Positions 1 through 64,000 of a stretch of 64,000 nt of DNA are shown piece by piece. The stretch spans positions 1,321,501 to 1,385,500 of the forward strand of contig NZ_CP080545.1 of NCBI RefSeq assembly GCF_019550795.1. Reading direction: 5' to 3'. Below the pieces are notes generated by a model. The model was given only the letters and a program-made list of their open reading frames with translations. It searched no databases and had not been told where the DNA came from. The position numbers and the translations under genes are program-made. How positions within the stretch are numbered: the first letter of the stretch is position 1; every line of letters begins with the position of its first letter. Source of the DNA: Paenibacillus sp. sptzw28. Lineage in GTDB: Bacteria > Bacillota > Bacilli > Paenibacillales > Paenibacillaceae.

Positions 1-598
1 TGCCGTTCACACTGAATACGATGTCTGACGGAAAGTCGTCATTGTACCCCGGCGCTTCGGAACTGAGCTCCATAATGAACTGCAGCTCGCTGAACCGCTG
101 GTTTGGCTTAAGGTAATTCGGGATTCGATATTCCAAAAAGCCTTTGGTAAGCCAAACGATGCCTGCATTAATATGCTCGGGATCGGCGAAATAACGCGGG
201 TTGTCGAACTCGCCCACAATGCTGTCTTTAGTTGCCAGCCCGCAGGTCGCTTCCGCATGATAATCGCAATAATGGCCGACCTTTAACTCGACCTCATACA
301 CGTTGGACTGACCAGTGTTCTTATTCCGAAGATTCACGGTAAGGATGTCTTCATTCAAATAACATATTTTTTGGATGCCGTGTCGTCCGACTGCGGTTGT
401 GATGTCAATTAATCCGCTTTCCTCCAGCTTCTTGATATGCATCGTGATCGCGCCATTCGTCAGACCGAGCTTCTCAGCAATTTCATTGAGATTCAAGCTG
501 TCATACTCGGTCAGCAGTTCCAGGATTTCGATCCGGATTTCGGAACTTAACGCCTTGAAAATACTTAATCCCGATCGGAGCTCTTTTATGTGAATCAT
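1..598 (-). CDS. ArsR-like winged-helix transcriptional regulator (C-terminus cut by window edge)
   Basis: The frame is open from an ATG at 598 to the left edge, giving about 199 codons without a stop. The ribosome binding site AGAGAGG lies just upstream on the minus strand. Residues about 10-75 form a winged helix-turn-helix typical of ArsR-like proteins (ALSSEIRIEILELL, then LNEIAEKLGLTNGAITMHIKKLEESGLI). The longer C-terminal part has two cysteines and a histidine (HYCDYHAEATC) and is probably a sensor domain; I do not recognise it. The gene is divergent from a sugar importer (1000-4171), so regulation of that operon is the natural inference. An AT-rich TATTATATAATA palindrome near 640-650 overlaps its own likely -10 region and could be an operator. 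Confidence 0.8.
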   Translation of the reverse strand, partial: MIHIKELRSGLSIFKALSSEIRIEILELLTEYDSLNLNEIAEKLGLTNGAITMHIKKLEESGLIDITTAVGRHGIQKICYLNEDILTVNLRNKNTGQSNVYEVELKVGHYCDYHAEATCGLATKDSIVGEFDNPRYFADPEHINAGIVWLTKGFLEYRIPNYLKPNQRFSELQFIMELSSEAPGYNDDFPSDIVFSVNG

Positions 599-835
599 GA
601 GGTATGCATCCTCTCTGGTAATAATTGTTTTAGATTATTATATAATAAACAGTGAGTACTGAGAAGAGAAAGGTTAAAATATAAGATTTTAAGTGAAATT
701 AGTGCAATGCAAGGCAAGAAATTTCGCTTATGCGTTATTGGACACCCTTGGTTTTCCAGCCGCAAGCTGAGAAAGCCTCTTTATATTTTAAACTAATATA
801 AATAAAATAAATTAAGAAAGCGCATACATTTAATA

Positions 836-864
836 TTGACAAAGAAAATAAGGGTAATTATGAT
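836..864 (+). promoter_or_regulatory. Sigma-A type promoter of the 1000-4171 importer operon
   Basis: A perfect -35 TTGACA (836-841), a 17-nt spacer and -10 TATGAT (859-864; 5/6 to consensus) precede the binding-protein gene by about 135 nt. Just upstream, 815-828 (AGAAAGCGCATACA) resembles a CcpA cre site with two mismatches, so catabolite repression is possible but unproven. The remainder of the 599-999 gap is AT-rich and holds no convincing gene. Confidence 0.7.
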
Positions 865-999
865 AATGATATAAAACATTTTAAATAAATATAAACTAAA
901 CACTTACAACAGGTTCCGACCACCAAGTTTACTATCTTCAGCGGCTTCAATCTCGAAAGAGATTAAGTATATAACCTGATGGAACAAGGGGGAAACGAA

Positions 1000-2310
1000 G
1001 TGAAAAAGCATCTGCTTGCGGTACTTTCTCTTCTGGTCGTACTTATGGTGTTTCTGTCGGCATGTTCAGGCAATCAGACTGAGCAGCCGGGCGAGAAGGG
1101 CCAGGGTAATGGCAAAGCTGTCAAGCTTCAGCTGTGGACTTTCAACGAGCTTCATCAAAAATTCTACGAAGAAATGGCCAAGCGCTGGAACTCATCCAAT
1201 CCGGACAGGCAAATCCAGCTCGCTGCCAATACTTTTCCCTACGACGATATGCACAATAAGCTTCTCATCGCGCTTCAATCCGGCACTGGCGCCCCGGACC
1301 TCGCGGATATCGAGCTCAATAAGTTTCCGAACTTCTTGAAAGGCGAGCCGCAGCTTCTCCCATTGAACGATATCGTTGAACCGGAGTTATCCAATCTGGT
1401 TAAATCGAGACTCGATATTTACGCCAAAGACGGCAGCTACTACGGCATTGATTTCCACGTCGGCGCAGCAGTCATCTACTACAACAAGGAGATCCTGGAT
1501 AAAGCAGGCGTCAACCCGGACGATATAAGGACATGGGCGGATTTTGAGGAGGCGGGCAAGCAGGTTCTCGCGAAAACCGGCGTCCCGATGACTACACTGG
1601 AAACCGCAGATATGTGGTCTCTCTGGCCTCAAGTATCCCAGGCACCGGGTAATGATGACTTCCAAACAGCCGACGGGCAGTTGAACCTGACAAGCCCAAT
1701 CGTTCTGGAACCTCTGAAATGGCAGCAAAATCTGCTTAATCAGAAGATCGCGATCCCGGTACCGGGAGGCAATCACCATACGGAGGAATATTACGGTCTA
1801 ATGAACAGCGGGGGTTCCGCTTCCGTCTGGATGCCGATGTGGTACATGGGCCGCTTCACTGATTATATGCCTGACCTGAAAGGCAAGATGGTGATCAAAC
1901 CGATGCCTGCCTGGAAAGCCGGCGATCCACGTTCTGCCGGGATGGGCGGTACGGGTACGGCTGTAACGAAGACGACGCAAAATGCTGAGTTGGCTAAAGC
2001 CTTCCTGGCCTTCTGCAAACTGAGCAAGGAAGGCAACATTGAAATCTGGAAGCAGCTCGGCTTCGATCCGCTTCGTTCCGATGTGTGGACGGATCCTGCG
2101 CTTAGCGAGCCGAACAAATTCACCGATTATTTCGGACCCGGCATCTTCGATATTCTATCGGAGGTAAAAGATGAGATTGAAGGTGTAAATATCAACGAGA
2201 AAACACCGACGATCTCCGATGCCTTCAAGACATCGATTCTAGTACGAACGCTCCTTGATAAGGAAGACCCTGCTAAAGTGCTTCAAGACGCTGCCGGTCA
2301 GCTGAAGTAA
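1000..2310 (+). CDS. ABC transporter substrate-binding lipoprotein (carbohydrate, CUT1)
   Basis: Extracellular solute-binding protein of family 1, about 436 aa. The GTG at 1000 is preferred over the in-frame ATG at 979 because AAGGGGGA (986-993) sits 6-7 nt before it and the protein then begins with a normal KKHLL signal. A hydrophobic signal peptide ends in a lipobox (LSAC), so the mature protein is lipid-anchored outside the membrane. Mid-protein features such as GIDFHVGAAVIYYNKEILDKAGV and GMGGTGTAVTKTTQNAELAKAFL are typical of sugar-binding proteins of this family. Two MalF/MalG-type permease genes follow on the same strand. No ATPase gene is present, so a shared MsmX-like ATPase is inferred. 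The ligand cannot be read from the sequence. Confidence 0.9.
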   Translation: MKKHLLAVLSLLVVLMVFLSACSGNQTEQPGEKGQGNGKAVKLQLWTFNELHQKFYEEMAKRWNSSNPDRQIQLAANTFPYDDMHNKLLIALQSGTGAPDLADIELNKFPNFLKGEPQLLPLNDIVEPELSNLVKSRLDIYAKDGSYYGIDFHVGAAVIYYNKEILDKAGVNPDDIRTWADFEEAGKQVLAKTGVPMTTLETADMWSLWPQVSQAPGNDDFQTADGQLNLTSPIVLEPLKWQQNLLNQKIAIPVPGGNHHTEEYYGLMNSGGSASVWMPMWYMGRFTDYMPDLKGKMVIKPMPAWKAGDPRSAGMGGTGTAVTKTTQNAELAKAFLAFCKLSKEGNIEIWKQLGFDPLRSDVWTDPALSEPNKFTDYFGPGIFDILSEVKDEIEGVNINEKTPTISDAFKTSILVRTLLDKEDPAKVLQDAAGQLK

Positions 2311-2320
2311 CAGATGCTTT

Positions 2321-2356
2321 CAAGGTATCACCAACCTGGAGGCTGGTGATACCTTG
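2321..2356 (+). promoter_or_regulatory. Intercistronic hairpin between binding protein and permease genes
   Basis: Arms 2321-2333 and 2344-2356 (CAAGGTATCACCA / TGGTGATACCTTG) are perfectly complementary over 13 bp, with two further C-G pairs inside. No T-run follows, so it is not a standard terminator. In binding-protein operons such hairpins usually protect the upstream mRNA and lower permease expression; that role is inferred here. Confidence 0.75.
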
Positions 2357-2377
2357 CTTTCGAAAGGAGGACCAGTA

Positions 2378-3319
2378 ATGGCACATCATTCACAGGTTTC
2401 GGCAGCAAGCGCCGAGAAACCGAAAGCTTCGGCAATGGCCGGACTGCTGTATAACCGGAAGATAACCCCTTACCTTTTTGTCCTGCCATTCCTGCTATCT
2501 TTTGCCGTTTTCTTCGCCTACCCGGTACTATCCGCCATCAATATGAGCTTTCAGTCGGTACTGCCGGGACAGGTCAAATATATCGGATTGGCCAATTACA
2601 AGGATCTTTGGAATCCTACTTTTTTGAAGGCGATTATCAACAGCACCAAATACACCTTTTATTCCATTATGATCCTCATCCCGATTCCATTGATCCTGGC
2701 CGTTTTCTTAAACTCTAAGGTGATGGTGGCCAGGAACTTTTTCCGCTCTACCCTCTTTATTCCGGCGCTCACTTCCGTTGTAGTGGCAGGTACGATATTC
2801 CGGCTTGCCTTCGGTGAACTGGAAGGTTCACTTATGAACACGATCATCACATCACTCGGCTTCGAGAAGCAGCGTTGGCTCGGCAAGGAGCACCTGGCGA
2901 TGTTTACGCTTGTCATACTTGCGTCCTGGCGCTGGATCGGCATCAATTTGCTGTATTTCCTGGCAGGGCTGCAGAACATCCCGAAAGAATTGTATGAGTC
3001 TGCGGAAATCGACGGCGCATCCAAGTGGGATAAATTTGCCCGGATTACGGTTCCGCTGCTCAAACCCATCTCGATTTATGTGTTTACAATAAGCATTTAC
3101 GGCGGATATTCCATGTTTACAGAGAGCTTCATGCTCTGGAACGGCAACCGCTCACCGAATGACATCGGGCTTACCATCGTCGGCTACCTGTACCGGAACG
3201 GCCTCGAGCAGAACAATCTGGGCTTAGGCTCGGCCGTTGGTATCGCGCTGCTTGCCGCTATGTTTATCATTACGATCCTGCAGCTTAAACTATTCGGTAT
3301 GTTCAAGAAGGAGGAGTAG
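2378..3319 (+). CDS. Carbohydrate ABC transporter permease, MalF type
   Basis: Membrane subunit of the CUT1 importer, about 313 aa with six predicted hydrophobic segments. The start is the ATG at 2378, preceded by AAAGGAGG (2363-2370); the upstream in-frame TTG has no such site. The cytoplasmic EAA loop that docks the ATPase is seen as LYESAEIDGASKWDKFARITVPLLKP near residues 205-230. It sits between the binding-protein gene (after a hairpin) and the second permease 3 nt downstream, so the three genes form one operon. The N-terminal ~25 residues are cytoplasmic and Ala/Ser/Lys rich. Confidence 0.9.
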   Translation: MAHHSQVSAASAEKPKASAMAGLLYNRKITPYLFVLPFLLSFAVFFAYPVLSAINMSFQSVLPGQVKYIGLANYKDLWNPTFLKAIINSTKYTFYSIMILIPIPLILAVFLNSKVMVARNFFRSTLFIPALTSVVVAGTIFRLAFGELEGSLMNTIITSLGFEKQRWLGKEHLAMFTLVILASWRWIGINLLYFLAGLQNIPKELYESAEIDGASKWDKFARITVPLLKPISIYVFTISIYGGYSMFTESFMLWNGNRSPNDIGLTIVGYLYRNGLEQNNLGLGSAVGIALLAAMFIITILQLKLFGMFKKEE

Positions 3320-3322
3320 CCC

Positions 3323-4171
3323 ATGGAGACGGCAGAGAAAACCAAATGGTCGTTAAATACCATATTGCTTCTTCTCCTGTTTATCGTCTTTGCGGCGTTC
3401 GCGTTGTTCCCGCTTGTCACACTCGCGATCGCCTCCTTCAAGCCGGCGCAGGAGCTGATGCGGTTCGGGCTCAACCTCAAGCTGAGTCCGGAAATCTTTT
3501 CGTTCAAAAACTATGTCTATTTGTTTTCCGGTGAATCGCTGTACTTGACCTGGTATAAGAACAGCTTGGTAATTACGGCTGTTTTTACCATCCTCTGCAT
3601 GCTGTTTTCTTCCATGGTCGGCTATGGATTGGCCGTTTATAATTTTAAATTCCGCAACCTTATCTTTGCGCTCGTGCTGGTGACGATGATGGTTCCGATC
3701 GAAATTATCATGCTCCCCCTCTACAAGCTATCCATTAATTTGAAGCTGATCAATACCATGTGGGGCGTGATCCTGCCGTTCGTCGCAGCGCCGCTGCCGA
3801 TCTTCTTCTTCAGGCAGTATGCGGGCGGGCTGCCGAGGGATTTTCTGGATGCTGCGCGCGTTGACGGCACGACCGAGTTCGGAATCTATTTCCGGATCAT
3901 GATGCCGCTTATGGCACCGGCGTTCTCTTCGATGGCGATCCTGCAGGCACTATTCTGCTGGAACAACTTCCTGTGGCCGCTAATCGTTCTGCGTACGACC
4001 GAGCAGCTGACGATCCCAATCGGATTGGCCACGCTGCTTACGCCGTACGGCAATAACTTTGACATGCTCATTTCAGGTGCCGTTATGGCCATCATTCCGA
4101 TTCTGATCGTGTTCCTTTTCTTTCAGAAATATTTTATCGAAGGCATGACAGCCGGAGGCGTGAAAGGATAA
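3323..4171 (+). CDS. Carbohydrate ABC transporter permease, MalG type
   Basis: Second membrane subunit of the importer, 282 aa with six predicted membrane segments. AGGAGG lies 8-13 nt before the ATG. The EAA motif appears as DFLDAARVDGTTEFGIYFRIMMPLM, and the C-terminus IEGMTAGGVKG is the classic MalG-type ending. It follows the MalF-type gene by 3 nt and closes the operon before the hairpin at 4198-4237. Family assignment is secure; the transported sugar is unknown. Confidence 0.9.
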   Translation: METAEKTKWSLNTILLLLLFIVFAAFALFPLVTLAIASFKPAQELMRFGLNLKLSPEIFSFKNYVYLFSGESLYLTWYKNSLVITAVFTILCMLFSSMVGYGLAVYNFKFRNLIFALVLVTMMVPIEIIMLPLYKLSINLKLINTMWGVILPFVAAPLPIFFFRQYAGGLPRDFLDAARVDGTTEFGIYFRIMMPLMAPAFSSMAILQALFCWNNFLWPLIVLRTTEQLTIPIGLATLLTPYGNNFDMLISGAVMAIIPILIVFLFFQKYFIEGMTAGGVKG

Positions 4172-4197
4172 GGATCAAATTATCTGCGGCAAAAAGG

Positions 4198-4237
4198 GGC
4201 TGTCCCGAAAGCCATAATAATGGCTTAAGGGATGGCC
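4198..4237 (+). terminator. Probable terminator of the first importer operon
   Basis: A long imperfect hairpin (GGCTGTCCCGAAAGCCAT paired with ATGGCTTAAGGGATGGCC) starts 27 nt after the last permease gene. It lacks a good T-run on the plus strand; an A-run (4191-4195) precedes it, so it may serve the convergent minus-strand hydrolase gene as well. Confidence 0.5.
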
Positions 4238-4263
4238 TCAGACCGTTTCCGCCCGCTTCGCCA

Positions 4264-5028
4264 CTAACGTTGCATATTTCTGACTGTATGTATACATTCA
4301 CGTATTGCCCTTAATACAATTTCCGGTTCTGAGAGTTGGGGGAAATGTCCGCTGCTGTCCGCAATGAGGTGGGTGCCGCGTTGATTTAACCGTACGAAAT
4401 CCAATTGGTTTTCTTTTCGGATTGCAAAGGCGCTTTCCGGCATCATCGGCGGTTTTTTACCCCCGGATACCACAAATAGAGGAACCTCGGGAAAAGGAGC
4501 GGATTGCGCTAATTGGTTAATTGTTTCTTCTACATAATGAACCTCATTCCATTTTCGATGCGGCGAGAAGGAATCGAAGATTCCAAGCAGTTGATTGAGG
4601 CGTCGAATGAAAGGGGGTTGGGTCTCATTGATGGTGAGATCCTTCGGATGACTGGATTCAAGGAGTACGACGCCAGCTATTTCATCCGAATACTGCCGGG
4701 CGAACAAATTGGCATATAGTCCTCCCAGAGAGTGCCCAACCAGAATATAGGGAGGATTCACCCCGATTTCCCGAAGCAGTTCTCTGAGTGAGTCAACGAC
4801 GGCTTGACCATGCTGGGGGACTGCCGGCTTCTGGCTGCCGCCTACCCCGAACCGGTTATAGGCCACAACCGTGGACTGCTCGGCAATCTCATGAAAAATT
4901 TTAAACCATCCCTCGATGGGGCCGCTTCCGCCGTTGATGAGAATGACAGCGGGGGTTCCTTCGCCGGATTTAGCATATTCCATTGTCCCGTAAGCTGTCT
5001 GGATTTTGTTTTTGCCGATTGAATTCAT
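4264..5028 (-). CDS. Alpha/beta-fold hydrolase
   Basis: A 254-aa soluble protein with the alpha/beta hydrolase layout: an oxyanion region at INGGSGPIEGWF, the nucleophile elbow GHSLGGLYA (Ser near residue 99), and a C-terminal histidine in SSGHFPQLSEP as the likely catalytic base. The start ATG at 5028 has AGGAAGAGG upstream. There is no signal peptide, so it should be cytoplasmic. The substrate cannot be predicted. It is transcribed toward the importer operon and appears monocistronic. Confidence 0.85.
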   Translation of the reverse strand: MNSIGKNKIQTAYGTMEYAKSGEGTPAVILINGGSGPIEGWFKIFHEIAEQSTVVAYNRFGVGGSQKPAVPQHGQAVVDSLRELLREIGVNPPYILVGHSLGGLYANLFARQYSDEIAGVVLLESSHPKDLTINETQPPFIRRLNQLLGIFDSFSPHRKWNEVHYVEETINQLAQSAPFPEVPLFVVSGGKKPPMMPESAFAIRKENQLDFVRLNQRGTHLIADSSGHFPQLSEPEIVLRAIRECIHTVRNMQR

Positions 5029-5519
5029 CCTACACCTCTTCCTGCTGGTTGCCTTATATTATTTTATACGCATGGCCATTACTCGGGATGCGTTTATTAT
5101 TTGCCGCAAAAAATCGCAATATCGGGACCTTGGGAAAGCCCGGGACACCGACCAGGTACATGGTCAGGGTTCCCAACGCAGCTCGCATGCAGCTTCATCA
5201 CCGGGGAAATTTCGTGTTCCACTCTCTTTCCTTTTACATTTTCCACGTCTTTTTAACTCCTTTTTCGCACGGTTTTAAAATCCGCGTTGTTTTCCTTAAT
5301 TATATTAGGTATCTCTAAATGGACTCTAAACACAATCTAAAAAAAGCATAAAGTAAACTGTAAAAGTATAATCGAACATTATCGCTTCCAACAATGTGAG
5401 AAATCCCTGGAAATTAGGATTATTATAAGTCTATACTTTTTATGGATATTTCTATATCTTATACATGCGGTTCGAAATACAAGAAATGGTGGTGAAACCG
5501 AATTACATACGTCGGTCGG
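5029..5519. other. Intergenic region with AT-rich leader and dispersed 27-nt element
   Basis: No convincing gene. The right half is AT-rich and contains at 5417-5443 a 27-nt sequence repeated exactly at 48197-48223. A 25-codon ORF (5465-5542, MRFEIQEMVVKPNYIRRS...) ends inside the exporter gene but lacks a clear ribosome binding site. Open frames across 4983-5318 on the plus strand have no coding signature. Confidence 0.5.
5417..5443 (+). repeat. Copy 1 of a dispersed 27-nt exact repeat
   Basis: Identical to 48197-48223. The core AAGTCTATACTT is a near-palindrome (10 of 12) and contains TATACT, a possible -10. This copy lies about 77 nt before the exporter gene. A shared operator or promoter is more likely than chance for 27 identical bases in 64 kb. 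The flanking sequence is not conserved. Confidence 0.6.
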
Positions 5520-7262
5520 TTGAAGGTGTTGTTGATCAGTAATTACTTTAAGTGCTTTCGAGATGCCTTATCTATTCTTTATCGAGTTGAACGGCGGCCA
5601 GTAGTAGTCTTGGCTGCAGCTCTACTGGTATCAGTTCCCATCATGCCGGCTGAACTTCTGCTGGTCAAAACCTTGATTGACCGGATTCAAGGATGGACCG
5701 CACCTGATTCGTTGGGGCCTATTCTTCTGGTGGCTGCTTGGTTAGGAGTACTTATGTTTGTGAATAACATTGCTCTGGGAGTGCCGATACCGCTCGCGAT
5801 GACGCGATTGAATGAAATTGGAACCCTAGAGGAACAGCGGATGCTGATGAAAAAAACCTCACTGCTTCCGATAGCGGCCGTTGAATCGCCGAATATTAAG
5901 GATCTGCGGGAACGGGCGGTGCAGGTTTCGCTTTATGAAATTTATAATACAGGCGTTCAAGTCTTACAGATGTCACTGCAGTTAGCCGTATTGATTACAG
6001 TCATGCTCGGATTCGGCCAATGGATTCCGGTAGCTGCCGCTGTTGCGGCCGCACTACTATTAACTTATGTATCCGGTAGAACGGAGGAAAGTCTTGAAGA
6101 TTTGGCGCGAAAACAGACCCCCGATCGCAGATTACTGCAGCATTATGCCGAACTAATGACTGAACGGAACGGAGCCAAAGAAATCCGCTTGTTTGGGCTA
6201 GATCGTTTATTAACTGAAAGGTGGACGCTTTTGATAGAGCAGCAATCCAATGAAACGATGAATGCAGTTCGTTCTTCGGAAATTCGTAAAATTGGACCCG
6301 AGCTGCTGATGGCTCTGCTCGCCGGACTCCTTTTGGCATTGGTTGTAGTATTGCCTGGCGCGAATAAGCTGACTGCCGGAGATTTTGCTCTATTGTTTAT
6401 TGCGTTGACAATGTTGTTATCCCAGCTGCCGGGTTTGATCGGACAAAGTGTTGCTATGCGGAGACTATATATGAAGTGGGAAGATTTCAGAGCTTATCTG
6501 GATCTGGAAGAAGAAGTGAACCTCAAGCCGGCGAATCATTTAATCTCTAACGACTCCCCGGACAGCTTACAATTGCAAGTCCGTGAACTCGGGTTCCGCT
6601 ATCCGGGTGCTAATCGAGACACGTTAAGCGGGATCAGCTTTACAATTCCCCGAGGATGCCGCGCCGCCTTGGTCGGTGAAAACGGTTCGGGAAAATCCAC
6701 CCTGATCAAACTGTTATTGGGCTTTTACCCACCGAATAAAGGGGAAATCATATGGAGTGATTTAAGAAATGTATCCGTAGTGCTCCAGGATTTTACCCGA
6801 ATGTATTTGACTCTCAGGGAAAACGTGGCGCTTGGCAAGCTGACAGAAATCGATCAGGATTTAATCTTGCAAAAGTCACTTCGGTCCGCAGGAAGCAAAT
6901 TCTCTGATTTGAATATGCAGCTCGGCGTGTCATTCGGAGGGGTCGAGCCATCCGGTGGTGAATGGCAGAAGATTGCCACCGCCCGTGCAATACTTAAGGA
7001 TGCGGACTTCGTGTTATTCGATGAGCCCACAGCTGCACTTGATCCTCAAGCAGAGAAGGAAGCATTCGAGTTGTTCTTGCGTGTAACCAAAGGCCGATCA
7101 GCGCTTCTAGTCACACATAGACTAGGGGCAGCGAAGCTGGCGGATTTAATATTTGTCATGAAGGATGGCCAGCTTGTGGAGCAAGGGACGCATGACGAGT
7201 TAATACAGAGAAGCGGCCCTTACCGCCGCATGTTCAACCTACAGGCATCGTGGTATATCTGA
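5520..7262 (+). CDS. ABC exporter half-transporter (permease-ATPase fusion), subunit 1
   Basis: About 580 aa with an N-terminal membrane domain (to about residue 320) and a C-terminal ATPase domain. Walker A GENGSGKST is near residues 386-394, followed by a Q-loop (VVLQDF), Walker B (ADFVLFDEPTAALDP) and an H-loop (LLVTHRLG). The signature is PSGGEWQK rather than LSGGQ, a mild degeneration that in heterodimeric exporters can mark one special site. The start is uncertain: the frame opens after a stop at 5493, and TTG at 5520, GTG at 5526 or TTG at 5532 are the options, none with an ideal ribosome binding site. The next gene encodes a partner of the same type 15 nt away, so a heterodimer is likely. 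The substrate is unknown. Confidence 0.88.
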   Translation: MKVLLISNYFKCFRDALSILYRVERRPVVVLAAALLVSVPIMPAELLLVKTLIDRIQGWTAPDSLGPILLVAAWLGVLMFVNNIALGVPIPLAMTRLNEIGTLEEQRMLMKKTSLLPIAAVESPNIKDLRERAVQVSLYEIYNTGVQVLQMSLQLAVLITVMLGFGQWIPVAAAVAAALLLTYVSGRTEESLEDLARKQTPDRRLLQHYAELMTERNGAKEIRLFGLDRLLTERWTLLIEQQSNETMNAVRSSEIRKIGPELLMALLAGLLLALVVVLPGANKLTAGDFALLFIALTMLLSQLPGLIGQSVAMRRLYMKWEDFRAYLDLEEEVNLKPANHLISNDSPDSLQLQVRELGFRYPGANRDTLSGISFTIPRGCRAALVGENGSGKSTLIKLLLGFYPPNKGEIIWSDLRNVSVVLQDFTRMYLTLRENVALGKLTEIDQDLILQKSLRSAGSKFSDLNMQLGVSFGGVEPSGGEWQKIATARAILKDADFVLFDEPTAALDPQAEKEAFELFLRVTKGRSALLVTHRLGAAKLADLIFVMKDGQLVEQGTHDELIQRSGPYRRMFNLQASWYI

Positions 7263-7277
7263 GGAGGGTGGGAGCGA

Positions 7278-9125
7278 ATGGACAACAATTCCCGTTCAGC
7301 GGTTAGGGGCAGCATCTTTCTCCTAGCTTACCGGATTTGGCGCAGCATGCCCGTCCTGTTACCGGTATGGCTGGGCATTCCTTTATTGCTCGGGGTACTT
7401 ATCGTACCGGTGTTCTCGGCTCAGCGAGCACTCGTCGATTTGTTCATGGGGGGGAGAGCGGGACGAGAATGGGCGGAGCTGCTGCTGCTTGCTTGGTCAC
7501 CTCTTGCAGTAATTACCGGCATATCCTTGCTCCGTGCAGCACTTTCCGCCTTGCATAACGTCGTCGATGCCAGATTTCGGGATCGGGCAACTATGCAAAT
7601 TCAGTCAGAAGTTCATCAAAAGGCGGTTAGTGTACCGCTGGAACGGATGGAACAAGCGGAATACTATGACCGGCTGCAAAGGGCAAAGGGTGTCGCGGGT
7701 ACGGATTTGTTCGGCGTGCTGCACAATGTGATCGCCTTACTCCGTTTGTTGTTCGAGTTTATCGGACTTTTTATTGTGGCGTGGTTAGCTCATCCAATTA
7801 TCGGAGCTTTGCTGATGGTTGTATTCTCCTTATCGTTCGCCGTCCGGTTGGAATCGGATATTGTCGTACGCCGGCTGAACCGTGATTTAACTCAATCGGG
7901 TCGACAGTCCGACTATTTACGAGAAGCCCTGACAAAACCGGAGACTGTGAAAGAAATGAGAATCTTTGGTTCTCTGGACTATCTGATCGGTAAATGGAGC
8001 GGCATCATGCGTGACTCGCTCGCACTGCGCATGGACGCGCGAAGAAGAGAAATTAAACGCGGAATATTCGTATCGTCAGTGCAGATCATAGGATTAATTG
8101 GAGCGGTCGCATGGATGGTGCTGCAGATGAAATCGGGTGAATTTACGGCAGGGACATTTATCATTGTCTTTCTGGCAATGCGGCAAGCATACAGCATTTC
8201 CGGAAGGATGGCGCACCCTACCAGTAAAATATACATCCAGAGCACCAAAGTTTATGATTTGGCCGAGTTTTTGAATGAGAATCAGGAGTCATTGAAGGCT
8301 GAATCGATCTCGACCGTCGATCAAACGGACAAAGAATTGATTCTAAGGGCTAATCAAGCTCCGAAAGAGAACGGCCAGATCATATTCGACAACGTCAACT
8401 ACCGGTATGCCAACGCAGTAAAACCGGCTTTGAGTAATATTTGTCTTACGCTGAACCCCGGCGAGACGGTTGCGCTGGTCGGCGAGAACGGAGCAGGGAA
8501 GTCTACCCTGGTACGGTTACTCCTCGGCTTGTACTGCCCCACTGCCGGCAGGATTACATGGGACGGCGCCGATTACAAGCAACTTAATCCAGTCTTGCTT
8601 CGCCGTTCCATTTCCGCTGTATTCCAGGATTTCGTCCGGTATGAAACAACCTTGCGCGATAATGTCGGCTTCGGGTTACCGGATCATATCCGTAATGACG
8701 CAGCGATACACGGCGCAATGAAGGCGAGCGGGACAGCATATCTGGAAGGATTAACTGGCGGACTTGATGCCAAAATTGGCCTGCTTTCAGCCGGCGGCCG
8801 TGAACTGAGCGGTGGGCAATGGCAGCGGCTGGCCATCGCAAGGGCAGCCTTGCGTGATACGCAACTGCTCGTGCTTGACGAACCGACCGCCGCCCTCGAC
8901 CCGCAGCATGAGACCGAGCTGTATCATTCGTTTCGAGAAATGGCAAAAGGAAAGACTGTGCTGTTCGTCTCGCACCGGCTCGGCTGGGCACGCTTCGCGA
9001 ATCGTATCGTCGTGCTCAAGAATGGAGAGATCGTCGAAGAAGGCTCGCATGAGATGTTACTGGCCGCAGACGGCGCATACGCTGCCATGTTCCGGGCACA
9101 GGCGCAATGGTATCGAGGTGCCTAG
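7278..9125 (+). CDS. ABC exporter half-transporter (permease-ATPase fusion), subunit 2
   Basis: 615 aa with the same domain order as its upstream neighbour. The ATPase domain has canonical motifs: Walker A GENGAGKST, Q-loop (VFQDF), signature LSGGQWQ, Walker B (LLVLDEPTAALDP) and H-loop (LFVSHRLG). GAGGAGGG (7261-7268) precedes the ATG. The paired arrangement with one canonical and one altered signature is typical of heterodimeric exporters of lipids, drugs or peptides. No peptide-modification genes are adjacent, so the exported substrate is open. Confidence 0.9.
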   Translation: MDNNSRSAVRGSIFLLAYRIWRSMPVLLPVWLGIPLLLGVLIVPVFSAQRALVDLFMGGRAGREWAELLLLAWSPLAVITGISLLRAALSALHNVVDARFRDRATMQIQSEVHQKAVSVPLERMEQAEYYDRLQRAKGVAGTDLFGVLHNVIALLRLLFEFIGLFIVAWLAHPIIGALLMVVFSLSFAVRLESDIVVRRLNRDLTQSGRQSDYLREALTKPETVKEMRIFGSLDYLIGKWSGIMRDSLALRMDARRREIKRGIFVSSVQIIGLIGAVAWMVLQMKSGEFTAGTFIIVFLAMRQAYSISGRMAHPTSKIYIQSTKVYDLAEFLNENQESLKAESISTVDQTDKELILRANQAPKENGQIIFDNVNYRYANAVKPALSNICLTLNPGETVALVGENGAGKSTLVRLLLGLYCPTAGRITWDGADYKQLNPVLLRRSISAVFQDFVRYETTLRDNVGFGLPDHIRNDAAIHGAMKASGTAYLEGLTGGLDAKIGLLSAGGRELSGGQWQRLAIARAALRDTQLLVLDEPTAALDPQHETELYHSFREMAKGKTVLFVSHRLGWARFANRIVVLKNGEIVEEGSHEMLLAADGAYAAMFRAQAQWYRGA

Positions 9126-9179
9126 CAAATGGAGGAAACGAAACGACTTTAACTTTTGTCGCAACGCGGCTTGGAAACC

Positions 9180-9387
9180 CATTCGGGGACGTCTTTTCAT
9201 CAGTGCGGGCATTGCTTAGGTCACCATGGTCTTATTTATACTTCAGATACCCTATGATGCCCAGTTTGGCCCTGACGTTCAGGCAGGTCTGTTCGGACGA
9301 TTCCTGATTTTGTCCTATCTCGTGTGGCTCTTGCTCGTCGGATTGCATGCGCTCAAGCTGCGTAGTCAGGGCAATGGGAACAGTTAG
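9180..9387 (+). pseudogene. Remnant of a small integral membrane protein
   Basis: One frame reads GRLFISAGIA, a TAG stop at 9217-9219, then continues VTMVLFILQIPYDAQFGPDV and a strongly hydrophobic stretch (FGRFLILSYLVWLLLVGLHALKL) to a stop at 9387. The sequence looks like the C-terminal membrane segments of a protein interrupted by an in-frame stop. A 53-aa protein from the ATG at 9226 is the only alternative, but it lacks a ribosome binding site. Family not recognised. Confidence 0.5.
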
Positions 9388-9460
9388 GATGAGCTATGAA
9401 GCGCCGTATATAGAAATCATCGATGCCCGCGAAAACAACTATTTGTACATCTATTTGGAA

Positions 9461-10408
9461 TTACACTTCATCAACTCTATTCATCCCGCCATCAGTCAGG
9501 CGAGGGGAATGGTTTAAATACCAATTGTAAGTCCTCTGTATTCCATCGCTTAAACGAATGGAAGGAATATAAAGGCCACTACTTATTAAGCTAGCAATAT
9601 CCAGTTTCACATCAACATCGTGGAAGGGGAAAAATGTTCTAGCCTCCACATCCATTGCTCGATGATCGATCAGTTTGATCGCAGCTTCAACGCCAACCGC
9701 TTTACTGCAGCACTCAATCAGATTTTCCCAGGATATTAGCTCTGGGTGAGAGACGTTATATGCTTTTCCAACTGCGTCGGTAGTCATGGCAGATTCGAAC
9801 ACGTTGCATAGGTCAACAATATGTATAAATTGAACCCGAGTATCATTACCATAGGGTATCGGAATAACTTTGTTCTCTTTGAGCCGGTCAAAGAAATAAC
9901 TTTCGCGATACAAGTTGTTATTCTCACCATAAATATAAGCGGGCCTGAAGATTATCACTGGGAAGTCTTTATGAAGATATTCGTGAAACAGATAATCTTC
10001 GGCTTCTTTTTTATCAAATCCATATTTGCCCCAATGTGGATTTGCTCCCCGTTCATCATTCTCGGATCTCGGGCTGTCGTCGGGCTTATAAACCGCTGCA
10101 GTCGAGCAGAATATATATTTTTTAAGAGAGGTGGTATTTATACTTGATAAAAGCGCGGATACGTCATCCTTGGTATAGGCGGAAATATCGAAAATATACT
10201 CATATTGCTTTCCGTCCAGGGTCTTTTGAAGTTCAATCCGGGATTGCCTATCACATACCAAATGGTCTCTAAATCCATAGTATGGTATTTTTCCTAATCC
10301 TCTTGTGAGAATATCCACTTCAAAACCCTTATATATAAAATGCTCAGCTAAAGAACGGCTCACAAACGTTGACCCACCCATTATTAGTATTCTGCTCAAA
10401 CATGTCAC
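9461..10408 (-). CDS. NAD-dependent epimerase/dehydratase family protein (extended SDR)
   Basis: 315-aa Rossmann-fold protein. The nucleotide-binding loop is seen as ILIMGGSTFVSRSLAEHF (a GGSTFVS variant of TGxxGxxG). A Y-x3-K-like pair occurs in the region WGKYGFDKKEAEDYL, and FRPAYIYGENN matches the substrate-side motif of this family. It probably acts on a nucleotide sugar or similar small molecule, but no sugar-biosynthesis genes are adjacent, so the role is open. The start ATG at 10408 has a weak GGTAGGTG site. The gene and the following ones are AT-richer than the transporter loci, consistent with an accessory region. Confidence 0.8.
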   Translation of the reverse strand: MTCLSRILIMGGSTFVSRSLAEHFIYKGFEVDILTRGLGKIPYYGFRDHLVCDRQSRIELQKTLDGKQYEYIFDISAYTKDDVSALLSSINTTSLKKYIFCSTAAVYKPDDSPRSENDERGANPHWGKYGFDKKEAEDYLFHEYLHKDFPVIIFRPAYIYGENNNLYRESYFFDRLKENKVIPIPYGNDTRVQFIHIVDLCNVFESAMTTDAVGKAYNVSHPELISWENLIECCSKAVGVEAAIKLIDHRAMDVEARTFFPFHDVDVKLDIASLISSGLYIPSIRLSDGIQRTYNWYLNHSPRLTDGGMNRVDEV

Positions 10409-10507
10409 CTACCCTACTTATTTGACACATATTATAAACCAAAAAATAAATTGGAGACAGCGGACGATGGCGAGGAAACTGTTTCTTCTCAAAGGCAGAG
10501 TGATCTT

Positions 10508-11044
10508 ATGCAATTGATCAGAAGAATAACAGACAGTGATATCGCAGGTGGTACCCCTGAGCTATTGGATCTTATATCGCGTTATGGTTCTAGGGGCGTA
10601 TTGCTTGATGACATGTTGAATACGGCCATGATGTATATGTCAAAAACTAACCTTTACAAGTTGCCTGGCGGGGGGATAAATGAGGGCGAAAATATTAAAG
10701 ATGCTTTTTTGCGTGAAGTTAAAGAAGAAACAGGTTATAGCGCTGAAATTATTCACGAATTGGGATACATCGAGGAGCATAAGAAAAGAAATAATTTTTT
10801 GCAATTTTCCTACTGCTTTATAGCGCAAGCACACGATAGTTCCAGCAACACAATGCTTAGTGAAAGTGAATTGGAACTTGGTATGGTGGTAAAATGGATG
10901 ACATTAGACAAAGCATTAGAAGTGATGAATTACTCGATACTAAATTGCGATGATTATTCAACTAAATTTATGATATTACGTGATAAGACTATACTTGAAA
11001 AATCGATGGTAGTGTTAAATAGAGAATCACTTATCGGAAAGTAA
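10508..11044 (+). CDS. NUDIX hydrolase
   Basis: About 178 aa. The NUDIX box is complete: GGINEGENIKDAFLREVKEE matches GX5EX7REUXEEXGU, with TG following. I chose the ATG at 10508 because AAAGGCAG lies 8 nt upstream; the open frame extends to a TTG at 10451, but those residues do not look conserved. The family hydrolyses nucleoside diphosphates linked to another moiety; the actual substrate is not evident. The gene is divergent from the epimerase-like gene. Confidence 0.8.
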   Translation: MQLIRRITDSDIAGGTPELLDLISRYGSRGVLLDDMLNTAMMYMSKTNLYKLPGGGINEGENIKDAFLREVKEETGYSAEIIHELGYIEEHKKRNNFLQFSYCFIAQAHDSSSNTMLSESELELGMVVKWMTLDKALEVMNYSILNCDDYSTKFMILRDKTILEKSMVVLNRESLIGK

Positions 11045-11096
11045 TTGAAGACCTTAGGATCGAGCCTAATGATGCTTATTTTATTTGTCACAGCGC

Positions 11097-11129
11097 AAAA
11101 AAGCGCCGGCAGAAACCTGCACGGCGCTT
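11097..11129 (-). terminator. Rho-independent terminator of the LysM gene
   Basis: On the minus strand AAGCGCCG pairs with CGGCGCTT around a 13-nt loop and is followed by a run of T, 26 nt after the stop of the LysM gene. Confidence 0.85.
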
Positions 11130-11154
11130 CCATTTTACATGAGGTTAACCCGTT

Positions 11155-12174
11155 TCAAGGCGCTGGAATAGATGGGATTTTCAACACAGAGCCGATCTTA
11201 ACATCATCGCCATCCGCCAAATGGTTGTATTTCGCAATGGTCTTGGCGTAATTGCTTGAATTAAAGTATTTTCTGGAAATGCTTGAAAGCGTCTCCCCTC
11301 GTTGAACGATATGTTCTATTTCGGTATCGCTTTTACTGTTTTTGACACCAGCCTGATTGGGAATTGCCGGAATGACTAATGAGCTTCCGGCTTTCAAATC
11401 TTTGGTTTTGTCTAATTTGTTCTGCTCCGCAATTAGATTCACATAATCCTTTGAACGGTAGAATAGCATTGAAATTTGATATAAGGTATCGCCGGAACGG
11501 ACCAAATAAGTTGCCGGCAGCGTTACCTTACTATAGTCAAGGTTATTCTGCTCATTCTTGATTGTTGCTCCGCCGTCCGAAGGCAGCGCCGGAATCTTGA
11601 TGGTATCCCCTACATTCATATCATTAATAAACACAATATTATTTTTCGCCGCTAACAGGGAAACGTACTGCTTGGAATGGTAGAATTTCATCGATATCGT
11701 GGATAATGTATCCCCTTTTTGAACCACGTAAGTAGTTGGGAGTTTCGCCGCTTCACCTGATACCGTTAGGGCTTGGCCTCCATTACTATCCTTCGGTACG
11801 GATGCTCCTGTGCCTTCCGAGTGAACAGCCTCCCCTTTGGTTGCCTCGGATGAAGCCTCCGGAACCGCAGACTTGGTTGGGAGCTCGCCCGGTGAAGGGT
11901 CAGCCTGGGAAGTATCCGCGCTGCCGCTTTGCTCAGTGCCGGCCGATGCATCATTTGTAGAATGAGCGTTTTCAGCTGTAGTATTGCTTGATGCAGGCTT
12001 GGCTAGTGCCTTCTTCTCTTCAGAACCGGATTTCGTTGCATAAATACTGTACATTATTCCGCAAATAATAAGAAGAAAGGCTACGGTTGCCAGAAAGATT
12101 TTAGAGTCGGTTTTGTTTCCCCTCATACGTCTGGCTCTGGGGCGACGAACACTGCTTGCCGAGTCCTTGTTCAA
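11155..12174 (-). CDS. Membrane-anchored protein with three LysM domains
   Basis: 339 aa. The start is TTG at 12174 with AAAGGAAG upstream. A basic N-terminus (RRPRARRMRGNK) is followed by one membrane helix (FLATVAFLLIICGIMYSIYA, about residues 27-46), then a long Ser/Thr/Ala/Glu-rich linker, then three LysM repeats (about 150-200, 220-270, 290-339). Each has the pattern YxVxxGDTLxxIS...KIP. The orientation is N-terminus in, LysM domains outside, where they would bind peptidoglycan. No catalytic domain is attached, so an anchoring or morphogenetic role is inferred. Confidence 0.85.
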   Translation of the reverse strand: MNKDSASSVRRPRARRMRGNKTDSKIFLATVAFLLIICGIMYSIYATKSGSEEKKALAKPASSNTTAENAHSTNDASAGTEQSGSADTSQADPSPGELPTKSAVPEASSEATKGEAVHSEGTGASVPKDSNGGQALTVSGEAAKLPTTYVVQKGDTLSTISMKFYHSKQYVSLLAAKNNIVFINDMNVGDTIKIPALPSDGGATIKNEQNNLDYSKVTLPATYLVRSGDTLYQISMLFYRSKDYVNLIAEQNKLDKTKDLKAGSSLVIPAIPNQAGVKNSKSDTEIEHIVQRGETLSSISRKYFNSSNYAKTIAKYNHLADGDDVKIGSVLKIPSIPAP

Positions 12175-12347
12175 AACTAAATCTTCCTTTCGTCTCTGAA
12201 TCTACCTACATAAACTATTTTACTATAATTATCCGCTCATAAGCTCAGTTTGGGAGAAATCAGGTAATTGGCACTATGCAGAGTCAGACGTTAGAATTAA
12301 TATTTAAGTAGGAAATATATTCAATTCATTTGATAGGAGCCATTATA

Positions 12348-12884
12348 ATGATTCTTGAAACTAACCGGTTAATTATAAGAGATTTTAAGACCGAAGATTT
12401 GGAAGATGTACATGTCTATGCATCAAATCCGTTAGTAGTAGAGCATATGATTTGGGGACCAAACTCAATAGAGGATACACAAAGCTTCATTAACAGGGTA
12501 ATTGAAATGCAAAAAGAAGTACCCCGTCAAGGTTTTGAATTTGCTGTAGTCATTAAAGCGAGCAACAGGTTGATCGGCGGCTGTGGAATTCATTTGTGCG
12601 GCCAATTCCAAGGAGAAATAGGATATTGCTTCAATCACCTTTTCTGGGGAAATGGTTTCGCTACTGAAGCAGCTGGCGCCTTGATTGAATTTGGTTTTCG
12701 TGAACTGGGTCTTCACCGAATTTATGCGACTTGTCGCCCGGATAACATCGGATCCGCCAGTGTGATGAAAAAAGTAGGCATGATATACGAAGGACATATC
12801 CGGGGACATATGTTCCATAAAGGGAAATGGAACGATTCTTATCAATATTCTATCCTAGAAAATGAATATAGTAAGGAAGGATAG
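12348..12884 (+). CDS. GNAT family N-acetyltransferase (RimJ/RimL-like)
   Basis: 178 aa. The start is ATG 12348, with ATAGGAG 9 nt upstream; an in-frame TTG at 12330 overlaps that site and is rejected. The acetyl-CoA binding region is visible as FWGNGFATEAAGALIEFGFR, followed by LHRIYATCRPDNIGSASVMKKVGM, the standard C-terminal motif of the RimJ/RimL-type subfamily. It probably acetylates a protein N-terminus or small molecule. AT-rich codon usage matches the neighbouring accessory genes. Confidence 0.85.
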   Translation: MILETNRLIIRDFKTEDLEDVHVYASNPLVVEHMIWGPNSIEDTQSFINRVIEMQKEVPRQGFEFAVVIKASNRLIGGCGIHLCGQFQGEIGYCFNHLFWGNGFATEAAGALIEFGFRELGLHRIYATCRPDNIGSASVMKKVGMIYEGHIRGHMFHKGKWNDSYQYSILENEYSKEG

Positions 12885-12967
12885 GGGTAAACCGCCTTAC
12901 AAAAATGGTTATCAAATACCTCTGAGCCAATTTCAAATTAGAAAGTACACGTTTGGGAGGAATTGAT

Positions 12968-13297
12968 ATGGCATTAAAAGAAAGCAATCAAATTGATGCG
13001 ATTGGTATAAGTAATGAAAAGGACTGCGTCACATTAGCTATATTTGATAGCCATGATTGGATTGAGGAGGAGCTTCATTTACATATGCTCCAAGAAAAGC
13101 TGAACACATATCTACGCTTTATTGAAAGTGGAGAAATATATACCGCGTATGAAGATTCGGTGGGCCGAAAATTTGAAATAGTGATTCACTTTAAGGAAAA
13201 CTATCCTCAAAGCTGTAAAGCCTTTCTGGAAAGTGTGCGAGAAATTATCGAGAGCGCTGGATTTATGTTTCTTATTCAGTTGGATAATAAGTGTTAA
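12968..13297 (+). CDS. DUF6572-like small protein
   Basis: 109 aa, start ATG 12968 with GGGAGG 7 nt upstream. The layout IDAIGISNEKDCVTLAIFDS, WIEEELHLHMLQEKLNTYLR and FIESGEIYTAY resembles small proteins I know as the DUF6572 family, often found beside immunity or toxin genes. No catalytic motif or signal peptide is visible. It is followed by a hairpin and then an immunity-like gene. The family call is from recall of its pattern and is not verified by a search. Confidence 0.65.
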   Translation: MALKESNQIDAIGISNEKDCVTLAIFDSHDWIEEELHLHMLQEKLNTYLRFIESGEIYTAYEDSVGRKFEIVIHFKENYPQSCKAFLESVREIIESAGFMFLIQLDNKC

Positions 13298-13335
13298 ACC
13301 TTGATTGGTTAAGTACCTTTCAAGGTTTCTTTTTA
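13296..13335 (+). terminator. Rho-independent terminator after the DUF6572-like gene
   Basis: AAACCTTGA (13296-13304) pairs perfectly with TCAAGGTTT (13320-13328) and is followed by CTTTTT. It overlaps the stop codon of the upstream gene and ends 30 nt before the next start. Confidence 0.8.
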
Positions 13336-13364
13336 CCATTTAACTAGAAATGAAAGGAGTTTTT

Positions 13365-14120
13365 ATGTCTACAATTGTTATTTCCTTCGATTTTAATGCC
13401 TTTATTGGAAAGAAAGAAAGTGCAAATTTCTTTTTCAATTTACTTGAGAGTGAAGGGCTTTTACCAGATAAAATAGGATTGTATGAACCCCTAAAAGAGA
13501 ACTTTACAAGAGAACGAGCTATTGATATGTGGCTGAAAACTGAGACAGGTAATGGAAGAATAATAGGAAGTATGATGGGGAAAAAAAAGAATCCCTCATA
13601 TTCTTTCATTATGGGATGGAACAAAGGAGAAAGATTTATCAGACCAAACTGGTTAACGGTATTTGTACCAACAAAGATATTTAAAAAAAACCAGAAAAAG
13701 TTTATGCAAATATTTATTGAAATTCAGCAAGAGTTTGATGGGTTATACGGTTATATTTCCATCGAGGAAGTACAGAAACGCCAATTTGTACCAGGCAATA
13801 TTGAAACGAGATTACCAGGAATCTTTTGGTGCAACTATTTTAGTCGAATTTATGTTGATTTTTTCAGCGAAGAAAAACTCCTGAATGGTCCATGGATAAA
13901 AAGGGAGATGCTTCCGAACGGCGCAATTCTTACGTTCCTTGCTAATGATCCAGATGGGGAATTGGTGGAGGATGAGGGGTATGAGAAAAATGCAAAGACG
14001 TTTTTAGGAGAAGGTTCCTTTGGTGATTCTGAGTATTATCTTGAACATCTTGATGAAGTTCAATTAAAATCGGTGCCTAAATTAGAATTAGAAGAGATTA
14101 GAGTAACTGTAACACCATAA
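13365..14120 (+). CDS. Immunity-protein-like protein (Imm52/DUF3396-like)
   Basis: 251 aa. The start is ATG 13365, with AAAGGAG at 13353-13359; the ATG at 13350 overlaps that site. A soluble protein without signal or membrane segments. The segment LPGIFWCNYFSRIYVDFFSEEKL near residue 150 resembles the core of DUF3396/Imm52-type immunity proteins that neutralise secreted nuclease toxins. No toxin gene is adjacent, so it would be an orphan immunity gene. The assignment rests on a remembered pattern; a plain hypothetical is the alternative. AT-rich composition suggests recent acquisition. Confidence 0.5.
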   Translation: MSTIVISFDFNAFIGKKESANFFFNLLESEGLLPDKIGLYEPLKENFTRERAIDMWLKTETGNGRIIGSMMGKKKNPSYSFIMGWNKGERFIRPNWLTVFVPTKIFKKNQKKFMQIFIEIQQEFDGLYGYISIEEVQKRQFVPGNIETRLPGIFWCNYFSRIYVDFFSEEKLLNGPWIKREMLPNGAILTFLANDPDGELVEDEGYEKNAKTFLGEGSFGDSEYYLEHLDEVQLKSVPKLELEEIRVTVTP

Positions 14121-14494
14121 ACTTGTTTGGTTTATCTTGATTGCCCTCATGCCCTTAAGGTTTTTTACGACTAGAACTGAATTGAACGGGAAGTTCAATT
14201 CATGGGTTATCTACTTGATGCTGAAGACGATAATGCTGAACTAACGCGAACTAAAGTGGAGGAGCCAGTATCGTGCTGGCTCTTTTTTTGTTCAAGAAGT
14301 AACTTGGCAGATTTATTTTGTATAAACTGAACTTATGTCCTTTAAGAGAAGGAAGGTAATCATATATGAATCAACTGCTCAGGTTGTAACATTGATGCGA
14401 CAAAGAACTTGATCGTCTTTCTATTAAACGGCGAAAAATAAAGGGAACTGCACCGGGCCCCCTTCAAATAACCTTAATTTTATGAAATCGCAGC
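14121..14494. other. Intergenic region with a hairpin, no gene recognised
   Basis: It contains a perfect 10-bp hairpin at 14178-14202 (TGAATTGAAC, loop GGGAA, GTTCAATTCA) without a T-run, and the terminator at 14262-14289. Short open frames exist, but none has both a ribosome binding site and a recognisable sequence. Confidence 0.5.
14262..14289 (+). terminator. Rho-independent terminator
   Basis: GAGCCAG (14262-14268) pairs with CTGGCTC (14276-14282), followed directly by seven T. It probably ends the transcript of the immunity-like gene. Confidence 0.85.
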
Positions 14495-16210
14495 CTATGA
14501 AGTTTTAAATTTGCCGACCAACGCTTCCAAACTTCCTGACATTTCATTCAATTTGGATGACGTTTCGGCGATTTCATCCACAGTAGCCGATTGTTCTTCC
14601 GTCAAAGCCGATACTTCTTCTGTTAATGCCGCCGTTTCCTCGGTCACTATGGCAATCCCCTGTACGGCATCTCCTACGGACTGCGAACCTGCGGAAATTT
14701 CCTTGACTGCCGCTGCAACCTCCATTATTTGTGTGCTTAAGGCGCTGACTTGCTGCACGATCGTTTGGAAGGTGTCCTTCGCTTCTGCGAGCGATGTGAC
14801 GCCTTGATTGACGCCTTCCGTGCTCGCTTTTACCAATTCAACGATACCGCCGATGCTGACCGTCATTGTGCCGAGCACTTCATTGACGTCCTTTGTCGAT
14901 TTGGCCGTTTGGTCCGCAAGCTTGCGGATTTCGCTTGCAACGACGGTAAACCCTCTTCCATGCTCGCCTGCACGCGCCGCTTCAATTGCGGCATTCAAAG
15001 CGAGCAAATTGGTTTGGCTGGATATCTCCGAAATATACCGGACTATGGAGAGAATACTCGTCGATTGCTGCGCCAGCTTCTCGACGTTATCCTGAATCGA
15101 TTCGAATGCGCCGGCCATCGACTGCACCTTGCTCATGGAGAACTGGATCTTGCTCTCCCCAGTCAAAGCAAGCTCTTTCGCACTTCTTGCGTATTCGGCT
15201 ACTTCCGTTGTTGTTCCCGTGACCTGCTCCAGCCCTGCGTTGCTCTCTTGCACGAAAGCCGAGATTTCCTGCGTCTGAGACACTTGCTTCTGACTGCCGG
15301 CAGCTACTTTTTGGATTGAGTTGGAAATATCAATCGTAGCGCGGCTGCTTTCTCCTGCGCTTTGCTTCAATACGGCTGCCGCTTGCGAGAGCTGGACCGT
15401 GCTTTCTTTGATATCATTCATCATTTGCTGCAAATTGGTGAGCATCTTATTCGTTGCATCGCCCAAATCTTTAATTTCATCGTTCGATTTCACTTCTATT
15501 CGTCGTGTCAAATCACCCCCGGAGGTGGCAATCTCTTGAATGGCGCGAGTTACATTTTTCACGCTTCTCGTAATTCCAACCGATATGGCTAAGGCCAAGA
15601 TGCAAGATATGAGGATGGCCGCAGCCAGAAGGGATTTTAAGATAACTTTGAGCGTACTATCTTGGCGATTCAAATTGTCGACGCGTTGTTGGGTTAAGCC
15701 TTTTTCCGTTGTAATAAACTGCTCCAGCTTCTGACGGAGTCCGTCCATATCCTTCTTTCCGGGGTCGTTTTTGAAGAACTGGGTTAAACCATTCGCATCG
15801 CCATTCGTCTTCAGTTGGATGGAGTAATCCCCTGCGTGCTGAATCCAATTAATAATATTCGTTTTAATAGCTTTCAATTTCGCGACCTGGGCCGGATTAT
15901 CGGAGACCAGAATGGATAGTCTGGCGAATTCGTTCTGCCAATCCGTTTTACCGCTTTTGTAGGGGGCTAAATAGCTCTCATCACCGGTGATAATGTAGCC
16001 TCGTTGACCCGTTTCCATATCGATCATACTTTTCGTTATCTGGTTGGTCAGGTCATGCACTTCCATATCGTGGCCTGTAACAAAAGACATTTCATTCTCC
16101 AGTCTGGAGATCTGCGATAATACGAGGAAAGTCATGACGGTCAAACATAGGATAACAAAGAAATATCCTGATCCGATTTTTGCAGCGATACCTATCCGCC
16201 AGTTGCGCAT
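14495..16210 (-). CDS. Methyl-accepting chemotaxis protein with CHASE3 sensor
   Basis: 571 aa. The start is ATG 16210, with AGGAGGAG 8 nt upstream; the frame extends further but without a start signal. Order: a membrane helix at about 15-35, a periplasm-facing CHASE3 domain ([20 protein letters not shown] near 55-75), a second membrane helix near 190-210, HAMP ([20 protein letters not shown]), and a C-terminal MCP signalling domain with the hairpin tip [20 protein letters not shown]. It relays an external stimulus to CheA/CheW. The signal is unknown; CHASE3 receptors rarely reveal their ligand. No chemotaxis genes are adjacent. Confidence 0.93.
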
Positions 16211-16355
16211 AAAAAAGACTCTCCTCCTAAATTGTCTATTCGTTATATTCTGATGTGGGTCTATAAGCATAGGTCTCAGGATATACGTTCTATAAAATAA
16301 AAATAAACTATAAAGATTAATAATTTATTAAATATTTCGCCTATAAGATAGAAAT

Positions 16356-16658
16356 ATGGTGTTTCATGTCAAATTTGTGTCCTTCGTAGGTCATGGGTCA
16401 TTCATATCGATGGATGCCGTAGTTACCGACGGAGTAAGAATTGCACCCGATCGATTCGTTCCGCCTGGAGCGCATATAGACACTCAAGCCAAAGCCGATT
16501 CCCTGCGCAGAGTGCCGAAAGATCGAGTTGAATTCGCATGCGAAGTGCAACGAGTAAACCGGGAGTTCCCCCATTCTTATAATCTGTTATTCGGTACAAC
16601 GCGCTGCTCCTGCGGCGTAGCCTATGAGAAAGGACGTTTATTGAAAAATGAGTGCTGA
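16356..16658 (+). pseudogene. C-terminal fragment of a gamma-class carbonic-anhydrase-like protein
   Basis: 100 codons whose product reads like the end of the left-handed beta-helix of gamma carbonic anhydrase relatives: FVGHGSFISMDAVVTDGVRI, then PDRFVPPGAHIDTQAKAD, EVQRVNREFPHSY and a Cys pair (TRCSCGVAY). The family normally has 180-250 residues with three metal histidines, most of them missing here. No ribosome binding site precedes the ATG at 16356. I treat it as an N-terminally deleted relic. The rest of 16211-16934 has only short open frames and an AT-rich spacer. Confidence 0.6.
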
Positions 16659-16934
16659 ATGTTAAAGGGCCGCCTTTTGGAATAGACCTCGTAACAACTT
16701 CTACAGCTTCATTGCCGTCGGATGCTTCATCAACACCTCCATGTCGGCTTGCGCAGTCTTCGCTTAACTAATGGGCATATGAAATAAGGTTTAAACAATA
16801 GGCGCTATGTGTTACTTTAATATTGGGGCGGCTTGATGCAGCCCTTTTATAATCGTTATTTGGATTTAATAATCCAATAATTCTTGACGTTTTGGAAACG
16901 TGACTGGAACATTCGAATGGAGAGGGGCACTGAC

Positions 16935-17345
16935 TTGAACACAAATGACCCTGCTGGTTTCTGGATTCGACTCGGCGCATTGCTTCTTGACGCGCTTATC
17001 GTCGGAGTACCACTCACCATTATTGCGCTTGTTTTCATCGCAAGATCAGGAGATGAGTATGTCATGGATATTTTATCGTTCCTGTATACGTTGCTTACTC
17101 CGATCTTTTGGAAGGGCTATACGATTGGCAAACGGATCTGTGGTATTCGAATCGTGAAAGTTAGCGACGGGCTGCCGCCGGGTCTTGGAACCATGCTGCT
17201 GCGTAATGTAGTGACCGGCCTAATATATGCTATTACATTGGGCATTGCCGTTATAGTGAGCGCGACGATGGTGGCAGCCCGCGAGGATAAACGGTCGCTG
17301 CATGATTTTATCGCGGGGACGGAAGTTGTGCATGAAAGGCTCTAA
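16935..17345 (+). CDS. RDD family membrane protein
   Basis: 136 aa from TTG 16935, chosen because GGAGAGGGG lies 7 nt upstream; an ATG at 16917 overlaps that site. The RDD hallmark is present: GFWIRLGALLLDALIVGVPL at the start and GYTIGKRICGIRIVKVSDG in the middle, with three hydrophobic segments. The family is of unknown or mixed function, with some members reported as ion antiporters. It lies alone between the carbonic-anhydrase relic and the penicillin-binding protein. Confidence 0.8.
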   Translation: MNTNDPAGFWIRLGALLLDALIVGVPLTIIALVFIARSGDEYVMDILSFLYTLLTPIFWKGYTIGKRICGIRIVKVSDGLPPGLGTMLLRNVVTGLIYAITLGIAVIVSATMVAAREDKRSLHDFIAGTEVVHERL

Positions 17346-17495
17346 ATCATTGAAGAGTAAATTAAGGAAACGAGAGCTTAATACAGAAATAACTGCCGCA
17401 GGCAGTCCTTTGCTTAACGGAGAGGCAGGCGTGGTTATAGCATAGTGTTAGTTTTGACGGCTGGCCGACATTTACTTTTTAAGAAGGAGGTACAT

Positions 17496-20447
17496 ATGTC
17501 TATCTCATCAAAGAGCAAAATATGGAGAATGCTTTGGAGAGTAACTAAATTTACATTACTGGGTTTATTTTTGGTGTTACTGACTGGCATTGGTGCTGTT
17601 TTTGGATATGCCATGTCGATTACCAAGGACCTGAAACCTATAGACCTGAAACCATTGTCTGCTTTAAGTGCGACCACTTTTATATATGATCGAAACCAGC
17701 AATTATTGGGACAAAGTGTAAGTGATGGAAACCGGATTCCCATTAAAAATTTATCTGATGTTTCTCATTGGATCGTCGATGCCTTTATCTCGGGAGAAGA
17801 TAAAACCTTTTATAGCAATATAGGGATAGATCCGATGGCCATTTTAAGATCTGCGTATGATGATTTTATTTCACACCAGGTGGTAACCGGTGCCAGCACC
17901 ATTAGCCAACAGACGATAAAGACGGTATATTTCCCCGACTTCTACAAGCAAACACGGGATTTGCACACAAAAATACAGGAAGCCATTATGGCAATTGAAA
18001 TGAACCGTTCACTCAGCAAAGACCAAATTATGACGGATTATTTAAACTGGGTTTATTTCGGGAAATCGAAGTCGGGTATTAACTTGTACGGAATACAGTC
18101 TGCATCTAAAGCTATTTTCGGCATCCCGGCCGATCAAGTTAATGTTGCGCAGGCTGCCCTTTTGGCGTCTTTGCCTAACAATCCGGCAAATTTAAACCCT
18201 TTCAGGAATCTAAAGGGCGCTCTTGACCGGCAGCATTACATATTGACTCAGATGAAAGAAGACGGCTATATCAGTAAGCAACAGTTTGCCGACGCAATGA
18301 ATTTTGATATCAAAAAAAGTTTAGTCAAAGAAGACCCCATCAAAACCGTCACTGGGGTGCACCCCTATTTGATCCCTGAAATAGAACAACGGGCCGCAGA
18401 AGATATTGTTTCAACCGCACAATACGATCCATCAAAAAAGGCAGGAGCGTTAGCGGAAGCAAAACAGGCTCTGGATAGCGGAGGATACAAAGTCTATACC
18501 ACAATCGACCTAAACGAGCAAAATGCTATGGAAGATGTTTTATCTGACAATAAAAACTTCCCGTCTAAAACAAAGATTACCGTTAAAGATCCAAGTACCG
18601 GAAAAGATGTTAAAGAATCTTTGGAGGTCGGCACCACACTCATCGATAACAAAACCGGCGGTATTCTTGCCGTTGGAGGCGGGCGCAGCTGGAAAGAGGA
18701 TCAAAATAACCATACGCTTCTGCCACGGCAGCCAGGTTCCTCCATGAAGCCATTGGCCGTTTACGGTCCCGCTGTCGAGCAAAAAATAATATTCCCTGGC
18801 GAGGGAATTGACGATGTACCGTTTTCCTACCCAGGTACTGACCAATATCCGCAGAACTGGGACCATCAGTATCGGGGATGGGTGTCGGCAAGGGTTGCGC
18901 TGGCCGAGTCCTATGACGTTCCTGCCCTTAAGCTGTTTCAACAACTTACGCCTAAAGTAGGACTCAGCTATGTTAAGCAAATGGGAATCACAACCTTAAC
19001 GCCAAACGACTACAATTTGCCTGCCGGCATTGGCGGTCTTTACCGCGGCTTGACTGTCGAAGAAAATACGAGTGCATATACGACATTCGCAAACCAGGGA
19101 ATTCACAAAGATTCTTATTTAATCGACCATATCGTGGACCGGGAAGGTAATGTCGTTTACAGCCATCAGCCGGAACAAACACGTGTGTTTTCCCCGCAGA
19201 CAGCTTTTATTTTAACCGATATGATGAAGGATGTTGTTCACTCCCGCATAGGGACTGCTTACAGAATTGGCTCGTATTTTCCCAAGAAACCCATTGCCGG
19301 TAAAACGGGAACGACCAACAGCGAAAAAGATATTTGGTTCATAGGATATACTCCGGACGTTACCTTGGGTGTATGGGAAGGATACGATATTCCATATCCT
19401 CTCAAAGACGCACACAATCAATTATCGGTTTGGAAAGCAATTATGGACAAAATATATCCTTTGATTCCAAATCAAACGAATCAATTTCCTCCTGCGCCGG
19501 CAGGGGTTCAGAAGGCTGAGGTGTTTTTCCCATCCGGCAAACTGCCTACGGAGTTAGATCAACAATATAACCAATTAAATAAGCAGTATACGTCGCGGTT
19601 TGGCAGCATGATCGTAAACGATTGGTTTACGACCGATAAACTTCCAACTGAGCAAGGCGACATGGTGGTAAATGTAAAGTATAGTGAAATAGGCGGAAAG
19701 AATTATTTTATAGCTGACCCTAATGTACCTGTAGGAGACTCCGTGAAAGAGGGAGTCTTCATCAAGACGGAGCCTTACAAGCCACTTAAGGACGGTCCTA
19801 ATTACTCCCCTCCGTGGGATTACCAATGGGAAACGCCAGAGACAACCGGTGCTGATGAGAATTCAGCCGTTTCTTCTCCAGAAGATCTGAAGGCCGCTGC
19901 ATCCGCTAATAACAATCAAATCAATTTGACTTGGTCGAATGTTCAAGGCGCAGATGGATATGTGGTTTGGAGGGCTGATGGTTCAGGTCAGTATCAAATT
20001 ATCAGCAACGTGCTTTCCCAGCCTGATTATGTTGACAAGAACACTGCAGGGGGTTCTTCTTATTCTTACAAGGTTTCGTCAGTTAAGGGAGATTCTCTGC
20101 AACTTTCCGGAAACGCGGCAACCGGTGCCACGGGTGGAGTTAGCGGGAATAATACGAATACCGGAAACATTCCAACTGGACTTGCGGTTTCTACGGGACC
20201 TGCCGGATATCAACTGGCATGGAACCCGGTTCAAGGGGCTCAATCTTACAACATATACCGAAGCCTGGACGGCGGGATCACCTACCTATTAATCGGTTCG
20301 TCTAATATAAACACATATGACGACACCCAAGCTTTAGGGAACGCGCAACCTATCTACTATGTTACGGCGGAAACCGCAACAGGCGAATCTGCGCCTTCCC
20401 TGCCTGAAAGCGTGGCAGGTTCCAGTGACATGCCGGCAGGTAAGTAA
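17496..20447 (+). CDS. Class A penicillin-binding protein (transglycosylase-transpeptidase) with FN3 domains
   Basis: 983 aa, start ATG 17496 with AAGGAGG at 17484-17490. One membrane anchor (about 15-40) precedes a GT51 transglycosylase domain, with EDKTFYSNIGID and GASTISQQTIK as its first two motifs. The transpeptidase domain has PGSSMKP (catalytic Ser), ESYDVPAL at the SxN position and GKTGTTNSEKD (KTG). The SxN motif reads SYD, an Asn-to-Asp change. Two fibronectin type III-like modules follow at about 800-975 (ADGYVVWRADGSG and AQSYNIYRSLDGG). It polymerises and cross-links peptidoglycan outside the membrane. FN3 tails occur in other Bacillota enzymes of this class. Confidence 0.93.
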   Translation: MSISSKSKIWRMLWRVTKFTLLGLFLVLLTGIGAVFGYAMSITKDLKPIDLKPLSALSATTFIYDRNQQLLGQSVSDGNRIPIKNLSDVSHWIVDAFISGEDKTFYSNIGIDPMAILRSAYDDFISHQVVTGASTISQQTIKTVYFPDFYKQTRDLHTKIQEAIMAIEMNRSLSKDQIMTDYLNWVYFGKSKSGINLYGIQSASKAIFGIPADQVNVAQAALLASLPNNPANLNPFRNLKGALDRQHYILTQMKEDGYISKQQFADAMNFDIKKSLVKEDPIKTVTGVHPYLIPEIEQRAAEDIVSTAQYDPSKKAGALAEAKQALDSGGYKVYTTIDLNEQNAMEDVLSDNKNFPSKTKITVKDPSTGKDVKESLEVGTTLIDNKTGGILAVGGGRSWKEDQNNHTLLPRQPGSSMKPLAVYGPAVEQKIIFPGEGIDDVPFSYPGTDQYPQNWDHQYRGWVSARVALAESYDVPALKLFQQLTPKVGLSYVKQMGITTLTPNDYNLPAGIGGLYRGLTVEENTSAYTTFANQGIHKDSYLIDHIVDREGNVVYSHQPEQTRVFSPQTAFILTDMMKDVVHSRIGTAYRIGSYFPKKPIAGKTGTTNSEKDIWFIGYTPDVTLGVWEGYDIPYPLKDAHNQLSVWKAIMDKIYPLIPNQTNQFPPAPAGVQKAEVFFPSGKLPTELDQQYNQLNKQYTSRFGSMIVNDWFTTDKLPTEQGDMVVNVKYSEIGGKNYFIADPNVPVGDSVKEGVFIKTEPYKPLKDGPNYSPPWDYQWETPETTGADENSAVSSPEDLKAAASANNNQINLTWSNVQGADGYVVWRADGSGQYQIISNVLSQPDYVDKNTAGGSSYSYKVSSVKGDSLQLSGNAATGATGGVSGNNTNTGNIPTGLAVSTGPAGYQLAWNPVQGAQSYNIYRSLDGGITYLLIGSSNINTYDDTQALGNAQPIYYVTAETATGESAPSLPESVAGSSDMPAGK

Positions 20448-20542
20448 TCAGGTCAATCTCCTTCAGGTTCCCTCTCCATAGAAATATGAAGTGATATTCT
20501 ATTACTCCTTTTATGTCTAGTAACCGGAATGACAGATAAGCA

Positions 20543-20579
20543 GGGAGCAGTCTGCCGCGGCGGCCTGTTCCTTTTTTTT
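20543..20579 (+). terminator. Rho-independent terminator of the penicillin-binding protein gene
   Basis: An imperfect GC-rich hairpin centred on GCCGCGGC with flanks GGAGCAG / CTGTTCC is followed by a run of eight T. Confidence 0.75.
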
Positions 20580-20629
20580 ATTGAAGCGTCCAATACTAAA
20601 TAGCGAGCGAAAAATGGAGATGTGTAATA

Positions 20630-20846
20630 GTGGAAAACGAAATGCTAAAAATATTTGATGATAACAAAACTCAAATCGGTATCGCAACTCGAGAAGAAGT
20701 TCACAGACTAGGACATTGGCATGAAGCATTTCATTGCTGGTTTATTACTCGGGAAGAAGATACAAATTATATTTATTTTCAGCTTCGTAGTGATCTGAAA
20801 AGACTATCCTAACCTTTTAGACATTACTGCATTTCTCAGCATTAAG
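20630..20846 (+). pseudogene. N-terminal fragment of an isopentenyl-diphosphate-isomerase-like NUDIX protein
   Basis: From GTG 20630 (ATGGAGA upstream) the product MLKIFDDNKTQIGIATREEV and HRLGHWHEAFHCWFI matches the N-terminus of YfcD/IDI-type NUDIX proteins. The frame ends at a TAA after 60 codons, but one base shift later the sequence YPNLLDITA continues the family pattern. The NUDIX box itself is absent. It is therefore frameshifted and truncated. Confidence 0.7.
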
Positions 20847-20849
20847 ATT

Positions 20850-21193
20850 ACTGCTAAAAACACGGAGATAGATTCCACATATATCCGTGAAGTCTCATAC
20901 ATGCTTAATGAGCATGCATGTACGGGTCACTCAGTTAAGAACGGGGATGCGGCATTTCTTCCGATTGGTACCGTTATTTATGCATTGGAGGGTTACAAGT
21001 CCGAATTTCGCGTCGTATCGGATAACAAGATTTACGAAGCGCAAAAGAAAATCCAAATGCGGCAACAATGGGGGATCTCTTGGACATTGAAGGCAAGGTG
21101 AAGAAAGTCAGCCTGGAAAGCGGCCAAGACGGCAGTCAAATCGGCAACTTCAGCCACGAAGCGTCATCGGAATTCATTTCTGAGCTTCGTTGA
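20850..21193 (+). pseudogene. Frameshifted fragment of a small, possibly secreted protein
   Basis: The reading IKITAKNTEIDSTYIREVSY, then LPIGTVIYALEGYKSEFRVV, runs to KIYEAQ. A +1/-1 shift then gives ATMGDLLDIEGKVKKVSLES and continues to the TGA at 21191-21193. Together these look like one protein of about 110 residues broken by a frameshift and missing its N-terminus, fused to the NUDIX remnant. Family not recognised. 21194-21368 holds only a hairpin (AGCAGG/CCTGCT near 21310-21332) and a TATAAT at 21293-21298. Confidence 0.55.
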
Positions 21194-21368
21194 AGTTATT
21201 AATCGCATCTCAGAGAGAACAAATTAATCAGCGGCGGGATTATAATGGTGGAATGACCGATCAAAATTAAGCTAACGGATTAGTGATAGCAGTATAATTA
21301 TGACTGGAGCAGGGATCGCGGCGACCTGCTACTGATCGTTTGAAGAATCGGTATAGGAGAAGTGTTGA

Positions 21369-22022
21369 ATGACATTCAAACGGCTTCTTGTTGCAATGTC
21401 AATATGCACGGTTTTGTTAATCATCTCAATAATTATCATATTTGTACAGTTTAAGGAAAACCAGAGCTACGAAAGATATATTTCCGCTAAATTAAGTCAA
21501 TCATTATCGAATTTTTTGACAGCCGTAATGGTTAACGAAGAGACCCTTAATCAATACATGAACAGCAGCAAGAAAGAAGTGCTGCCGGATCAGGTGACAA
21601 CGCTTTGTTACAACTTCAAATCGATCGGGACGGAATATGAAAAATTGCTTCAGACATCCGAAACTTTAAAAAAGGCGAACGACGTACAAACGAACCAATT
21701 AACAGCAAACGCAGCTCAGGATATCCATTTTTTTCTGGCCAGGCAACTGATAGGAAATGGGATTCTCGGGGATTGCACCCCGGCTAAGTCAACGATCACG
21801 ATTAATGAGGAACAATTCAAAAAGATAAAGGGCATCTATGGGATCAGCAAACGGTGGTCCGCGATTGCCAAGAACCTAGTGCCCGAAGCTACGCCAAACG
21901 GTGTCGAAAATGTCAATTGGGAACTAGTCGTTAACGATAAAGTTTGGGTGCAGTTATTAAAGGAATATTCGGCTTACGCAAATGAATCGGGGATGACGGC
22001 GACCAATCAATTTTTCAACTGA
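21369..22022 (+). CDS. Membrane-anchored protein of unknown function
   Basis: 217 aa, start ATG 21369 with TAGGAGAAG upstream. It has a single N-terminal membrane helix (LLVAMSICTVLLIISIIIIF) and then a mostly helical, charged extracytoplasmic domain (SQSLSNFLTAVMVNEETLNQ...). There is no lipobox and no catalytic motif. Size, topology and the single helix fit an uncharacterised Bacillota surface protein. Not recognised beyond that. Confidence 0.65.
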   Translation: MTFKRLLVAMSICTVLLIISIIIIFVQFKENQSYERYISAKLSQSLSNFLTAVMVNEETLNQYMNSSKKEVLPDQVTTLCYNFKSIGTEYEKLLQTSETLKKANDVQTNQLTANAAQDIHFFLARQLIGNGILGDCTPAKSTITINEEQFKKIKGIYGISKRWSAIAKNLVPEATPNGVENVNWELVVNDKVWVQLLKEYSAYANESGMTATNQFFN

Positions 22023-22090
22023 CGGGCACGAGAGATTTGTGAGAAAACATTATCGTACCAGGAAAGTTCAACATGTGAAAGATTACAGTG

Positions 22091-22119
22091 AGGGCCATCC
22101 CTCAAAGGACGGCCCTTTC
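22091..22119. terminator. Short hairpin between convergent genes
   Basis: AGGGCC (22091-22096) pairs with GGCCCT (22111-22116), followed by TTTC. It lies between the ends of the 21369 and 22124 genes and may serve both. Confidence 0.5.
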
Positions 22120-22123
22120 TATA

Positions 22124-22696
22124 TCAAACGGCTCGACGGTTGAATTTTAGTTCCAGGTATTCAATATGCTTTTTGACCTCAGTCCAGTTTGAAGCACGAA
22201 ATACTAAGTCATTAGTGACGGACAAATTATATGGCTGTTCGTATAGAATGACGTGCTTGTTCGCAAGGGCAAACTCCTCCGCATAGTGGGGACCATCATC
22301 GATCAGCACATCCACCTGGCAATTGATACATTCCTGGAGTTTGTTCTCAGTGAGAGTGATATTGTGATAATGAATTTTGTGCTGTTTAAGCCATTCGATG
22401 GTAACATCACGAAAAATTAACGGACGAGCAGTAATAATCGATATTTTATGCTGATTAAATAGTTGCTGTAATATTTCTGCTGCCATCGGCAAAGGCGATG
22501 AGTTCCAATGAATATCGTGGCCGTATTGTGTATAAACGGCATCACGTTCAGCTTGATTCCAGCCATACAAACGGTATAAATAAAAATCATTGACATCTTC
22601 AGGCGTAAACGATAAACCGGATGCTTCATTATAAAAGTGCAAGTGAGCTGTAGTGGCATCCAGAACAGTGTTGTCCAAATCGACCGCAATGTGCAT
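22124..22696 (-). CDS. HAD-fold nucleotidase-like protein, NT5C type
   Basis: 190 aa from ATG 22696, preceded by TAGGAG about 11 nt upstream; the open frame reaches 22762 but those residues are not family-like. HAD motif I is HIAVDLDNTVLD (nucleophile Asp and acid/base Asp), motif II SIITARP and motif IV DVLIDDGPHYAEE. This matches the 5'(3')-deoxyribonucleotidase-like group (PF06941), which dephosphorylates nucleotides in the cytosol. It starts 26 nt after the end of the SLOG-like gene, so the two are probably cotranscribed. Confidence 0.8.
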   Translation of the reverse strand: MHIAVDLDNTVLDATTAHLHFYNEASGLSFTPEDVNDFYLYRLYGWNQAERDAVYTQYGHDIHWNSSPLPMAAEILQQLFNQHKISIITARPLIFRDVTIEWLKQHKIHYHNITLTENKLQECINCQVDVLIDDGPHYAEEFALANKHVILYEQPYNLSVTNDLVFRASNWTEVKKHIEYLELKFNRRAV

Positions 22697-22721
22697 AAGT
22701 TTAACAACTCCTATACGAAAT

Positions 22722-23285
22722 TTACTGCGAGTCCTGCACGTCCCTTTGCTCCTCGTCTGCAATCGCCTGAATGTCCTCGGAGGTAATGCTCAGGTAAAGA
22801 TAGTTGCCCTCCTCGCGCTTCTTGAGCGCTCTCTGTTTCATGAATTTGGGGCTGGCTTCGCCCGCGTCTTCATCATAGAAGAGCAGAATGCCGTCCGTCT
22901 TTCTGAGGAGCAGGTCGTCTCGTGCAGTAAGCTGCCATACGCCATTGTAGGGCTGCTTACTCACACTGCCGTAGTAATCCAATGCTTTGAGAATGTCCTT
23001 ATAGTATTTCTGCTTGTCCTCTTTCCACTTTTCCTCGGGGTTAAGATAAGCTGTAATGATGGAAAGCTTCAAGTGCGGATACCGCTTCTTCAAGCCGATG
23101 ACGACCTCACATGCCCATAAATCTACGCCGTACTGTCCGGGTGTAATGACCCACTCCAATCCCTCTTCGACGAGTGGGGCAAGCCGGGCTTCGATCGCCT
23201 TCTTAATGTAGGCAATGCCTTTATGCTTCTGATCGAAAATCCCGATTTCATGCGCACGGTAACCCGTCACGAGAAGGTTTTTCAT
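22722..23285 (-). CDS. SLOG/YpsA-like protein (DUF1273)
   Basis: 187 aa with AAAGGGG before the ATG at 23285. LLVTGYRAHEIGIFDQKHKG and WVITPGQYGVDLWACEVV match the nucleotide-binding SLOG fold of the YpsA group, and ITAYLNPEEKW and GILLFYDEDAGEASPKFM complete it. YpsA is linked to cell division in Bacillus subtilis; the SLOG superfamily is thought to bind nucleotide-derived ligands. It heads a two-gene unit with the NT5C-type nucleotidase, an interesting pairing of a nucleotide sensor and a nucleotide phosphatase. Confidence 0.82.
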   Translation of the reverse strand: MKNLLVTGYRAHEIGIFDQKHKGIAYIKKAIEARLAPLVEEGLEWVITPGQYGVDLWACEVVIGLKKRYPHLKLSIITAYLNPEEKWKEDKQKYYKDILKALDYYGSVSKQPYNGVWQLTARDDLLLRKTDGILLFYDEDAGEASPKFMKQRALKKREEGNYLYLSITSEDIQAIADEEQRDVQDSQ

Positions 23286-23382
23286 AGTACGCCCCTTTCT
23301 TTACTAATCATATCGCTGATGCTTGTGATGAACAACAAGAATTAAAGAGGCGAAATTACTGCCGGAGCAGAATTTGAACAAG

Positions 23383-23423
23383 AAAAAACGCCAAGCCGAA
23401 TCTCAATGTCGGCTTAGCGTTTT
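23383..23423 (-). terminator. Strong terminator, probably bidirectional
   Basis: AAAACGC-TAAGCCGA pairs with TCGGCTTGGCGTTTT across a short loop, with A/T runs on both sides. On the minus strand it lies about 90 nt after the DJ-1 family gene. Confidence 0.85.
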
Positions 23424-23514
23424 ATTTTCATTTAAAATACTGATTCAGAACGGAACTCCAGCTGCAACAGTCTGCGTCCGAATACTGGAAAAAAAACGCC
23501 GTGCCGTCCTGATC

Positions 23515-24072
23515 TTACTTAAGCAGTTTAAGAAACTCTCGCATGAAGCCCGGCAGATCGGGCCATGCGTGTCCGCTGACCAGCTTACCGTCCACGTGAA
23601 GCGTTTCTGCCGCGTAGCTGGCTCCCAGCTGCTCGACATCCAGGCGGCAAGCATTGTAGGCAGTCATCGTACGTCCTTCGAAGAAGCTCGTGTCTTTCAA
23701 GGCAGCGAACACCTGTGCAGCGTGACATATCGCGCCAACAGGCTTGTCCGCTTCGAGGAAGTGGCGCAGAATGCGGGGCAGATTGGCGTCCGAACGTATA
23801 TACTCGGGTGCCCGTCCGCCGGGAATGATGAGTCCGTCATAATCGGAAGGCTCAACATCGGCGAACCCGATATGAGATTGAAGCAAGTGGCCCGGCTTCT
23901 CCGTGTACGTATCCCATCCTTCGACAAAATCATGAACGACCGTATGCAGTGTTTTCTTCGTCGGTGAAGCGATAATGGCTTCGCAGCCTTCTTCCAGTAA
24001 GCGGAAATATGGATAATAGACCTCTAGTACTTCAGCGGCGTCGCCTGTCAGAATCAAGACTTTCTTGGACAA
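23515..24072 (-). CDS. DJ-1/PfpI family protein
   Basis: 185 aa. TTG 24072 is preferred because CGAGGAG lies 8 nt upstream; a GTG at 24081 overlaps that site. The family core is clear: KKVLILTGDAAEVLEVYYPY, the acidic residue region, DYDGLIIPGGRAPEYIR, and the nucleophile elbow GAICHAAQV with its cysteine. DJ-1/PfpI proteins include glyoxalase III-type, protease-like and amidase-like enzymes. The length and the RPEYIR-type motif place it in the PfpI/YhbO-like subgroup. Cytosolic, probably stress-related. Confidence 0.85.
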   Translation of the reverse strand: MSKKVLILTGDAAEVLEVYYPYFRLLEEGCEAIIASPTKKTLHTVVHDFVEGWDTYTEKPGHLLQSHIGFADVEPSDYDGLIIPGGRAPEYIRSDANLPRILRHFLEADKPVGAICHAAQVFAALKDTSFFEGRTMTAYNACRLDVEQLGASYAAETLHVDGKLVSGHAWPDLPGFMREFLKLLK

Positions 24073-24273
24073 TGATATCACTCCTCGGAAAGGATGGGGA
24101 CACCTTTTAATTATGAAGGAGCGGTTCTTTATTTGTAAATAGGTGGAAAATGTTAGAGTTTGTCATTTAATGTCTACCCGTTTATTTGCAAAATACTAAA
24201 CCCTCTATTTTCCAATGGATGTTTTGTTTTATAATTGTAAAAAAGATCATTCACTTATGGGGGAATCTCGTTC

Positions 24274-24885
24274 ATGTGGTTTATTTTATTGTTTCTTGCG
24301 GTTGCCGGATTTGAAGGATTATCCTTGCTGGTCTCAAGGGACAGGTTGAAACAATTCGACCTGTCAATCATTCACACCGTGCAAAGCCTGGAAAGTCCCG
24401 GTACAACCCGGGCCGCAGAGTTTCTCTCGCTAATAGGCTCCCCGTCGGTCATGATACCGCTTGTGTTGGGAATAGCCGTCATCTTGTTTCTACTGCTGGG
24501 GCACCGCAAGGAGCTCATACTGCTAATAGGAGGAATGCTGGGGTCTACACTGCTTAATCATTTCTTGAAAGATTTTTACCAGCGCGCGCGCCCGGATATC
24601 CACCGTATTGTCGAAGAACAGGGGTTCAGCTACCCGAGCGGGCATTCGATGGCGGCTTTTACATTCTACGGGCTGCTCACTTTCTTGCTCTGGAGGCACT
24701 TGCCCTCACGCGGCGGGAGGATCGCACTTGTGGCCATCAGTGCATTGATGATTATAAGCATCGGGTTGACCCGTGTCTATCTTGGCGTTCATTATCCATC
24801 CGATGTTCTGGGCGGATACTGGGTTAGCGGCTGCTGGGTCGCACTATGCATCAAGCTGTTCCAGCGCTATCTGCTAAGGAAATAG
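24274..24885 (+). CDS. PAP2 superfamily membrane phosphatase
   Basis: 203 aa with about six hydrophobic segments. All three phosphatase motifs are present: KDFYQRARP (KX6RP), YPSGHSMAA (PSGH) and LTRVYLGVHYPSDVLGG (SRX5HX3D-like with Thr for Ser). It likely dephosphorylates undecaprenyl pyrophosphate or a phosphatidic acid-type lipid at the outer membrane face. The start ATG is preceded by ATGGGGGAAT. A TATAAT at 24230-24235 is the probable -10, with a poor -35. Confidence 0.88.
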   Translation: MWFILLFLAVAGFEGLSLLVSRDRLKQFDLSIIHTVQSLESPGTTRAAEFLSLIGSPSVMIPLVLGIAVILFLLLGHRKELILLIGGMLGSTLLNHFLKDFYQRARPDIHRIVEEQGFSYPSGHSMAAFTFYGLLTFLLWRHLPSRGGRIALVAISALMIISIGLTRVYLGVHYPSDVLGGYWVSGCWVALCIKLFQRYLLRK

Positions 24886-24913
24886 AATAAGGCGAAGCGA
24901 TGTTATTGCACAA

Positions 24914-24937
24914 GAAAAGGCCGCCTTTTGGGCAGCC
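24914..24937 (-). terminator. Terminator of the SDR/MDR operon
   Basis: On the minus strand GGCTGCC and GGCGGCC flank a CAAAA loop and TTTT follows, 16 nt after the SDR stop. One internal mismatch. Confidence 0.7.
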
Positions 24938-24952
24938 GTCATCCAGGTAACA

Positions 24953-25783
24953 TCATTTCTTAACACTTGTGAGATTGTCGCTAAGCTCCCACAACCTGTC
25001 CCGAAACATGCTGTCATACACTTGGCTGTCAGCGCGAGACTCCCGCTTTTGATCGAAATATTTGCCGGTTACGCCTTCGAGCTCCGAAGAGAGAGCAAGA
25101 TGAATTATTGCATCCGAACCGGACTGGACTGTTCCCATTGGCGCGATCCCGCTTTCGCGTACCATCTTGGTATCGAGGAAAGTCCCTGGATGCAGACAAT
25201 TGAATGTCATGCCGGCATGACCGTATCTCTCGGACAGCTCAATGGTAAATGCTGCGAGGGCAAGTTTACTCTGCTTGTAAGCGAGAAAAGGCGAATAATT
25301 TCGCTCGAGCATTATGTTTGATAGATCAATCGGACTTTGTCCTACGGAGGCAACATTTACAGTCCGAGAAGATACGGCTCGCAGAACCGGAAGCAGCGAG
25401 TGGGTTAAGAGGAATGGCGCCAAATAATTGACGGCAAGTCGCAGCTCGAACCCGTCTTGGCTTAAAGCCCGGCGGCCATTTTTAAGCTCGCCTGCCCCGA
25501 TACCCGCATTGTTGATCAGGACATCCAAACCGGAATAATCAGCCTGTACCTCTGAGGCCAAACTCCGTACATCGGCGAGCGAAGCAAAATCAGCCCGGTA
25601 AAATTTGGTTTTCTTGTTTCCGGTTGATGCAGCAATTTCTTCCATAACAGTTCTTCCGCGTTCGCTGCTTCTTCCATGAAGGAGAACTGTCGCTCCCAAT
25701 CCCGCCAAGTCAAGCGCTGTCTGTTTACCGATGCCGTCGGTCGCTCCCGTCACAAGAATGACCTTTTCCTCTGCTGCTTTCAT
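24953..25783 (-). CDS. Short-chain dehydrogenase/reductase
   Basis: 276 aa from ATG 25783, with AGGAGG 7 nt upstream. The classical SDR features are present: the cofactor loop TGATDGIGKQTAL, INNAGIG, a catalytic Ser near SVGQSPID, and Y-x3-K in YKQSK. LHGRS after the second strand suggests NADP preference. The start codon overlaps the stop of the upstream zinc-type oxidoreductase gene by 4 nt (ATGA), so the two are translationally coupled and probably act in one pathway. Confidence 0.9.
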   Translation of the reverse strand: MKAAEEKVILVTGATDGIGKQTALDLAGLGATVLLHGRSSERGRTVMEEIAASTGNKKTKFYRADFASLADVRSLASEVQADYSGLDVLINNAGIGAGELKNGRRALSQDGFELRLAVNYLAPFLLTHSLLPVLRAVSSRTVNVASVGQSPIDLSNIMLERNYSPFLAYKQSKLALAAFTIELSERYGHAGMTFNCLHPGTFLDTKMVRESGIAPMGTVQSGSDAIIHLALSSELEGVTGKYFDQKRESRADSQVYDSMFRDRLWELSDNLTSVKK

Positions 25784-26877
25784 CGCGATTCCTCCTGTTC
25801 CTGATCTCCCTGCCAAGGTACTAGAATTGAGTAGTCGAGCCCGCGTGAGCCGGATGCTGCCGCGATCGCCTCATTAATTAGCTCCAATGGATACGTCTTC
25901 GGACGGAATGCCCGGAGATTCAATGCTCCGGAATGAATCATTCTTACGATATCCGAGGGTGCCGAGCTTGGATACATGGAAGAGCCCTTAATGTTAAGCT
26001 CCTTGACAAGCGTCATCAAGTAGGATAAATGAACATTCGCCGCCACACCGCCTAGAAGTACAGCAGTTCCCCCTTGGCGGAGCACAGACAACCCGGCTTC
26101 AACGAGTGAAGGGCTATCGATTATACCTACTGCGTCTATCATTATATCTACTTGTTTAACCTGCTTGGAAAGTGTGGAACCATACTCTTCTTCACGCTGC
26201 GGAAGCGGAACGCTTTGGACACGAAGAGGGTCAAGCTCCGTCAGCGATTCAAGTACGGATAAATTGCGGCCCGCCGCATATACTCTGGATGCTCCCATGG
26301 CGAGGGCTGTAAGAACGGAAGCAGTGCCCAAATTACCGGTCGCGCCGTTAATGAGTACGGATTGCCCCGGTTTAAACTCTCCCCGCAGGAAGGCGCCGTA
26401 AGCGATACATAAGTAATACATGCATGCAAGCTGCGAATTATCGTAATCATCACCAATCAGGTCAATAGGGGTAATGCATTCAACCGGAAAATCGGCCTGC
26501 TCCGCGAATGTACCTTCTTTCCACAGATCAAGCAAGTCCTGACAATTCGCTGTCATCCCGAACCAGCCCTTTAAAATACGCTCCGGTTCACCCGAGTTGT
26601 TTCTTGAGGAGACGAGCGGACTGCAAAACACCTTCTGCCCGACCGTCAAACCCGAAACATCATCCGCAAGATCTTCGACAAATCCGATCGCACATAAACC
26701 GGGAGTGTAGGGGGTCGGCAGGGGGAAAGGAAACTGTCCTCCGACGACCTGATTCGTAAAGGACAAAATATGGGTAGCCAGCACGCGGACCCGGACACTT
26801 GAAGAACGCAAGGGAGGAGAAGAGACTTCTGTTACCTTGAGCGGCGAACCTGATTCATGTAAAACAGCTGCTTTCAT
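25780..26877 (-). CDS. Medium-chain dehydrogenase/reductase (alcohol dehydrogenase-like)
   Basis: 365 aa from ATG 26877, with AAGGAGG upstream; the open frame continues for 79 codons without a family-like sequence. The N-terminal GroES-like domain (MKAAVLHESGSPLKVTEV) and the Rossmann segment SVLINGATGNLGTASVLTAL are typical. The usual catalytic zinc ligands are not evident, so it may be a zinc-free quinone-reductase-like member. It is the first gene of a two-gene operon with the SDR and divergent from the MmyB-type regulator. Confidence 0.87.
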   Translation of the reverse strand: MKAAVLHESGSPLKVTEVSSPPLRSSSVRVRVLATHILSFTNQVVGGQFPFPLPTPYTPGLCAIGFVEDLADDVSGLTVGQKVFCSPLVSSRNNSGEPERILKGWFGMTANCQDLLDLWKEGTFAEQADFPVECITPIDLIGDDYDNSQLACMYYLCIAYGAFLRGEFKPGQSVLINGATGNLGTASVLTALAMGASRVYAAGRNLSVLESLTELDPLRVQSVPLPQREEEYGSTLSKQVKQVDIMIDAVGIIDSPSLVEAGLSVLRQGGTAVLLGGVAANVHLSYLMTLVKELNIKGSSMYPSSAPSDIVRMIHSGALNLRAFRPKTYPLELINEAIAAASGSRGLDYSILVPWQGDQEQEESR

Positions 26878-26926
26878 GGATATTGCCTCCTTGGTATCGG
26901 ATATACGTTCATAGTAGGCGATATTT

Positions 26927-26983
26927 AGTATAATAAGAAGGAGAGGGTTTGTAACCGCACTCGCACTAGTGGTACTGACACTA
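26927..26983 (-). promoter_or_regulatory. Divergent promoter with candidate operator for the MmyB-type regulator
   Basis: On the minus strand, -35 GTTACA (26950-26955) and -10 TATACT (26927-26932) are 17 nt apart and face the oxidoreductase operon. Beside them lie a CACTAGTG palindrome (26964-26971) and an overlapping inverted repeat TAGTG-N7-CACTA (26967-26983), well placed for repression or activation by the divergent regulator. Confidence 0.6.
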
Positions 26984-27014
26984 CCATGAAACTTTCCCGA
27001 AAGGGGTGTTAGCT

Positions 27015-27848
27015 TTGGAACATTCTCAAAGACATAAGGAGCTTGCAGATTTTTTGAAAACACGGCGTTTGCATTTAACTCCCCAGGCTGCCGGATTGCC
27101 TCCTCATTCGTCAAGACGGCGTATTAAGGGTCTGCGCAGGGAGGAGGTTGCCGCTTTATCCGGAGTTTCATTGGCTTGGTACACGTACCTGGAGCAGGGG
27201 AGGCCGATTCGCGTATCCGAACAGGTCTTGGATAGCTTGGCCCGGACGCTGCAGCTTGATAGAGACGAACGAAACTATTTATTTGCTTTGGCCAATCAGT
27301 GGATGATCATAGAGCCGGCATCATTACAACTAGATATAATCTCTCCGTCGTTACAACTTATGCTTGATCAGCTGCACGGCTGCCCTGCTTACATAATCGG
27401 CAACCGATGGACCATTGTGGCATGGAATCAAATGGCTTGCGCTGTTTTTGGAAACTATTCCGAAATGGACGAGTTGGGGCGAAATGTGATCTGGCGGATG
27501 TTTACCGACGATGAGTACCGCAGGTTATTTGTCGATTGGGAAGCATTGGCGAAGAGGCTGCTAGCCCAATTTCGGAGTTATTTTGCCAAAAATATCGAGG
27601 ATCCGTGGTATAACGACATTACGGAGAAGCTGAAGAAATCCAGCCCGGAGTTCGGAGAATGGTGGCAGCAGCATGAAGTGTTCGGTATACCGGTTGGAAA
27701 GAAGGAGCTTTATCACTCGAGAGTGGGGATGCTGAGCCTGGATTATAACAATCTGCTGCTTCCGGAGCACCCGGATTGGGTGCTCACCGTTTTTACCCCG
27801 CATCCGGGTACGGACACCAAAGAAAAGTTAACAGCTTTGATCAGGTGA
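27015..27848 (+). CDS. XRE-family regulator with MmyB-like ligand-binding domain
   Basis: 277 aa from TTG 27015, with AAAGGGG 8 nt upstream; GTG 27006 overlaps the ribosome binding site. An N-terminal HTH covers residues about 10-70 (LKTRRLHLTPQAAGLPPHSS, then LRREEVAALSGVSLAWYTYL). The C-terminal MmyB-like domain has the typical ITEKLKKSSPEFGEWWQQHEV. In actinobacteria and Bacillota such regulators often sit divergent from SDR or other oxidoreductase genes and sense a fatty-acid-like ligand. The same arrangement here supports control of the 24953-26877 operon. Confidence 0.88.
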   Translation: MEHSQRHKELADFLKTRRLHLTPQAAGLPPHSSRRRIKGLRREEVAALSGVSLAWYTYLEQGRPIRVSEQVLDSLARTLQLDRDERNYLFALANQWMIIEPASLQLDIISPSLQLMLDQLHGCPAYIIGNRWTIVAWNQMACAVFGNYSEMDELGRNVIWRMFTDDEYRRLFVDWEALAKRLLAQFRSYFAKNIEDPWYNDITEKLKKSSPEFGEWWQQHEVFGIPVGKKELYHSRVGMLSLDYNNLLLPEHPDWVLTVFTPHPGTDTKEKLTALIR

Positions 27849-27994
27849 TTCTTTGACAGCACATCCGAACCGCAGTCATGAAACAGGCTTACAGACATCT
27901 CGCTCAAACAATTTAGAGCTCGCAAGATCGCTCGGATAGCTTTCTATGCCATTCATGACTGAATGCCTTACTCTATGGAAAAATGATAGTCAGG

Positions 27995-28027
27995 AGACCC
28001 GTTCAAGAGAGAACGGGTCTTTTTTGG
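27995..28027 (+). terminator. Rho-independent terminator of the MmyB-type gene
   Basis: AGACCCGTTC and GAACGGGTCT are perfectly complementary with an AAGAGA loop, followed by TTTTTT. The rest of 27849-28152 has no gene. An 8-bp inverted repeat (ATTCAACA 28091-28098, TGTTGAAT 28144-28151) flanks the leader of the next gene. Confidence 0.9.
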
Positions 28028-28152
28028 TCACCAATTGTTTGCTTTTGTCTACCGACAACACTCTTTACTAATGCTACGATTATTATCAGGATTCAACATT
28101 GTTTCATATTATTCAATATCATTTAATCCATGCGGAATGAAGGTGTTGAATT

Positions 28153-30918
28153 ATGAATGAGAATAGGGTCGACATCTTGACGAGCGGGCGTTTTGACCTG
28201 CGGATCAGGAACGGCTCCGTCGCGAGCCTCAAATATGCACGGGACCCGCATGATAACGAGTTCATTAACCCAAACAGCGCATTCGGTGAAGTCTATGTAA
28301 CTTACCGGATACCGGGCCATGACTGGGTCCGGACAAACACGCGCATCCTGTGCGGAAAGAACCCTCTAAAGCCTTCAGCGCCGGATAACGGCGCTGCGTA
28401 CTACGCGAGCTGCATGCCTAATGAAAACGCCCCCTCCGATATTTTGATCCATCGCTCCTACCAGCTCGAACAAGATCTGTTCCACTACACCGTCCAAATT
28501 GAAAACAACTGCAGCGAACCTGTGGAAATCGGCGACCTTGCAATACCTTTCCCCATGAACAGTTCATTCGGTTGGGGGAAGAAGCCGTCCGAAAGCGTAC
28601 TTAGGCACAGCTTCATCTCAGGGCATGGCTCCTTCATGTTCTGGATGCGCAGCAACAGCTGCGGGCCGTATCTCACGATGACACCGGCGGCTAACACTAA
28701 ATTTGAATATTTCGATATGCACGCAGACGAAGAGGATCAAGGCAATGGAAAAGAGCATCAATACCGTGCATACATCCACTCGGCAGCGCAAGGTGGAATT
28801 GCCGGGCGGAAGGGCTGCAGCTGGCGCAAGACCCATACGAGCGTAAGGTTATCGCCAAAGGGGGAGCGAGGAGATTCCGCATCGTATTCCCTTCGCTTTC
28901 AGTGGGCATCCGATTATGACGATGTACGGAGGATCATCGTGGAGGAAGGTCTGATTGACGTGCAGGTCGTACCCGGGATGACCGTGCCGGATGATTTATT
29001 CGCCATGTTTTATCTAAGGACCAGGCAATCCATACATTCCGTAATCCCCGAATTTCCGGGTGATACCGAGCTGTCGTATATCGGGCCCAAAGCTGACGAT
29101 ACGCACGTTTACAAGGTGAAGTTCTCCAAACTCGGGGAAAATCTCCTCACAGTGAATTATGGAGACGGGAAATCGATGATACTGGAGTTTTTCGTTACGG
29201 AGCCCGTTGAGACGATGATCAAAAAAAGGGCCGCCTTCATCGCCAGGTGCCAGCACAAGGATCCGGCCAAATGGTATAACGGATTATTTGCCGAATGGAA
29301 CATGGAGAGCCAGGTGCTGCTTGGTCCGGACAATTACGACCGGATTAAGGGCTGGAGGATTTACGAGGTGAGCTGCGATGACCCGGGACTTTGCAAGCCG
29401 GCATATCTGGCAGCCAAAAATGCCGAATACCCCGACGGGAAGGAAGTTGAGGCGCTGGACTACTACATCGCGAACTTCGTATGGGGCGGCCTCCAACGAA
29501 CCGATGAGGAAGAGTACCCTTACGGCATATACGGCATTCCCGATTGGAAGACGCTTCGCGGCAGCGAAGACGACGGTCCCGCAGGGAAGCTGCATATATG
29601 GCGAATTTACGATTATCCCCACATCATTCTCCTGTATTGGAGCATGTACAGGATCGGTAGAAATTACCCCGACACCGACATGCTGTTGCACAAAGAAGCA
29701 TATCTCGAACGCGCATACAGAACGGCGGTCGCCATGTTTACAATTCCGGCGGAAACCGGCGATTGGCCGGCTTACAAGACCGGGCTGTATAACGAATTGG
29801 TTATCGAAGACATAGTGAGCGAGCTGTATGCGATCGGCTGGAAAGAGAAGGCCTTGCGGCTTGAACGTCTTTGGAGCAAGAAAGTACGCTTCTTCGTAGA
29901 TGAAAATCCGGATATGTTCGGATCGGAGTACCCCTTCGATTCAACCGGATTCGAAAGCACCCACGCTTTTGCGAAATACGCGCTGAAGCATTCGGTCAAG
30001 TCCATGGACGAATCACCGGAGCGGAATGCCAAACAAACTCTTACATACAGCAGCGCGGTGAAGTTCATGGAGGCGCAGGTGGAAGCGAACATTTTCTGCC
30101 GCGGCTGGATTGAACCGGCCTATTACTTGTACGGCAGCGATTACCGGGCGACAGGGGACGCGGCGTACACGTTAAGCTACATGTCTCAGATGGGCGGATG
30201 GGCGGTGCTCGATTACGCGCTGAATTACAGCGGCAACCCTTACGTGCATCTGCGACTCGGCTATGCATCGATATTGAGCTCGTGGGCGCTGATGAACAGC
30301 GGAAGGCCGGAGAGCAATTACGGTTACTGGTACCCGGGTGAAGAAAACGACGGCGGCGCGGGCGGCGGGTTCGAGCCTTCACCCTTCGGTTATACATGGC
30401 TGGATCAAGAGCATCACCGCGGTTCTTGGTACTATTCCTGTGAAATTGACCTCGGTTACTGCGGGGCTTTGCGAGGGGCTTCAACAATACTTGCCGATGA
30501 TCCGATATTTGGACGTTTCTGTTACGGCGGCGATTTCGCGGAGACGGACAACGGCCTTATGGTCACGATGAAGGATGGGGTGAGAAGAAGGTTCCATTCT
30601 TTGCTGGATGGTTGTAAGTTGCATATCGGGATCGATACAGGCCACATCTCCGCGAGGAGCCCGATTGTTCTGAAGGAAGATCTAACGGAGGTGCATTTTG
30701 TGCTTGAAAGCGGCACTGCAGCCGGGCATACCATAGTGCTGAGCGTATCCGGCCTTCCCGCAGCAGCAGCGTATGGCATTTATGTGGAAAACGAGCGGGT
30801 GGCTTTAATCGAAAAGAGTGAAACGTTTGCGGTTCCTGTCCCCGTTGTGTCGAGTAGAGCGACGATTATCGTCAAGCGGGAACAAGGTGAGGTGGCGGAT
30901 CTGACGTCCGGTAGGTAG
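28153..30918 (+). CDS. Large cytoplasmic DUF5695-like protein, probable six-hairpin glycosidase
   Basis: 921 aa, start ATG 28153 with AAGGTG upstream. No signal peptide, so it should work inside the cell. The N-terminal half is beta-rich (FDLRIRNGSVASLKYARDPH...). The C-terminal half, with its acidic and aromatic clusters (STGFESTHAFAKYALKH, GYWYPGEENDGGAGGG, EIDLGYCGALRGASTIL), resembles alpha/alpha-barrel six-hairpin glycosidases of the DUF5695 type. It heads a cluster with a binding protein, two permeases and an AraC regulator. Hydrolysis of the imported oligosaccharide is therefore inferred. Catalytic residues cannot be assigned with confidence. Confidence 0.7.
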   Translation: MNENRVDILTSGRFDLRIRNGSVASLKYARDPHDNEFINPNSAFGEVYVTYRIPGHDWVRTNTRILCGKNPLKPSAPDNGAAYYASCMPNENAPSDILIHRSYQLEQDLFHYTVQIENNCSEPVEIGDLAIPFPMNSSFGWGKKPSESVLRHSFISGHGSFMFWMRSNSCGPYLTMTPAANTKFEYFDMHADEEDQGNGKEHQYRAYIHSAAQGGIAGRKGCSWRKTHTSVRLSPKGERGDSASYSLRFQWASDYDDVRRIIVEEGLIDVQVVPGMTVPDDLFAMFYLRTRQSIHSVIPEFPGDTELSYIGPKADDTHVYKVKFSKLGENLLTVNYGDGKSMILEFFVTEPVETMIKKRAAFIARCQHKDPAKWYNGLFAEWNMESQVLLGPDNYDRIKGWRIYEVSCDDPGLCKPAYLAAKNAEYPDGKEVEALDYYIANFVWGGLQRTDEEEYPYGIYGIPDWKTLRGSEDDGPAGKLHIWRIYDYPHIILLYWSMYRIGRNYPDTDMLLHKEAYLERAYRTAVAMFTIPAETGDWPAYKTGLYNELVIEDIVSELYAIGWKEKALRLERLWSKKVRFFVDENPDMFGSEYPFDSTGFESTHAFAKYALKHSVKSMDESPERNAKQTLTYSSAVKFMEAQVEANIFCRGWIEPAYYLYGSDYRATGDAAYTLSYMSQMGGWAVLDYALNYSGNPYVHLRLGYASILSSWALMNSGRPESNYGYWYPGEENDGGAGGGFEPSPFGYTWLDQEHHRGSWYYSCEIDLGYCGALRGASTILADDPIFGRFCYGGDFAETDNGLMVTMKDGVRRRFHSLLDGCKLHIGIDTGHISARSPIVLKEDLTEVHFVLESGTAAGHTIVLSVSGLPAAAAYGIYVENERVALIEKSETFAVPVPVVSSRATIIVKREQGEVADLTSGR

Positions 30919-31038
30919 ACCGTCGGGTAGTTTAAGAGATTCGGTGGAAGAAGCAGCGGAGAGGCTGAATTCGTTCTGGAGAAGCGTAGCGGTTGAATTC
31001 CGTAAAGTTACTCAGATCTTAAGGGAGGCTCGTAAACT

Positions 31039-32754
31039 ATGAAAAAACGATTGAGTTTCATACTTGCGCTTGCGGTTGTGTTCACCGCTGCCGGCTGCTC
31101 GAATTCGGGCGAAGGAACCGGGAATAAGGAACAGAATAAGACTGTAAAAACAAACGAACAGTCGGATGCGGAGACGACGGGTGTCAACGAGTACGGCTGG
31201 GATGTTCCGAAGGAACCGCTGCAGATTACCTTCTACGCCGGTTATGGCGATCAGGCGGAGGCGGACAAGATTTCCGCGCCAATGGCCAAGTTCTATAAGG
31301 AGAAGTTCAATGTTGAGATCAAGAAGACGGTGTACAGCGTCGACATGAACGAGAAGCTCAATCTTATGCTTGCTAGCGGCGATTATCCCGAGGTGATCGC
31401 CAACATGGACGATGAGATGGCAGAGAAGTTCATCGCTCAGGGAAGGGCAGTCGATCTTACCGAGCTAATCGATAAATACGCCCCCAACATCAAAGAAAAA
31501 TTAGGTAAGTACATGAATCTGCTGAAGACCGATGACGGCAAAATCTATAAGCTGCCTATCGGTTGGGGCGAGAATCCAAACGTAGCCGGCTGGGACTTTG
31601 CAATCCGGTATGACTGGTGGAAGGAAGCCGGCTCTCCTGTATATAAGACGCCTGAAGAGTATTATCAGGTGCTCAGGCAGGTTATGAACAAGCACTCTGT
31701 CAACACGAACGGCGAGAAGGTGTATGCCTTGTCCGATAATACGCAGGGCGCCGGTTTATATGGAGCGATGCTGTCGGCATACGGATTCAAGAACGGATAC
31801 AAGGTGGATGAAGCCTCCGGCACATTCACGCATTGGATGAATACGCCCGAAGGTCTCGAAATCGCCCGCTACATCAACCGGTTTTACCGCGAGGGAATGA
31901 TCGATCCGGATTTTCTGAACAACAAATTCGAAGACTGGCAGACAAAAGTAATGAATGAACGGGTTATCGGCAACATAGGCACGTGGTGGCATGTATGGGT
32001 GGCCGGACAAGAAGCATGGTCGCAGCAGGAGAAGGGAAACTACAACATCGATAAACGGTTTATGGACGTCACGGTCAAAGCTCCGGGTGTTGATCAGGCG
32101 ACTGACGTCGCATCGGATTTTCTCGGCAATTACAGAGTTATCATTACCGATAAAGCGAAGGATCCCGAAAGCATCGTCAAATGGTTTAACTGGGAAGTCA
32201 GCGGGATCGGGACCATGATTACCGGGTACGGCAAACCGGATCCGGAGAATGTATGGGATATTAAAGACGGCAAGTGGATATTCAAGGACAGCGCGCTGGA
32301 CTATAACAAGAAAAATGAAAACTTTCATGCGGTCAGGGAGAAGTTCGGGGCTCAGTCCTACTGGATGGCTGCACCCGGCGGATGGTTCAAAGACGACCAT
32401 CTTGACCCAAGGGTGACAAGGGTCAGCGTATACGACATGTGGCCGGTTACTCCGGAAGGCAAGTTCCTGGATCAAGGTGTTAATACGAGCTGGGCGAATG
32501 TCGACGGCAAGAGCTGGGACTCCACGCTGTTCCGTGTAACCTTCAAGGCCGAGGATCCCGTAACGACCACGAACCAGACGATTAAAGATACGCTGACCTC
32601 GGAATGGGCCAAGATCATCACCAGCAAAACGGAATCCGACCTGGAAAAGAACTTTAATGCTTCCCGCGAAAAACTGGACCAGCTCGGACTTCGCGAGCTT
32701 GAGAAGTTCTATGCCGAATCCTACAAAAAGAATGTAGAGAAGCTGGGTAAATGA
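31039..32754 (+). CDS. ABC transporter substrate-binding lipoprotein (LplA-like, oligosaccharide)
   Basis: 571 aa, start ATG 31039 with AAGGGAGG upstream. The signal peptide ends in lipobox TAAGC at about residue 20. The length and composition (GDYPEVIANMDDEMAEKFIA, IYKLPIGWGENPNVAGWDFA) fit the large family-1 binding proteins of Paenibacillus LplABC/YtcQ-type systems for complex sugars. It is followed by permease genes with a 4-nt overlap. The upstream gene is a putative glycosidase, suggesting that the ligand is its substrate. Confidence 0.88.
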   Translation: MKKRLSFILALAVVFTAAGCSNSGEGTGNKEQNKTVKTNEQSDAETTGVNEYGWDVPKEPLQITFYAGYGDQAEADKISAPMAKFYKEKFNVEIKKTVYSVDMNEKLNLMLASGDYPEVIANMDDEMAEKFIAQGRAVDLTELIDKYAPNIKEKLGKYMNLLKTDDGKIYKLPIGWGENPNVAGWDFAIRYDWWKEAGSPVYKTPEEYYQVLRQVMNKHSVNTNGEKVYALSDNTQGAGLYGAMLSAYGFKNGYKVDEASGTFTHWMNTPEGLEIARYINRFYREGMIDPDFLNNKFEDWQTKVMNERVIGNIGTWWHVWVAGQEAWSQQEKGNYNIDKRFMDVTVKAPGVDQATDVASDFLGNYRVIITDKAKDPESIVKWFNWEVSGIGTMITGYGKPDPENVWDIKDGKWIFKDSALDYNKKNENFHAVREKFGAQSYWMAAPGGWFKDDHLDPRVTRVSVYDMWPVTPEGKFLDQGVNTSWANVDGKSWDSTLFRVTFKAEDPVTTTNQTIKDTLTSEWAKIITSKTESDLEKNFNASREKLDQLGLRELEKFYAESYKKNVEKLGK

Positions 32755-33671
32755 TGAGGCTTCAAAGGATATGGAAACGCGTCTGGTATCGGGAGAGGGA
32801 ATTATGGTCAATCAATCTGTTTGCGATTGCTTGGGTAGTTGTCTTTGCCTATATTCCGATGTATGGAATCATCTACAGCTTCTTTAATTATTTTCCCGGG
32901 AAGAAGCTGAGCGATTCCGAGTTCGTCGGGCTGAAATATTATATCGAGTTCTTCTCGCTGCCGGATGTCTGGCTTATTTTGCGAAACACGCTTGTCATCA
33001 GCGGTCTGAATTTAACACTCGGATTTGTTGCGCCTATCATACTTGCGCTCTTGATCAATGAGATCAGAATGGTGAATTTCAAGCGGGTCATTCAAACCGT
33101 TTCCTATCTCCCCCATTTCGTATCCTGGATCGTGGTGGCGAGCATAATCTTCACAATGCTCGGAAACGAGGGGATCGTTAACGAAGTGCTGATGAAACTC
33201 GGCTGGATTCAGGAGCCCCTTCACATTATCGGAGAAGGGAAATACTTCTGGGGGCTGCTCACGTTCTCGAATATATGGAAGGGGATAGGCTGGTCGTCGA
33301 TCATCTATATCGCCGCGATTGCCGGGATCGATCAGGAGCTCTATCAGGCCGGAGCCGTTGATGGCCTTGGAAGATTCGGCATGGCTTGGCATATTACGCT
33401 TCCCGGGGTCAGGCCGACAGTGCTTCTGCTGTTCATACTCGGCGTAGGCAGCTTGCTTAACGCAGGCTTCGAACAGCAATTGCTCCTCGGCTCGCCCACA
33501 ACAAGGGAATATCACGAGGTCATCGATACCTATGTATACAGGTACGGCATACAGCTAGGCCGCTACTCGTTTGCGACGGCGGTCGGATTCATGAGCTCCA
33601 TACTGGGATTGGCGCTGGTGCTGCTGACGAATAAGCTTTCGAAGAAACTGACCGATATGTCAATCATCTGA
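32751..33671 (+). CDS. ABC transporter permease (LplB/YteP type)
   Basis: 306 aa with six membrane segments. The start codon overlaps the stop of the binding-protein gene (ATGA), implying translational coupling. The EAA loop reads ELYQAGAVDGLGRFGMAWHI and the N-terminal FAIAWVVVFAYIPMYGIIYS helix is typical of this subfamily. Together with the next gene it forms the transport channel. Confidence 0.9.
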   Translation: MMRLQRIWKRVWYRERELWSINLFAIAWVVVFAYIPMYGIIYSFFNYFPGKKLSDSEFVGLKYYIEFFSLPDVWLILRNTLVISGLNLTLGFVAPIILALLINEIRMVNFKRVIQTVSYLPHFVSWIVVASIIFTMLGNEGIVNEVLMKLGWIQEPLHIIGEGKYFWGLLTFSNIWKGIGWSSIIYIAAIAGIDQELYQAGAVDGLGRFGMAWHITLPGVRPTVLLLFILGVGSLLNAGFEQQLLLGSPTTREYHEVIDTYVYRYGIQLGRYSFATAVGFMSSILGLALVLLTNKLSKKLTDMSII

Positions 33672-33693
33672 CCCCGGAAGGGAGTAAATGCCT

Positions 33694-34590
33694 ATGAGAG
33701 CGGCCTATTTGAAGGACAGCTTCGGCAGCCGCCTGTTTGACTGGATCAATGCAATTCTCATGTTCATTATGGCGTTTGTCATGTTATATCCCTTCTGGAA
33801 TCAGCTTATTGTTTCCCTCAACGAAGGCATGGATACGGCCAGGGGAGGACTGTACTTCTGGCCGAGGGCATTTACGCTCGATAACTACCGTTATATGTTC
33901 GAGAACGGCAATTTGACCAGAGGAGCTGTAATATCCGTATTAAGAGTGACGGTAGGGACGGCTACAACACTGTTTTGTTCCGGGCTATTAGCCTATGTAA
34001 CGACGGTTAAGTGGTTCTCCGGCAGAAGATTCACCAGGGTCATGTTTCTGATTACCCTCTATTTCAGCGGGGGGCTGGTACCGACTTATTTGCTGTACAA
34101 CAAGCTGAATCTGATGGATACATTTACAGTCTACTGGCTTCCGGGGTTATTCAGCGCGTATTATATGCTCCTTATCTCCTCCTACATGTACAACCTGCCG
34201 GATGCGCTGGCCGAGTCGGCCAGGATCGACGGCTGCGGCGAGCTCAAGATCTATATGAAGATCATTGCTCCGCTCTGCGTCCCTGTATTCGCGGCCGTAG
34301 CGGTATTCAGCGCCGTCGGTCACTGGAATTCCTGGTTCGATGTCATTCTTTACAATTCATCAGGCAAATGGGATACGCTGCAGGTGTATTTAAGGAAAAT
34401 ATTGCTTGATGTCGAGCAAGTGGGCAAATTGACGAATGAGCAGAAGCAGATGGAGGAGATGAGGAAGCTCACGCCACTTTCGATCCGGGCGGCTACGACC
34501 ATGATCGTAACCTTGCCGATCATTATCTCATATCCGTTTTTCCAGAAATATTTCATAAGCGGGATCACGATCGGAGCTGTGAAGGAATAA
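33694..34590 (+). CDS. ABC transporter permease (LplC/YtcP type)
   Basis: 298 aa. ATG 33694 is preferred because GGAAGGGAG is 9 nt upstream; the ATG at 33688 would be only 3 nt away. Six membrane segments, an EAA loop (LPDALAESARIDGCGELKIYMK) and the C-terminal FISGITIGAVKE are typical. It ends only 4 nt from the end of the convergent AraC-type gene, so no separate terminator fits between them. Confidence 0.9.
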   Translation: MRAAYLKDSFGSRLFDWINAILMFIMAFVMLYPFWNQLIVSLNEGMDTARGGLYFWPRAFTLDNYRYMFENGNLTRGAVISVLRVTVGTATTLFCSGLLAYVTTVKWFSGRRFTRVMFLITLYFSGGLVPTYLLYNKLNLMDTFTVYWLPGLFSAYYMLLISSYMYNLPDALAESARIDGCGELKIYMKIIAPLCVPVFAAVAVFSAVGHWNSWFDVILYNSSGKWDTLQVYLRKILLDVEQVGKLTNEQKQMEEMRKLTPLSIRAATTMIVTLPIIISYPFFQKYFISGITIGAVKE

Positions 34591-34594
34591 GCGT

Positions 34595-35494
34595 TTAATC
34601 GTTATTCATGTGCTTCAGATAATACGCCCTTCGGAACTCGGTAGGCGTCATTCGCTCATATTTCTTGAATAACCTAAGCAGGTATTTCTCGTCGTTCATC
34701 CCGACATGGTAGGTGATCTCTTTAATGCTGAGATTAGTGCGGGAGAGAAAGTCCTTCATTTTCGACAATTTTTGCTGATGAATAAATTCCTGCATTGTTT
34801 TCCCCATTTTCTGCTTGAAGAAGCGGGACAAATAATCTTTGTTGTAGCCGAATTTGTGGGCGACCGAGGATACGGTTAACGGGCCGGAGGTGTGAATGCG
34901 AATCCATTCGAGGATGTCGACGAGCCTCCGGTCCAAGTCTGTCTGGGCGGTGGAGTGGAATTTGGACAGTGCCTGCTCTGACAGCTCGATTAATAACGAA
35001 GTAAGCAGATAGTGGACGCCGCTTGCAATAAAGCTGTTCGATTTGGCCAGATGCTGCATTTGATGGAACAAAATATTGACCCGCTCCAGACTTTTGGGAT
35101 GGTGATACAAAGGGAGGTAAACGGATTCGGTTTTGGCAGGTTCCGCCGAACTCCCGGTTAGCCGCCCGATTTCATCCGCAAGCTCGCTCTCGGGCAGAAG
35201 CTCATAGTGGCCCGTACACTTGAAATGAAGCCAATAAAAGGATACTCCCGGCTCGCACTCCCGGTAGCCGGCGTGAACCCGCCCCGGGAGGAGGAGCAGG
35301 ACTTCACCTGGAGCGACCTGGTATTCAGTATCGTCCTGCTTGATGTAGAGTGTTTTGTTTACACCGATAATGACTTCAAAGCTGTTGATGATTCGACTTG
35401 CATGGCTCCACGCCTCTTCGGAAGCGAATTGTCCGCTGGAAACAAAAACCAGCGGAGTCCTTACGCCCATTTTCAAGAAGGAAAAAGACGGCAT
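34595..35494 (-). CDS. AraC-family transcriptional regulator
   Basis: 299 aa from ATG 35494 (GGGGTG upstream). The N-terminal half is a cupin-like sensing domain (YQVAPGEVLLLLPGRVHAGY, FYWLHFKCTG). The C-terminal half is two helix-turn-helix motifs (LTVSSVAHKFGYNKDYLSRF, LSIKEITYHVGMNDEKYLLR). It is convergent with the 28153-34590 cluster and likely activates it in response to the sugar. The target site was not identified. Confidence 0.9.
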   Translation of the reverse strand: MPSFSFLKMGVRTPLVFVSSGQFASEEAWSHASRIINSFEVIIGVNKTLYIKQDDTEYQVAPGEVLLLLPGRVHAGYRECEPGVSFYWLHFKCTGHYELLPESELADEIGRLTGSSAEPAKTESVYLPLYHHPKSLERVNILFHQMQHLAKSNSFIASGVHYLLTSLLIELSEQALSKFHSTAQTDLDRRLVDILEWIRIHTSGPLTVSSVAHKFGYNKDYLSRFFKQKMGKTMQEFIHQQKLSKMKDFLSRTNLSIKEITYHVGMNDEKYLLRLFKKYERMTPTEFRRAYYLKHMNND

Positions 35495-35600
35495 CAGCAA
35501 TCACCCCGAGCTGATTTATTTGAAAATTGGAACAACTCCATTATTCGATGGACGAAGAGACTTCTCCTGCAATTTTACGCTTACAAGCCGTATTCAATAA

Positions 35601-35623
35601 ATAGTTCAACTTTGTTGAACTAT
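35601..35623. promoter_or_regulatory. Perfect palindrome, candidate operator between AraC and ECF sigma genes
   Basis: ATAGTTCAAC and its exact reverse complement are separated by TTT. A TATAAC-like -10 sits just to the right. The 10-bp arms and 3-nt centre look like a dimeric repressor site, of MarR- or similar-type geometry, but no such regulator gene is adjacent. A transcribed hairpin is the alternative. Confidence 0.6.
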
Positions 35624-35740
35624 ATTATAACTAGTTTAAGATGTGAAATACAACCAATTTTCACATGGTGTTCATAATGGCCTGTTACACTGATCATGCA
35701 AGGTACGATGCCAGCCTATACAGCGAGGGGGCGCCCGAGC

Positions 35741-36343
35741 ATGAAGCCGTGGGCCAAGTTCGAAGATTTGATTATGCCGCATCTTAATCATTTGAGGACA
35801 TACTGCTTTTACTTGACCGCATCAAAATGGGAAGCGGAGGATCTGCGTCAGGAAACGCTCCTCCGGGCCTTTAGTCAATACAACAATTCCGGCGAGGTTC
35901 ACTATCCCCGAGCTCTCCTGCTCAGAATCGCCAGAAATTTGCACATCGACGCGCACCGCCGGCGACGGGGAACAATCGTACCCATTGATGAAGCCATGAA
36001 TCAGCCTTATAACGACCAGAATTATGCTTCCGTGCGCGGGCTGCTCGAATGGCTCGCGGAGCATTTATCGGAGCGGGAAGTGGACATGCTTATGCTCGCC
36101 GAGGTATTCCACTACTCCTACCGGGATATCGCCGATGAGCTCCACTGCACGGTTCCTGCCGTCAAAATGGTGCTTCACCGCTCAAAGCGGTTACTGCGCG
36201 AACGGTTGAAGGGCCATGACAATGTTGAAGAGACGGCATTGGTGATACCGAAACGCAATACTTCGTTACGGCGGCCGGGACAAATGGTAACCGTAGAACG
36301 ATGGACCAAGGCGGTTATGAATTACGAGCGCTATACGTACTGA
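35741..36343 (+). CDS. ECF-like sigma-70 family RNA polymerase sigma factor
   Basis: 200 aa from ATG 35741, with GCGAGGGGG upstream; the frame extends to 35696 without a start signal. Region 2 is seen as YCFYLTASKWEAEDLRQETL and LLLRIARNLHIDAHRRRR, and region 4 as LSEREVDMLMLAEVFHYSYR with DIADELHCTVPAVKMVLHRS. A basic tail follows. No anti-sigma factor gene is adjacent. The gene lies just upstream of the ectoine operon but ends in its own terminator. Control of the osmoprotectant genes is possible but unproven. Confidence 0.85.
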   Translation: MKPWAKFEDLIMPHLNHLRTYCFYLTASKWEAEDLRQETLLRAFSQYNNSGEVHYPRALLLRIARNLHIDAHRRRRGTIVPIDEAMNQPYNDQNYASVRGLLEWLAEHLSEREVDMLMLAEVFHYSYRDIADELHCTVPAVKMVLHRSKRLLRERLKGHDNVEETALVIPKRNTSLRRPGQMVTVERWTKAVMNYERYTY

Positions 36344-36351
36344 AACATTAG

Positions 36352-36393
36352 AACCATCTCCGATTCGCATGTGCGAAAGGAGATGGTTTTTTT
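36352..36393 (+). terminator. Strong terminator after the sigma factor gene
   Basis: AACCATCTCC and GGAGATGGTT pair perfectly, with an inner TTCGCA/TGCGAA stem, and are followed by seven T. Confidence 0.92.
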
Positions 36394-36694
36394 GGCATAT
36401 TAGCGTGGTTTTCAAAATATAAAAAATTATTATGAGATATAACGAGGAAATATGTCGATTGTAAAATAAAAAATATTTATATAACACAGAAGAATAACTA
36501 TGTAAACCATTGTATCGGGGAGGATTCGACTTTATTTGGGAGGAAAAGGGAGGATTCGTCCGATGAGGCGCGCTCTGGAAAGGAGAGCCATAAATAAGGT
36601 TAATTATCAGATAATTCTGGAAATGACCTAATGGAATAAAGGTGATAGCCTTATATAAGTGTTATTAATAAATGTGGAAAGGATGTGGGAACTT
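36394..36694 (+). other. Leader of the ectoine operon, no riboswitch recognised
   Basis: AT-rich with a plausible promoter (TTGTAA and TATAAC around 36460-36486). A direct repeat GGGAGGATTCG occurs at 36518-36528 and 36548-36558, 30 nt apart, which may be a regulator site. A small hairpin (GCTCT-GGAAAGG-AGAGC) follows. I compared it with known riboswitch motifs by eye and found no match. Confidence 0.5.
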
Positions 36695-37609
36695 TTGAAG
36701 ATGAAAGGGTGGGCAATCATCGTGCTTGTGGTGCCGATGCTTTTGCTGGCAGGCTGCGGACAAAAGACAAATGATCCGGCTGCGGCAAGCGGCAGTTCAG
36801 GCGGAACAGGCGATGAAGCAGCTCAAGATACACTAGCGAAAGCCAAGAAGCAGGGGTTTATTACGGTAGGATTTGCGAATGAGAATCCGTATGCTTACAA
36901 AGGTGCGGATGGAAAATTGACAGGCGAGGCGGTTGAGATCGCCCGCGTCATTCTGCAGAGGCTTGGAATCAATGAAATGAGAGGCGAGCTGACGGAGTTT
37001 ACCTCACTTATCGCCGGACTGCAGGCCAAACGGTTCGACCTGATCACGGCTGGGATGTTTATTAACCCGGACCGCTGTCAGGCAGTGCTGTTCGCCAATC
37101 CTGAATACAGCATTGGGGAAGCAATTGCGGTCAAGAAAGGAAATCCGCTTAAGCTAAACAGCTACAAATCCATCGCGGATAACGATAAAGCCAAGGTTGC
37201 CGTGATGGCCGGTGCGGTTGAAATCGGCTATTTGAAAGCATCGGGAGTACCGGAAGAACGGATGGTCGTCGTTCCGGATCAGGACGGCGCCGTCAGCGCT
37301 CTGCAGTCGGGCCGTGCAGACGTCATGACAATGACAGGACCAGCCCTGCAGTCCCGGCTCGATACGGCTAAAGACGGCAATCTGGAACGCGTGATGGATT
37401 TCGAGCAGCCTGTCGTGGATGGCAAGGATGTACGCGGATTCGGCGCTACCGCTTTCCGGCCGGAGGATACCGCTTTCCAGCAGGCCTTCAATGCGGAGCT
37501 GCAGAAGATGAAGGAGTCGGGCGAGCTGCTGACGATACTGAAGAAGTTCGGCTTCACCGAGCAGGAGCTGCCCGGGGACGCAACAGCCGAGCAGCTCTGC
37601 AAAGGGTAA
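36695..37609 (+). CDS. ehuB: Ectoine/hydroxyectoine ABC transporter substrate-binding protein EhuB
   Basis: About 304 aa from TTG 36695 (ATG 36701 is the alternative). A signal peptide ends in lipobox LLAGC, so it is a lipoprotein. It belongs to the polar amino-acid-type binding proteins (SBP family 3): ITVGFANENPYAYKGADGKL, EFTSLIAGLQAKRFDLITAG and RCQAVLFANPEY, with the EhuB-like C-terminus TAEQLC. It captures ectoine or 5-hydroxyectoine outside the cell. First gene of the ehuBCDA-ectABCD operon, with ehuC starting 1 nt after its stop. Confidence 0.9.
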   Translation: MKMKGWAIIVLVVPMLLLAGCGQKTNDPAAASGSSGGTGDEAAQDTLAKAKKQGFITVGFANENPYAYKGADGKLTGEAVEIARVILQRLGINEMRGELTEFTSLIAGLQAKRFDLITAGMFINPDRCQAVLFANPEYSIGEAIAVKKGNPLKLNSYKSIADNDKAKVAVMAGAVEIGYLKASGVPEERMVVVPDQDGAVSALQSGRADVMTMTGPALQSRLDTAKDGNLERVMDFEQPVVDGKDVRGFGATAFRPEDTAFQQAFNAELQKMKESGELLTILKKFGFTEQELPGDATAEQLCKG

Positions 37610-37610
37610 C

Positions 37611-38261
37611 ATGAATCCGGTCTGGTCGGATATGCTCCCACTGCTGCTCGAAGGCACGAAGATAACGGTTGAGGTCACGGTATTGTCTGCGGTTGTGTCA
37701 CTGGTGATGGCCGTCGTCGCCGGGCTTTGCCGGGTATCGAGCTATGCGCTAGTCCGCGGCATCGCCCGCGTTTATGTCGATTTTTTTCGGGCGTGCTCGC
37801 TGCTTGTTCTGTTGTTCTGGATCTACTTTGCTCTCCCTTTTGTCGGTATTGAGCTGCCTAAGATGACGGCTGCGGTGCTGGCGATCGGCTTGAACTACGG
37901 GGCGTATGGATCGGAAATCGTCCGAAGCGCCATCCTTGCAGTGCCGTCCGGCCAGCGGGAAGCTGCACTGGCGCTTAATTTAACCCGGACGCAGCGGATG
38001 TGGCGCGTCATTATTCCGCAAGCGGTCGTGCGGATGCTGCCTCCCTTCGGCAACCTGCTTATCGAGCAGCTCAAATCAACCTCGCTTGTTTATTTCATTA
38101 CGCTGACGGATCTCTGTTATCAAGCGACGATACTGCGCAATAATTTTTATCCGTGGACACCGCAAATTTTCGGTCTTCTGCTCGTGATTTATTTTATTTT
38201 ATCCGCATGCATTACGGTAACGATCCGGCTGCTGGAACGCAAATACGCGGCTTGGAGGTGA
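37611..38261 (+). CDS. ehuC: Ectoine/hydroxyectoine ABC transporter permease EhuC
   Basis: 216-aa HisM/GlnP-type permease with about five membrane segments. The EAA motif reads GQREAALALNLTRTQRMWRV with IIPQAVVRMLPPFGN, characteristic of amino acid importers. It pairs with EhuD as the channel. The start ATG follows the ehuB stop by 1 nt, with AAAGGG upstream. The name is based on family and on the ectoine gene context. Confidence 0.88.
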   Translation: MNPVWSDMLPLLLEGTKITVEVTVLSAVVSLVMAVVAGLCRVSSYALVRGIARVYVDFFRACSLLVLLFWIYFALPFVGIELPKMTAAVLAIGLNYGAYGSEIVRSAILAVPSGQREAALALNLTRTQRMWRVIIPQAVVRMLPPFGNLLIEQLKSTSLVYFITLTDLCYQATILRNNFYPWTPQIFGLLLVIYFILSACITVTIRLLERKYAAWR

Positions 38262-38268
38262 ACGGAAC

Positions 38269-38934
38269 ATGTGGAAATGGGATTATGTATATTCCTTATT
38301 GCCCGAGCTGATGAGCGCTTTTCGCGTTACGTTAACCGCCACTTTGTGCGGGTTTCTGGTCGCGTCTCTTCTGGGCCTGGCGCTGGCGGTAGCCTATCGG
38401 TCCAGATTTGCCGCAGTCCGGATGACGGTCCGCAGCTTCGTAGAATTCGTGCGCAGCACGCCGCTGCTCGTACAGGTGTTTTTTCTCTATTACAGTCTGC
38501 CGATGCTTACCCCGTTCTCGCTTTCGGCTTTTACGACGGGAGTAATCGGCCTCGGTCTGCATTACAGCACTTATATGTCCGAGGTATACCGGTCGGGGAT
38601 TGACGCGGTGCCCCGTGGTCAATGGGAAGCAGCCTCGGCGCTCAATTTAACGAAGGCCAAGACTTGGCTAAAGGTTATACTGCCGCAGGCCATTCCGCCG
38701 GTAATTCCGGTCATGGGTAATTATCTGATCGTCATATTCAAGGAAACGCCGATTTTATCCGCCATTACGCTTGTGGAGCTGCTGCTTACCGCGAAGAATG
38801 CGGCTTCCGTCTCGTACCGCGTATTCGAGCCTTATACCATTGTCGGCGTGCTGTTCCTGCTCGTCAGCTTGGTTTTATCGGCGCTGGTAAGAGCCGTGGA
38901 AACGAGACTGAACGGCAGATTTGTCCAAAGATAG
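38269..38934 (+). CDS. ehuD: Ectoine/hydroxyectoine ABC transporter permease EhuD
   Basis: 221-aa second permease of the same type. EAA motif [20 protein letters not shown], then [27 protein letters not shown] lies 8 nt before the ATG at 38269, 7 nt after ehuC. It ends 19 nt before ehuA. Its relation to EhuC suggests a heterodimeric channel as in other ectoine importers. Confidence 0.88.
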
Positions 38935-38953
38935 TGAAGGAGGAATAACGAAA

Positions 38954-39802
38954 GTGGATGCACAACTGGAACATGTGGCTGCGGCAGCCGCGCAGACCCT
39001 GCCGAATCCCGTGCCCGATAAGGTGATCCAGCCGATTGTGAAGTATAACAGTATTACGAAATCCTTCGGGGAGCTGGAAGTGATCAAAGGGATCGATCTT
39101 GACATTTACCCGGGGGAGAAAATCGCCATGATCGGTCCCAGCGGTTCCGGCAAGACTACGCTGGGGCGATTATTAATGACACTGGAAGAGCCGACCAGCG
39201 GTACGATCGAGCTTGGCGGCGAGCTTCTGTGGCATATGGAAGTTGGTGGGACGCTTGTACGGGCAAGCGAAAAGCACCTGCACCGGATGCGCGGCAAGGT
39301 CGGTATGATATTTCAGCATTTCAACCTGTTCCCCCACTTGAGTGTGCTTCGCAATGTAACGATGGCGCCCCGCAGCGTTCTGGGCTTGACGAAGGAAGAG
39401 GCGCACGAGCGCGCCGTTACGATGCTTCGCAAGGTCGGACTCGAAGAGAAGCTGGATGTCTATCCTTCTCAGCTGTCCGGCGGACAGAAGCAGCGCGTTG
39501 CAATAGCCAGGGCGCTTGTCATGCAGCCTAAAGTGATGATTTTCGATGAAGTGACCTCAGCACTCGATCCGGAGCTTGTCGGCGAGGTGCTTGAGGTTAT
39601 TAAAGAGATCGCGGATGAAGGCGATATGGCCATGCTGCTTATTACACACGAAATGGAGTTTGCCAGGGAAGTGGCGGATCGCGTCATCTTCGGCGCAGAG
39701 GGCCGCATTGTCGAAGAGGGAACCCCTGAACAAATATTCGAAAATCCGCAGAGCGAGCGTCTTCAGTCTTTTCTTGGACGATTCTCGTTAGCACGGGCCT
39801 GA
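38954..39802 (+). CDS. ehuA: Ectoine/hydroxyectoine ABC transporter ATP-binding protein EhuA
   Basis: 282 aa from GTG 38954, with AAGGAGG at 38937-38943; the frame extends back into ehuD. Walker [10 protein letters not shown], signature LSGGQKQR and Walker [15 protein letters not shown] are present. The DEVTSALD variant (Val where most amino-acid ATPases have Pro) fits EhuA proteins as I remember them. It powers uptake through EhuC/EhuD. The next gene, ectA, begins the biosynthesis block. Confidence 0.9.
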
Positions 39803-39827
39803 TTGACAGGCAAAGGGGTGAGGAACG

Positions 39828-40334
39828 ATAGAAGCTGTCGATACGCTGGCGCTGGTTAAACCGTCCCCCTCCGATGGAGAAAGGGTATGGCGTCTTATCA
39901 AGGAAACCGGTTCACTCGATTTGAACTCGGTCTACAGCTACATCATGCTTTGCGATATCTTTCGCGATACATGCGTGATTGCCGCGCAGGCAGGTGAAGC
40001 TGTCGGGTTCATCTCTGCATATCGCAGGCCGGACCGGCCGCAAACGCTGTTTGTTTGGCAGGTTGCGGTCGCGGGCTCTATGCAGGGGCAGGGCTTGGGG
40101 AAGAGAATGCTGAGGGAGCTGCTTGCGCGCCGGGAAAATGCGGATATCCGCTTCGTCGAAGCGACGATTGGTCCGGACAATACGGCATCGCGGCGTTTGT
40201 TTCTCGGGCTTGCCGAAGAAAAGGGCTGTGAATCGTCGCTTACCGAATGCTACCCGGCGCGGTTCTTTCCCGAAGCATCCGCCCATGAGCCGGAGCTGCT
40301 GCTGAGCATCGGACCTATTATGAACAACAAATAA
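39828..40334 (+). CDS. ectA: L-2,4-diaminobutyrate N-gamma-acetyltransferase EctA (ATA start)
   Basis: 168 aa of GNAT fold that acetylates L-2,4-diaminobutyrate, the second step of ectoine synthesis. EctA features: [51 protein letters not shown]. No ATG, GTG or TTG exists in frame between the stop at 39818-39820 and codon 32 (TTG 39921, inside the conserved core). The ATA at 39828 follows AAAGGGGTGAGG by 4 nt and begins [13 protein letters not shown], the family N-terminus. The likely start is therefore ATA, or the gene carries a G-to-A change in its ATG. The other starts would remove essential residues. Confidence 0.85.
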
Positions 40335-40348
40335 GAAGGAGTGATTCG

Positions 40349-41647
40349 GTGAATTTTCCCAAGGAAGCCGGTACATTGCATGTTTTTGACACGCTGGAAT
40401 CCGAAGTGCGGAGCTACTGCCGCAGCTTTCAGGCTGTGTTCGACAAAGCAAGAAATGCCAAGGTGTGGGATGTGAAGGGCAATGAATATATCGACTTCTT
40501 TGCAGGCGCAGGAGCGCTTAATTATGGACACAACAATCCGGCAATCCGTCACAAGCTGATCGGTTACATGCTTGACGATGGTGTGACGCACAGCCTGGAC
40601 ATGGCGACGAAAGCGAAGGAAGCGTTTCTTACACGGTTTAATAAGTCGATTCTAAAACCGCGCGGACTTGATTACAAAATCATGTTCCCCGGTCCAACCG
40701 GAACCAATTCCGTAGAAAGCGCGTTGAAAATCGCCCGCAAAGCGACTGGCCGAACCAATATAATTTGCTTCACGAATGCGTTTCACGGTATGTCCCTCGG
40801 CTCGCTGGCGGCGACGGGTAACACGTTTAAACGAAAAGGAGCGGGCGTGGATCTTCCGAACACGACCTTTATGCCTTATGACGGATACCTCGGCGAACGG
40901 ATCGATACGGCGGAGATATTGGCGAAGCTTCTGGGCGACCCGGGCAGTGGAGTCGATCTGCCGGCAGCGGTCATTCTGGAGACGGTTCAAGGAGAGGGCG
41001 GTCTGAATGTAGCCGGATTCGCCTGGCTGCGGCGGATTGAAGCGCTGTGCCGGAAGCATGATATTCTGCTCATCGTCGATGATGTGCAGATGGGCTGCGG
41101 CCGCACCGGCTCCTTCTTCAGCTTCGAAGGCTCCGGCATTGAGCCGGATATTGTCTGTCTGTCGAAGTCGATCGGCGGTTACGGCTTGCCGCTAGCGCTC
41201 ACCCTGATCAAACCGGAATACGACCTGTGGTCGCCGGGCGAACATAACGGCACCTTCCGCGGCAATAATCTCGGCTTTGTGGCGGCGTCCGAAGCGCTCT
41301 CCTATTGGGAGAAGGACACGTTCAAAATTGAACTCGCCGGAAAAATACGCAGGATTCACAATGCATTGGAGCAGCTTCTGGCCGATCATCCCCAGGTGGA
41401 TGCGCACATCAAAGGCAGGGGCATGATCCAGGGCATATCCTTCGCAAAGCCCGAGCTTGCCGCCCGTTTAAGCGCTGCCGCCTTCAAAAACGGCGTCATT
41501 ATGGAAACATCAGGGCCGTACGACGAAGTGGCGAAGCTGATGCCGCCTCTCACTATCGAGCCTTCCGTTCTTGAGGAGGGACTCGCAATCATCCGCAAAA
41601 GCTTCGTGGAGGTCGTTCAAGCCGAACCCGTCGAGGCAATCGTATAG
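40349..41647 (+). CDS. ectB: Diaminobutyrate-2-oxoglutarate transaminase EctB
   Basis: 432-aa class III aminotransferase that converts L-aspartate semialdehyde to L-2,4-diaminobutyrate using glutamate, the first step of ectoine synthesis. GTG start at 40349 with AAGAAGGA upstream. The PLP lysine is in [14 protein letters not shown], and [20 protein letters not shown] and [12 protein letters not shown] complete the cofactor site. Length and order are typical for EctB. It is followed by the 405-nt repeat array rather than directly by ectC. Confidence 0.95.
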
Positions 41648-42052
41648 CGTATGCTTCCGAAGTGAGGTTCAACTCGCAGAGGTGAAACCCCGGAAGCATC
41701 GTTAAAAACTCAGCGTAAGCTTTCGAAGTGAGTTTTTAACTCGCCGAGGTGAAACCCCCGGAAGCATCGTTAAAAACTCAGCGTATGCTTTCGAAGTGAG
41801 TTTTTAACTCGCAGAGGTGAACCCCCCGGAAGCATCGTTAAAAACTCAGCGTATGCTTTCGAAGTGAGTTTTTAACTCGCCGAGGTGAAACCCCGGAAGC
41901 ATCGTTAAAAACTCGGCGTATGCTTTCGAAGTGAGTTTTTAACTCGCAGAGGTGAAACCCCCGGAAGCATCGTTAAAAACTCAGCGTATGCTTTCGAAGT
42001 GAGTTTTTAACTCGCAGAGGTGAAACCCCCGGAAGCATCGTTAAAAACTCTT
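41648..42052 (+). repeat. Tandem array of six 66-68 nt structured repeats between ectB and ectC
   Basis: Units start at 41648, 41714, 41782, 41850, 41917 and 41985. Each carries ATGCTTTCG with a near-matching CGGAAGCAT, and GAGTTTTTAAC with its exact complement GTTAAAAACTC; unit 1 is the most diverged. The last arm of one unit and the first arm of the next form an 11-bp hairpin around AGCGTATGCTTTCGAAGT. The array ends at the ribosome binding site of ectC. No spacers and no cas genes, so this is not a CRISPR. Confidence 0.92.
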
Positions 42053-42067
42053 AAGGAGCGCATTCAT

Positions 42068-42472
42068 ATGAAAGTAAAGCAACTGGACGAAATCATTGGT
42101 ACTAAAGATGATGTCGATACGGACACTTGGAATGCCCGCCGGCTCCTTCTCCGTAAGGACGGTATGGGGTTCTCCATGCACGATACTCTTATTAAAGCCG
42201 GTACAGAGACTATGATTTGGTACCGTAACCATGTTGAAGCGGTCTACTGTATCGAGGGGGAAGGCGAGATCGAGCTCGCCACCGGCGAAGTATATCCAAT
42301 TCGGCCGGGAATGCTGTATGCGCTGGATGGACACGAGAAGCATTACCTTCGTGCAAATACCCGGCTCAGGATGGTTTGTGTGTTCAACCCTCCTCTGACC
42401 GGGCGCGAGGTTCATGATCAAGACGGCGTTTATCCATTGGTGGAAGACAACGAATTGGAAGCGAGGTGCTGA
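42068..42472 (+). CDS. ectC: L-ectoine synthase EctC
   Basis: 134-aa cupin enzyme that closes the ring of N-gamma-acetyl-diaminobutyrate to ectoine. ATG 42068 is preferred, with TAAGGAGCG directly after the repeat array; the open frame otherwise runs back into the repeats. EctC core: TWNARRLLLRKDGMGFSMHD, HVEAVYCIEGEGEIELATGE, MLYALDGHEKHYLRA, which contain the Glu, Tyr and His metal ligands of the family. It overlaps the region leading into ectD by a few bases. Confidence 0.95.
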   Translation: MKVKQLDEIIGTKDDVDTDTWNARRLLLRKDGMGFSMHDTLIKAGTETMIWYRNHVEAVYCIEGEGEIELATGEVYPIRPGMLYALDGHEKHYLRANTRLRMVCVFNPPLTGREVHDQDGVYPLVEDNELEARC

Positions 42473-42477
42473 TTAAG

Positions 42478-43392
42478 ATGTATCCGTATATGAGACCAGA
42501 GCAGTTCCAGGTAAAGCAGCCGCCAGACAAGTATCCCTCACGAATTGCCGACAAGCCGGCCGTGATTGATCGGGAAGACCCGGTCGTCTATGCCAAATCG
42601 CACAAAGACGGTCCGCTGCCGGAGGAGCAGTCCGCATTTTATGAGAAAAACGGCTATCTGTTCCTGGATAAATTCTTCTCGCAGGATGAAATTGCACAGT
42701 GGCGTCTGGAGCTCAGGAAGCTGCAAAAGCTTTATGGTCAGCGCGATGCCGAGTATGTCATAAGAGAGCCTGGAGGCACCGATGTGCGGTCAATCTTCGC
42801 CGTACACGAGAATAATGAACTGTTCAAGCAGCTTGCGGCAAATGCGCGGCTGACCTCAATTGTGAACCACCTGCTTGGTTCGGAGACTTATATTCACCAA
42901 TCCCGCATCAATTTCAAGCCGGGCTTTACGGGCAAAGAGTTTTACTGGCATTCGGACTTTGAGACGTGGCATGTGGAGGACGGGATGCCGTCAATGCGCG
43001 CGCTCAGCTGCTCGATAGCGCTGGAGGACAATTTTCATTTCAACGGTCCGCTTATGGTTGTGCCCGGCTCACATAAGAAATTCGTCTCCTGTGTCGGCCG
43101 CACGCCGGATGATCATTTCAAGCAATCGCTTCGCCGCCAGGAATATGGCGTTCCCGACCCGGACAGCTTGACAGCGCTGGTGGAGGAAGGCGGAATCGAA
43201 ACGATCGTCGGGGGAGCCGGGTCCATCGTGCTGTTCGACTGCAACATTATGCACGGATCGAACAGTAATATTACGCCGCTTCCACGCAGCAATGTGTTTC
43301 TTGTCTACAACAGCGTGGAGAACACACTGGCGGAGCCCTATTCGGGGCAAACGCCAAGACCGGACTATATAGCCGCGCGCTCCTATCGATAG
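42478..43392 (+). CDS. ectD: Ectoine hydroxylase EctD
   Basis: 304-aa Fe(II)/2-oxoglutarate dioxygenase that makes 5-hydroxyectoine. ATG 42478 with GAGGTG upstream; a GTG at 42466 overlaps ectC. The ectoine-hydroxylase signature is complete: FYWHSDFETWHVEDGMP, giving the His and Asp iron ligands, with the second His in NIMHGSNSNITPLPRSN. Its presence means the cell can make the hydroxylated, heat- and desiccation-protective form. Confidence 0.95.
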   Translation: MYPYMRPEQFQVKQPPDKYPSRIADKPAVIDREDPVVYAKSHKDGPLPEEQSAFYEKNGYLFLDKFFSQDEIAQWRLELRKLQKLYGQRDAEYVIREPGGTDVRSIFAVHENNELFKQLAANARLTSIVNHLLGSETYIHQSRINFKPGFTGKEFYWHSDFETWHVEDGMPSMRALSCSIALEDNFHFNGPLMVVPGSHKKFVSCVGRTPDDHFKQSLRRQEYGVPDPDSLTALVEEGGIETIVGGAGSIVLFDCNIMHGSNSNITPLPRSNVFLVYNSVENTLAEPYSGQTPRPDYIAARSYR

Positions 43393-43914
43393 ATGAGCCC
43401 GCTCCTGCTCATCCTCTCCATCATGGCGATCAACATCGCCTATGTCTCGATATTCACGCTGCGCCTTATCCTCGTGATTAAAGGAAGGAGGGGCGCGGCA
43501 TCCTTCCTTGCCATGGCTGAAGTATTTATTTACTTGGCGGGGTTAAATCTTGTGCTTAATAACCTGTCCAATCCAATCCACATGGCGGCTTATTGCGTGG
43601 GGTTCGGACTCGGCGTTTACCTCGGCAGCAGGATCGAGGAATATTTGGCGCTTGGCTACTCGGTCGTTCAAGTAATTACCGAATCCGATAAGTCCACCCT
43701 GCCGGACAAGCTGCGCGGCTTCGGCTACGGGGTGACGACTTGGACGGCGGACGGCAGAGACGGCAGGCGTCTGGTCATGCAGGTGCTCGTTAAACGGAGC
43801 AACGAAAGACGGCTTATGAGCAGCATTATGATGATTGCCCCCAAAGCATTCGTCATCTCCCATGAACCGAGACAGTTCAAAGGCGGCTTCTGGGCCAAAA
43901 TGATCGAGCGATAA
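43393..43914 (+). CDS. UPF0316 (DUF5698/DUF2179) membrane protein
   Basis: 173 aa. Starts at the base after the ectD stop. Two to three membrane helices (IMAINIAYVSIFTLRLILVI, LGVYLGSRIEEYLALGY) and a C-terminal DUF2179-like domain (GFGYGVTTWTADGRDG) match the UPF0316/YebE group. The family has no established role. Its place as last gene of an ectoine operon is unusual and could hint at a part in osmotic response. Confidence 0.85.
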   Translation: MSPLLLILSIMAINIAYVSIFTLRLILVIKGRRGAASFLAMAEVFIYLAGLNLVLNNLSNPIHMAAYCVGFGLGVYLGSRIEEYLALGYSVVQVITESDKSTLPDKLRGFGYGVTTWTADGRDGRRLVMQVLVKRSNERRLMSSIMMIAPKAFVISHEPRQFKGGFWAKMIER

Positions 43915-43984
43915 AAGTTTGAGATGGCAGAACTCAGCAATTGTGTACTTATAGCATCCAAAACTGTACACTGTGAGCGTAAAA

Positions 43985-44028
43985 CCTTTACCTGGTCGTT
44001 TAAACAAACCGGGTAAAGGATTTTTGTT
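43985..44028 (+). terminator. Terminator of the ectoine operon
   Basis: CCTTTACC pairs with GGTAAAGG (43985-43992 / 44012-44019), followed by ATTTTTG, about 70 nt after the UPF0316 stop. Confidence 0.82.
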
Positions 44029-44147
44029 TTGCGCCGTCGGAATCCCGTTGTTATTTGCCTAAATATTCGGTGCTGTCTCATTATCGGAAAACTCTTAACT
44101 CTGGTAAAATTAATAGAGAAATTTACCAAGCTGAGGAGGCCTTAACC

Positions 44148-44663
44148 ATGAACAAACCTAAAGAAGGCGACTTTAACCCCCAATGGGGCAGATACATCAA
44201 CGCAGTGCAAGAAGGTGATCTGGTACAGCTGCTTAAGGACCAAGAGCAGGATCTTCTCTCGTTGTACAGCTCCTTCAGCGAAGAGCAAAGCTTCTACCGT
44301 TATGATGAGGGAAAATGGAGCCTGAAAGAAGTGCTCGGACACATCATCGACACGGAGCGGATCATGAGTTATCGGCTGCTCTGTGCCGCAAGGGGCGATA
44401 AGACGCCGCTGCCGAGACATCAGGATATCTTTGTGAACGGAACCAGCTTCGACCGTCGTCCGCTCGCTGAACTGATCGCCGAGTTTTGCGCCGTCCGGAC
44501 AGCTTCCATAACGCTGGTGCAGGGATTGAACGGGGAGGAGCTGCGCCGTGCCGGGGTGATCAACAATGCTGCAACCACAGCCGTCGCGCTTGCATACTTC
44601 ATTATCGGACACGCCCTCCACCATCTGAATGTCGTGCGTGAGAAGTATCTGATGCCGCACTGA
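44148..44663 (+). CDS. DinB-like metal-binding four-helix protein
   Basis: 171 aa from ATG 44148, with GAGGAGG 10 nt upstream. The DinB fold is visible: WSLKEVLGHIIDTERIMSYR with the first metal-binding His, and IIGHALHHLNVVREKYL with the other two. Some members are bacillithiol or mycothiol S-transferases (YfiT/BstA type), which this could be. Cytosolic. Monocistronic between the ectoine operon and a transporter remnant. Confidence 0.85.
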   Translation: MNKPKEGDFNPQWGRYINAVQEGDLVQLLKDQEQDLLSLYSSFSEEQSFYRYDEGKWSLKEVLGHIIDTERIMSYRLLCAARGDKTPLPRHQDIFVNGTSFDRRPLAELIAEFCAVRTASITLVQGLNGEELRRAGVINNAATTAVALAYFIIGHALHHLNVVREKYLMPH

Positions 44664-44698
44664 ACCCTCTTCCGATCAAAACCAAGAAGAAAGCTAAA

Positions 44699-44730
44699 AA
44701 ACTGGCCCTGCAGAGCACAGGTGCCAGTTT
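44699..44730. terminator. Hairpin between DinB gene and transporter remnant
   Basis: AAACTGGC and GCCAGTTT form a stem with an extra inner CTG/CAG. A T-run follows on the minus strand (read from the A-run at 44697-44701), so it is best as terminator of the remnant, with weaker activity for the DinB gene. Confidence 0.65.
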
Positions 44731-44781
44731 GTGTCACAACATGCGCTTCTTTCCGAATTTTCCTCGATAGGAACGTGCCCT

Positions 44782-44937
44782 CTAAGAGAAATGAAAACCC
44801 CTTGAAGCTGTCAGTACCCCCAACATAACCAAAACAGCACCCAATGTTTGATGGATGGATACAGGTAAACCGGCAGCAAACGAAACAATCATAGTTACAA
44901 CAGGGACAAGATTGAAAAATAGAGATGTTTTACTTGC
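44782..44937 (-). pseudogene. C-terminal remnant of an EamA/DMT-type transporter
   Basis: The minus-strand reading ASKTSLFFNLVPVVTMIVSF, then LGAVLVMLGVLTASRG, matches the last two membrane helices of EamA transporters (normally about 300 aa). Upstream the frame has no family-like sequence and no start with a ribosome binding site. It still has its own terminator. The rest of 44664-45115 holds nothing else recognisable. Confidence 0.7.
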
Positions 44938-45115
44938 CCTGATTTCTTGCCTTTGTTCCACCACAGATAGCCAACATCTCTCATTCGCTGAGGATGAGGG
45001 CTGCCTGATTATCTGGACCATGATTAAAGCATCAGTTTCATATTTATTCAAAAAATGAATACTTTTGGAATTTATGTACGTATTGAATTTAGACTAAACC
45101 TTAAGGAGGTTCTTA

Positions 45116-47188
45116 ATGAGACGAAGAAAATCCAGGATGATGCTGGCAGCGGCGCTTGTGATGGCGATGCTTGCTCCAACTGGAGCAATGGCTGCCGGCC
45201 AGAGCACTGCACTTAACTACGAAGAGACGCGGAAGTCAGCGGCGGAGAAAGCCGCACTGCTCACGGAAACTTACGGTACGACAAGCGTTCAGTATGCACT
45301 TATCGATCATGGCAGCATTGTCGTATCCGGTCAGTCCGGTCGAAACGATGAGAAAGGGAAAAGGCCGTTGACGGCGGATACGATGTACGGCATCGGGTCC
45401 ACGAGCAAGATGTTCGTTACGGCGGCCGTGATGAAGCTGGCAGAAGAGGGAAAAGTAGATCTGGATACGCCTGTCGTCACGTATATTCCCGGTTTTACGA
45501 TGAAAGACGAACGATACAAGCAGATTACCCCGCGGATGCTGCTTAATCATTCCTCCGGTCTTAACGGATCGTCGCTCGCGAACTCTTTTTTGTTTGAAGA
45601 TAACGATACCTATGCGCACGATTCACTGTTGGAACAATTGGCCAACCAGAAATTAAAGGCCGACCCGGGCGCTTATTCGGTTTATTGCAACGACGGGTTT
45701 ACGTTGGCGGAGATTATGGTGGAGAAGGTCAGCGGCATGGATTATACCTCTTATATCCATCAGAATTTTACTAAACCGCTTGGAATGTCCGATACGAAGA
45801 CGCCGCAGGACCAGTTGGACGCATCCAGGATGGCGGGTCTATATTTTCCTACATACGAGGGACAACTGCCGAACGAGTCGGTCAACGTTATTGGGACGGG
45901 CGGCGTATATTCAACGGCCGAAGACATTGCCCGATTCTCGCAAATCTTCACAGGCCAAGTTGAAGGCATACTTTCTGATGAATCGATCGAAGCGATGGAA
46001 CAAGAGGAATATAAGAATGGCTTATGGCCCGATGATGCGGATACGTCTTTCAGCTTCGGTCTCGGTTGGGACAGTGTCAACCTGTTTCCGTTCAGCGATT
46101 ACGGCATTAAGGCGCTGACGAAAGGCGGAGATACGATCCTTTATCACGCATCGCTCGTTGTACTTCCAGACCATGACATGGCTGCCGCCGTTCTCTCTTC
46201 CGGTGGCTCCAGCACGACTAATCAATTCTTGGCGAACGATTTGCTGCTTCAAGCGCTCAAAGAGAAAGGGATCATCACCGAATTCAAACCCGAGAAGTCG
46301 CATGGCACACCTGCTGCGTCGGATATCACGTTGGAAATACAGAAGAATGCAGGGATGTATGGAGCAACGAATCAATTGATCAAAACAGACATCAGCAATG
46401 CCGGCGAATTGACGCTGTCTTTGGTGCAAATGCCGGACTTCCCGGCTGATAAATACGTGTATACGGCGGACGGTTCTTTCATGAGTGCGGATGGGAATAC
46501 AAAGATCAGCTTCGTGACGGAGGAGAATGGCCGCACATATATGTGGGCCAGACAGTATGTCTCGCTTCCAGGGCTTGGCCAGACGGCCTTCTCGCATTAT
46601 ATAGCCGAGAAGCTCGCGGCTCAGGAGATACCGGAAGAGACCGCTGTCACCTGGATGGATCGAGACGGCAAGAAATATTACCTGGTCAGCGAAAAATATA
46701 CATCGCTGGCGTACTTGATAATGTCATCCCTCAGCGTGGATTTGATCAAGGAAGCACCCGGATATGTGTTGGACAAAAAAATAACCGGCCCGAATACGGC
46801 TTCCAGCGATTTGCAAATTCCGGCACTTAGCGGCAGAGACCTCATGGAGTATAACTTCTATACTCGGGAGGGAGCCGAATATCTCGAAGCCGCGGGCAGC
46901 CTATATGTGCATGAAGATGCAGTGAAGCCGCTCTATACCGGTCCAAAATCCTCGACTACCATTGCGGCGAGCGGTCATGCCAAGTGGTATAAGGTGCCCG
47001 TGAAGGCCGCAGGCAGGACCATGAAGGTGAAAATGCCTGCAAACAGCTCGTTTGCCGTCTATGACGAGAAAGGCACATGCGTGAATTTCACCGTGATCAG
47101 CGGCGATCATAAGGTTGTGCTGCCTGAGAAAGGTACCGTTGTTTTCGCCGGTGAAGCCGGATTGAAGTTTGACTTATCTATAAAATAA
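45116..47188 (+). CDS. Secreted serine hydrolase of the beta-lactamase/PBP4 family
   Basis: 690 aa, start ATG 45116 with AAGGAGG. A signal peptide ends at AMA-AG. The catalytic domain (about 35-390) has the nucleophile motif STSK and a YCN motif at the YxN position (SVYCNDGFTLAEIMVEK). The remainder is beta-rich and of unknown function, perhaps wall- or substrate-binding. This family includes esterases, D-amino-acid peptidases and penicillin-binding proteins; true beta-lactamase activity should not be assumed. Confidence 0.88.
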   Translation: MRRRKSRMMLAAALVMAMLAPTGAMAAGQSTALNYEETRKSAAEKAALLTETYGTTSVQYALIDHGSIVVSGQSGRNDEKGKRPLTADTMYGIGSTSKMFVTAAVMKLAEEGKVDLDTPVVTYIPGFTMKDERYKQITPRMLLNHSSGLNGSSLANSFLFEDNDTYAHDSLLEQLANQKLKADPGAYSVYCNDGFTLAEIMVEKVSGMDYTSYIHQNFTKPLGMSDTKTPQDQLDASRMAGLYFPTYEGQLPNESVNVIGTGGVYSTAEDIARFSQIFTGQVEGILSDESIEAMEQEEYKNGLWPDDADTSFSFGLGWDSVNLFPFSDYGIKALTKGGDTILYHASLVVLPDHDMAAAVLSSGGSSTTNQFLANDLLLQALKEKGIITEFKPEKSHGTPAASDITLEIQKNAGMYGATNQLIKTDISNAGELTLSLVQMPDFPADKYVYTADGSFMSADGNTKISFVTEENGRTYMWARQYVSLPGLGQTAFSHYIAEKLAAQEIPEETAVTWMDRDGKKYYLVSEKYTSLAYLIMSSLSVDLIKEAPGYVLDKKITGPNTASSDLQIPALSGRDLMEYNFYTREGAEYLEAAGSLYVHEDAVKPLYTGPKSSTTIAASGHAKWYKVPVKAAGRTMKVKMPANSSFAVYDEKGTCVNFTVISGDHKVVLPEKGTVVFAGEAGLKFDLSIK

Positions 47189-47226
47189 AATATTACAGCG
47201 ATATAAACGATTGAAGCTTGGAAATG

Positions 47227-47260
47227 AAAAGCCGCAGGAGGGGAGCCTGCGGCTTTTCTG
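47227..47260 (+). terminator. Strong terminator of the serine hydrolase gene
   Basis: AAAAGCCGCAGG and CCTGCGGCTTTT pair perfectly around AGGGGAG. Confidence 0.9.
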
Positions 47261-47326
47261 CCATAACGAATCGAATATAAACGGATTACACCGATTTGCG
47301 CTCCTATCGAATCATACTTCCGAATA

Positions 47327-47950
47327 TCAGGTTTTTTTTACAGGGAATCTTAACACAGTTTTCAACTTTGACGGTTCAGTCTTACGGGGATCCGACAAAT
47401 AAATTTCCCGATGAATTTTACTTGAACGAATAAATCCTTGTTCTGTACAAAACACTTCCATTCGCGTAAAGCTTTCCGGCTCATCGTCAAAGCTTCCAAT
47501 ATGCATCATTTGACAACTCATTCCATCTTCGACATGTTCAAACCGAATTTTCTCAAGGAATGGATTTGACCTTTTCCTTTTCAATTGTTCCAAAAATCGT
47601 TCGAAATTTACTTTTGTCAAAAAATCGGGTTGGCGTATCATAATCGTGTACTTAAAATTGCTTTTGTCAGTCGCGGGCTTTGACCGATCAAGCAAATCCC
47701 ATTCGCCTTCAAGTGGAAAAACCGTATATTCATAGTATCCAGCAGGCACCTTTTCACTTTTGTAAGACATTCTCACAGCATAACTCATACTGTACAAAGC
47801 TTCTGTTGCCATGGCGAATTCCTCGCCGTTAGGGTCCCCAGAACCACTGACCATAAAAAATGGCATCTGTGGCACTACCACAATTTCCGGCAACCTTTTT
47901 GGCATATAGAGTTGCTTATAATCTTTTTTATAATCTACCTTTTTGCCCAA
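47327..47950 (-). CDS. GyrI-like small-molecule-binding domain protein
   Basis: 207 aa from TTG 47950, with TGGAGGAGA 8 nt upstream. The GyrI-like fold is shown by VVVPQMPFFMVSGSGDPNGE, LEGEWDLL and HIGSFDDEPESFTRMEVFCT. Members bind small hydrophobic or drug-like molecules; the namesake SbmC/GyrI of E. coli protects gyrase and is part of the SOS response. Here the gene has a promoter with a LexA box at 48038-48066, an independent parallel. It starts inside a 22-codon upstream ORF, so its translation may be coupled to that ORF. Confidence 0.87.
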   Translation of the reverse strand: MGKKVDYKKDYKQLYMPKRLPEIVVVPQMPFFMVSGSGDPNGEEFAMATEALYSMSYAVRMSYKSEKVPAGYYEYTVFPLEGEWDLLDRSKPATDKSNFKYTIMIRQPDFLTKVNFERFLEQLKRKRSNPFLEKIRFEHVEDGMSCQMMHIGSFDDEPESFTRMEVFCTEQGFIRSSKIHREIYLSDPRKTEPSKLKTVLRFPVKKT

Positions 47951-48003
47951 AGCCAGTATCTCCTCCAGGAATTAGCAAGTTTTTTCAGATCCTTCAAGCC
48001 CAT
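47935..48003 (-). CDS. 22-residue upstream ORF overlapping the GyrI-like gene
   Basis: ATG 48003 is preceded by CGGAGATGATTTACC, a good ribosome binding site. The product is MGLKDLKKLANSWRRYWLWA plus two basic residues, rich in Trp, Arg and Lys. It overlaps the start of the GyrI-like gene by 16 nt in another frame, and that gene's ribosome binding site lies inside it. Its role may be translational coupling, or it may be a small cationic peptide in its own right. Confidence 0.55.
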   Translation of the reverse strand: MGLKDLKKLANSWRRYWLWAKR

Positions 48004-48037
48004 GGTAAATCATCTCCGAAACAATGATGTTACCCTA

Positions 48038-48066
48038 ATTATAGAACAAACGTTCGTAAGTGTCAA
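48038..48066 (-). promoter_or_regulatory. LexA-controlled consensus promoter
   Basis: On the minus strand, TTGACA, a 17-nt spacer and TATAAT form a perfect sigma-A promoter. The spacer contains CGAACGTTTGTTC (48044-48056 on the plus strand), which matches the Bacillus LexA box GAAC-N4-GTTC. LexA binding would block RNA polymerase, giving SOS induction of the GyrI-like gene. Confidence 0.85.
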
Positions 48067-48196
48067 CGACATTTAATATAGCCAAAAAATAAAAAAACAT
48101 CCGACATCAACTGTCGCATGTACGAGGTGCTAATAGGTGGGTGGATTCAAATAGAAGGTGGTGTTTCAAACCACTTATACTATTACTATAGCCTTC

Positions 48197-48223
48197 GGAT
48201 TATTATAAGTCTATACTTTTTAT
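48197..48223 (+). repeat. Copy 2 of the dispersed 27-nt exact repeat
   Basis: Exactly the same 27 bases as 5417-5443, again upstream of a plus-strand gene (the DUF6886-like gene at 48357). The remaining part of 47951-48356 holds the SOS promoter and no other gene. Confidence 0.6.
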
Positions 48224-48356
48224 TAAATTTCCCATAAGATGGTTTTTGCCGGCCGGCAAATTCATCTTTGTGGGGGGTTCGACGTGGTATATGCGAAGCA
48301 AGGTCCGACCAGCTGGTATCCAGGCGTACTCAGGGCCGGGAGAAAGGAGTGCCCAG

Positions 48357-48869
48357 TTGTATTATCATTTTAGCGAGGAGCCGGGTATCAGACGATTCAA
48401 ACCGCGGCCATCGGCGGCGTTCCCGCATTACCCGCCTGTCGTGTTTGCTATCGATGAAGAGCACGCGGCGCATTACTTTTTCCCCAGGGATTGTCCCAGG
48501 GTTATATACTGGAAGGCGGATTCGACGACTGAAGAGGACCTGAACGCTTTCTTCTCACATACGGCGGCGGCCAAAATCATAGCAGTCGAGAATGGCTGGC
48601 TGGAACGGATTCGAAGCACGAAGCTGTATGTTTATACGTTCGCTGAGGAGTCGTTTGAATGCTTCGACGGTACAGCGGGTTATTATATTTCAACCTCTGA
48701 GGTAGCTCCATTGAATGTCGAACCGGTCGGCGATTTGCTGAAGAAGCTGTTAGGCCGTCGGGTAGAGCTAACCTTTACCCCTTCTTTGCACCCCATTCGG
48801 GACAAAGTAGTCGCTTCAACGGTCGATTTCTCTATTATCCGGTTTAGGAATGCAAGGAAACAAGACTAG
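48357..48869 (+). CDS. DUF6886-like protein
   Basis: 170 aa from TTG 48357, with AAAGGAG 7 nt upstream; the open frame runs back to 48246 with no start signal. YYHFSEEPGIRRFKPRP, VFAIDEEHAAHYFFPRDCPR and the ITxx-like end match what I know as DUF6886, a small family without known function that resembles ADP-ribosyltransferase-type folds in its Tyr-His start. No signal peptide. Followed 34 nt later by a phosphotransferase gene. Confidence 0.7.
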   Translation: MYYHFSEEPGIRRFKPRPSAAFPHYPPVVFAIDEEHAAHYFFPRDCPRVIYWKADSTTEEDLNAFFSHTAAAKIIAVENGWLERIRSTKLYVYTFAEESFECFDGTAGYYISTSEVAPLNVEPVGDLLKKLLGRRVELTFTPSLHPIRDKVVASTVDFSIIRFRNARKQD

Positions 48870-48902
48870 TAAACGATTTTTAGTTGAGTGGGGGATGCGG
48901 CA

Positions 48903-49706
48903 ATGAATAAAGGCGCATTAATCGGCCGCGGGCTGACGGCAGAGGTATTCGAATGGGGAGAAAACAGGGTTATTAAGCTCTTCTTCTCCTCCGTATCGCA
49001 AGATTGGATTGACCGGGAGGCGAAGACAGGAGCCATCGCCGCGGCCGCCGGCATCCCTTCCCCGAGCGTATATGAAACGATCGAAGTTGAAGGTCGAAAG
49101 GGCATCATCTATGACCGGTTGAAGGGCAGCTCCATGCTGAAGCTGATTCAGGCGGAGCCCGGCAATACATGGCTGTACGGGCGCCGGATGGCAGAGCTTC
49201 ACGCCCGGGTGCACCAGTCGGACGGAACGGGCAAGCTCCAGCTCCAGAAGGAGATCATTGCCGGTGCGGTCAGGGATTCGGCCGCTTTGCTTGGTGAGCG
49301 TACAAAGCGGATTTGCGAATATCTGGGTGCCATGCCCAAAGGGAGCTCGATCTGTCATGGCGATTTTCATCCGGATAATATTATCGTCAACGGCCAGTCA
49401 ATAGGGATCATCGACTGGATGAATGCCTGTATCGGCGATCCCCTCGGCGATGCCGCCAGGACATGCCTCATGATAAATTCACCATACATAACTCCGGATA
49501 TTCCAGCCTCCATGGCGCCGGTAGTAGCTGAAATCAAGCGGGTCTTGCTGGATAACTACCGCGAGGAATATTTACGACTGACCGGGGCGCATCAAGATGA
49601 GCTCAAGGCATGGATGCTGCCCATCGCGGCTGCCAGACTTCGGGAGAATGTGCCCGGAGAAAGCGAATGGCTGATGTGTATGATCGATGAATTGCTCTCT
49701 GAATGA
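48903..49706 (+). CDS. Aminoglycoside-phosphotransferase-family kinase
   Basis: 267 aa from ATG 48903 with GGGGGATG upstream. The catalytic loop is SICHGDFHPDNIIVNGQ (Brenner motif), and the metal-binding motif follows as GIIDWMNACIGDPLGD. The N-terminal lobe begins IGRGLTAEVFEWGENRVIK. Most members phosphorylate small hydroxylated compounds such as antibiotics or homoserine; the substrate cannot be read. Context with a DUF6886 gene gives no clue. Confidence 0.85.
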   Translation: MNKGALIGRGLTAEVFEWGENRVIKLFFSSVSQDWIDREAKTGAIAAAAGIPSPSVYETIEVEGRKGIIYDRLKGSSMLKLIQAEPGNTWLYGRRMAELHARVHQSDGTGKLQLQKEIIAGAVRDSAALLGERTKRICEYLGAMPKGSSICHGDFHPDNIIVNGQSIGIIDWMNACIGDPLGDAARTCLMINSPYITPDIPASMAPVVAEIKRVLLDNYREEYLRLTGAHQDELKAWMLPIAAARLRENVPGESEWLMCMIDELLSE

Positions 49707-49728
49707 AGCATGCGGGCGGCCGACAGGT

Positions 49729-50061
49729 TTAAGTCCACTTGGCCGCCCAGAGCTTCATCTCTTTCAGAATTTGGTGCAAATCAATACCCTTGGGCGTTAA
49801 TGAGTACTCGACCGTCACCGGTACTGTGGGGTACACATGGCGTTCCAGCACTCCGTGTTCCTCGAGATGGCGAAGCGTGCTGGTCAGCGCGCGCGGACTG
49901 ACTGAAGGAATGCAGCGCTGAAGCTCGCCGAATCTTTTTTTCTCGCAGAAGAGCTCACGGAGCACGAGAAATGCCCATTTGCCGCCAATAACATTAAGCG
50001 TTTTTTCAACATTGCAATCAATGGAAACCGGTTCCTTCGGAATATAGTTATTTACGGACAT
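49729..50061 (-). CDS. HxlR-family winged-helix regulator
   Basis: 110 aa, ATG 50061 with GGAGAAGGAG upstream. NVIGGKWAFLVLRELFCEKK, FGELQRCIPSVSPRALTSTL and the wing region VEYSLTPKG are typical. The Cys near residue 16 (DCNVEKTL) is the position used for thiol sensing in redox members such as HypR. It is divergent from the aldo/keto reductase gene, which it probably regulates. Confidence 0.9.
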   Translation of the reverse strand: MSVNNYIPKEPVSIDCNVEKTLNVIGGKWAFLVLRELFCEKKRFGELQRCIPSVSPRALTSTLRHLEEHGVLERHVYPTVPVTVEYSLTPKGIDLHQILKEMKLWAAKWT

Positions 50062-50238
50062 GTATGCAGTCTCCTTCTCCGATAATTACTTACATCCAGT
50101 ATAGTATATATATGCCGCTCAATAAAATGAGATTTTTTTCACTACTTTATAAATTTATATAAGCATGTGCACAATAGAAGTGGGGCTTCATCTGGAAAGG
50201 TGCTGACCATTCGGATAAATGCTGGGAGGGTGCGTCCT

Positions 50239-51177
50239 ATGAATTACCGCAAGCTGGGCGGCAGCGGTTTGAAAGTAAGCGAGATCAGTCTTGGAAGCTG
50301 GCTTACTTATGGCGGATACGTTGAGCGCGAGAACGCAGTTAAAGCAATACATACCGCTTATGACTTAGGGGTTAATTTCTTTGATACGGCAAATGTGTAC
50401 GAGCAGGGAGTTGCGGAAATATTGCTTGGTGAGACGATCAAATCGTTTCCGCGCGAGTCCTATGTTCTGGCGACAAAAGCCTATTGGCCGATGGGTGAAG
50501 GTCCCAACGACCGGGGCTTGTCGCGCAAACATGTGATCGAGCAGTGTCATGCGAGCTTAAAGAGATTGAATGTGGAGTATGTAGACATTTTCTACTGCCA
50601 CCGCTATGATACGGAGACTCCATTGTACGAGACGCTTCGTGCGATTGACGATCTCATTCGCCAGGGTAAAGTGCTGTATGCCGGTGTTAGCGAATGGACG
50701 GCCTCCCAAATGGCCGAAGGGCTCGCGATTGCAGATCGTTATCTGCTTGACCGGATCATTGTGAATCAGCCGATATACAACATGTTCGAGCGATATATCG
50801 AGAAGGAGGTCATACCGTTCGCCGAGCGAAACGGTATTGGGCAGGTCGTCTTCTCGCCGCTGGCGCAAGGCGTGCTTACAGGAAAATATTCGTCTGCGAA
50901 TGACGTTCCGGCGGACAGCCGCGCGGCGAGATTGGAATGGGTCCGCAAAGGGCTGACTGAGGATAGGCTCGCGAAAGTACGGGCCCTTTCCGGCGTTGCG
51001 GCCAAGCTCGGGATCCCGGTTGGACAGCTGGCTCTTGCCTGGATTTTGCGTCAGCCCAATGTGGCGAGCGCGCTCGTGGGGGCAAGCCGCCCGGAGCAGA
51101 TCGAAGAGAATGTAAAAGCCGTCGGCTTTGTACTTTCGGATGACGTAAAAGAACAAATCGAACACATTTTCAATTAG
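50239..51177 (+). CDS. Aldo/keto reductase
   Basis: 312 aa from ATG 50239, with GGGAGGGTG upstream; the open frame extends earlier without a signal. The catalytic tetrad is seen as Asp and Tyr in FFDTANVYEQG, Lys in YVLATKAYWP and His in DIFYCHRYD. QPIYNMFERYIEKEVIPFAE and the C-terminal GASRPEQIEENVKAV mark the voltage-gated K+-channel-beta-subunit-like group. It is an NADPH-dependent carbonyl reductase. Divergent from the HxlR gene. Confidence 0.9.
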   Translation: MNYRKLGGSGLKVSEISLGSWLTYGGYVERENAVKAIHTAYDLGVNFFDTANVYEQGVAEILLGETIKSFPRESYVLATKAYWPMGEGPNDRGLSRKHVIEQCHASLKRLNVEYVDIFYCHRYDTETPLYETLRAIDDLIRQGKVLYAGVSEWTASQMAEGLAIADRYLLDRIIVNQPIYNMFERYIEKEVIPFAERNGIGQVVFSPLAQGVLTGKYSSANDVPADSRAARLEWVRKGLTEDRLAKVRALSGVAAKLGIPVGQLALAWILRQPNVASALVGASRPEQIEENVKAVGFVLSDDVKEQIEHIFN

Positions 51178-51213
51178 TATTGTCTTCAGACGGAATTGGA
51201 GCACCAACGAGAG

Positions 51214-51252
51214 CCCGCCCTTCTTAAATAACGAATGGCGGGATTTTTTTTT
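51214..51252 (+). terminator. Terminator of the aldo/keto reductase gene
   Basis: CCCGCC and GGCGGG pair across a 17-nt loop, followed by an eight-T run. Confidence 0.82.
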
Positions 51253-51368
51253 ATCCCGGCGGCCCAGACTGAAGAAATAAGAAATACGGATATCTTTTGA
51301 AACAAAATTCTGATATATTGTTATTTATCTGTAAGAAATGAATTATTCGACTAGAGGTGGAGCCATTT

Positions 51369-52424
51369 ATGAAACCGGTTACCGTTTACGACATTGCAAG
51401 AGAAGCCAATGTATCAGTCGCAACAGTGTCCCGCGTTCTGAACAACACCGCTCCAGTCAAAGCATCTACACGTGAACGGGTCGTATCCCTGATCAACAAA
51501 TACCAATTTTCCCCGAATGCGCTTGCTCGCAGTCTGATCAAGAAGGAGACGGGCATGATCGGCATTATTTTGCCGGATATTACGAACCCGTTTTTCCCTG
51601 AGGTTCTGGCTGGTCTCGAGCAGGAAGCGAGAAATAAAGGTTATACATTCTTTCTGTGCGATACCGGCTCCTCCAACCAGGATGTGCAGGCACAATATCA
51701 GCGTGAATCGCAGTATTTAAACATTCTGGTTGAGAAACAGGTGGACGGGATCATCATGCTCGGCGGCCGTGTCGACCTGGTGAAATGCGACCCCGACCTG
51801 ATCAAGGAAGTCGCGGAGGTGAACAAGCGGCTGCCTGTTGTACTGATTAACGGTAATTTGCCCGGCGCCTCGCTGTATCGGGTCGTCATTGACGAATCCG
51901 CAGGAGCGGCTATGGCTATGCAGCATCTTATTGATTTGGGCCATAGAGAAATCGCTTTCATAGGCGGCTACAAGCAAATGTCGAACACAATCCAACGAGT
52001 GCAGGGTTACGTGAAGGCGATGGAAAGAAATGGACTGCCTGTCGATAAGAAGAGGATCCTGCAGGGCGGCTTTTCCGTCGAAGCGGGAAAGAAGCTGATG
52101 GCGGAATTGTTGAAAAATAACGAGCATGGCCGTATTACCGCGGTCTTCTGTGCAAACGATCTCACTGCTATTGGAGCGATTAAAACCGCTGTAAAAGCGG
52201 GTCTTCGCGTGCCTGAGGATATTTCCATCATCGGATTTGACGATATTCCTTTTGCAGCGAACAGCATGCCGGAGCTGACGACGATCTCCCTGAAGTGCAC
52301 AGAGCTCGGCCGGATGGCCGCAGATGTCCTCCATAAGCTCATTACGAACAAAAAAGTCAGCAGGCTGACTTCAATCCAGCCGGAGCTTATCGTTCGGGAA
52401 AGCACGGCGCCCCTTAAAGAGTAA
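51369..52424 (+). CDS. LacI-family transcriptional regulator
   Basis: 351 aa from ATG 51369, with AGAGGTGGAG upstream. The N-terminal HTH (VTVYDIAREANVSVATVSRV) is followed by a hinge (SPNALARSLIKKETGMIGII) and a periplasmic-binding-protein-like sensor domain (IGFDDIPFAANSMPELTTIS). It lies directly upstream of the GH35 operon and is very likely its repressor. Several TGAAA-N4-TTTCA type sites in the 52445-52688 region are the candidate operators. Confidence 0.92.
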   Translation: MKPVTVYDIAREANVSVATVSRVLNNTAPVKASTRERVVSLINKYQFSPNALARSLIKKETGMIGIILPDITNPFFPEVLAGLEQEARNKGYTFFLCDTGSSNQDVQAQYQRESQYLNILVEKQVDGIIMLGGRVDLVKCDPDLIKEVAEVNKRLPVVLINGNLPGASLYRVVIDESAGAAMAMQHLIDLGHREIAFIGGYKQMSNTIQRVQGYVKAMERNGLPVDKKRILQGGFSVEAGKKLMAELLKNNEHGRITAVFCANDLTAIGAIKTAVKAGLRVPEDISIIGFDDIPFAANSMPELTTISLKCTELGRMAADVLHKLITNKKVSRLTSIQPELIVRESTAPLKE

Positions 52425-52444
52425 AATTTTGTTCAATAATTTTC

Positions 52445-52688
52445 TTGACAGCGCTATCATTTTGATTTAAGATCGACTCAAAGAAGCCCTTGTGAAAGGG
52501 TTTACTATTTTCCTAGTAATGAAACCCATTTCACAATATGGCAATAAACCAATGCTCGCAGCTTTTCCTCTCGCTGTCCTTTACGCAGAAATACACTTTG
52601 CTAACGGTAGAAGATGTCCCGGCATCCCTCTAATAGCCGCTAAAGATCAAGTGTATTTTTTATTTGGTCATTGTGAAATGGGTTTCAT
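52445..52688 (+). promoter_or_regulatory. GH35 operon promoter with LacI-type operators and long inverted repeat
   Basis: Promoter: -35 TTGACA (52445-52450), 17-nt spacer, -10 TAAGAT (52468-52473). Operator-like sites: TGAAAGGGTTTACT (52493-52506), TGAAACCCATTTCA (52520-52533) and TGAAATGGGTTTCA (52674-52687). The last two sit in 19-bp exact inverted repeats (52519-52537 and 52670-52688), about 154 bp apart centre to centre. They fit LacI-family dimer sites able to form a repression loop; the last lies just before the gene start. The first also resembles a CcpA site. Confidence 0.7.
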
Positions 52689-52726
52689 AAATGGGCATGA
52701 ATAGTGAGAGAAGGGGTGTCAGCACG

Positions 52727-55639
52727 ATGAGCATGAATATGATGGAATCGGATTCTGCGTTATCCATACAATGGGCACCCGATTCCTTTCGTATCAACGG
52801 CAAGCCCGAAATTATCCTTTGCGCGTCACTCTTCTATTTCCGCATCGCAAGGGCGGAGTGGCGAAGCCGGATGGAACAGGCCAAAGCGTTCGGCTACAAC
52901 GCAATCGATGTGTACTTCCCGTGGAATTACCACGAGAAACGCGAAGGTGAGTGGGATTTTAGCGGGGAACGGGATATCGAGGACTTTCTGAAGACCGCCG
53001 CTGAGGTCGGGTTATGGATCATCGCACGTCCCGGACCATACATTTGCTCTGAATGGGATGGCGGGGCGCTTCCGGCCTATTTATTTGCCAAGGAAGGTAT
53101 GACGCTCCGGGATAACGATCCCGCCTTTCTGCACGAAGTTTCCAGATGGTTTGACCGGATTTTACCGCTTATTCAGCGGTATGAGCTTGGCCGGGGAGGT
53201 ACGGTGATCGCCGTTCAGCTTGACAACGAGCTCGACTTTTACGATTGCAGCGATCCCCATGGGTACATAGCGGCCTTGCGGGACATGGCGCTGAACCACG
53301 GCATTCAAGTTCCTCTCATTGCTTGTGCCGGGCAAGGCGGACTGCGTGAGGCATCGGGATTCGCGGAGGGTGTGGTGCCTACTTGCAATTTCTATCCCAA
53401 TGACCTCGACCCGGAGTTTGAGCAGAAAGTAACGGCTTATAAGAACGAGCTTGCAGCTAGAGGACTTCCTCTGCTTGTGACGGAGACGAACCGTTCACAC
53501 TTTCTGCTGCGGCGTCTGCTCTCCTGCGGAACGAAGCTGCTCGGACCCTACCTTCAGGTGTCCGGCACCAACTTCGGCTTTACGAATGCAACGAACAATT
53601 GGGGAAAGCCGCTTGCGTTTATGACTTCGGATTATGATTTCTACGGAATGGTTTCGCCGGAAGGGCGGATACGGGACGAGGCGTACGAAGGGCGTATGCT
53701 GCACCGAATCATTCAGGCTTACGGCAGCTCGCTTGCCGAGGGGAAACCGGCCTTGAACCTGAGCATGGTTGTCGGCGGCACGAAGAATACGGCGGTGAGA
53801 CAGAGTCTGGAGCTGAAACAGGGCGGTAACCTGCTGTTCGTCACGAATGTCGGTAACCAAACTGAAGAAATCAGTCTTCGGCCAGGTTCGGTTCAGAAGG
53901 ATATCAAGAGAGTTTGTCCTGCCGGGGAGTGTGCGATACTTCCGATCGACGTGCCCCTTGGCACATGGGGGCTTTCCGGAACGCTCCTTTATGCGACAGC
54001 CGAGCTGACCGACGTGAAGCAGACTTCCTCCCGGACCGTCATGGTGTTTCATACGGAGCGCGCAGGTGAGATTGCCATACGGCTTGATGAACGGTACGAG
54101 GCCGAGACGGACACGAGTAATATGTGGCTAACCGAAGAGGGAGATTTACTGACGATTTCTTTCACGGCCGATTGCATATCGACGTGCCGGATTCAATTGA
54201 ACGGGGGACATCTCCTCGAGCTGATCGGGATGAAACGAACGGATGCGCTGCTCCTTGAGGAGATCAATGAAAGCGGAAACATAGTAGTAGGGGATAAAAA
54301 AACGTACGACCTTGAACCCCGTACCATGGAGAACGCTTGGAGCACCAGCCGAATTGATCCGTCGGCTTCTATGTCGGGAGGATCGCCGATTGCTCTCGAT
54401 AAAGCGGATTTTCTCGAAAATCAAGGCTTTTACCGAGGGTACGCCTGGTATGAAGCGTCATATAAGTATCCTGCCCATGAGTCGCTGCAGGGTGTGCTTA
54501 TTCGACAGGGGAGCGACGTGGTTTCGCTCTACAACGGATTGCGCTACATCGATACGGTCACACCAGGTGGCGGCAGCCGTTATGTACCGGTAAGCGCCAG
54601 CGGCAATGCATACGATGCCGGGAACGTCGAAAACACAGGCAAGAAGGGCGGCAATGGCGGTTCAGGCGGTCGATCAGGCCAATTTAACGCACGGGTGGAA
54701 ATATGGGGACACACGAACTTTGACGATGCCCGGCTGCCCGGCCTGCGGCTGAATGCGCGTAAAGGCCTCACTGGGTTGACAGCGGTTACAGATGCGAAGA
54801 ACATTACCTCGAACTGGCGGGTGTTGCGCACGAATACGCGTGAGCTTCAAGCGGAATTGATCGATCCCGGCTTAGACGACAGACATTGGCCGCTTGTAAG
54901 CTTTGGCAATTGGATGTCTCCGGATCATCCCGCGTTTGAGTATTACCGGAGAAGCTTCCGGGCCGGAGAGGATGCCGATTCGTGGACGCTTCATTTTCAA
55001 GGGCTGCAAGCTGTGGCACGAGTATTTGTAAACGGCATGGAGATTGCAAATGCGAATCCGTTCGACCCCTACCTGGATATCAGTGCTTTTGTGACACCGG
55101 GCGAAACCGTTCATATCTCAGTTTTTCTCGAGCGGGTGCTGGGGCTGCCGGCCGGTAACGTGCTTGTCTATGAAGGAAGCGCGGCCGCCGAGTGGAAGCT
55201 TTCCGCTGCGGAGGAGCCGGAGCTGCTGCGGCATGCAGCCGGCAGTCGGATTGAATCCGTTTTAACGGAGATGCCGCTAATGCTTGAGCCTGGCGAAATG
55301 TGCTGGCTGTATGGCATGCTGCAGGATTCGAATGATGGTGCCGGCTGGCGCGTATTCGTTCGAGGGAGCAATATGAAGCTTACAATATTCTTCAACGGCC
55401 AGCTGGTTGGACGATTGTGGACCCCCGGAGGCGAAGCGCGGCCGGTCATGACAGGCGGCGACCCGGATTCCTTTTACTTGCCGGGTGCATGGTTCTGCGA
55501 AGAAGAAGGCAAGGAAGGCAATGAGCTGACCATTATGCTGGAAGCGGTTGTGGCAGGGGCAACTTCCGTTCTTGAAGGATTGGCATTCATTCCCACAGTC
55601 ACACAGATTCTGAAAGAGAAGGGAGGAACAGCCGGATGA
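52727..55639 (+). CDS. Glycoside hydrolase family 35-like beta-galactosidase
   Basis: 970 aa from ATG 52727, with AAGGGGTG 8 nt upstream; an ATG at 52691 has no such site. No signal peptide, so it is cytoplasmic. The N-terminal catalytic barrel (about 20-340) shows FRIARAEWRSRMEQAKAFGY, NAIDVYFPWNYHEKREGEWD and RPGPYICSEWDGG. The acid/base Glu is E168 in VQLDNELDF and the probable nucleophile is E253 in VTETN. Beta domains follow, with a Gly/Ser/Asn-rich linker near 640-655. It is coupled to the following permease by a 4-nt overlap. Confidence 0.85.
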   Translation: MSMNMMESDSALSIQWAPDSFRINGKPEIILCASLFYFRIARAEWRSRMEQAKAFGYNAIDVYFPWNYHEKREGEWDFSGERDIEDFLKTAAEVGLWIIARPGPYICSEWDGGALPAYLFAKEGMTLRDNDPAFLHEVSRWFDRILPLIQRYELGRGGTVIAVQLDNELDFYDCSDPHGYIAALRDMALNHGIQVPLIACAGQGGLREASGFAEGVVPTCNFYPNDLDPEFEQKVTAYKNELAARGLPLLVTETNRSHFLLRRLLSCGTKLLGPYLQVSGTNFGFTNATNNWGKPLAFMTSDYDFYGMVSPEGRIRDEAYEGRMLHRIIQAYGSSLAEGKPALNLSMVVGGTKNTAVRQSLELKQGGNLLFVTNVGNQTEEISLRPGSVQKDIKRVCPAGECAILPIDVPLGTWGLSGTLLYATAELTDVKQTSSRTVMVFHTERAGEIAIRLDERYEAETDTSNMWLTEEGDLLTISFTADCISTCRIQLNGGHLLELIGMKRTDALLLEEINESGNIVVGDKKTYDLEPRTMENAWSTSRIDPSASMSGGSPIALDKADFLENQGFYRGYAWYEASYKYPAHESLQGVLIRQGSDVVSLYNGLRYIDTVTPGGGSRYVPVSASGNAYDAGNVENTGKKGGNGGSGGRSGQFNARVEIWGHTNFDDARLPGLRLNARKGLTGLTAVTDAKNITSNWRVLRTNTRELQAELIDPGLDDRHWPLVSFGNWMSPDHPAFEYYRRSFRAGEDADSWTLHFQGLQAVARVFVNGMEIANANPFDPYLDISAFVTPGETVHISVFLERVLGLPAGNVLVYEGSAAAEWKLSAAEEPELLRHAAGSRIESVLTEMPLMLEPGEMCWLYGMLQDSNDGAGWRVFVRGSNMKLTIFFNGQLVGRLWTPGGEARPVMTGGDPDSFYLPGAWFCEEEGKEGNELTIMLEAVVAGATSVLEGLAFIPTVTQILKEKGGTAG

Positions 55640-56604
55640 AATCAATTGCTGAACCCGCCGTTTTAACGAATACCCGGGAGCAGAGCAAAAACTCGCGTTT
55701 CAGGAGGTTCTGGAACAACAAGACGCTCATTCTGATGTGTTTGCCGGCCATCGTATTCTTTATTATTTTCGCATATCTGCCGATGCCAGGCCTTTATCTG
55801 GCTTTCATTAATTACAACTATACGGACGGCATCTTCAAAAGTGCGTTCGTCGGCTTTGATAATTTCCGGTTTCTCGTAATGACCGGAGATCTCTGGCGGC
55901 TTACCTTCAATACGGTCGCTTACAACCTTGCGTTCATCGTGCTCGGCAATTTTCTTCAAATCTTTGTGGCAATTTTGCTCAACGAGCTGAGGAAGAAATG
56001 GTTCAAGAAGCTGTCCCAGACCATTATGTTTCTGCCTTTCTTCATTTCATTCGTCATCATTGGCTTGATCGCTTACAACATTCTGAGCTATGACTACGGT
56101 TTGCTCAATGTCATCCTGACATCACTCGGGGCGGATCCGGTGAAAACCTACTCCAACCCAAGCATCTGGCCCTTCATTATCATTATTACGTTCTTATGGC
56201 AGTCGACCGGCTACGGATCCATTGTATATTTCGCAGCTATAATGGGGCTGGACAGCGAGGTGGTTGAGGCTTCGGAAATCGATGGCGCCAACGCCCTTCA
56301 GCGCATCCGGTATATCGTTCTCCCATGGCTGAAGCCGACGTTTATCATTCTTCTGCTGTTCTCGCTCGGCGGTGTTCTGCGAGGCAACTTCGGGTTGTTT
56401 TACAACCTGGTCGGAGCCAACAACACGGCGCTGTATGCGACCACGGATATTATTGAGACGTACGTGTTCCGTTCGCTTATGAACAATTTCAACTTCTCCA
56501 TGGGCAGCGCGGTCAGCTTGTACCAGTCCGTATTCGGTTTTATCGTTGTCATTACCGCCAACTGGCTGGTGAAGAAGTTCTCGCCTGACAATACGTTATT
56601 TTAA
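55636..56604 (+). CDS. ABC transporter permease (LplB type)
   Basis: 322 aa with six membrane segments. The ATG overlaps the GH35 stop by 4 nt (ATGA) and has GGGAGGAAC upstream. EAA motif: SEVVEASEIDGANALQRIRY. Same subfamily as the 32751 gene. Between it and its partner permease lies the second tandem repeat array. Confidence 0.9.
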   Translation: MKSIAEPAVLTNTREQSKNSRFRRFWNNKTLILMCLPAIVFFIIFAYLPMPGLYLAFINYNYTDGIFKSAFVGFDNFRFLVMTGDLWRLTFNTVAYNLAFIVLGNFLQIFVAILLNELRKKWFKKLSQTIMFLPFFISFVIIGLIAYNILSYDYGLLNVILTSLGADPVKTYSNPSIWPFIIIITFLWQSTGYGSIVYFAAIMGLDSEVVEASEIDGANALQRIRYIVLPWLKPTFIILLLFSLGGVLRGNFGLFYNLVGANNTALYATTDIIETYVFRSLMNNFNFSMGSAVSLYQSVFGFIVVITANWLVKKFSPDNTLF

Positions 56605-56894
56605 AACGCCAAGCTTATGCTTACGAAGAAGCGTTTCCAAGAATAACGCCAAGCTTATGCTTACGAAGAAGCGTTTTCTAAGAAAAACGCCAAGCTTATG
56701 CTTACGAAGAAGCGTTTTCCAAGAAAAACGCCAAGCTTATGCTTACGAAGAAGCGTTTTCCAAGAAAAAACGCCAAGCTTATGCTTACGAAGAAGCGTTT
56801 TCCAAGAAAACGCCAAGCCTATGCTTACGAAGAAGCGTTTTCCAAGAAAACGCCAAGCTTATGCTTACGAAGAAGCGTTTTCCAAGAAAACGCC
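56605..56894 (+). repeat. Tandem array of seven ~41-nt structured repeats (plus a partial) between two permease genes
   Basis: Units of 40-42 nt with the consensus AACGCCAAGCTTATGCTTAC followed by GAAGAAGCGTTTTCCAAGAA. Each can fold as AAAACGC / GCGTTTT around a loop with TATGCTTACGAAG, the same core as the array at 41648-42052. The array begins directly after the stop of one permease gene and ends with a partial AACGCC just before the ribosome binding site of the next. It reads open in several frames and would falsely lengthen the following gene. Confidence 0.92.
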
Positions 56895-56911
56895 TTAGGA
56901 GGGTTGCTAAA

Positions 56912-57817
56912 ATGGAAGCTGTCCAAAAAAGGATACGCACGGATGCGGCATCCGTGGCGGTGCGGGCGTTCGGATATGTGTTCATCGGATTGTTCTCGCT
57001 ATGCTGTTTGCTTCCTTTTCTCCTTGTGCTGGGAACTTCCTTTACAGCAGAAGGAGCTATCACGAAGTTCGGGTTTAACATCTGGCCGAGAGAATTCAGT
57101 ACGTTCGCTTACAAAATTGTGTTTGAAAATCCCGATCAGATTCTCGGAGCGTATGCCGTCACGATAGGCATTACTTTGGTAGGTACCGCGGTAGGATTAT
57201 TCCTCGTCGCGATGACCGGATATGCGCTTCAGCGGCCGGATTTCGAGTATCGCAACGGCATTTCCTTCTTCATTTATTTCACGACGCTGTTCTCCGGCGG
57301 TATTGTGCCGTTCTACTTGCTGATGACGCAGTATTTGAGCCTGAAGGACAATTATTTGGCCGTTCTTCTGCCTGGTTTAATGAGCCCGTTTCTCATCATC
57401 ATGATGAAGAGCTTCACCAAATCGATTCCTCATGCCATAACCGAGTCCGCCAAAATTGACGGAGCGGGGGATTTTACGATCTTCATGCGTCTCATTCTGC
57501 CGATGACGACGCCGGCGCTGGCTACGATCGGTCTGTTCATTGCCCTTGGCTATTGGAACGAATGGTATCACGCGATGCTGTTCCTCTCGCCTGATATGAA
57601 ATACAGGCCGCTGCAGCTGTTTCTGTATAACGTCATCACGAGTGCGGATTTTATCCGAAATTCCTCGGCTTCATCGAACGTTCCGCTGAGCGATATGCCG
57701 CTGGAATCGATGAAGATGGCAACTGCGGTTGTGGCGACAGGGCCGGTCATACTCTTCTATCCTTTTATTCAGAAGTACTTTATTCAAGGGATAACGGTTG
57801 GCGCAGTCAAAGGATAA
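56912..57817 (+). CDS. ABC transporter permease (LplC type)
   Basis: 301 aa from ATG 56912, with TTAGGAGGG 9 nt upstream. An open frame extends back through the repeat array to 56657, but those residues are repeat translations. Six membrane segments; the EAA loop reads IPHAITESAKIDGAGDFTIF; the C-terminus YFIQGITVGAVKG is typical. Partner of the 55636 permease. Confidence 0.92.
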   Translation: MEAVQKRIRTDAASVAVRAFGYVFIGLFSLCCLLPFLLVLGTSFTAEGAITKFGFNIWPREFSTFAYKIVFENPDQILGAYAVTIGITLVGTAVGLFLVAMTGYALQRPDFEYRNGISFFIYFTTLFSGGIVPFYLLMTQYLSLKDNYLAVLLPGLMSPFLIIMMKSFTKSIPHAITESAKIDGAGDFTIFMRLILPMTTPALATIGLFIALGYWNEWYHAMLFLSPDMKYRPLQLFLYNVITSADFIRNSSASSNVPLSDMPLESMKMATAVVATGPVILFYPFIQKYFIQGITVGAVKG

Positions 57818-57829
57818 TCACCGGGTGAC

Positions 57830-57879
57830 AGAGGTTGCGAATAGCGCACCTCTTGCCATAGCCGCTGTAAGCGCTTTCG
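57830..57879 (+). promoter_or_regulatory. Intercistronic hairpin and CcpA-like cre site before the binding-protein gene
   Basis: AGAGGT-T-GCG pairs with CGC-ACCTCT (57830-57853), a stem with one bulged T and no T-run. Then TGTAAGCGCTTTCG (57866-57879) matches the cre consensus TGWNANCGNTNWCA at 13 of 14 positions. Both lie between the last permease and the binding-protein gene, so mRNA processing and catabolite control of the last gene are inferred. Confidence 0.65.
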
Positions 57880-57928
57880 GAGCATGGCGGCAGCTTATAA
57901 GCTCGATCATAAAAAGGGAGGCAACACA

Positions 57929-59518
57929 ATGGCAACAGTAAAGCGTTTATCAATCATGCTTCTGATGATGGCAATGATCGTCAGTCTGGCGGCATGCGGC
58001 GGCGACAACAAGGGAGCGGATGGAAATTCGACCGGAAGTGCGAACTCAGGCGGCAAAACATCCACCGACGACGGTAAAATCGACACCTCGAAATTCGAGA
58101 CGATTACGTATGTTGTGCTTGGCGACAAACCTAAGAACGGCCAGCTTGAGAAAGTAATGGCGAAGGTCAATGCCATCATGAAAGAGAAAATCAATGCCGA
58201 GCTCCAGTTCAAATGGGTGGAATGGGCTGACTGGCAAACCAAATACAATCTGCTTCTTGCCTCGGGCGAGCCGCTTGACCTGATCACGATCGGAACCGAC
58301 TGGCTTGATACGTGGGGCAATGCGCAGCGGGGAGCTTTCCTTCCATTGAACGACCTGCTGCCGAAATACGCACCGCAAACATGGGCGGAAGTTCCGCAAG
58401 AGGATTGGGATCAAAGCAAATACAAGAAGGATATCGTCTTGATTCCGGAAAACCACTTCACGCAATGGGTCAACCACGGTATCTTCTACCGCGGCGACTG
58501 GGCGAAGGAATTCGGCATCGACAAGCCGATCACGGACTTCGAAACGTTGGGAAAATACTTCCAAGGCGTCAAGGACAACAAGAAAGTCATCCCGTGGGAT
58601 GTTAACGGAACGAACGGCGCGCTGTACGGCGGCTTCGCTGCGGCTTACACGGACAATATCGAGCTTCCGATTTCGACAGGTTATGCGAACGTGTTCTATG
58701 GCAAATCCTATGACGAGCGTTATACGGTAGACAGCCCGATCTTCAACGATGATTTCATCAAGTTTGCTACGATGATGAAGGAATGGGGAGACAAAGGCTA
58801 CTGGCGCGAAGACGTGCTGAACTACAAAGGCGACACCCGTACCGAGCTGCAAGCCGGACAAACCGGAGCGGATCAACACCATACGCAAACCTTCAAAGGG
58901 CTGCGCGTCCAAATGGACAAAAAACAGCCGGGCTCCGAGCTGCAAATGTTCGCATTCTCCGATACGCGCGGCAACCTGATCTCCATGCCGATTACGCACG
59001 GCGGCACGTCGGTCGGCGCGCACAGCAAGCATCCTGAACGCGCGCTGATGGCCTATGAGCTGATCCGCCAGAACGAGGAGATTTACCATCTGATCAACTA
59101 CGGCATAGAAGGCGTGCAGTATGAGATTAAAGACGGCAAGCGTGATCTACCAGCCGGCTATGATGAGACCCGCGACAAATTTTATACCGACTTCTGGGGC
59201 GGGCGTGTAGACAGGTTCGAGATCCCGAGCGTTAATGATTGGGACCAAATCGGCGAGATCTACAAAAAATACGATGCTATTAAAAAGCCTTTCCCATATG
59301 GTAAATTCGTATTCGATAAAACGGCTGTAGATCCGTATATGACGGCAATCTCGCAAGTAATCGGCGAGAAAATGCCTGCAATTATATACGGCAAAGCGGG
59401 AGATCCGGTCAAAGCGGTTAACGATCTTCGCGACAAGCTGAAAGCAGCGGGCTACGACAAAGTGAAAGATGAAATTCAACGCCAGCTTGATGAATACAAG
59501 AAGCTGGACCAAGGCTAA
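57929..59518 (+). CDS. ABC transporter substrate-binding lipoprotein (LplA-like)
   Basis: 529 aa from ATG 57929, with AAAGGGAGG upstream; the frame extends to 57884 without a signal. Lipobox SLAAC at about residue 23. The architecture is that of large family-1 oligosaccharide-binding proteins (LLLASGEPLDLITIGTDWLD, IPENHFTQWVNHGIFYRGDW). Unusually it is the last rather than first gene of its operon. The GH35 enzyme upstream suggests a beta-galactoside ligand. Confidence 0.88.
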   Translation: MATVKRLSIMLLMMAMIVSLAACGGDNKGADGNSTGSANSGGKTSTDDGKIDTSKFETITYVVLGDKPKNGQLEKVMAKVNAIMKEKINAELQFKWVEWADWQTKYNLLLASGEPLDLITIGTDWLDTWGNAQRGAFLPLNDLLPKYAPQTWAEVPQEDWDQSKYKKDIVLIPENHFTQWVNHGIFYRGDWAKEFGIDKPITDFETLGKYFQGVKDNKKVIPWDVNGTNGALYGGFAAAYTDNIELPISTGYANVFYGKSYDERYTVDSPIFNDDFIKFATMMKEWGDKGYWREDVLNYKGDTRTELQAGQTGADQHHTQTFKGLRVQMDKKQPGSELQMFAFSDTRGNLISMPITHGGTSVGAHSKHPERALMAYELIRQNEEIYHLINYGIEGVQYEIKDGKRDLPAGYDETRDKFYTDFWGGRVDRFEIPSVNDWDQIGEIYKKYDAIKKPFPYGKFVFDKTAVDPYMTAISQVIGEKMPAIIYGKAGDPVKAVNDLRDKLKAAGYDKVKDEIQRQLDEYKKLDQG

Positions 59519-59540
59519 ACGGCACTTATGCTGAATTAAT

Positions 59541-59583
59541 AGGGCTGCTCCTTACGTCTTAAGACGTAAGAAGCAGCCCTTTC
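59541..59583 (+). terminator. Strong terminator of the GH35-transport operon
   Basis: AGGGCTGCT and AGCAGCCCT pair, with a further perfect palindrome inside (CTTACGTCTTAAGACGTAAG), followed by TTTC. Confidence 0.88.
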
Positions 59584-59603
59584 ATTGTTCATTTACCGTG
59601 ATG

Positions 59604-60071
59604 TTATTTTGGAAATTTGATGTCGATCTCTTGAAAGTAATCGTCCAGTGCTTGTTTTCGCATATGCAGCTGTAAAATCCCGTTTCTGAACACGGCTGAG
59701 CAGCTTTCCGGAATGACATAAGTGGTGAGCTTGATGATCTTCCTGGTGTTGCCGGGCAGCCCCTCCAGCTTGATTCTGTTGATACCGGCAAATACCGTTA
59801 TATTTCTGACCTCTTCTTCGGAGAAATGCAATTTGACGATAACATTTTTGTGAGTTTCGAAAATCTCCATCTGCAGGTTTTTCTTTGTTTGTGATTTGAT
59901 GGATACCGGTTTTGGTAAAAACTGCGTCATAGCATCCTGAACGTATTTGTCGACCCAGGACAAATCGTCCATTTTCTCATGAATATTAAAGGGAAAATCA
60001 TTGCCCCACACCTTTTTGAAATTTTGCCAATTAAACTCTCCTTTTGGCGGGCTGTTTTTGGAATCGTCCAT
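59604..60071 (-). CDS. Hsp20/alpha-crystallin-like spore-associated protein
   Basis: 155 aa from ATG 60071, with TGAGGTG upstream. The C-terminal two thirds have the Hsp20-type beta pattern (VIVKLHFSEEEVRNITVFAG, INRIKLEGLPGNTRKIIKLT, AVFRNGILQLHMRK). It resembles CotM/CotP-type or related spore proteins more than a cytosolic chaperone, since a GerPD-like gene lies just upstream on the same strand (12 nt). The spore link is inferred from that context. Confidence 0.65.
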   Translation of the reverse strand: MDDSKNSPPKGEFNWQNFKKVWGNDFPFNIHEKMDDLSWVDKYVQDAMTQFLPKPVSIKSQTKKNLQMEIFETHKNVIVKLHFSEEEVRNITVFAGINRIKLEGLPGNTRKIIKLTTYVIPESCSAVFRNGILQLHMRKQALDDYFQEIDIKFPK

Positions 60072-60082
60072 AATCAATCACC

Positions 60083-60295
60083 TCAGGTGCCGTTATTTGT
60101 TATCTCGCGTCGCGTTTCCAGTGGTTTGAAGGGAACATGAGGACTGAAAATCAACGAATCAGCCGGTGTATCGAAGTAGGAGGAAGTGATGATGGATTCC
60201 GTATCTCCGACCAATACGACGGATGAACTGCCTAACCCCACGATCTCGATATCCCCGATTTTGATGCGTTTGTTCACAACCGTCATTTTCATCAT
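60083..60295 (-). CDS. GerPD-like spore germination protein (paralog)
   Basis: 70 aa from ATG 60295, with GGAGGAGGGAG upstream. MTVVNKRIKIGDIEIVGLGS, then SSVVLVGDTESIITSSYFDT, follows the GerPD pattern. A second GerPD, in the usual position, is at 61640-61831. It is divergent from the gerP operon and cotranscribed with the Hsp20-like gene. GerP proteins are coat components that let germinants reach their receptors. Confidence 0.72.
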   Translation of the reverse strand: MMKMTVVNKRIKIGDIEIVGLGSSSVVLVGDTESIITSSYFDTPADSLIFSPHVPFKPLETRREITNNGT

Positions 60296-60355
60296 ACGTC
60301 TCCCTCCTCCGGTCATGCTCATGAAACGGTTTCTGCCCGGTCCGCTTACTTTCTA

Positions 60356-60412
60356 TATTCTATGCAGTTCCAAGGGCGGAATGAATACTCGGAAACAGAA
60401 CATCATAGGATA
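60356..60412. promoter_or_regulatory. Divergent SigmaK-like promoter pair
   Basis: CATAGGATA (60404-60412, plus strand) and CATAGAATA (60356-60364, minus strand) both match the SigmaK -10 consensus CATANNNTA. They face the gerP operon and the GerPD-like/Hsp20-like pair. An AC for the -35 exists 15 nt upstream on the plus strand and is not clear on the minus strand. Late mother-cell expression is inferred. Confidence 0.55.
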
Positions 60413-60495
60413 CTTATAAGAGTCTTCACAAACGACGGATTTCGTGCAGTCAGGCGGGATCCGTACCCAAGGCCCGAGAAAAAGGGTGTCGTGGT

Positions 60496-60738
60496 ATGCC
60501 GGCTATTGTGGGTGCGATTAATGTGAACAGTGTAAGTGGAGTCTTAAATATAGGCGATGTCGGAACGATAGCGCCGAGCAGCTTTAACAAAACATTTGCC
60601 GGAGGCGGATCGTTTAATTCCGGTGAGACCCTAAACATCAATAATTCCCCCAGCGTAATTAATATTTACGGTTCCGATGCTTACGAACAAAGGATCATTG
60701 TACCGGAACGTTCGGATCGGGAGGTTAGACGGCCATGA
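60496..60738 (+). CDS. gerPA: Spore germination protein GerPA
   Basis: 80 aa. ATG 60496 with AAAGGGTG upstream. VGAINVNSVSGVLNIGDVGT, then FAGGGSFNSGETLNINNSPS, is the GerPA/GerPF pattern; as first gene of the operon it is GerPA. GerP proteins localise to the spore coat and help germinants through it. It overlaps gerPB by 4 nt (ATGA). Confidence 0.88.
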   Translation: MPAIVGAINVNSVSGVLNIGDVGTIAPSSFNKTFAGGGSFNSGETLNINNSPSVINIYGSDAYEQRIIVPERSDREVRRP

Positions 60739-60962
60739 ATTTATTCGTTCACCAGAATATTGTCATTCATAGTCTGAAGGTTGAGGGGATATCGAATTCC
60801 TCTGTTCTCCAAATCGGGAGCGCAGGCATAATAAAACCGCTCGCACAGCTTTTTAATACGGGAGGGTTTACTCAGCCCGCACCGCCGGCGGGACCGCAGC
60901 CGGGTGCTGCAGTTCATTCGCCCATTCCGTTTATTCCGTTGACACCTCTATCCCAGCCTTAA
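60735..60962 (+). CDS. gerPB: Spore germination protein GerPB
   Basis: 75 aa. FVHQNIVIHSLKVEGISNSS and VLQIGSAGIIKPLAQLFNTG, then the FTxP end with a Pro-rich tail, match GerPB. The start overlaps the gerPA stop, so translation is coupled. No signal peptide. Coat function is inferred from the family. Confidence 0.88.
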   Translation: MNLFVHQNIVIHSLKVEGISNSSVLQIGSAGIIKPLAQLFNTGGFTQPAPPAGPQPGAAVHSPIPFIPLTPLSQP

Positions 60963-61005
60963 ATCAGGTTGTAACGGGCGATTTGATCAGGAGAGGTTGA
61001 TTTGA

Positions 61006-61638
61006 ATGTATATGCCCCCGGAATTATTACGATTTTTGCAGCAGTTGAATGGATACATGCATTATCAAAATCAACAGATCCAGCAAATGGATGAAAGGAT
61101 TCAAGGCCTTATTCAGGAATTCAACAGGTTTAAAGAAAAATATACCGAGCCTCCCGTTATTCGGAATGAATACCGGTTTGATTTGTTGAAGGTGGAAAAA
61201 TTAGAGGGAACGTTAAACATAGGAATCAACCCGAACGGAGCTGAGAACGGATCCGATTCGTCTATAGAAGAATTCGCCATCGGACAATCAATGGAAGTTC
61301 CGTCAATGATCGAGAAACAGTATCCACAGTTATATCCGGGTGTTAAGCAGCAGGTTGACGATTATTTAAACAACGGCGCTTTCGAGTCGCTCAAGCAATT
61401 GGAAAATCAATACAGCCACCCGCTGGATGACCAATATCGCAAGTTTATTTTGGAGGACGTGAGAAATCAAATTGATAATCGAATCCGCGATTATTTGAAA
61501 CGTATCCATCCCGAAGAAGCGGCACCGAAACAATTAACATATATTCAGCAATCGGTTTATGAGGATGTAAAACGGGATATTGATAAAACGTTCGAAACAT
61601 TTTTGAGAAACTTGCTCCGAAAGGAGAATGGATCATAA
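61006..61638 (+). CDS. gerPC: Spore germination protein GerPC
   Basis: 210 aa, ATG 61006 with AGGAGAGG upstream. An N-terminal coiled-coil-like segment (LQQLNGYMHYQNQQIQQMDE) is followed by NEYRFDLLKVEKLEGTLNIG, typical of GerPC, and a helical C-terminus (VRNQIDNRIRDYLKRIHPEE). Longest GerP member. Part of the gerPABCDEF operon. Confidence 0.88.
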   Translation: MYMPPELLRFLQQLNGYMHYQNQQIQQMDERIQGLIQEFNRFKEKYTEPPVIRNEYRFDLLKVEKLEGTLNIGINPNGAENGSDSSIEEFAIGQSMEVPSMIEKQYPQLYPGVKQQVDDYLNNGAFESLKQLENQYSHPLDDQYRKFILEDVRNQIDNRIRDYLKRIHPEEAAPKQLTYIQQSVYEDVKRDIDKTFETFLRNLLRKENGS

Positions 61639-61639
61639 G

Positions 61640-61831
61640 ATGGAATATACCGTCATTAACTGCGAGCTCTCGGTTGTGAATATTAAAATGTCTTTTGTGA
61701 GCACAGCTTCCACTTTTATAGTCGGGGATGTTAAAACGGTCTCTTTGTCCAACGTCTTCGAAGGACCGCCTGAAAAGTTGATTATCGGTGTTACGATACC
61801 GGTTCTCCCCCCGATTATTCCTACTACCTAG
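61640..61831 (+). CDS. gerPD: Spore germination protein GerPD
   Basis: 63 aa from ATG 61640 (AAGGAG at 61621 is 13 nt away; the ATG at 61628 is too close to it). YTVINCELSVVNIKMSFVST, then TFIVGDVKTVSLSNVFEGPP, is the GerPD pattern. It starts just after the gerPC stop. It shares its family with the divergent copy at 60083-60295. Confidence 0.8.
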   Translation: MEYTVINCELSVVNIKMSFVSTASTFIVGDVKTVSLSNVFEGPPEKLIIGVTIPVLPPIIPTT

Positions 61832-61848
61832 TAAAGGAGAGTTCGCTG

Positions 61849-62232
61849 TTGACCAGCAGAGTCTCATCCGTCGGACAAATCCGTATAACGGATACGGGAG
61901 CTACCGCTGTCTTTGAAATCGGAGATTCGAAACAAATTTCACCGGTTAATCATTCCATTGCCGTACAACGCGAGAAAGCGATTTATTTCCAAAATGAATT
62001 TAATTTTCGCGATTACGCTATTTTTTTTCGGCCGATTTCAGAGTCGGTCCTAAATGAAAAAATCAGGATGACAACGATCAATGAATCCGCAGTGATCGGT
62101 GTGCAAAATATTGATGTTTTCGCTATCTCAGGCGCTGCTGTCGTCCAAATCGGATCAAGTGAAGCGCTGCGAGCCGAAACACGAATTAAACATATCCGGC
62201 ATCTTTTAAGAGAAAGACCCCAAAGGTTATGA
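61849..62232 (+). CDS. gerPE: Spore germination protein GerPE
   Basis: 127 aa from TTG 61849, with AAAGGAGAG upstream. VSSVGQIRITDTGATAVFEI, then QREKAIYFQNEFNFRDYAIF, is the GerPE pattern, ending with an IGSSEALRAETRIKHIRH helix. Located between gerPD and gerPF as in Bacillus. Confidence 0.87.
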   Translation: MTSRVSSVGQIRITDTGATAVFEIGDSKQISPVNHSIAVQREKAIYFQNEFNFRDYAIFFRPISESVLNEKIRMTTINESAVIGVQNIDVFAISGAAVVQIGSSEALRAETRIKHIRHLLRERPQRL

Positions 62233-62307
62233 TTTTATTATTCCGACCCGAATGCGCATAGCCGGTTCTATGCCGTTTGCGGCGCGCCCCTAAGGGGGGA
62301 TTTATTA

Positions 62308-62523
62308 ATGCCATCCCTCGTTAATTCATTCAATATTAACACGAATTCAGGCGTCATTAACTTTGGAGATACGTTAAATATTTCCCCGCAAACCTCTTCC
62401 AAAACGGTGTCAGGCCAGGGCGGCTCAAATACGGGGAATGTCGTCATTACACTGAACGGGGCTAATGTGAACAATGCAACAGATCCTGATGTAATTGACC
62501 AACCAAACACAGAAGCTGTTTAA
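62308..62523 (+). CDS. gerPF: Spore germination protein GerPF
   Basis: 71 aa, ATG 62308 with AAGGGGGG upstream. MPSLVNSFNINTNSGVINFG, then SGQGGSNTGNVVITLNG, and an acidic tail (DPDVIDQPN) are typical of GerPF. Last gene of the operon, followed by a terminator. Confidence 0.9.
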   Translation: MPSLVNSFNINTNSGVINFGDTLNISPQTSSKTVSGQGGSNTGNVVITLNGANVNNATDPDVIDQPNTEAV

Positions 62524-62597
62524 GTCGGGGGTTGTTATTCGGTTCAAGGCGATAACCGGATCGTTATTCCATTTCCAAGGCTCATTTGTGACGTGAG

Positions 62598-62621
62598 AAC
62601 CCCCGCACTGCGGGGGTTTTT
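62598..62621 (+). terminator. Terminator of the gerP operon
   Basis: AACCCCCGC and GCGGGGGTT pair around ACT, followed by TTT. Confidence 0.92.
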
Positions 62622-62670
62622 CTTGACTGAAAACGGTTCGTGGGGAAAAATGTATAAGTAGAAGGAAAGA

Positions 62671-63606
62671 GTGCGAAGCGGGGTGTTAAAGACGAAAAAT
62701 TACAGCTTATTTAATCCTCAATGGACAAGCGGTGATTACCGGACGAAGATCATCGCGTATTACTACAAGCAGTGGATTGATTTTCAGATGGGCTTTCATG
62801 CTCATCATACCGTTGAAATCATGTATGTGATTTCCGGCACATGCACGGTAGAAATGAAGGATCAGCCGATCGTCATGCGCAAGGGTGACCTTATAATGAT
62901 TGACGGGGGCGTGCCGCACCGCCTTATTGTAGAGAAGGATAATCCTTGCCGGATGCTTAATGTCGAGTTTACATTTACCGATTGTGAGGGTGTTTATCCT
63001 TCCATGAAGCAGCTCGCGCAGGGAAACGCCGCTTTACGGGAACTGCTTCATCGGCAGAACAGCTATATTGTGCTGCGTGATCCGAGCGATGTCTATTATA
63101 CGCTCAAAAGCCTCGTAATGGAGCTGGACTCAGCAGGTAACGGGGATGACTCCAATATGGCTCATTTGCTCATTTCCCAGCTGATTATTCGCGTCGCCAG
63201 GCTTGCCGCCGAGGAAGCGAAGGACAGCGCGGTAAGGCAGATCGACCACTATGTGCGAAGGGCGGCCGAATATATTCATCAGCATTACGACTGCGATATT
63301 CAGGCGAAAGATATCGCCGCTGCGGTCAATCTTCATCCCGTCTATTTGCAGCGGATCTTCAAAGCGAGCATGAATGTGACGATGACCGAATATCTGGCTG
63401 AGCTAAGAGTGGAGAAGGCCAAAATGCTGCTCGCCCGAACCGATGTCCCGATTATTGAAATCGCCGATTATGTCGGTCTGGGCAGCAGGCAATACTTCAG
63501 TGCGCTGTTCAAGAAGTATACCGGCCTTTCACCGGCCGTTTACCGAAAGTCGGTTGAAACGATGCAGGGACATGAAGACCAGGTTGTAATAGTTGACATC
63601 CCATAG
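62671..63606 (+). CDS. AraC-family transcriptional regulator
   Basis: 311 aa from GTG 62671, with GAAGGAAAG upstream; GTG 62683 is the alternative. The N-terminal cupin domain has FHAHHTVEIMYVISGTCTVE and GGVPHRLIVE. Two HTH motifs follow (DIQAKDIAAAVNLHPVYLQR, VPIIEIADYVGLGSRQYFSA). It precedes a GH4 gene on the same strand, about 100 nt away, and is probably its activator. Confidence 0.92.
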   Translation: MRSGVLKTKNYSLFNPQWTSGDYRTKIIAYYYKQWIDFQMGFHAHHTVEIMYVISGTCTVEMKDQPIVMRKGDLIMIDGGVPHRLIVEKDNPCRMLNVEFTFTDCEGVYPSMKQLAQGNAALRELLHRQNSYIVLRDPSDVYYTLKSLVMELDSAGNGDDSNMAHLLISQLIIRVARLAAEEAKDSAVRQIDHYVRRAAEYIHQHYDCDIQAKDIAAAVNLHPVYLQRIFKASMNVTMTEYLAELRVEKAKMLLARTDVPIIEIADYVGLGSRQYFSALFKKYTGLSPAVYRKSVETMQGHEDQVVIVDIP

Positions 63607-63667
63607 CCAATCCAGTTGCGAAATTGAAAACGCCTTCCCCATGTCCCTGCTACAATTGGGATAGCAA

Positions 63668-63683
63668 GCCGGTCAGTACCGGC
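63668..63683 (+). promoter_or_regulatory. Inverted repeat in the leader of the GH4 gene
   Basis: GCCGGT and ACCGGC flank CAGT about 24 nt before the GH4 start. It may be an operator for the AraC-type regulator or a small leader hairpin. A TACAAT at about 63650 could be the -10, but no well-spaced -35 was found. Confidence 0.45.
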
Positions 63684-63706
63684 ATCATGAGGAGGCGTTC
63701 TTTTTC

Positions 63707-64000
63707 ATGTCGTTCAAAGTTACATTTATCGGGGCCGGAAGCATCGGTTTTACACGAGGGCTGCTGAGGGATTTACTCGCTGTCCCGGAATTCCAACACA
63801 TTGATGTTGCTTTTACTGACATTAACCCGCATAACCTGGACATGGTCACACAGCTTTGTCAGCGGGATATTACCGAGAATGGCCTTCATATCAAGATCCA
63901 TTCGACGCCTGATCGCAGAGAAGCATTGAAGGATGCGCGCTATGTATTCGTGGTCGTTCGGATCGGCGGACTTGAAGCGTTCCAGCACGATGTCGATATC
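63707..64000 (+). CDS. Glycoside hydrolase family 4 (alpha-galactosidase/glucosidase type), C-terminus beyond window
   Basis: 98 codons are visible from ATG 63707, with GAGGAGG about 11 nt upstream. The start MSFKVTFIGAGSIGFTRGLL is the NAD-binding loop of GH4 enzymes, followed by the family motif FTDINPHNLDMVTQL and RYVFVVVRIGG. GH4 enzymes use NAD and a metal in an oxidation-elimination mechanism and act in the cytosol on alpha- or beta-glycosides. Activity cannot be fixed without the remaining two thirds. Confidence 0.9.
   Translation, partial: MSFKVTFIGAGSIGFTRGLLRDLLAVPEFQHIDVAFTDINPHNLDMVTQLCQRDITENGLHIKIHSTPDRREALKDARYVFVVVRIGGLEAFQHDVDI

Follow-up and report, generated by a model that had tools for sequence, protein, structure and literature searches.

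Hairpin repeats placed directly upstream of Shine-Dalgarno sequences in Paenibacillus sp. sptzw28 as a candidate family of mobile leader RNAs

Two tandem arrays found in the window (the whole analysed stretch of 64,000 nucleotides of the Paenibacillus sp. sptzw28 genome) consist of units that recur throughout that genome in one orientation, directly upstream of Shine-Dalgarno (SD) sequences. We proposed, with a probability of roughly 0.56, that these units represent a new family of hairpin repeats that home to the SD and act in cis as leader RNA. According to this proposal, new copies would be gained between the A or AG and the GAGG of an SD, in a single orientation, so that neither the SD nor its distance from the start codon would change, and arrays would then arise by tandem duplication. 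In the mRNA the last hairpin would lie directly 5' of the SD, the stem would be kept paired at individual loci by selection, and the copies would influence the gene behind them in cis.

Repeat units and their position in the genome

The coordinates of the features are collected in Table 1. The short-unit array was recorded by Tandem Repeats Finder with a period of 40, 7.2 copies and 96% matches, and its seven exact cores started at 56616, 56656, 56697, 56738, 56780, 56820 and 56860, the core-to-core spacings being 40, 41, 41, 42, 40 and 40 nt. An earlier note on this DNA had set the limits of the array at 56605-56894; the seven units of ~41 nt were recovered, and the true start was found at 56603, a position within the stop codon (56602-56604) of the permease gene that precedes the array. 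In the last unit the arm at 56875-56882 pairs with the arm at 56886-56893, which is followed by CTT, the SD and the ATG at 56912. The long-unit array had a period of 68, 6.0 copies and 95% matches, with five exact cores and one core carrying a mismatch. The predicted folds of the short-unit and the long-unit array were better than those of all 100 dinucleotide shuffles (z -3.66 and -8.04, respectively), and for several internal units of the long-unit array the folding program chose a stem with the core in its loop. A leader peptide starting from the ATG inside the core appeared disfavoured, as unit spacings of 40-42 nt keep no reading frame.

Table 1. Features of the two arrays and of the genes next to copies of the repeat (positions in the window)
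Feature	Position	Strand	Basis or remark
Gene upstream of the long-unit array, class-III aminotransferase (PF00202)	40349..41647	+	
Long-unit array, 6 units of ~68 nt	41646..42050	+	same family as 56603-56894
SD AAGGAG after the long-unit array	42053..42058	+	
Gene downstream of the long-unit array, ectoine synthase (PF06339)	42068..42472	+	
Gene upstream of the short-unit array, ABC transporter permease (PF00528)	55636..56604	+	Pfam
Short-unit array, 7 units spaced 40-42 nt	56603..56894	+	cores and Tandem Repeats Finder
First exact core TATGCTTACGAAG	56616..56628	+	exact pattern match
Terminal hairpin GCGTTTTC-CAA-GAAAACGC	56875..56893	+	3 nt 5' of the SD
SD AGGAGG	56897..56902	+	directly 3' of the last unit
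Gene downstream of the short-unit array, second ABC transporter permease (PF00528)	56912..57817	+	Pfam
Downstream genes elsewhere (1): MutS, gyrase/topoisomerase IV subunit A, ATP synthase beta-type, L15, HslV-type peptidase			Pfam
Downstream genes elsewhere (2): SRP54, phosphoglucose isomerase, peptidyl-tRNA hydrolase, threonyl-type tRNA synthetase, flagellar rod/hook protein			Pfam

The recurring unit was composed of the core TATGCTTNCGAAG, a short linker and a hairpin whose 3' foot adjoins the SD, with a tail such as CTTTTAG on the 3' side of the hairpin. Nearly all arrays end alike, namely in the hairpin 3' arm, a few T or A, an SD such as AGGAGG and the start codon. The loops are tiny in short units and, by eye, roughly 30-50 nt in the long ones; the distance from the last core to the start codon is usually near 50 nt in the former and 80 nt in the latter. 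The SD lies 6-9 nt from the start codon in 133 of the 160 distinct elements with an open frame (an open frame was present in 162 of 182 parsed elements, and the parse demanded an SD).

The hairpin had been described in the earlier note as closing around a loop that contains the core. Either register is possible, as each 5' arm can also pair with a downstream 3' arm; in the last unit of the short-unit array both arms exist only in the SD-side register. When the presence of an arm was scored as a run of at least 6 Watson-Crick pairs, 36 of 41 arrays had the SD-side downstream arm at their last unit, and 19 of 41 had an upstream arm ahead of their first. Hence, the SD-side hairpin was taken as the general register, and the core-in-loop hairpin did not hold as the sole structure, being retained as an alternative; in long-unit arrays the two registers are predicted to compete. 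By eye, the upstream arm was absent from the single copies L292, L306, L309, L312, L322 and L324. The variable core base N was C in 41 of 74 long and in 1 of 83 short distinct units (Fisher p 3e-16, with shared descent uncontrolled), as expected if the core of long units paired with GGAAG in their loop in a putative pseudoknot or alternative fold. A mini-hairpin inside the core (CTT-NCG-AAG) was rejected, its middle pair being broken in 10 of 36 units and no two-sided pair change being seen.

With up to one mismatch allowed, the core occurred 15 times in the window against a shuffle mean of 0.35. Two one-mismatch cores, at 33632-33644 and 36890-36902, lie inside open reading frames, have neither an SD nor a good hairpin, and look like chance matches. 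Genome-wide, 101 exact cores were found against 2 for the pattern read backwards, in agreement with the earlier view that the two arrays belong to one family. All but one of them (100 of 101) fall in the DNA stretches examined, where they mark 41 array loci, and 39 of these loci lie directly at an SD, the one at 2339950 being counted by eye. Further, a covariance model of core and hairpin, which like the exact-core pattern contains no SD, gave at least 154 matches in the genome when 150 of the 2714 candidates from a first look were scored. The model contributed 23 further loci: 19 that immediately adjoin an SD followed by a start codon (three of them with only a short or ATT-start frame), one with the SD 18 nt away and three inside another repeat.

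In total, 58 of the 64 inspected array loci in this genome are in the sense orientation and immediately precede an SD with its start codon, and the location before ribosome-binding sites that had been read from the two arrays was thus found to be general. The six exceptions were four copies in a noncoding repeat, the locus at 5678428 (SD 18 nt off) and the locus at 4204631 (no SD near). At the last of these (G000:C1:4204631, in L063) the hairpin is followed by TTAGTTTGTC and the next SD lies ~100 nt downstream; this could be a copy located away from an SD, or the gene start may since have moved. Each of the four repeat-borne copies is embedded in a CCCCCTAAATCCCCC...GGGACCCC repeat, where it stands at a G-run resembling an SD, with no gene downstream. 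The GC-rich repeat CCCCCTAAATCCCCC ... CCGCCCTCTGGACACC (L063 ~1852 and ~15219; L434, L439, L440) was seen with the hairpin element inside it at four loci, as if the two had spread together as one composite.

The earlier note had also connected the arrays with operons and gaps between co-oriented genes. This was not borne out, since the upstream neighbour was co-directional for 28 of the 38 genes that could be assigned, compared with 461 of 693 among all genes (Fisher p 0.38; the gene calls were crude and ORF-based, and individual neighbour assignments may be wrong), and the tie was to the SD instead. The longest array, of 33 units of 49 nt each that are 97% alike (L436:1837-3429; G000:C1:3005336-3006928), stands directly before the SD of the mismatch repair gene mutS (Pfam MutS domains), and many of its internal units have damaged cores yet intact arms.

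Conservation of the stem and the search for a mover

Over 124 orthologue pairs, which were non-independent, entered only when the hairpin parsed and included multi-unit loci, the divergence was 0.042 and 0.056 in the two arms, 0.283 in the loop and 30% in the linker; in the same pairs it was 0.102 in the core and 0.250 in the 40-nt upstream flank. Eight unique stem changes turned a Watson-Crick pair into G-U and none produced A-C; six were double changes that were still Watson-Crick and 12 broke a pair, although these counts share ancestry and the set is small. A decaying locus, L330, supplied seven of the 12 pair-breaking and four of the eight G-U changes; when it was left out, 4 G-U, 0 A-C, 5 double paired and 5 pair-breaking changes were counted. 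Internal mismatches over 292 distinct units, a set that contains some chance stems, were G-U in 38, A-C in 17 and others in 39 cases, G-U standing against A-C at 16 to 4 in terminal units and, in a weaker excess, at 22 to 13 in non-terminal ones. As an A-C mismatch in the sense strand corresponds to G-U in the opposite strand, this bias points to the sense-strand RNA, and selection apparently keeps the hairpin stem paired in that form.

The covariation of the stem was 0.507 against 0.023-0.065 for slid partners in 36 units that had been pre-selected for pairing. Together with the six double changes this supported the view that stems change and yet stay complementary, as had been suggested from the two arrays. 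The choice offered in the earlier note, a protein-binding RNA or a recombination-prone DNA repeat, was answered in part: the RNA side stood as a hairpin apparently selected in the sense RNA, and the DNA side came down to gain at SD sites plus tandem multiplication.

The constraint on the stem also bears on the possibility that the repeat is purely selfish, has SD-like DNA as its target and needs its hairpin for mobility alone. The target would then set the orientation, and selection would purge the copies inside genes, which would explain the location before genes. Such an element would fit the four of 64 loci that lie at an SD-like G-run without a downstream gene, the patchy copy number (1 to 136 covariance-model units across 22 same-genus genomes) and the functional unrelatedness of the ten downstream genes checked by Pfam (Table 1). 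However, a selfish copy should decay in place, whereas the arms diverge about five times less than the loops at the same sites, and the stem changes to G-U without a counterpart to A-C also speak against it.

A mover of such an element was sought as well. The Y1 transposase is the usual mover of palindromic repeats; PF01797 had 0 matches in this genome (G000) and 20 others of the 22 same-genus genomes, and one weak match of 24.1 bits in G011. An intact reverse transcriptase (PF00078, RVT_1) was absent from this genome, where one fragment with stops was present; PF00078 had no match in G020 or G009, which carry 102 and 35 units, and had matches in the copy-rich G003, G005 and G008. Both enzymes were rejected as movers, neither being intact in this genome. 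Based on these results, a purely selfish element was considered improbable.

Gain and loss of copies and distribution of the family

For the pgk leader (named by eye) the comparison spanned 12 close genomes that belong to a different family of the order, and in 7 of these 15 loci were followed with a query that joined the starts of genes. These loci are the parsed part of 19 that had been picked by similarity to one element, L293, L298, L326 and L327 being unparsed. The presence of the element varied at 11 of the 15 loci as scored by a script, which called L310 in G359 empty where a diverged unit was seen by eye. Nine loci align as pairs of an empty and a filled site; the filled form is 39-45 nt longer and has the SD as its right edge. 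No target duplication, of the kind left by a MITE with terminal inverted repeats, was evident at these pairs: none beyond AG or AAG was present at the aligned insertions, and the AG or AAG may come from the unit itself. From these alignments the insertion point is best read as (A)AG^GAGG; since AG closes the unit as well as the target, the cut point carries an uncertainty of 2-3 nt. At L224 and L306 the left edge fits inexactly, and the left flanks of L295 and L310 were diverged or rearranged. The orthologues of L294 differ in tandem copy number, having 1, 2 or 3 units.

It was also considered whether the element is an ancestral, immobile leader RNA that has long been present and was lost in places. 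Orthologues of pgi, proA, a zapA-like gene and pgk do, by eye, have elements in front of them outside the species or genus, and losses of the element also occur, since G385 alone of the seven genomes has no copy at L324. Against this reading, L312 is filled in one of seven genomes, between TTCGATAAG and GAGGGG with the SD-overlapping stop codon kept, and L292 in two of seven, at the site TATACTTAAG|GAGGC, with seamless empty sites elsewhere. Moreover, the noncoding repeat that holds the copy at 4215741 in this genome has a paralogue without the element (L063 ~1852), which shows the SD-like AAAAGGGGGA at that point; three more loci resemble this composite. An immobile leader was therefore judged very unlikely.

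The core-plus-SD pattern was found in 140 of 296 genomes and 21 of 48 genera of the order, and its reversed control gave one match each in two genomes. In a sample across the class 11 of 299 genomes were positive, namely 9 of 27 from the family of Paenibacillus sp. sptzw28 itself and 2 of 272 others. These two look like chance matches, the hairpin in G632 being terminator-like and away from the SD and the match in G504 having no hairpin. At least 80 named records contained the pattern, and among the matches listed all were from Paenibacillus or Paenibacillaceae. The family thus appears restricted so far to the order of Paenibacillus sp. sptzw28. Seven same-genus species do with 1-4 units each, and the element is therefore dispensable.

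Rfam gave 0 matches at the gathering score over the whole window and none up to E 1 for 56550-56950; for 41600-42100 the only matches lay at E 0.26, with 21 bits against a cut-off of 55 bits. The element was not found described in the literature searched, subscription journals and preprints being outside its scope.

Variants were observed in two leaders. In six of the seven unit-poor species the leader of atpD has, by eye, a bare hairpin before the SD. The atpD leaders L237-L241 (G017, G007, G014, G004 and G002) show core variants with GGAG replacing GAAG, such as ATGCTTCCGGAG in G002, and hairpins of the AGCTTTCC/GGAAAGCT type at the atpD SD. Another element is kept in the g42 genomes compared (L298, L304, L313, L328, L221, L226 and L229) before a gene whose start we take to be that of ribosomal protein L36; in most of these leaders a second small hairpin, GCAAC-ATG-GTTGC, lies between the element and the SD.

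Functionless, slippage-prone tandem repeats would account for the near-identity of units within an array and for arrays of up to 33 copies; they fail to explain single copies at many SDs, a core common to much of an order and conserved stems, and this explanation was regarded as slightly less probable still than an immobile leader. Least probable of all was a DNA site in which TATGCT serves as a -10 box or the core as an operator, with the hairpin as the first nucleotides of the transcript. TATGCT does resemble the -10 hexamer and is placed 5' of the hairpin start, but no constant -35 partner was seen in the arrays by eye, the internal units of the mutS array often have broken cores and whole arms, and the core diverges more than the stem at orthologous sites.

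Proposed action and comparison with known systems

For the preferred reading, a homing repeat that acts as leader RNA, the most likely action would be that the hairpin shields the 5' side of the ribosome-binding site. The shielding could block decay from the 5' end or mark a processed mRNA end, and it could also prevent the SD from being paired by upstream sequence; the copy number would be the dial of the effect. The predicted SD exposure at 84 loci was 0.433 with the unit, 0.392 after its removal in silico (p 0.07) and 0.385 after shuffling (p 0.03); in these models the unit changes the exposure little.

A more specific version, rather doubtful and put forward tentatively, is a ~42-nt cassette that homes to AG^GAGG without duplication and provides copy-number-tunable leader hairpins across a bacterial order. 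Recognition of the SD would then perhaps depend on the CTT in the core of the cassette or on an RNA intermediate. To our knowledge, there is no earlier example of an SD-homing element. An insertion at the SD would place a ready-made RNA structure, able to set expression, in front of a gene that stays unbroken; as the gene is spared, a mobile repeat of this kind could be a genome-wide source of expression variation. Since close species differ in presence and copy number at the same genes, they offer natural allele pairs on which the influence of one hairpin on one mRNA could be tested. If no known transposase underlies the target preference, the insertion mechanism would have to be of another sort.

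REP/BIME repeats are moved by RAYT (Y1) transposases, and IS200/IS605-type elements are likewise palindromic. The present family resembles both in being short imperfect palindromes with many intergenic copies, in having no evident target duplication and a target-set orientation, and in its hairpin with compensating stem changes, seen in part in one unit set pre-selected for pairing. It differs from them in its placement at the SD and in that the Y1 transposase was not found in 21 of the 22 same-genus genomes; unlike BIMEs, the arrays presented here are direct repeats in one orientation and not inverted ones. In Bacillus, mRNA stabilisers such as the aprE leader protect the mRNA by a hairpin 5' of a strong SD. 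The units share this arrangement and may act as stabilisers as well; the aprE type is a leader of a single gene, whereas a dispersed, inserted family is described here.

Among small mobile repeats, ERIC and Correia/NEMIS are considered to influence the decay or processing of mRNA through their RNA fold, and the orientation of ERIC matters (PMC2229807). The present family is similar in size class, mobility and RNA fold; it occurs in other hosts and is set apart by description and not by sequence, the terms Shine-Dalgarno and tandem being absent from that text (PMC2229807). The BOX, RUP and SPRITE repeats of Streptococcus pneumoniae are, like the present one, small intergenic repeats with possible RNA roles; in the review, whose text contains neither Shine-Dalgarno nor ribosome binding, it is again their descriptions, not sequence, that set them apart (PMC10969869). 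The TAACTGA direct repeats of marine Beggiatoaceae overlap the expected ribosome-binding site in genomes where a canonical SD is rare; in contrast to that heptamer, the units described here combine a core with a hairpin, are spaced ~37-81 nt apart and keep the SD (PMC4679880).
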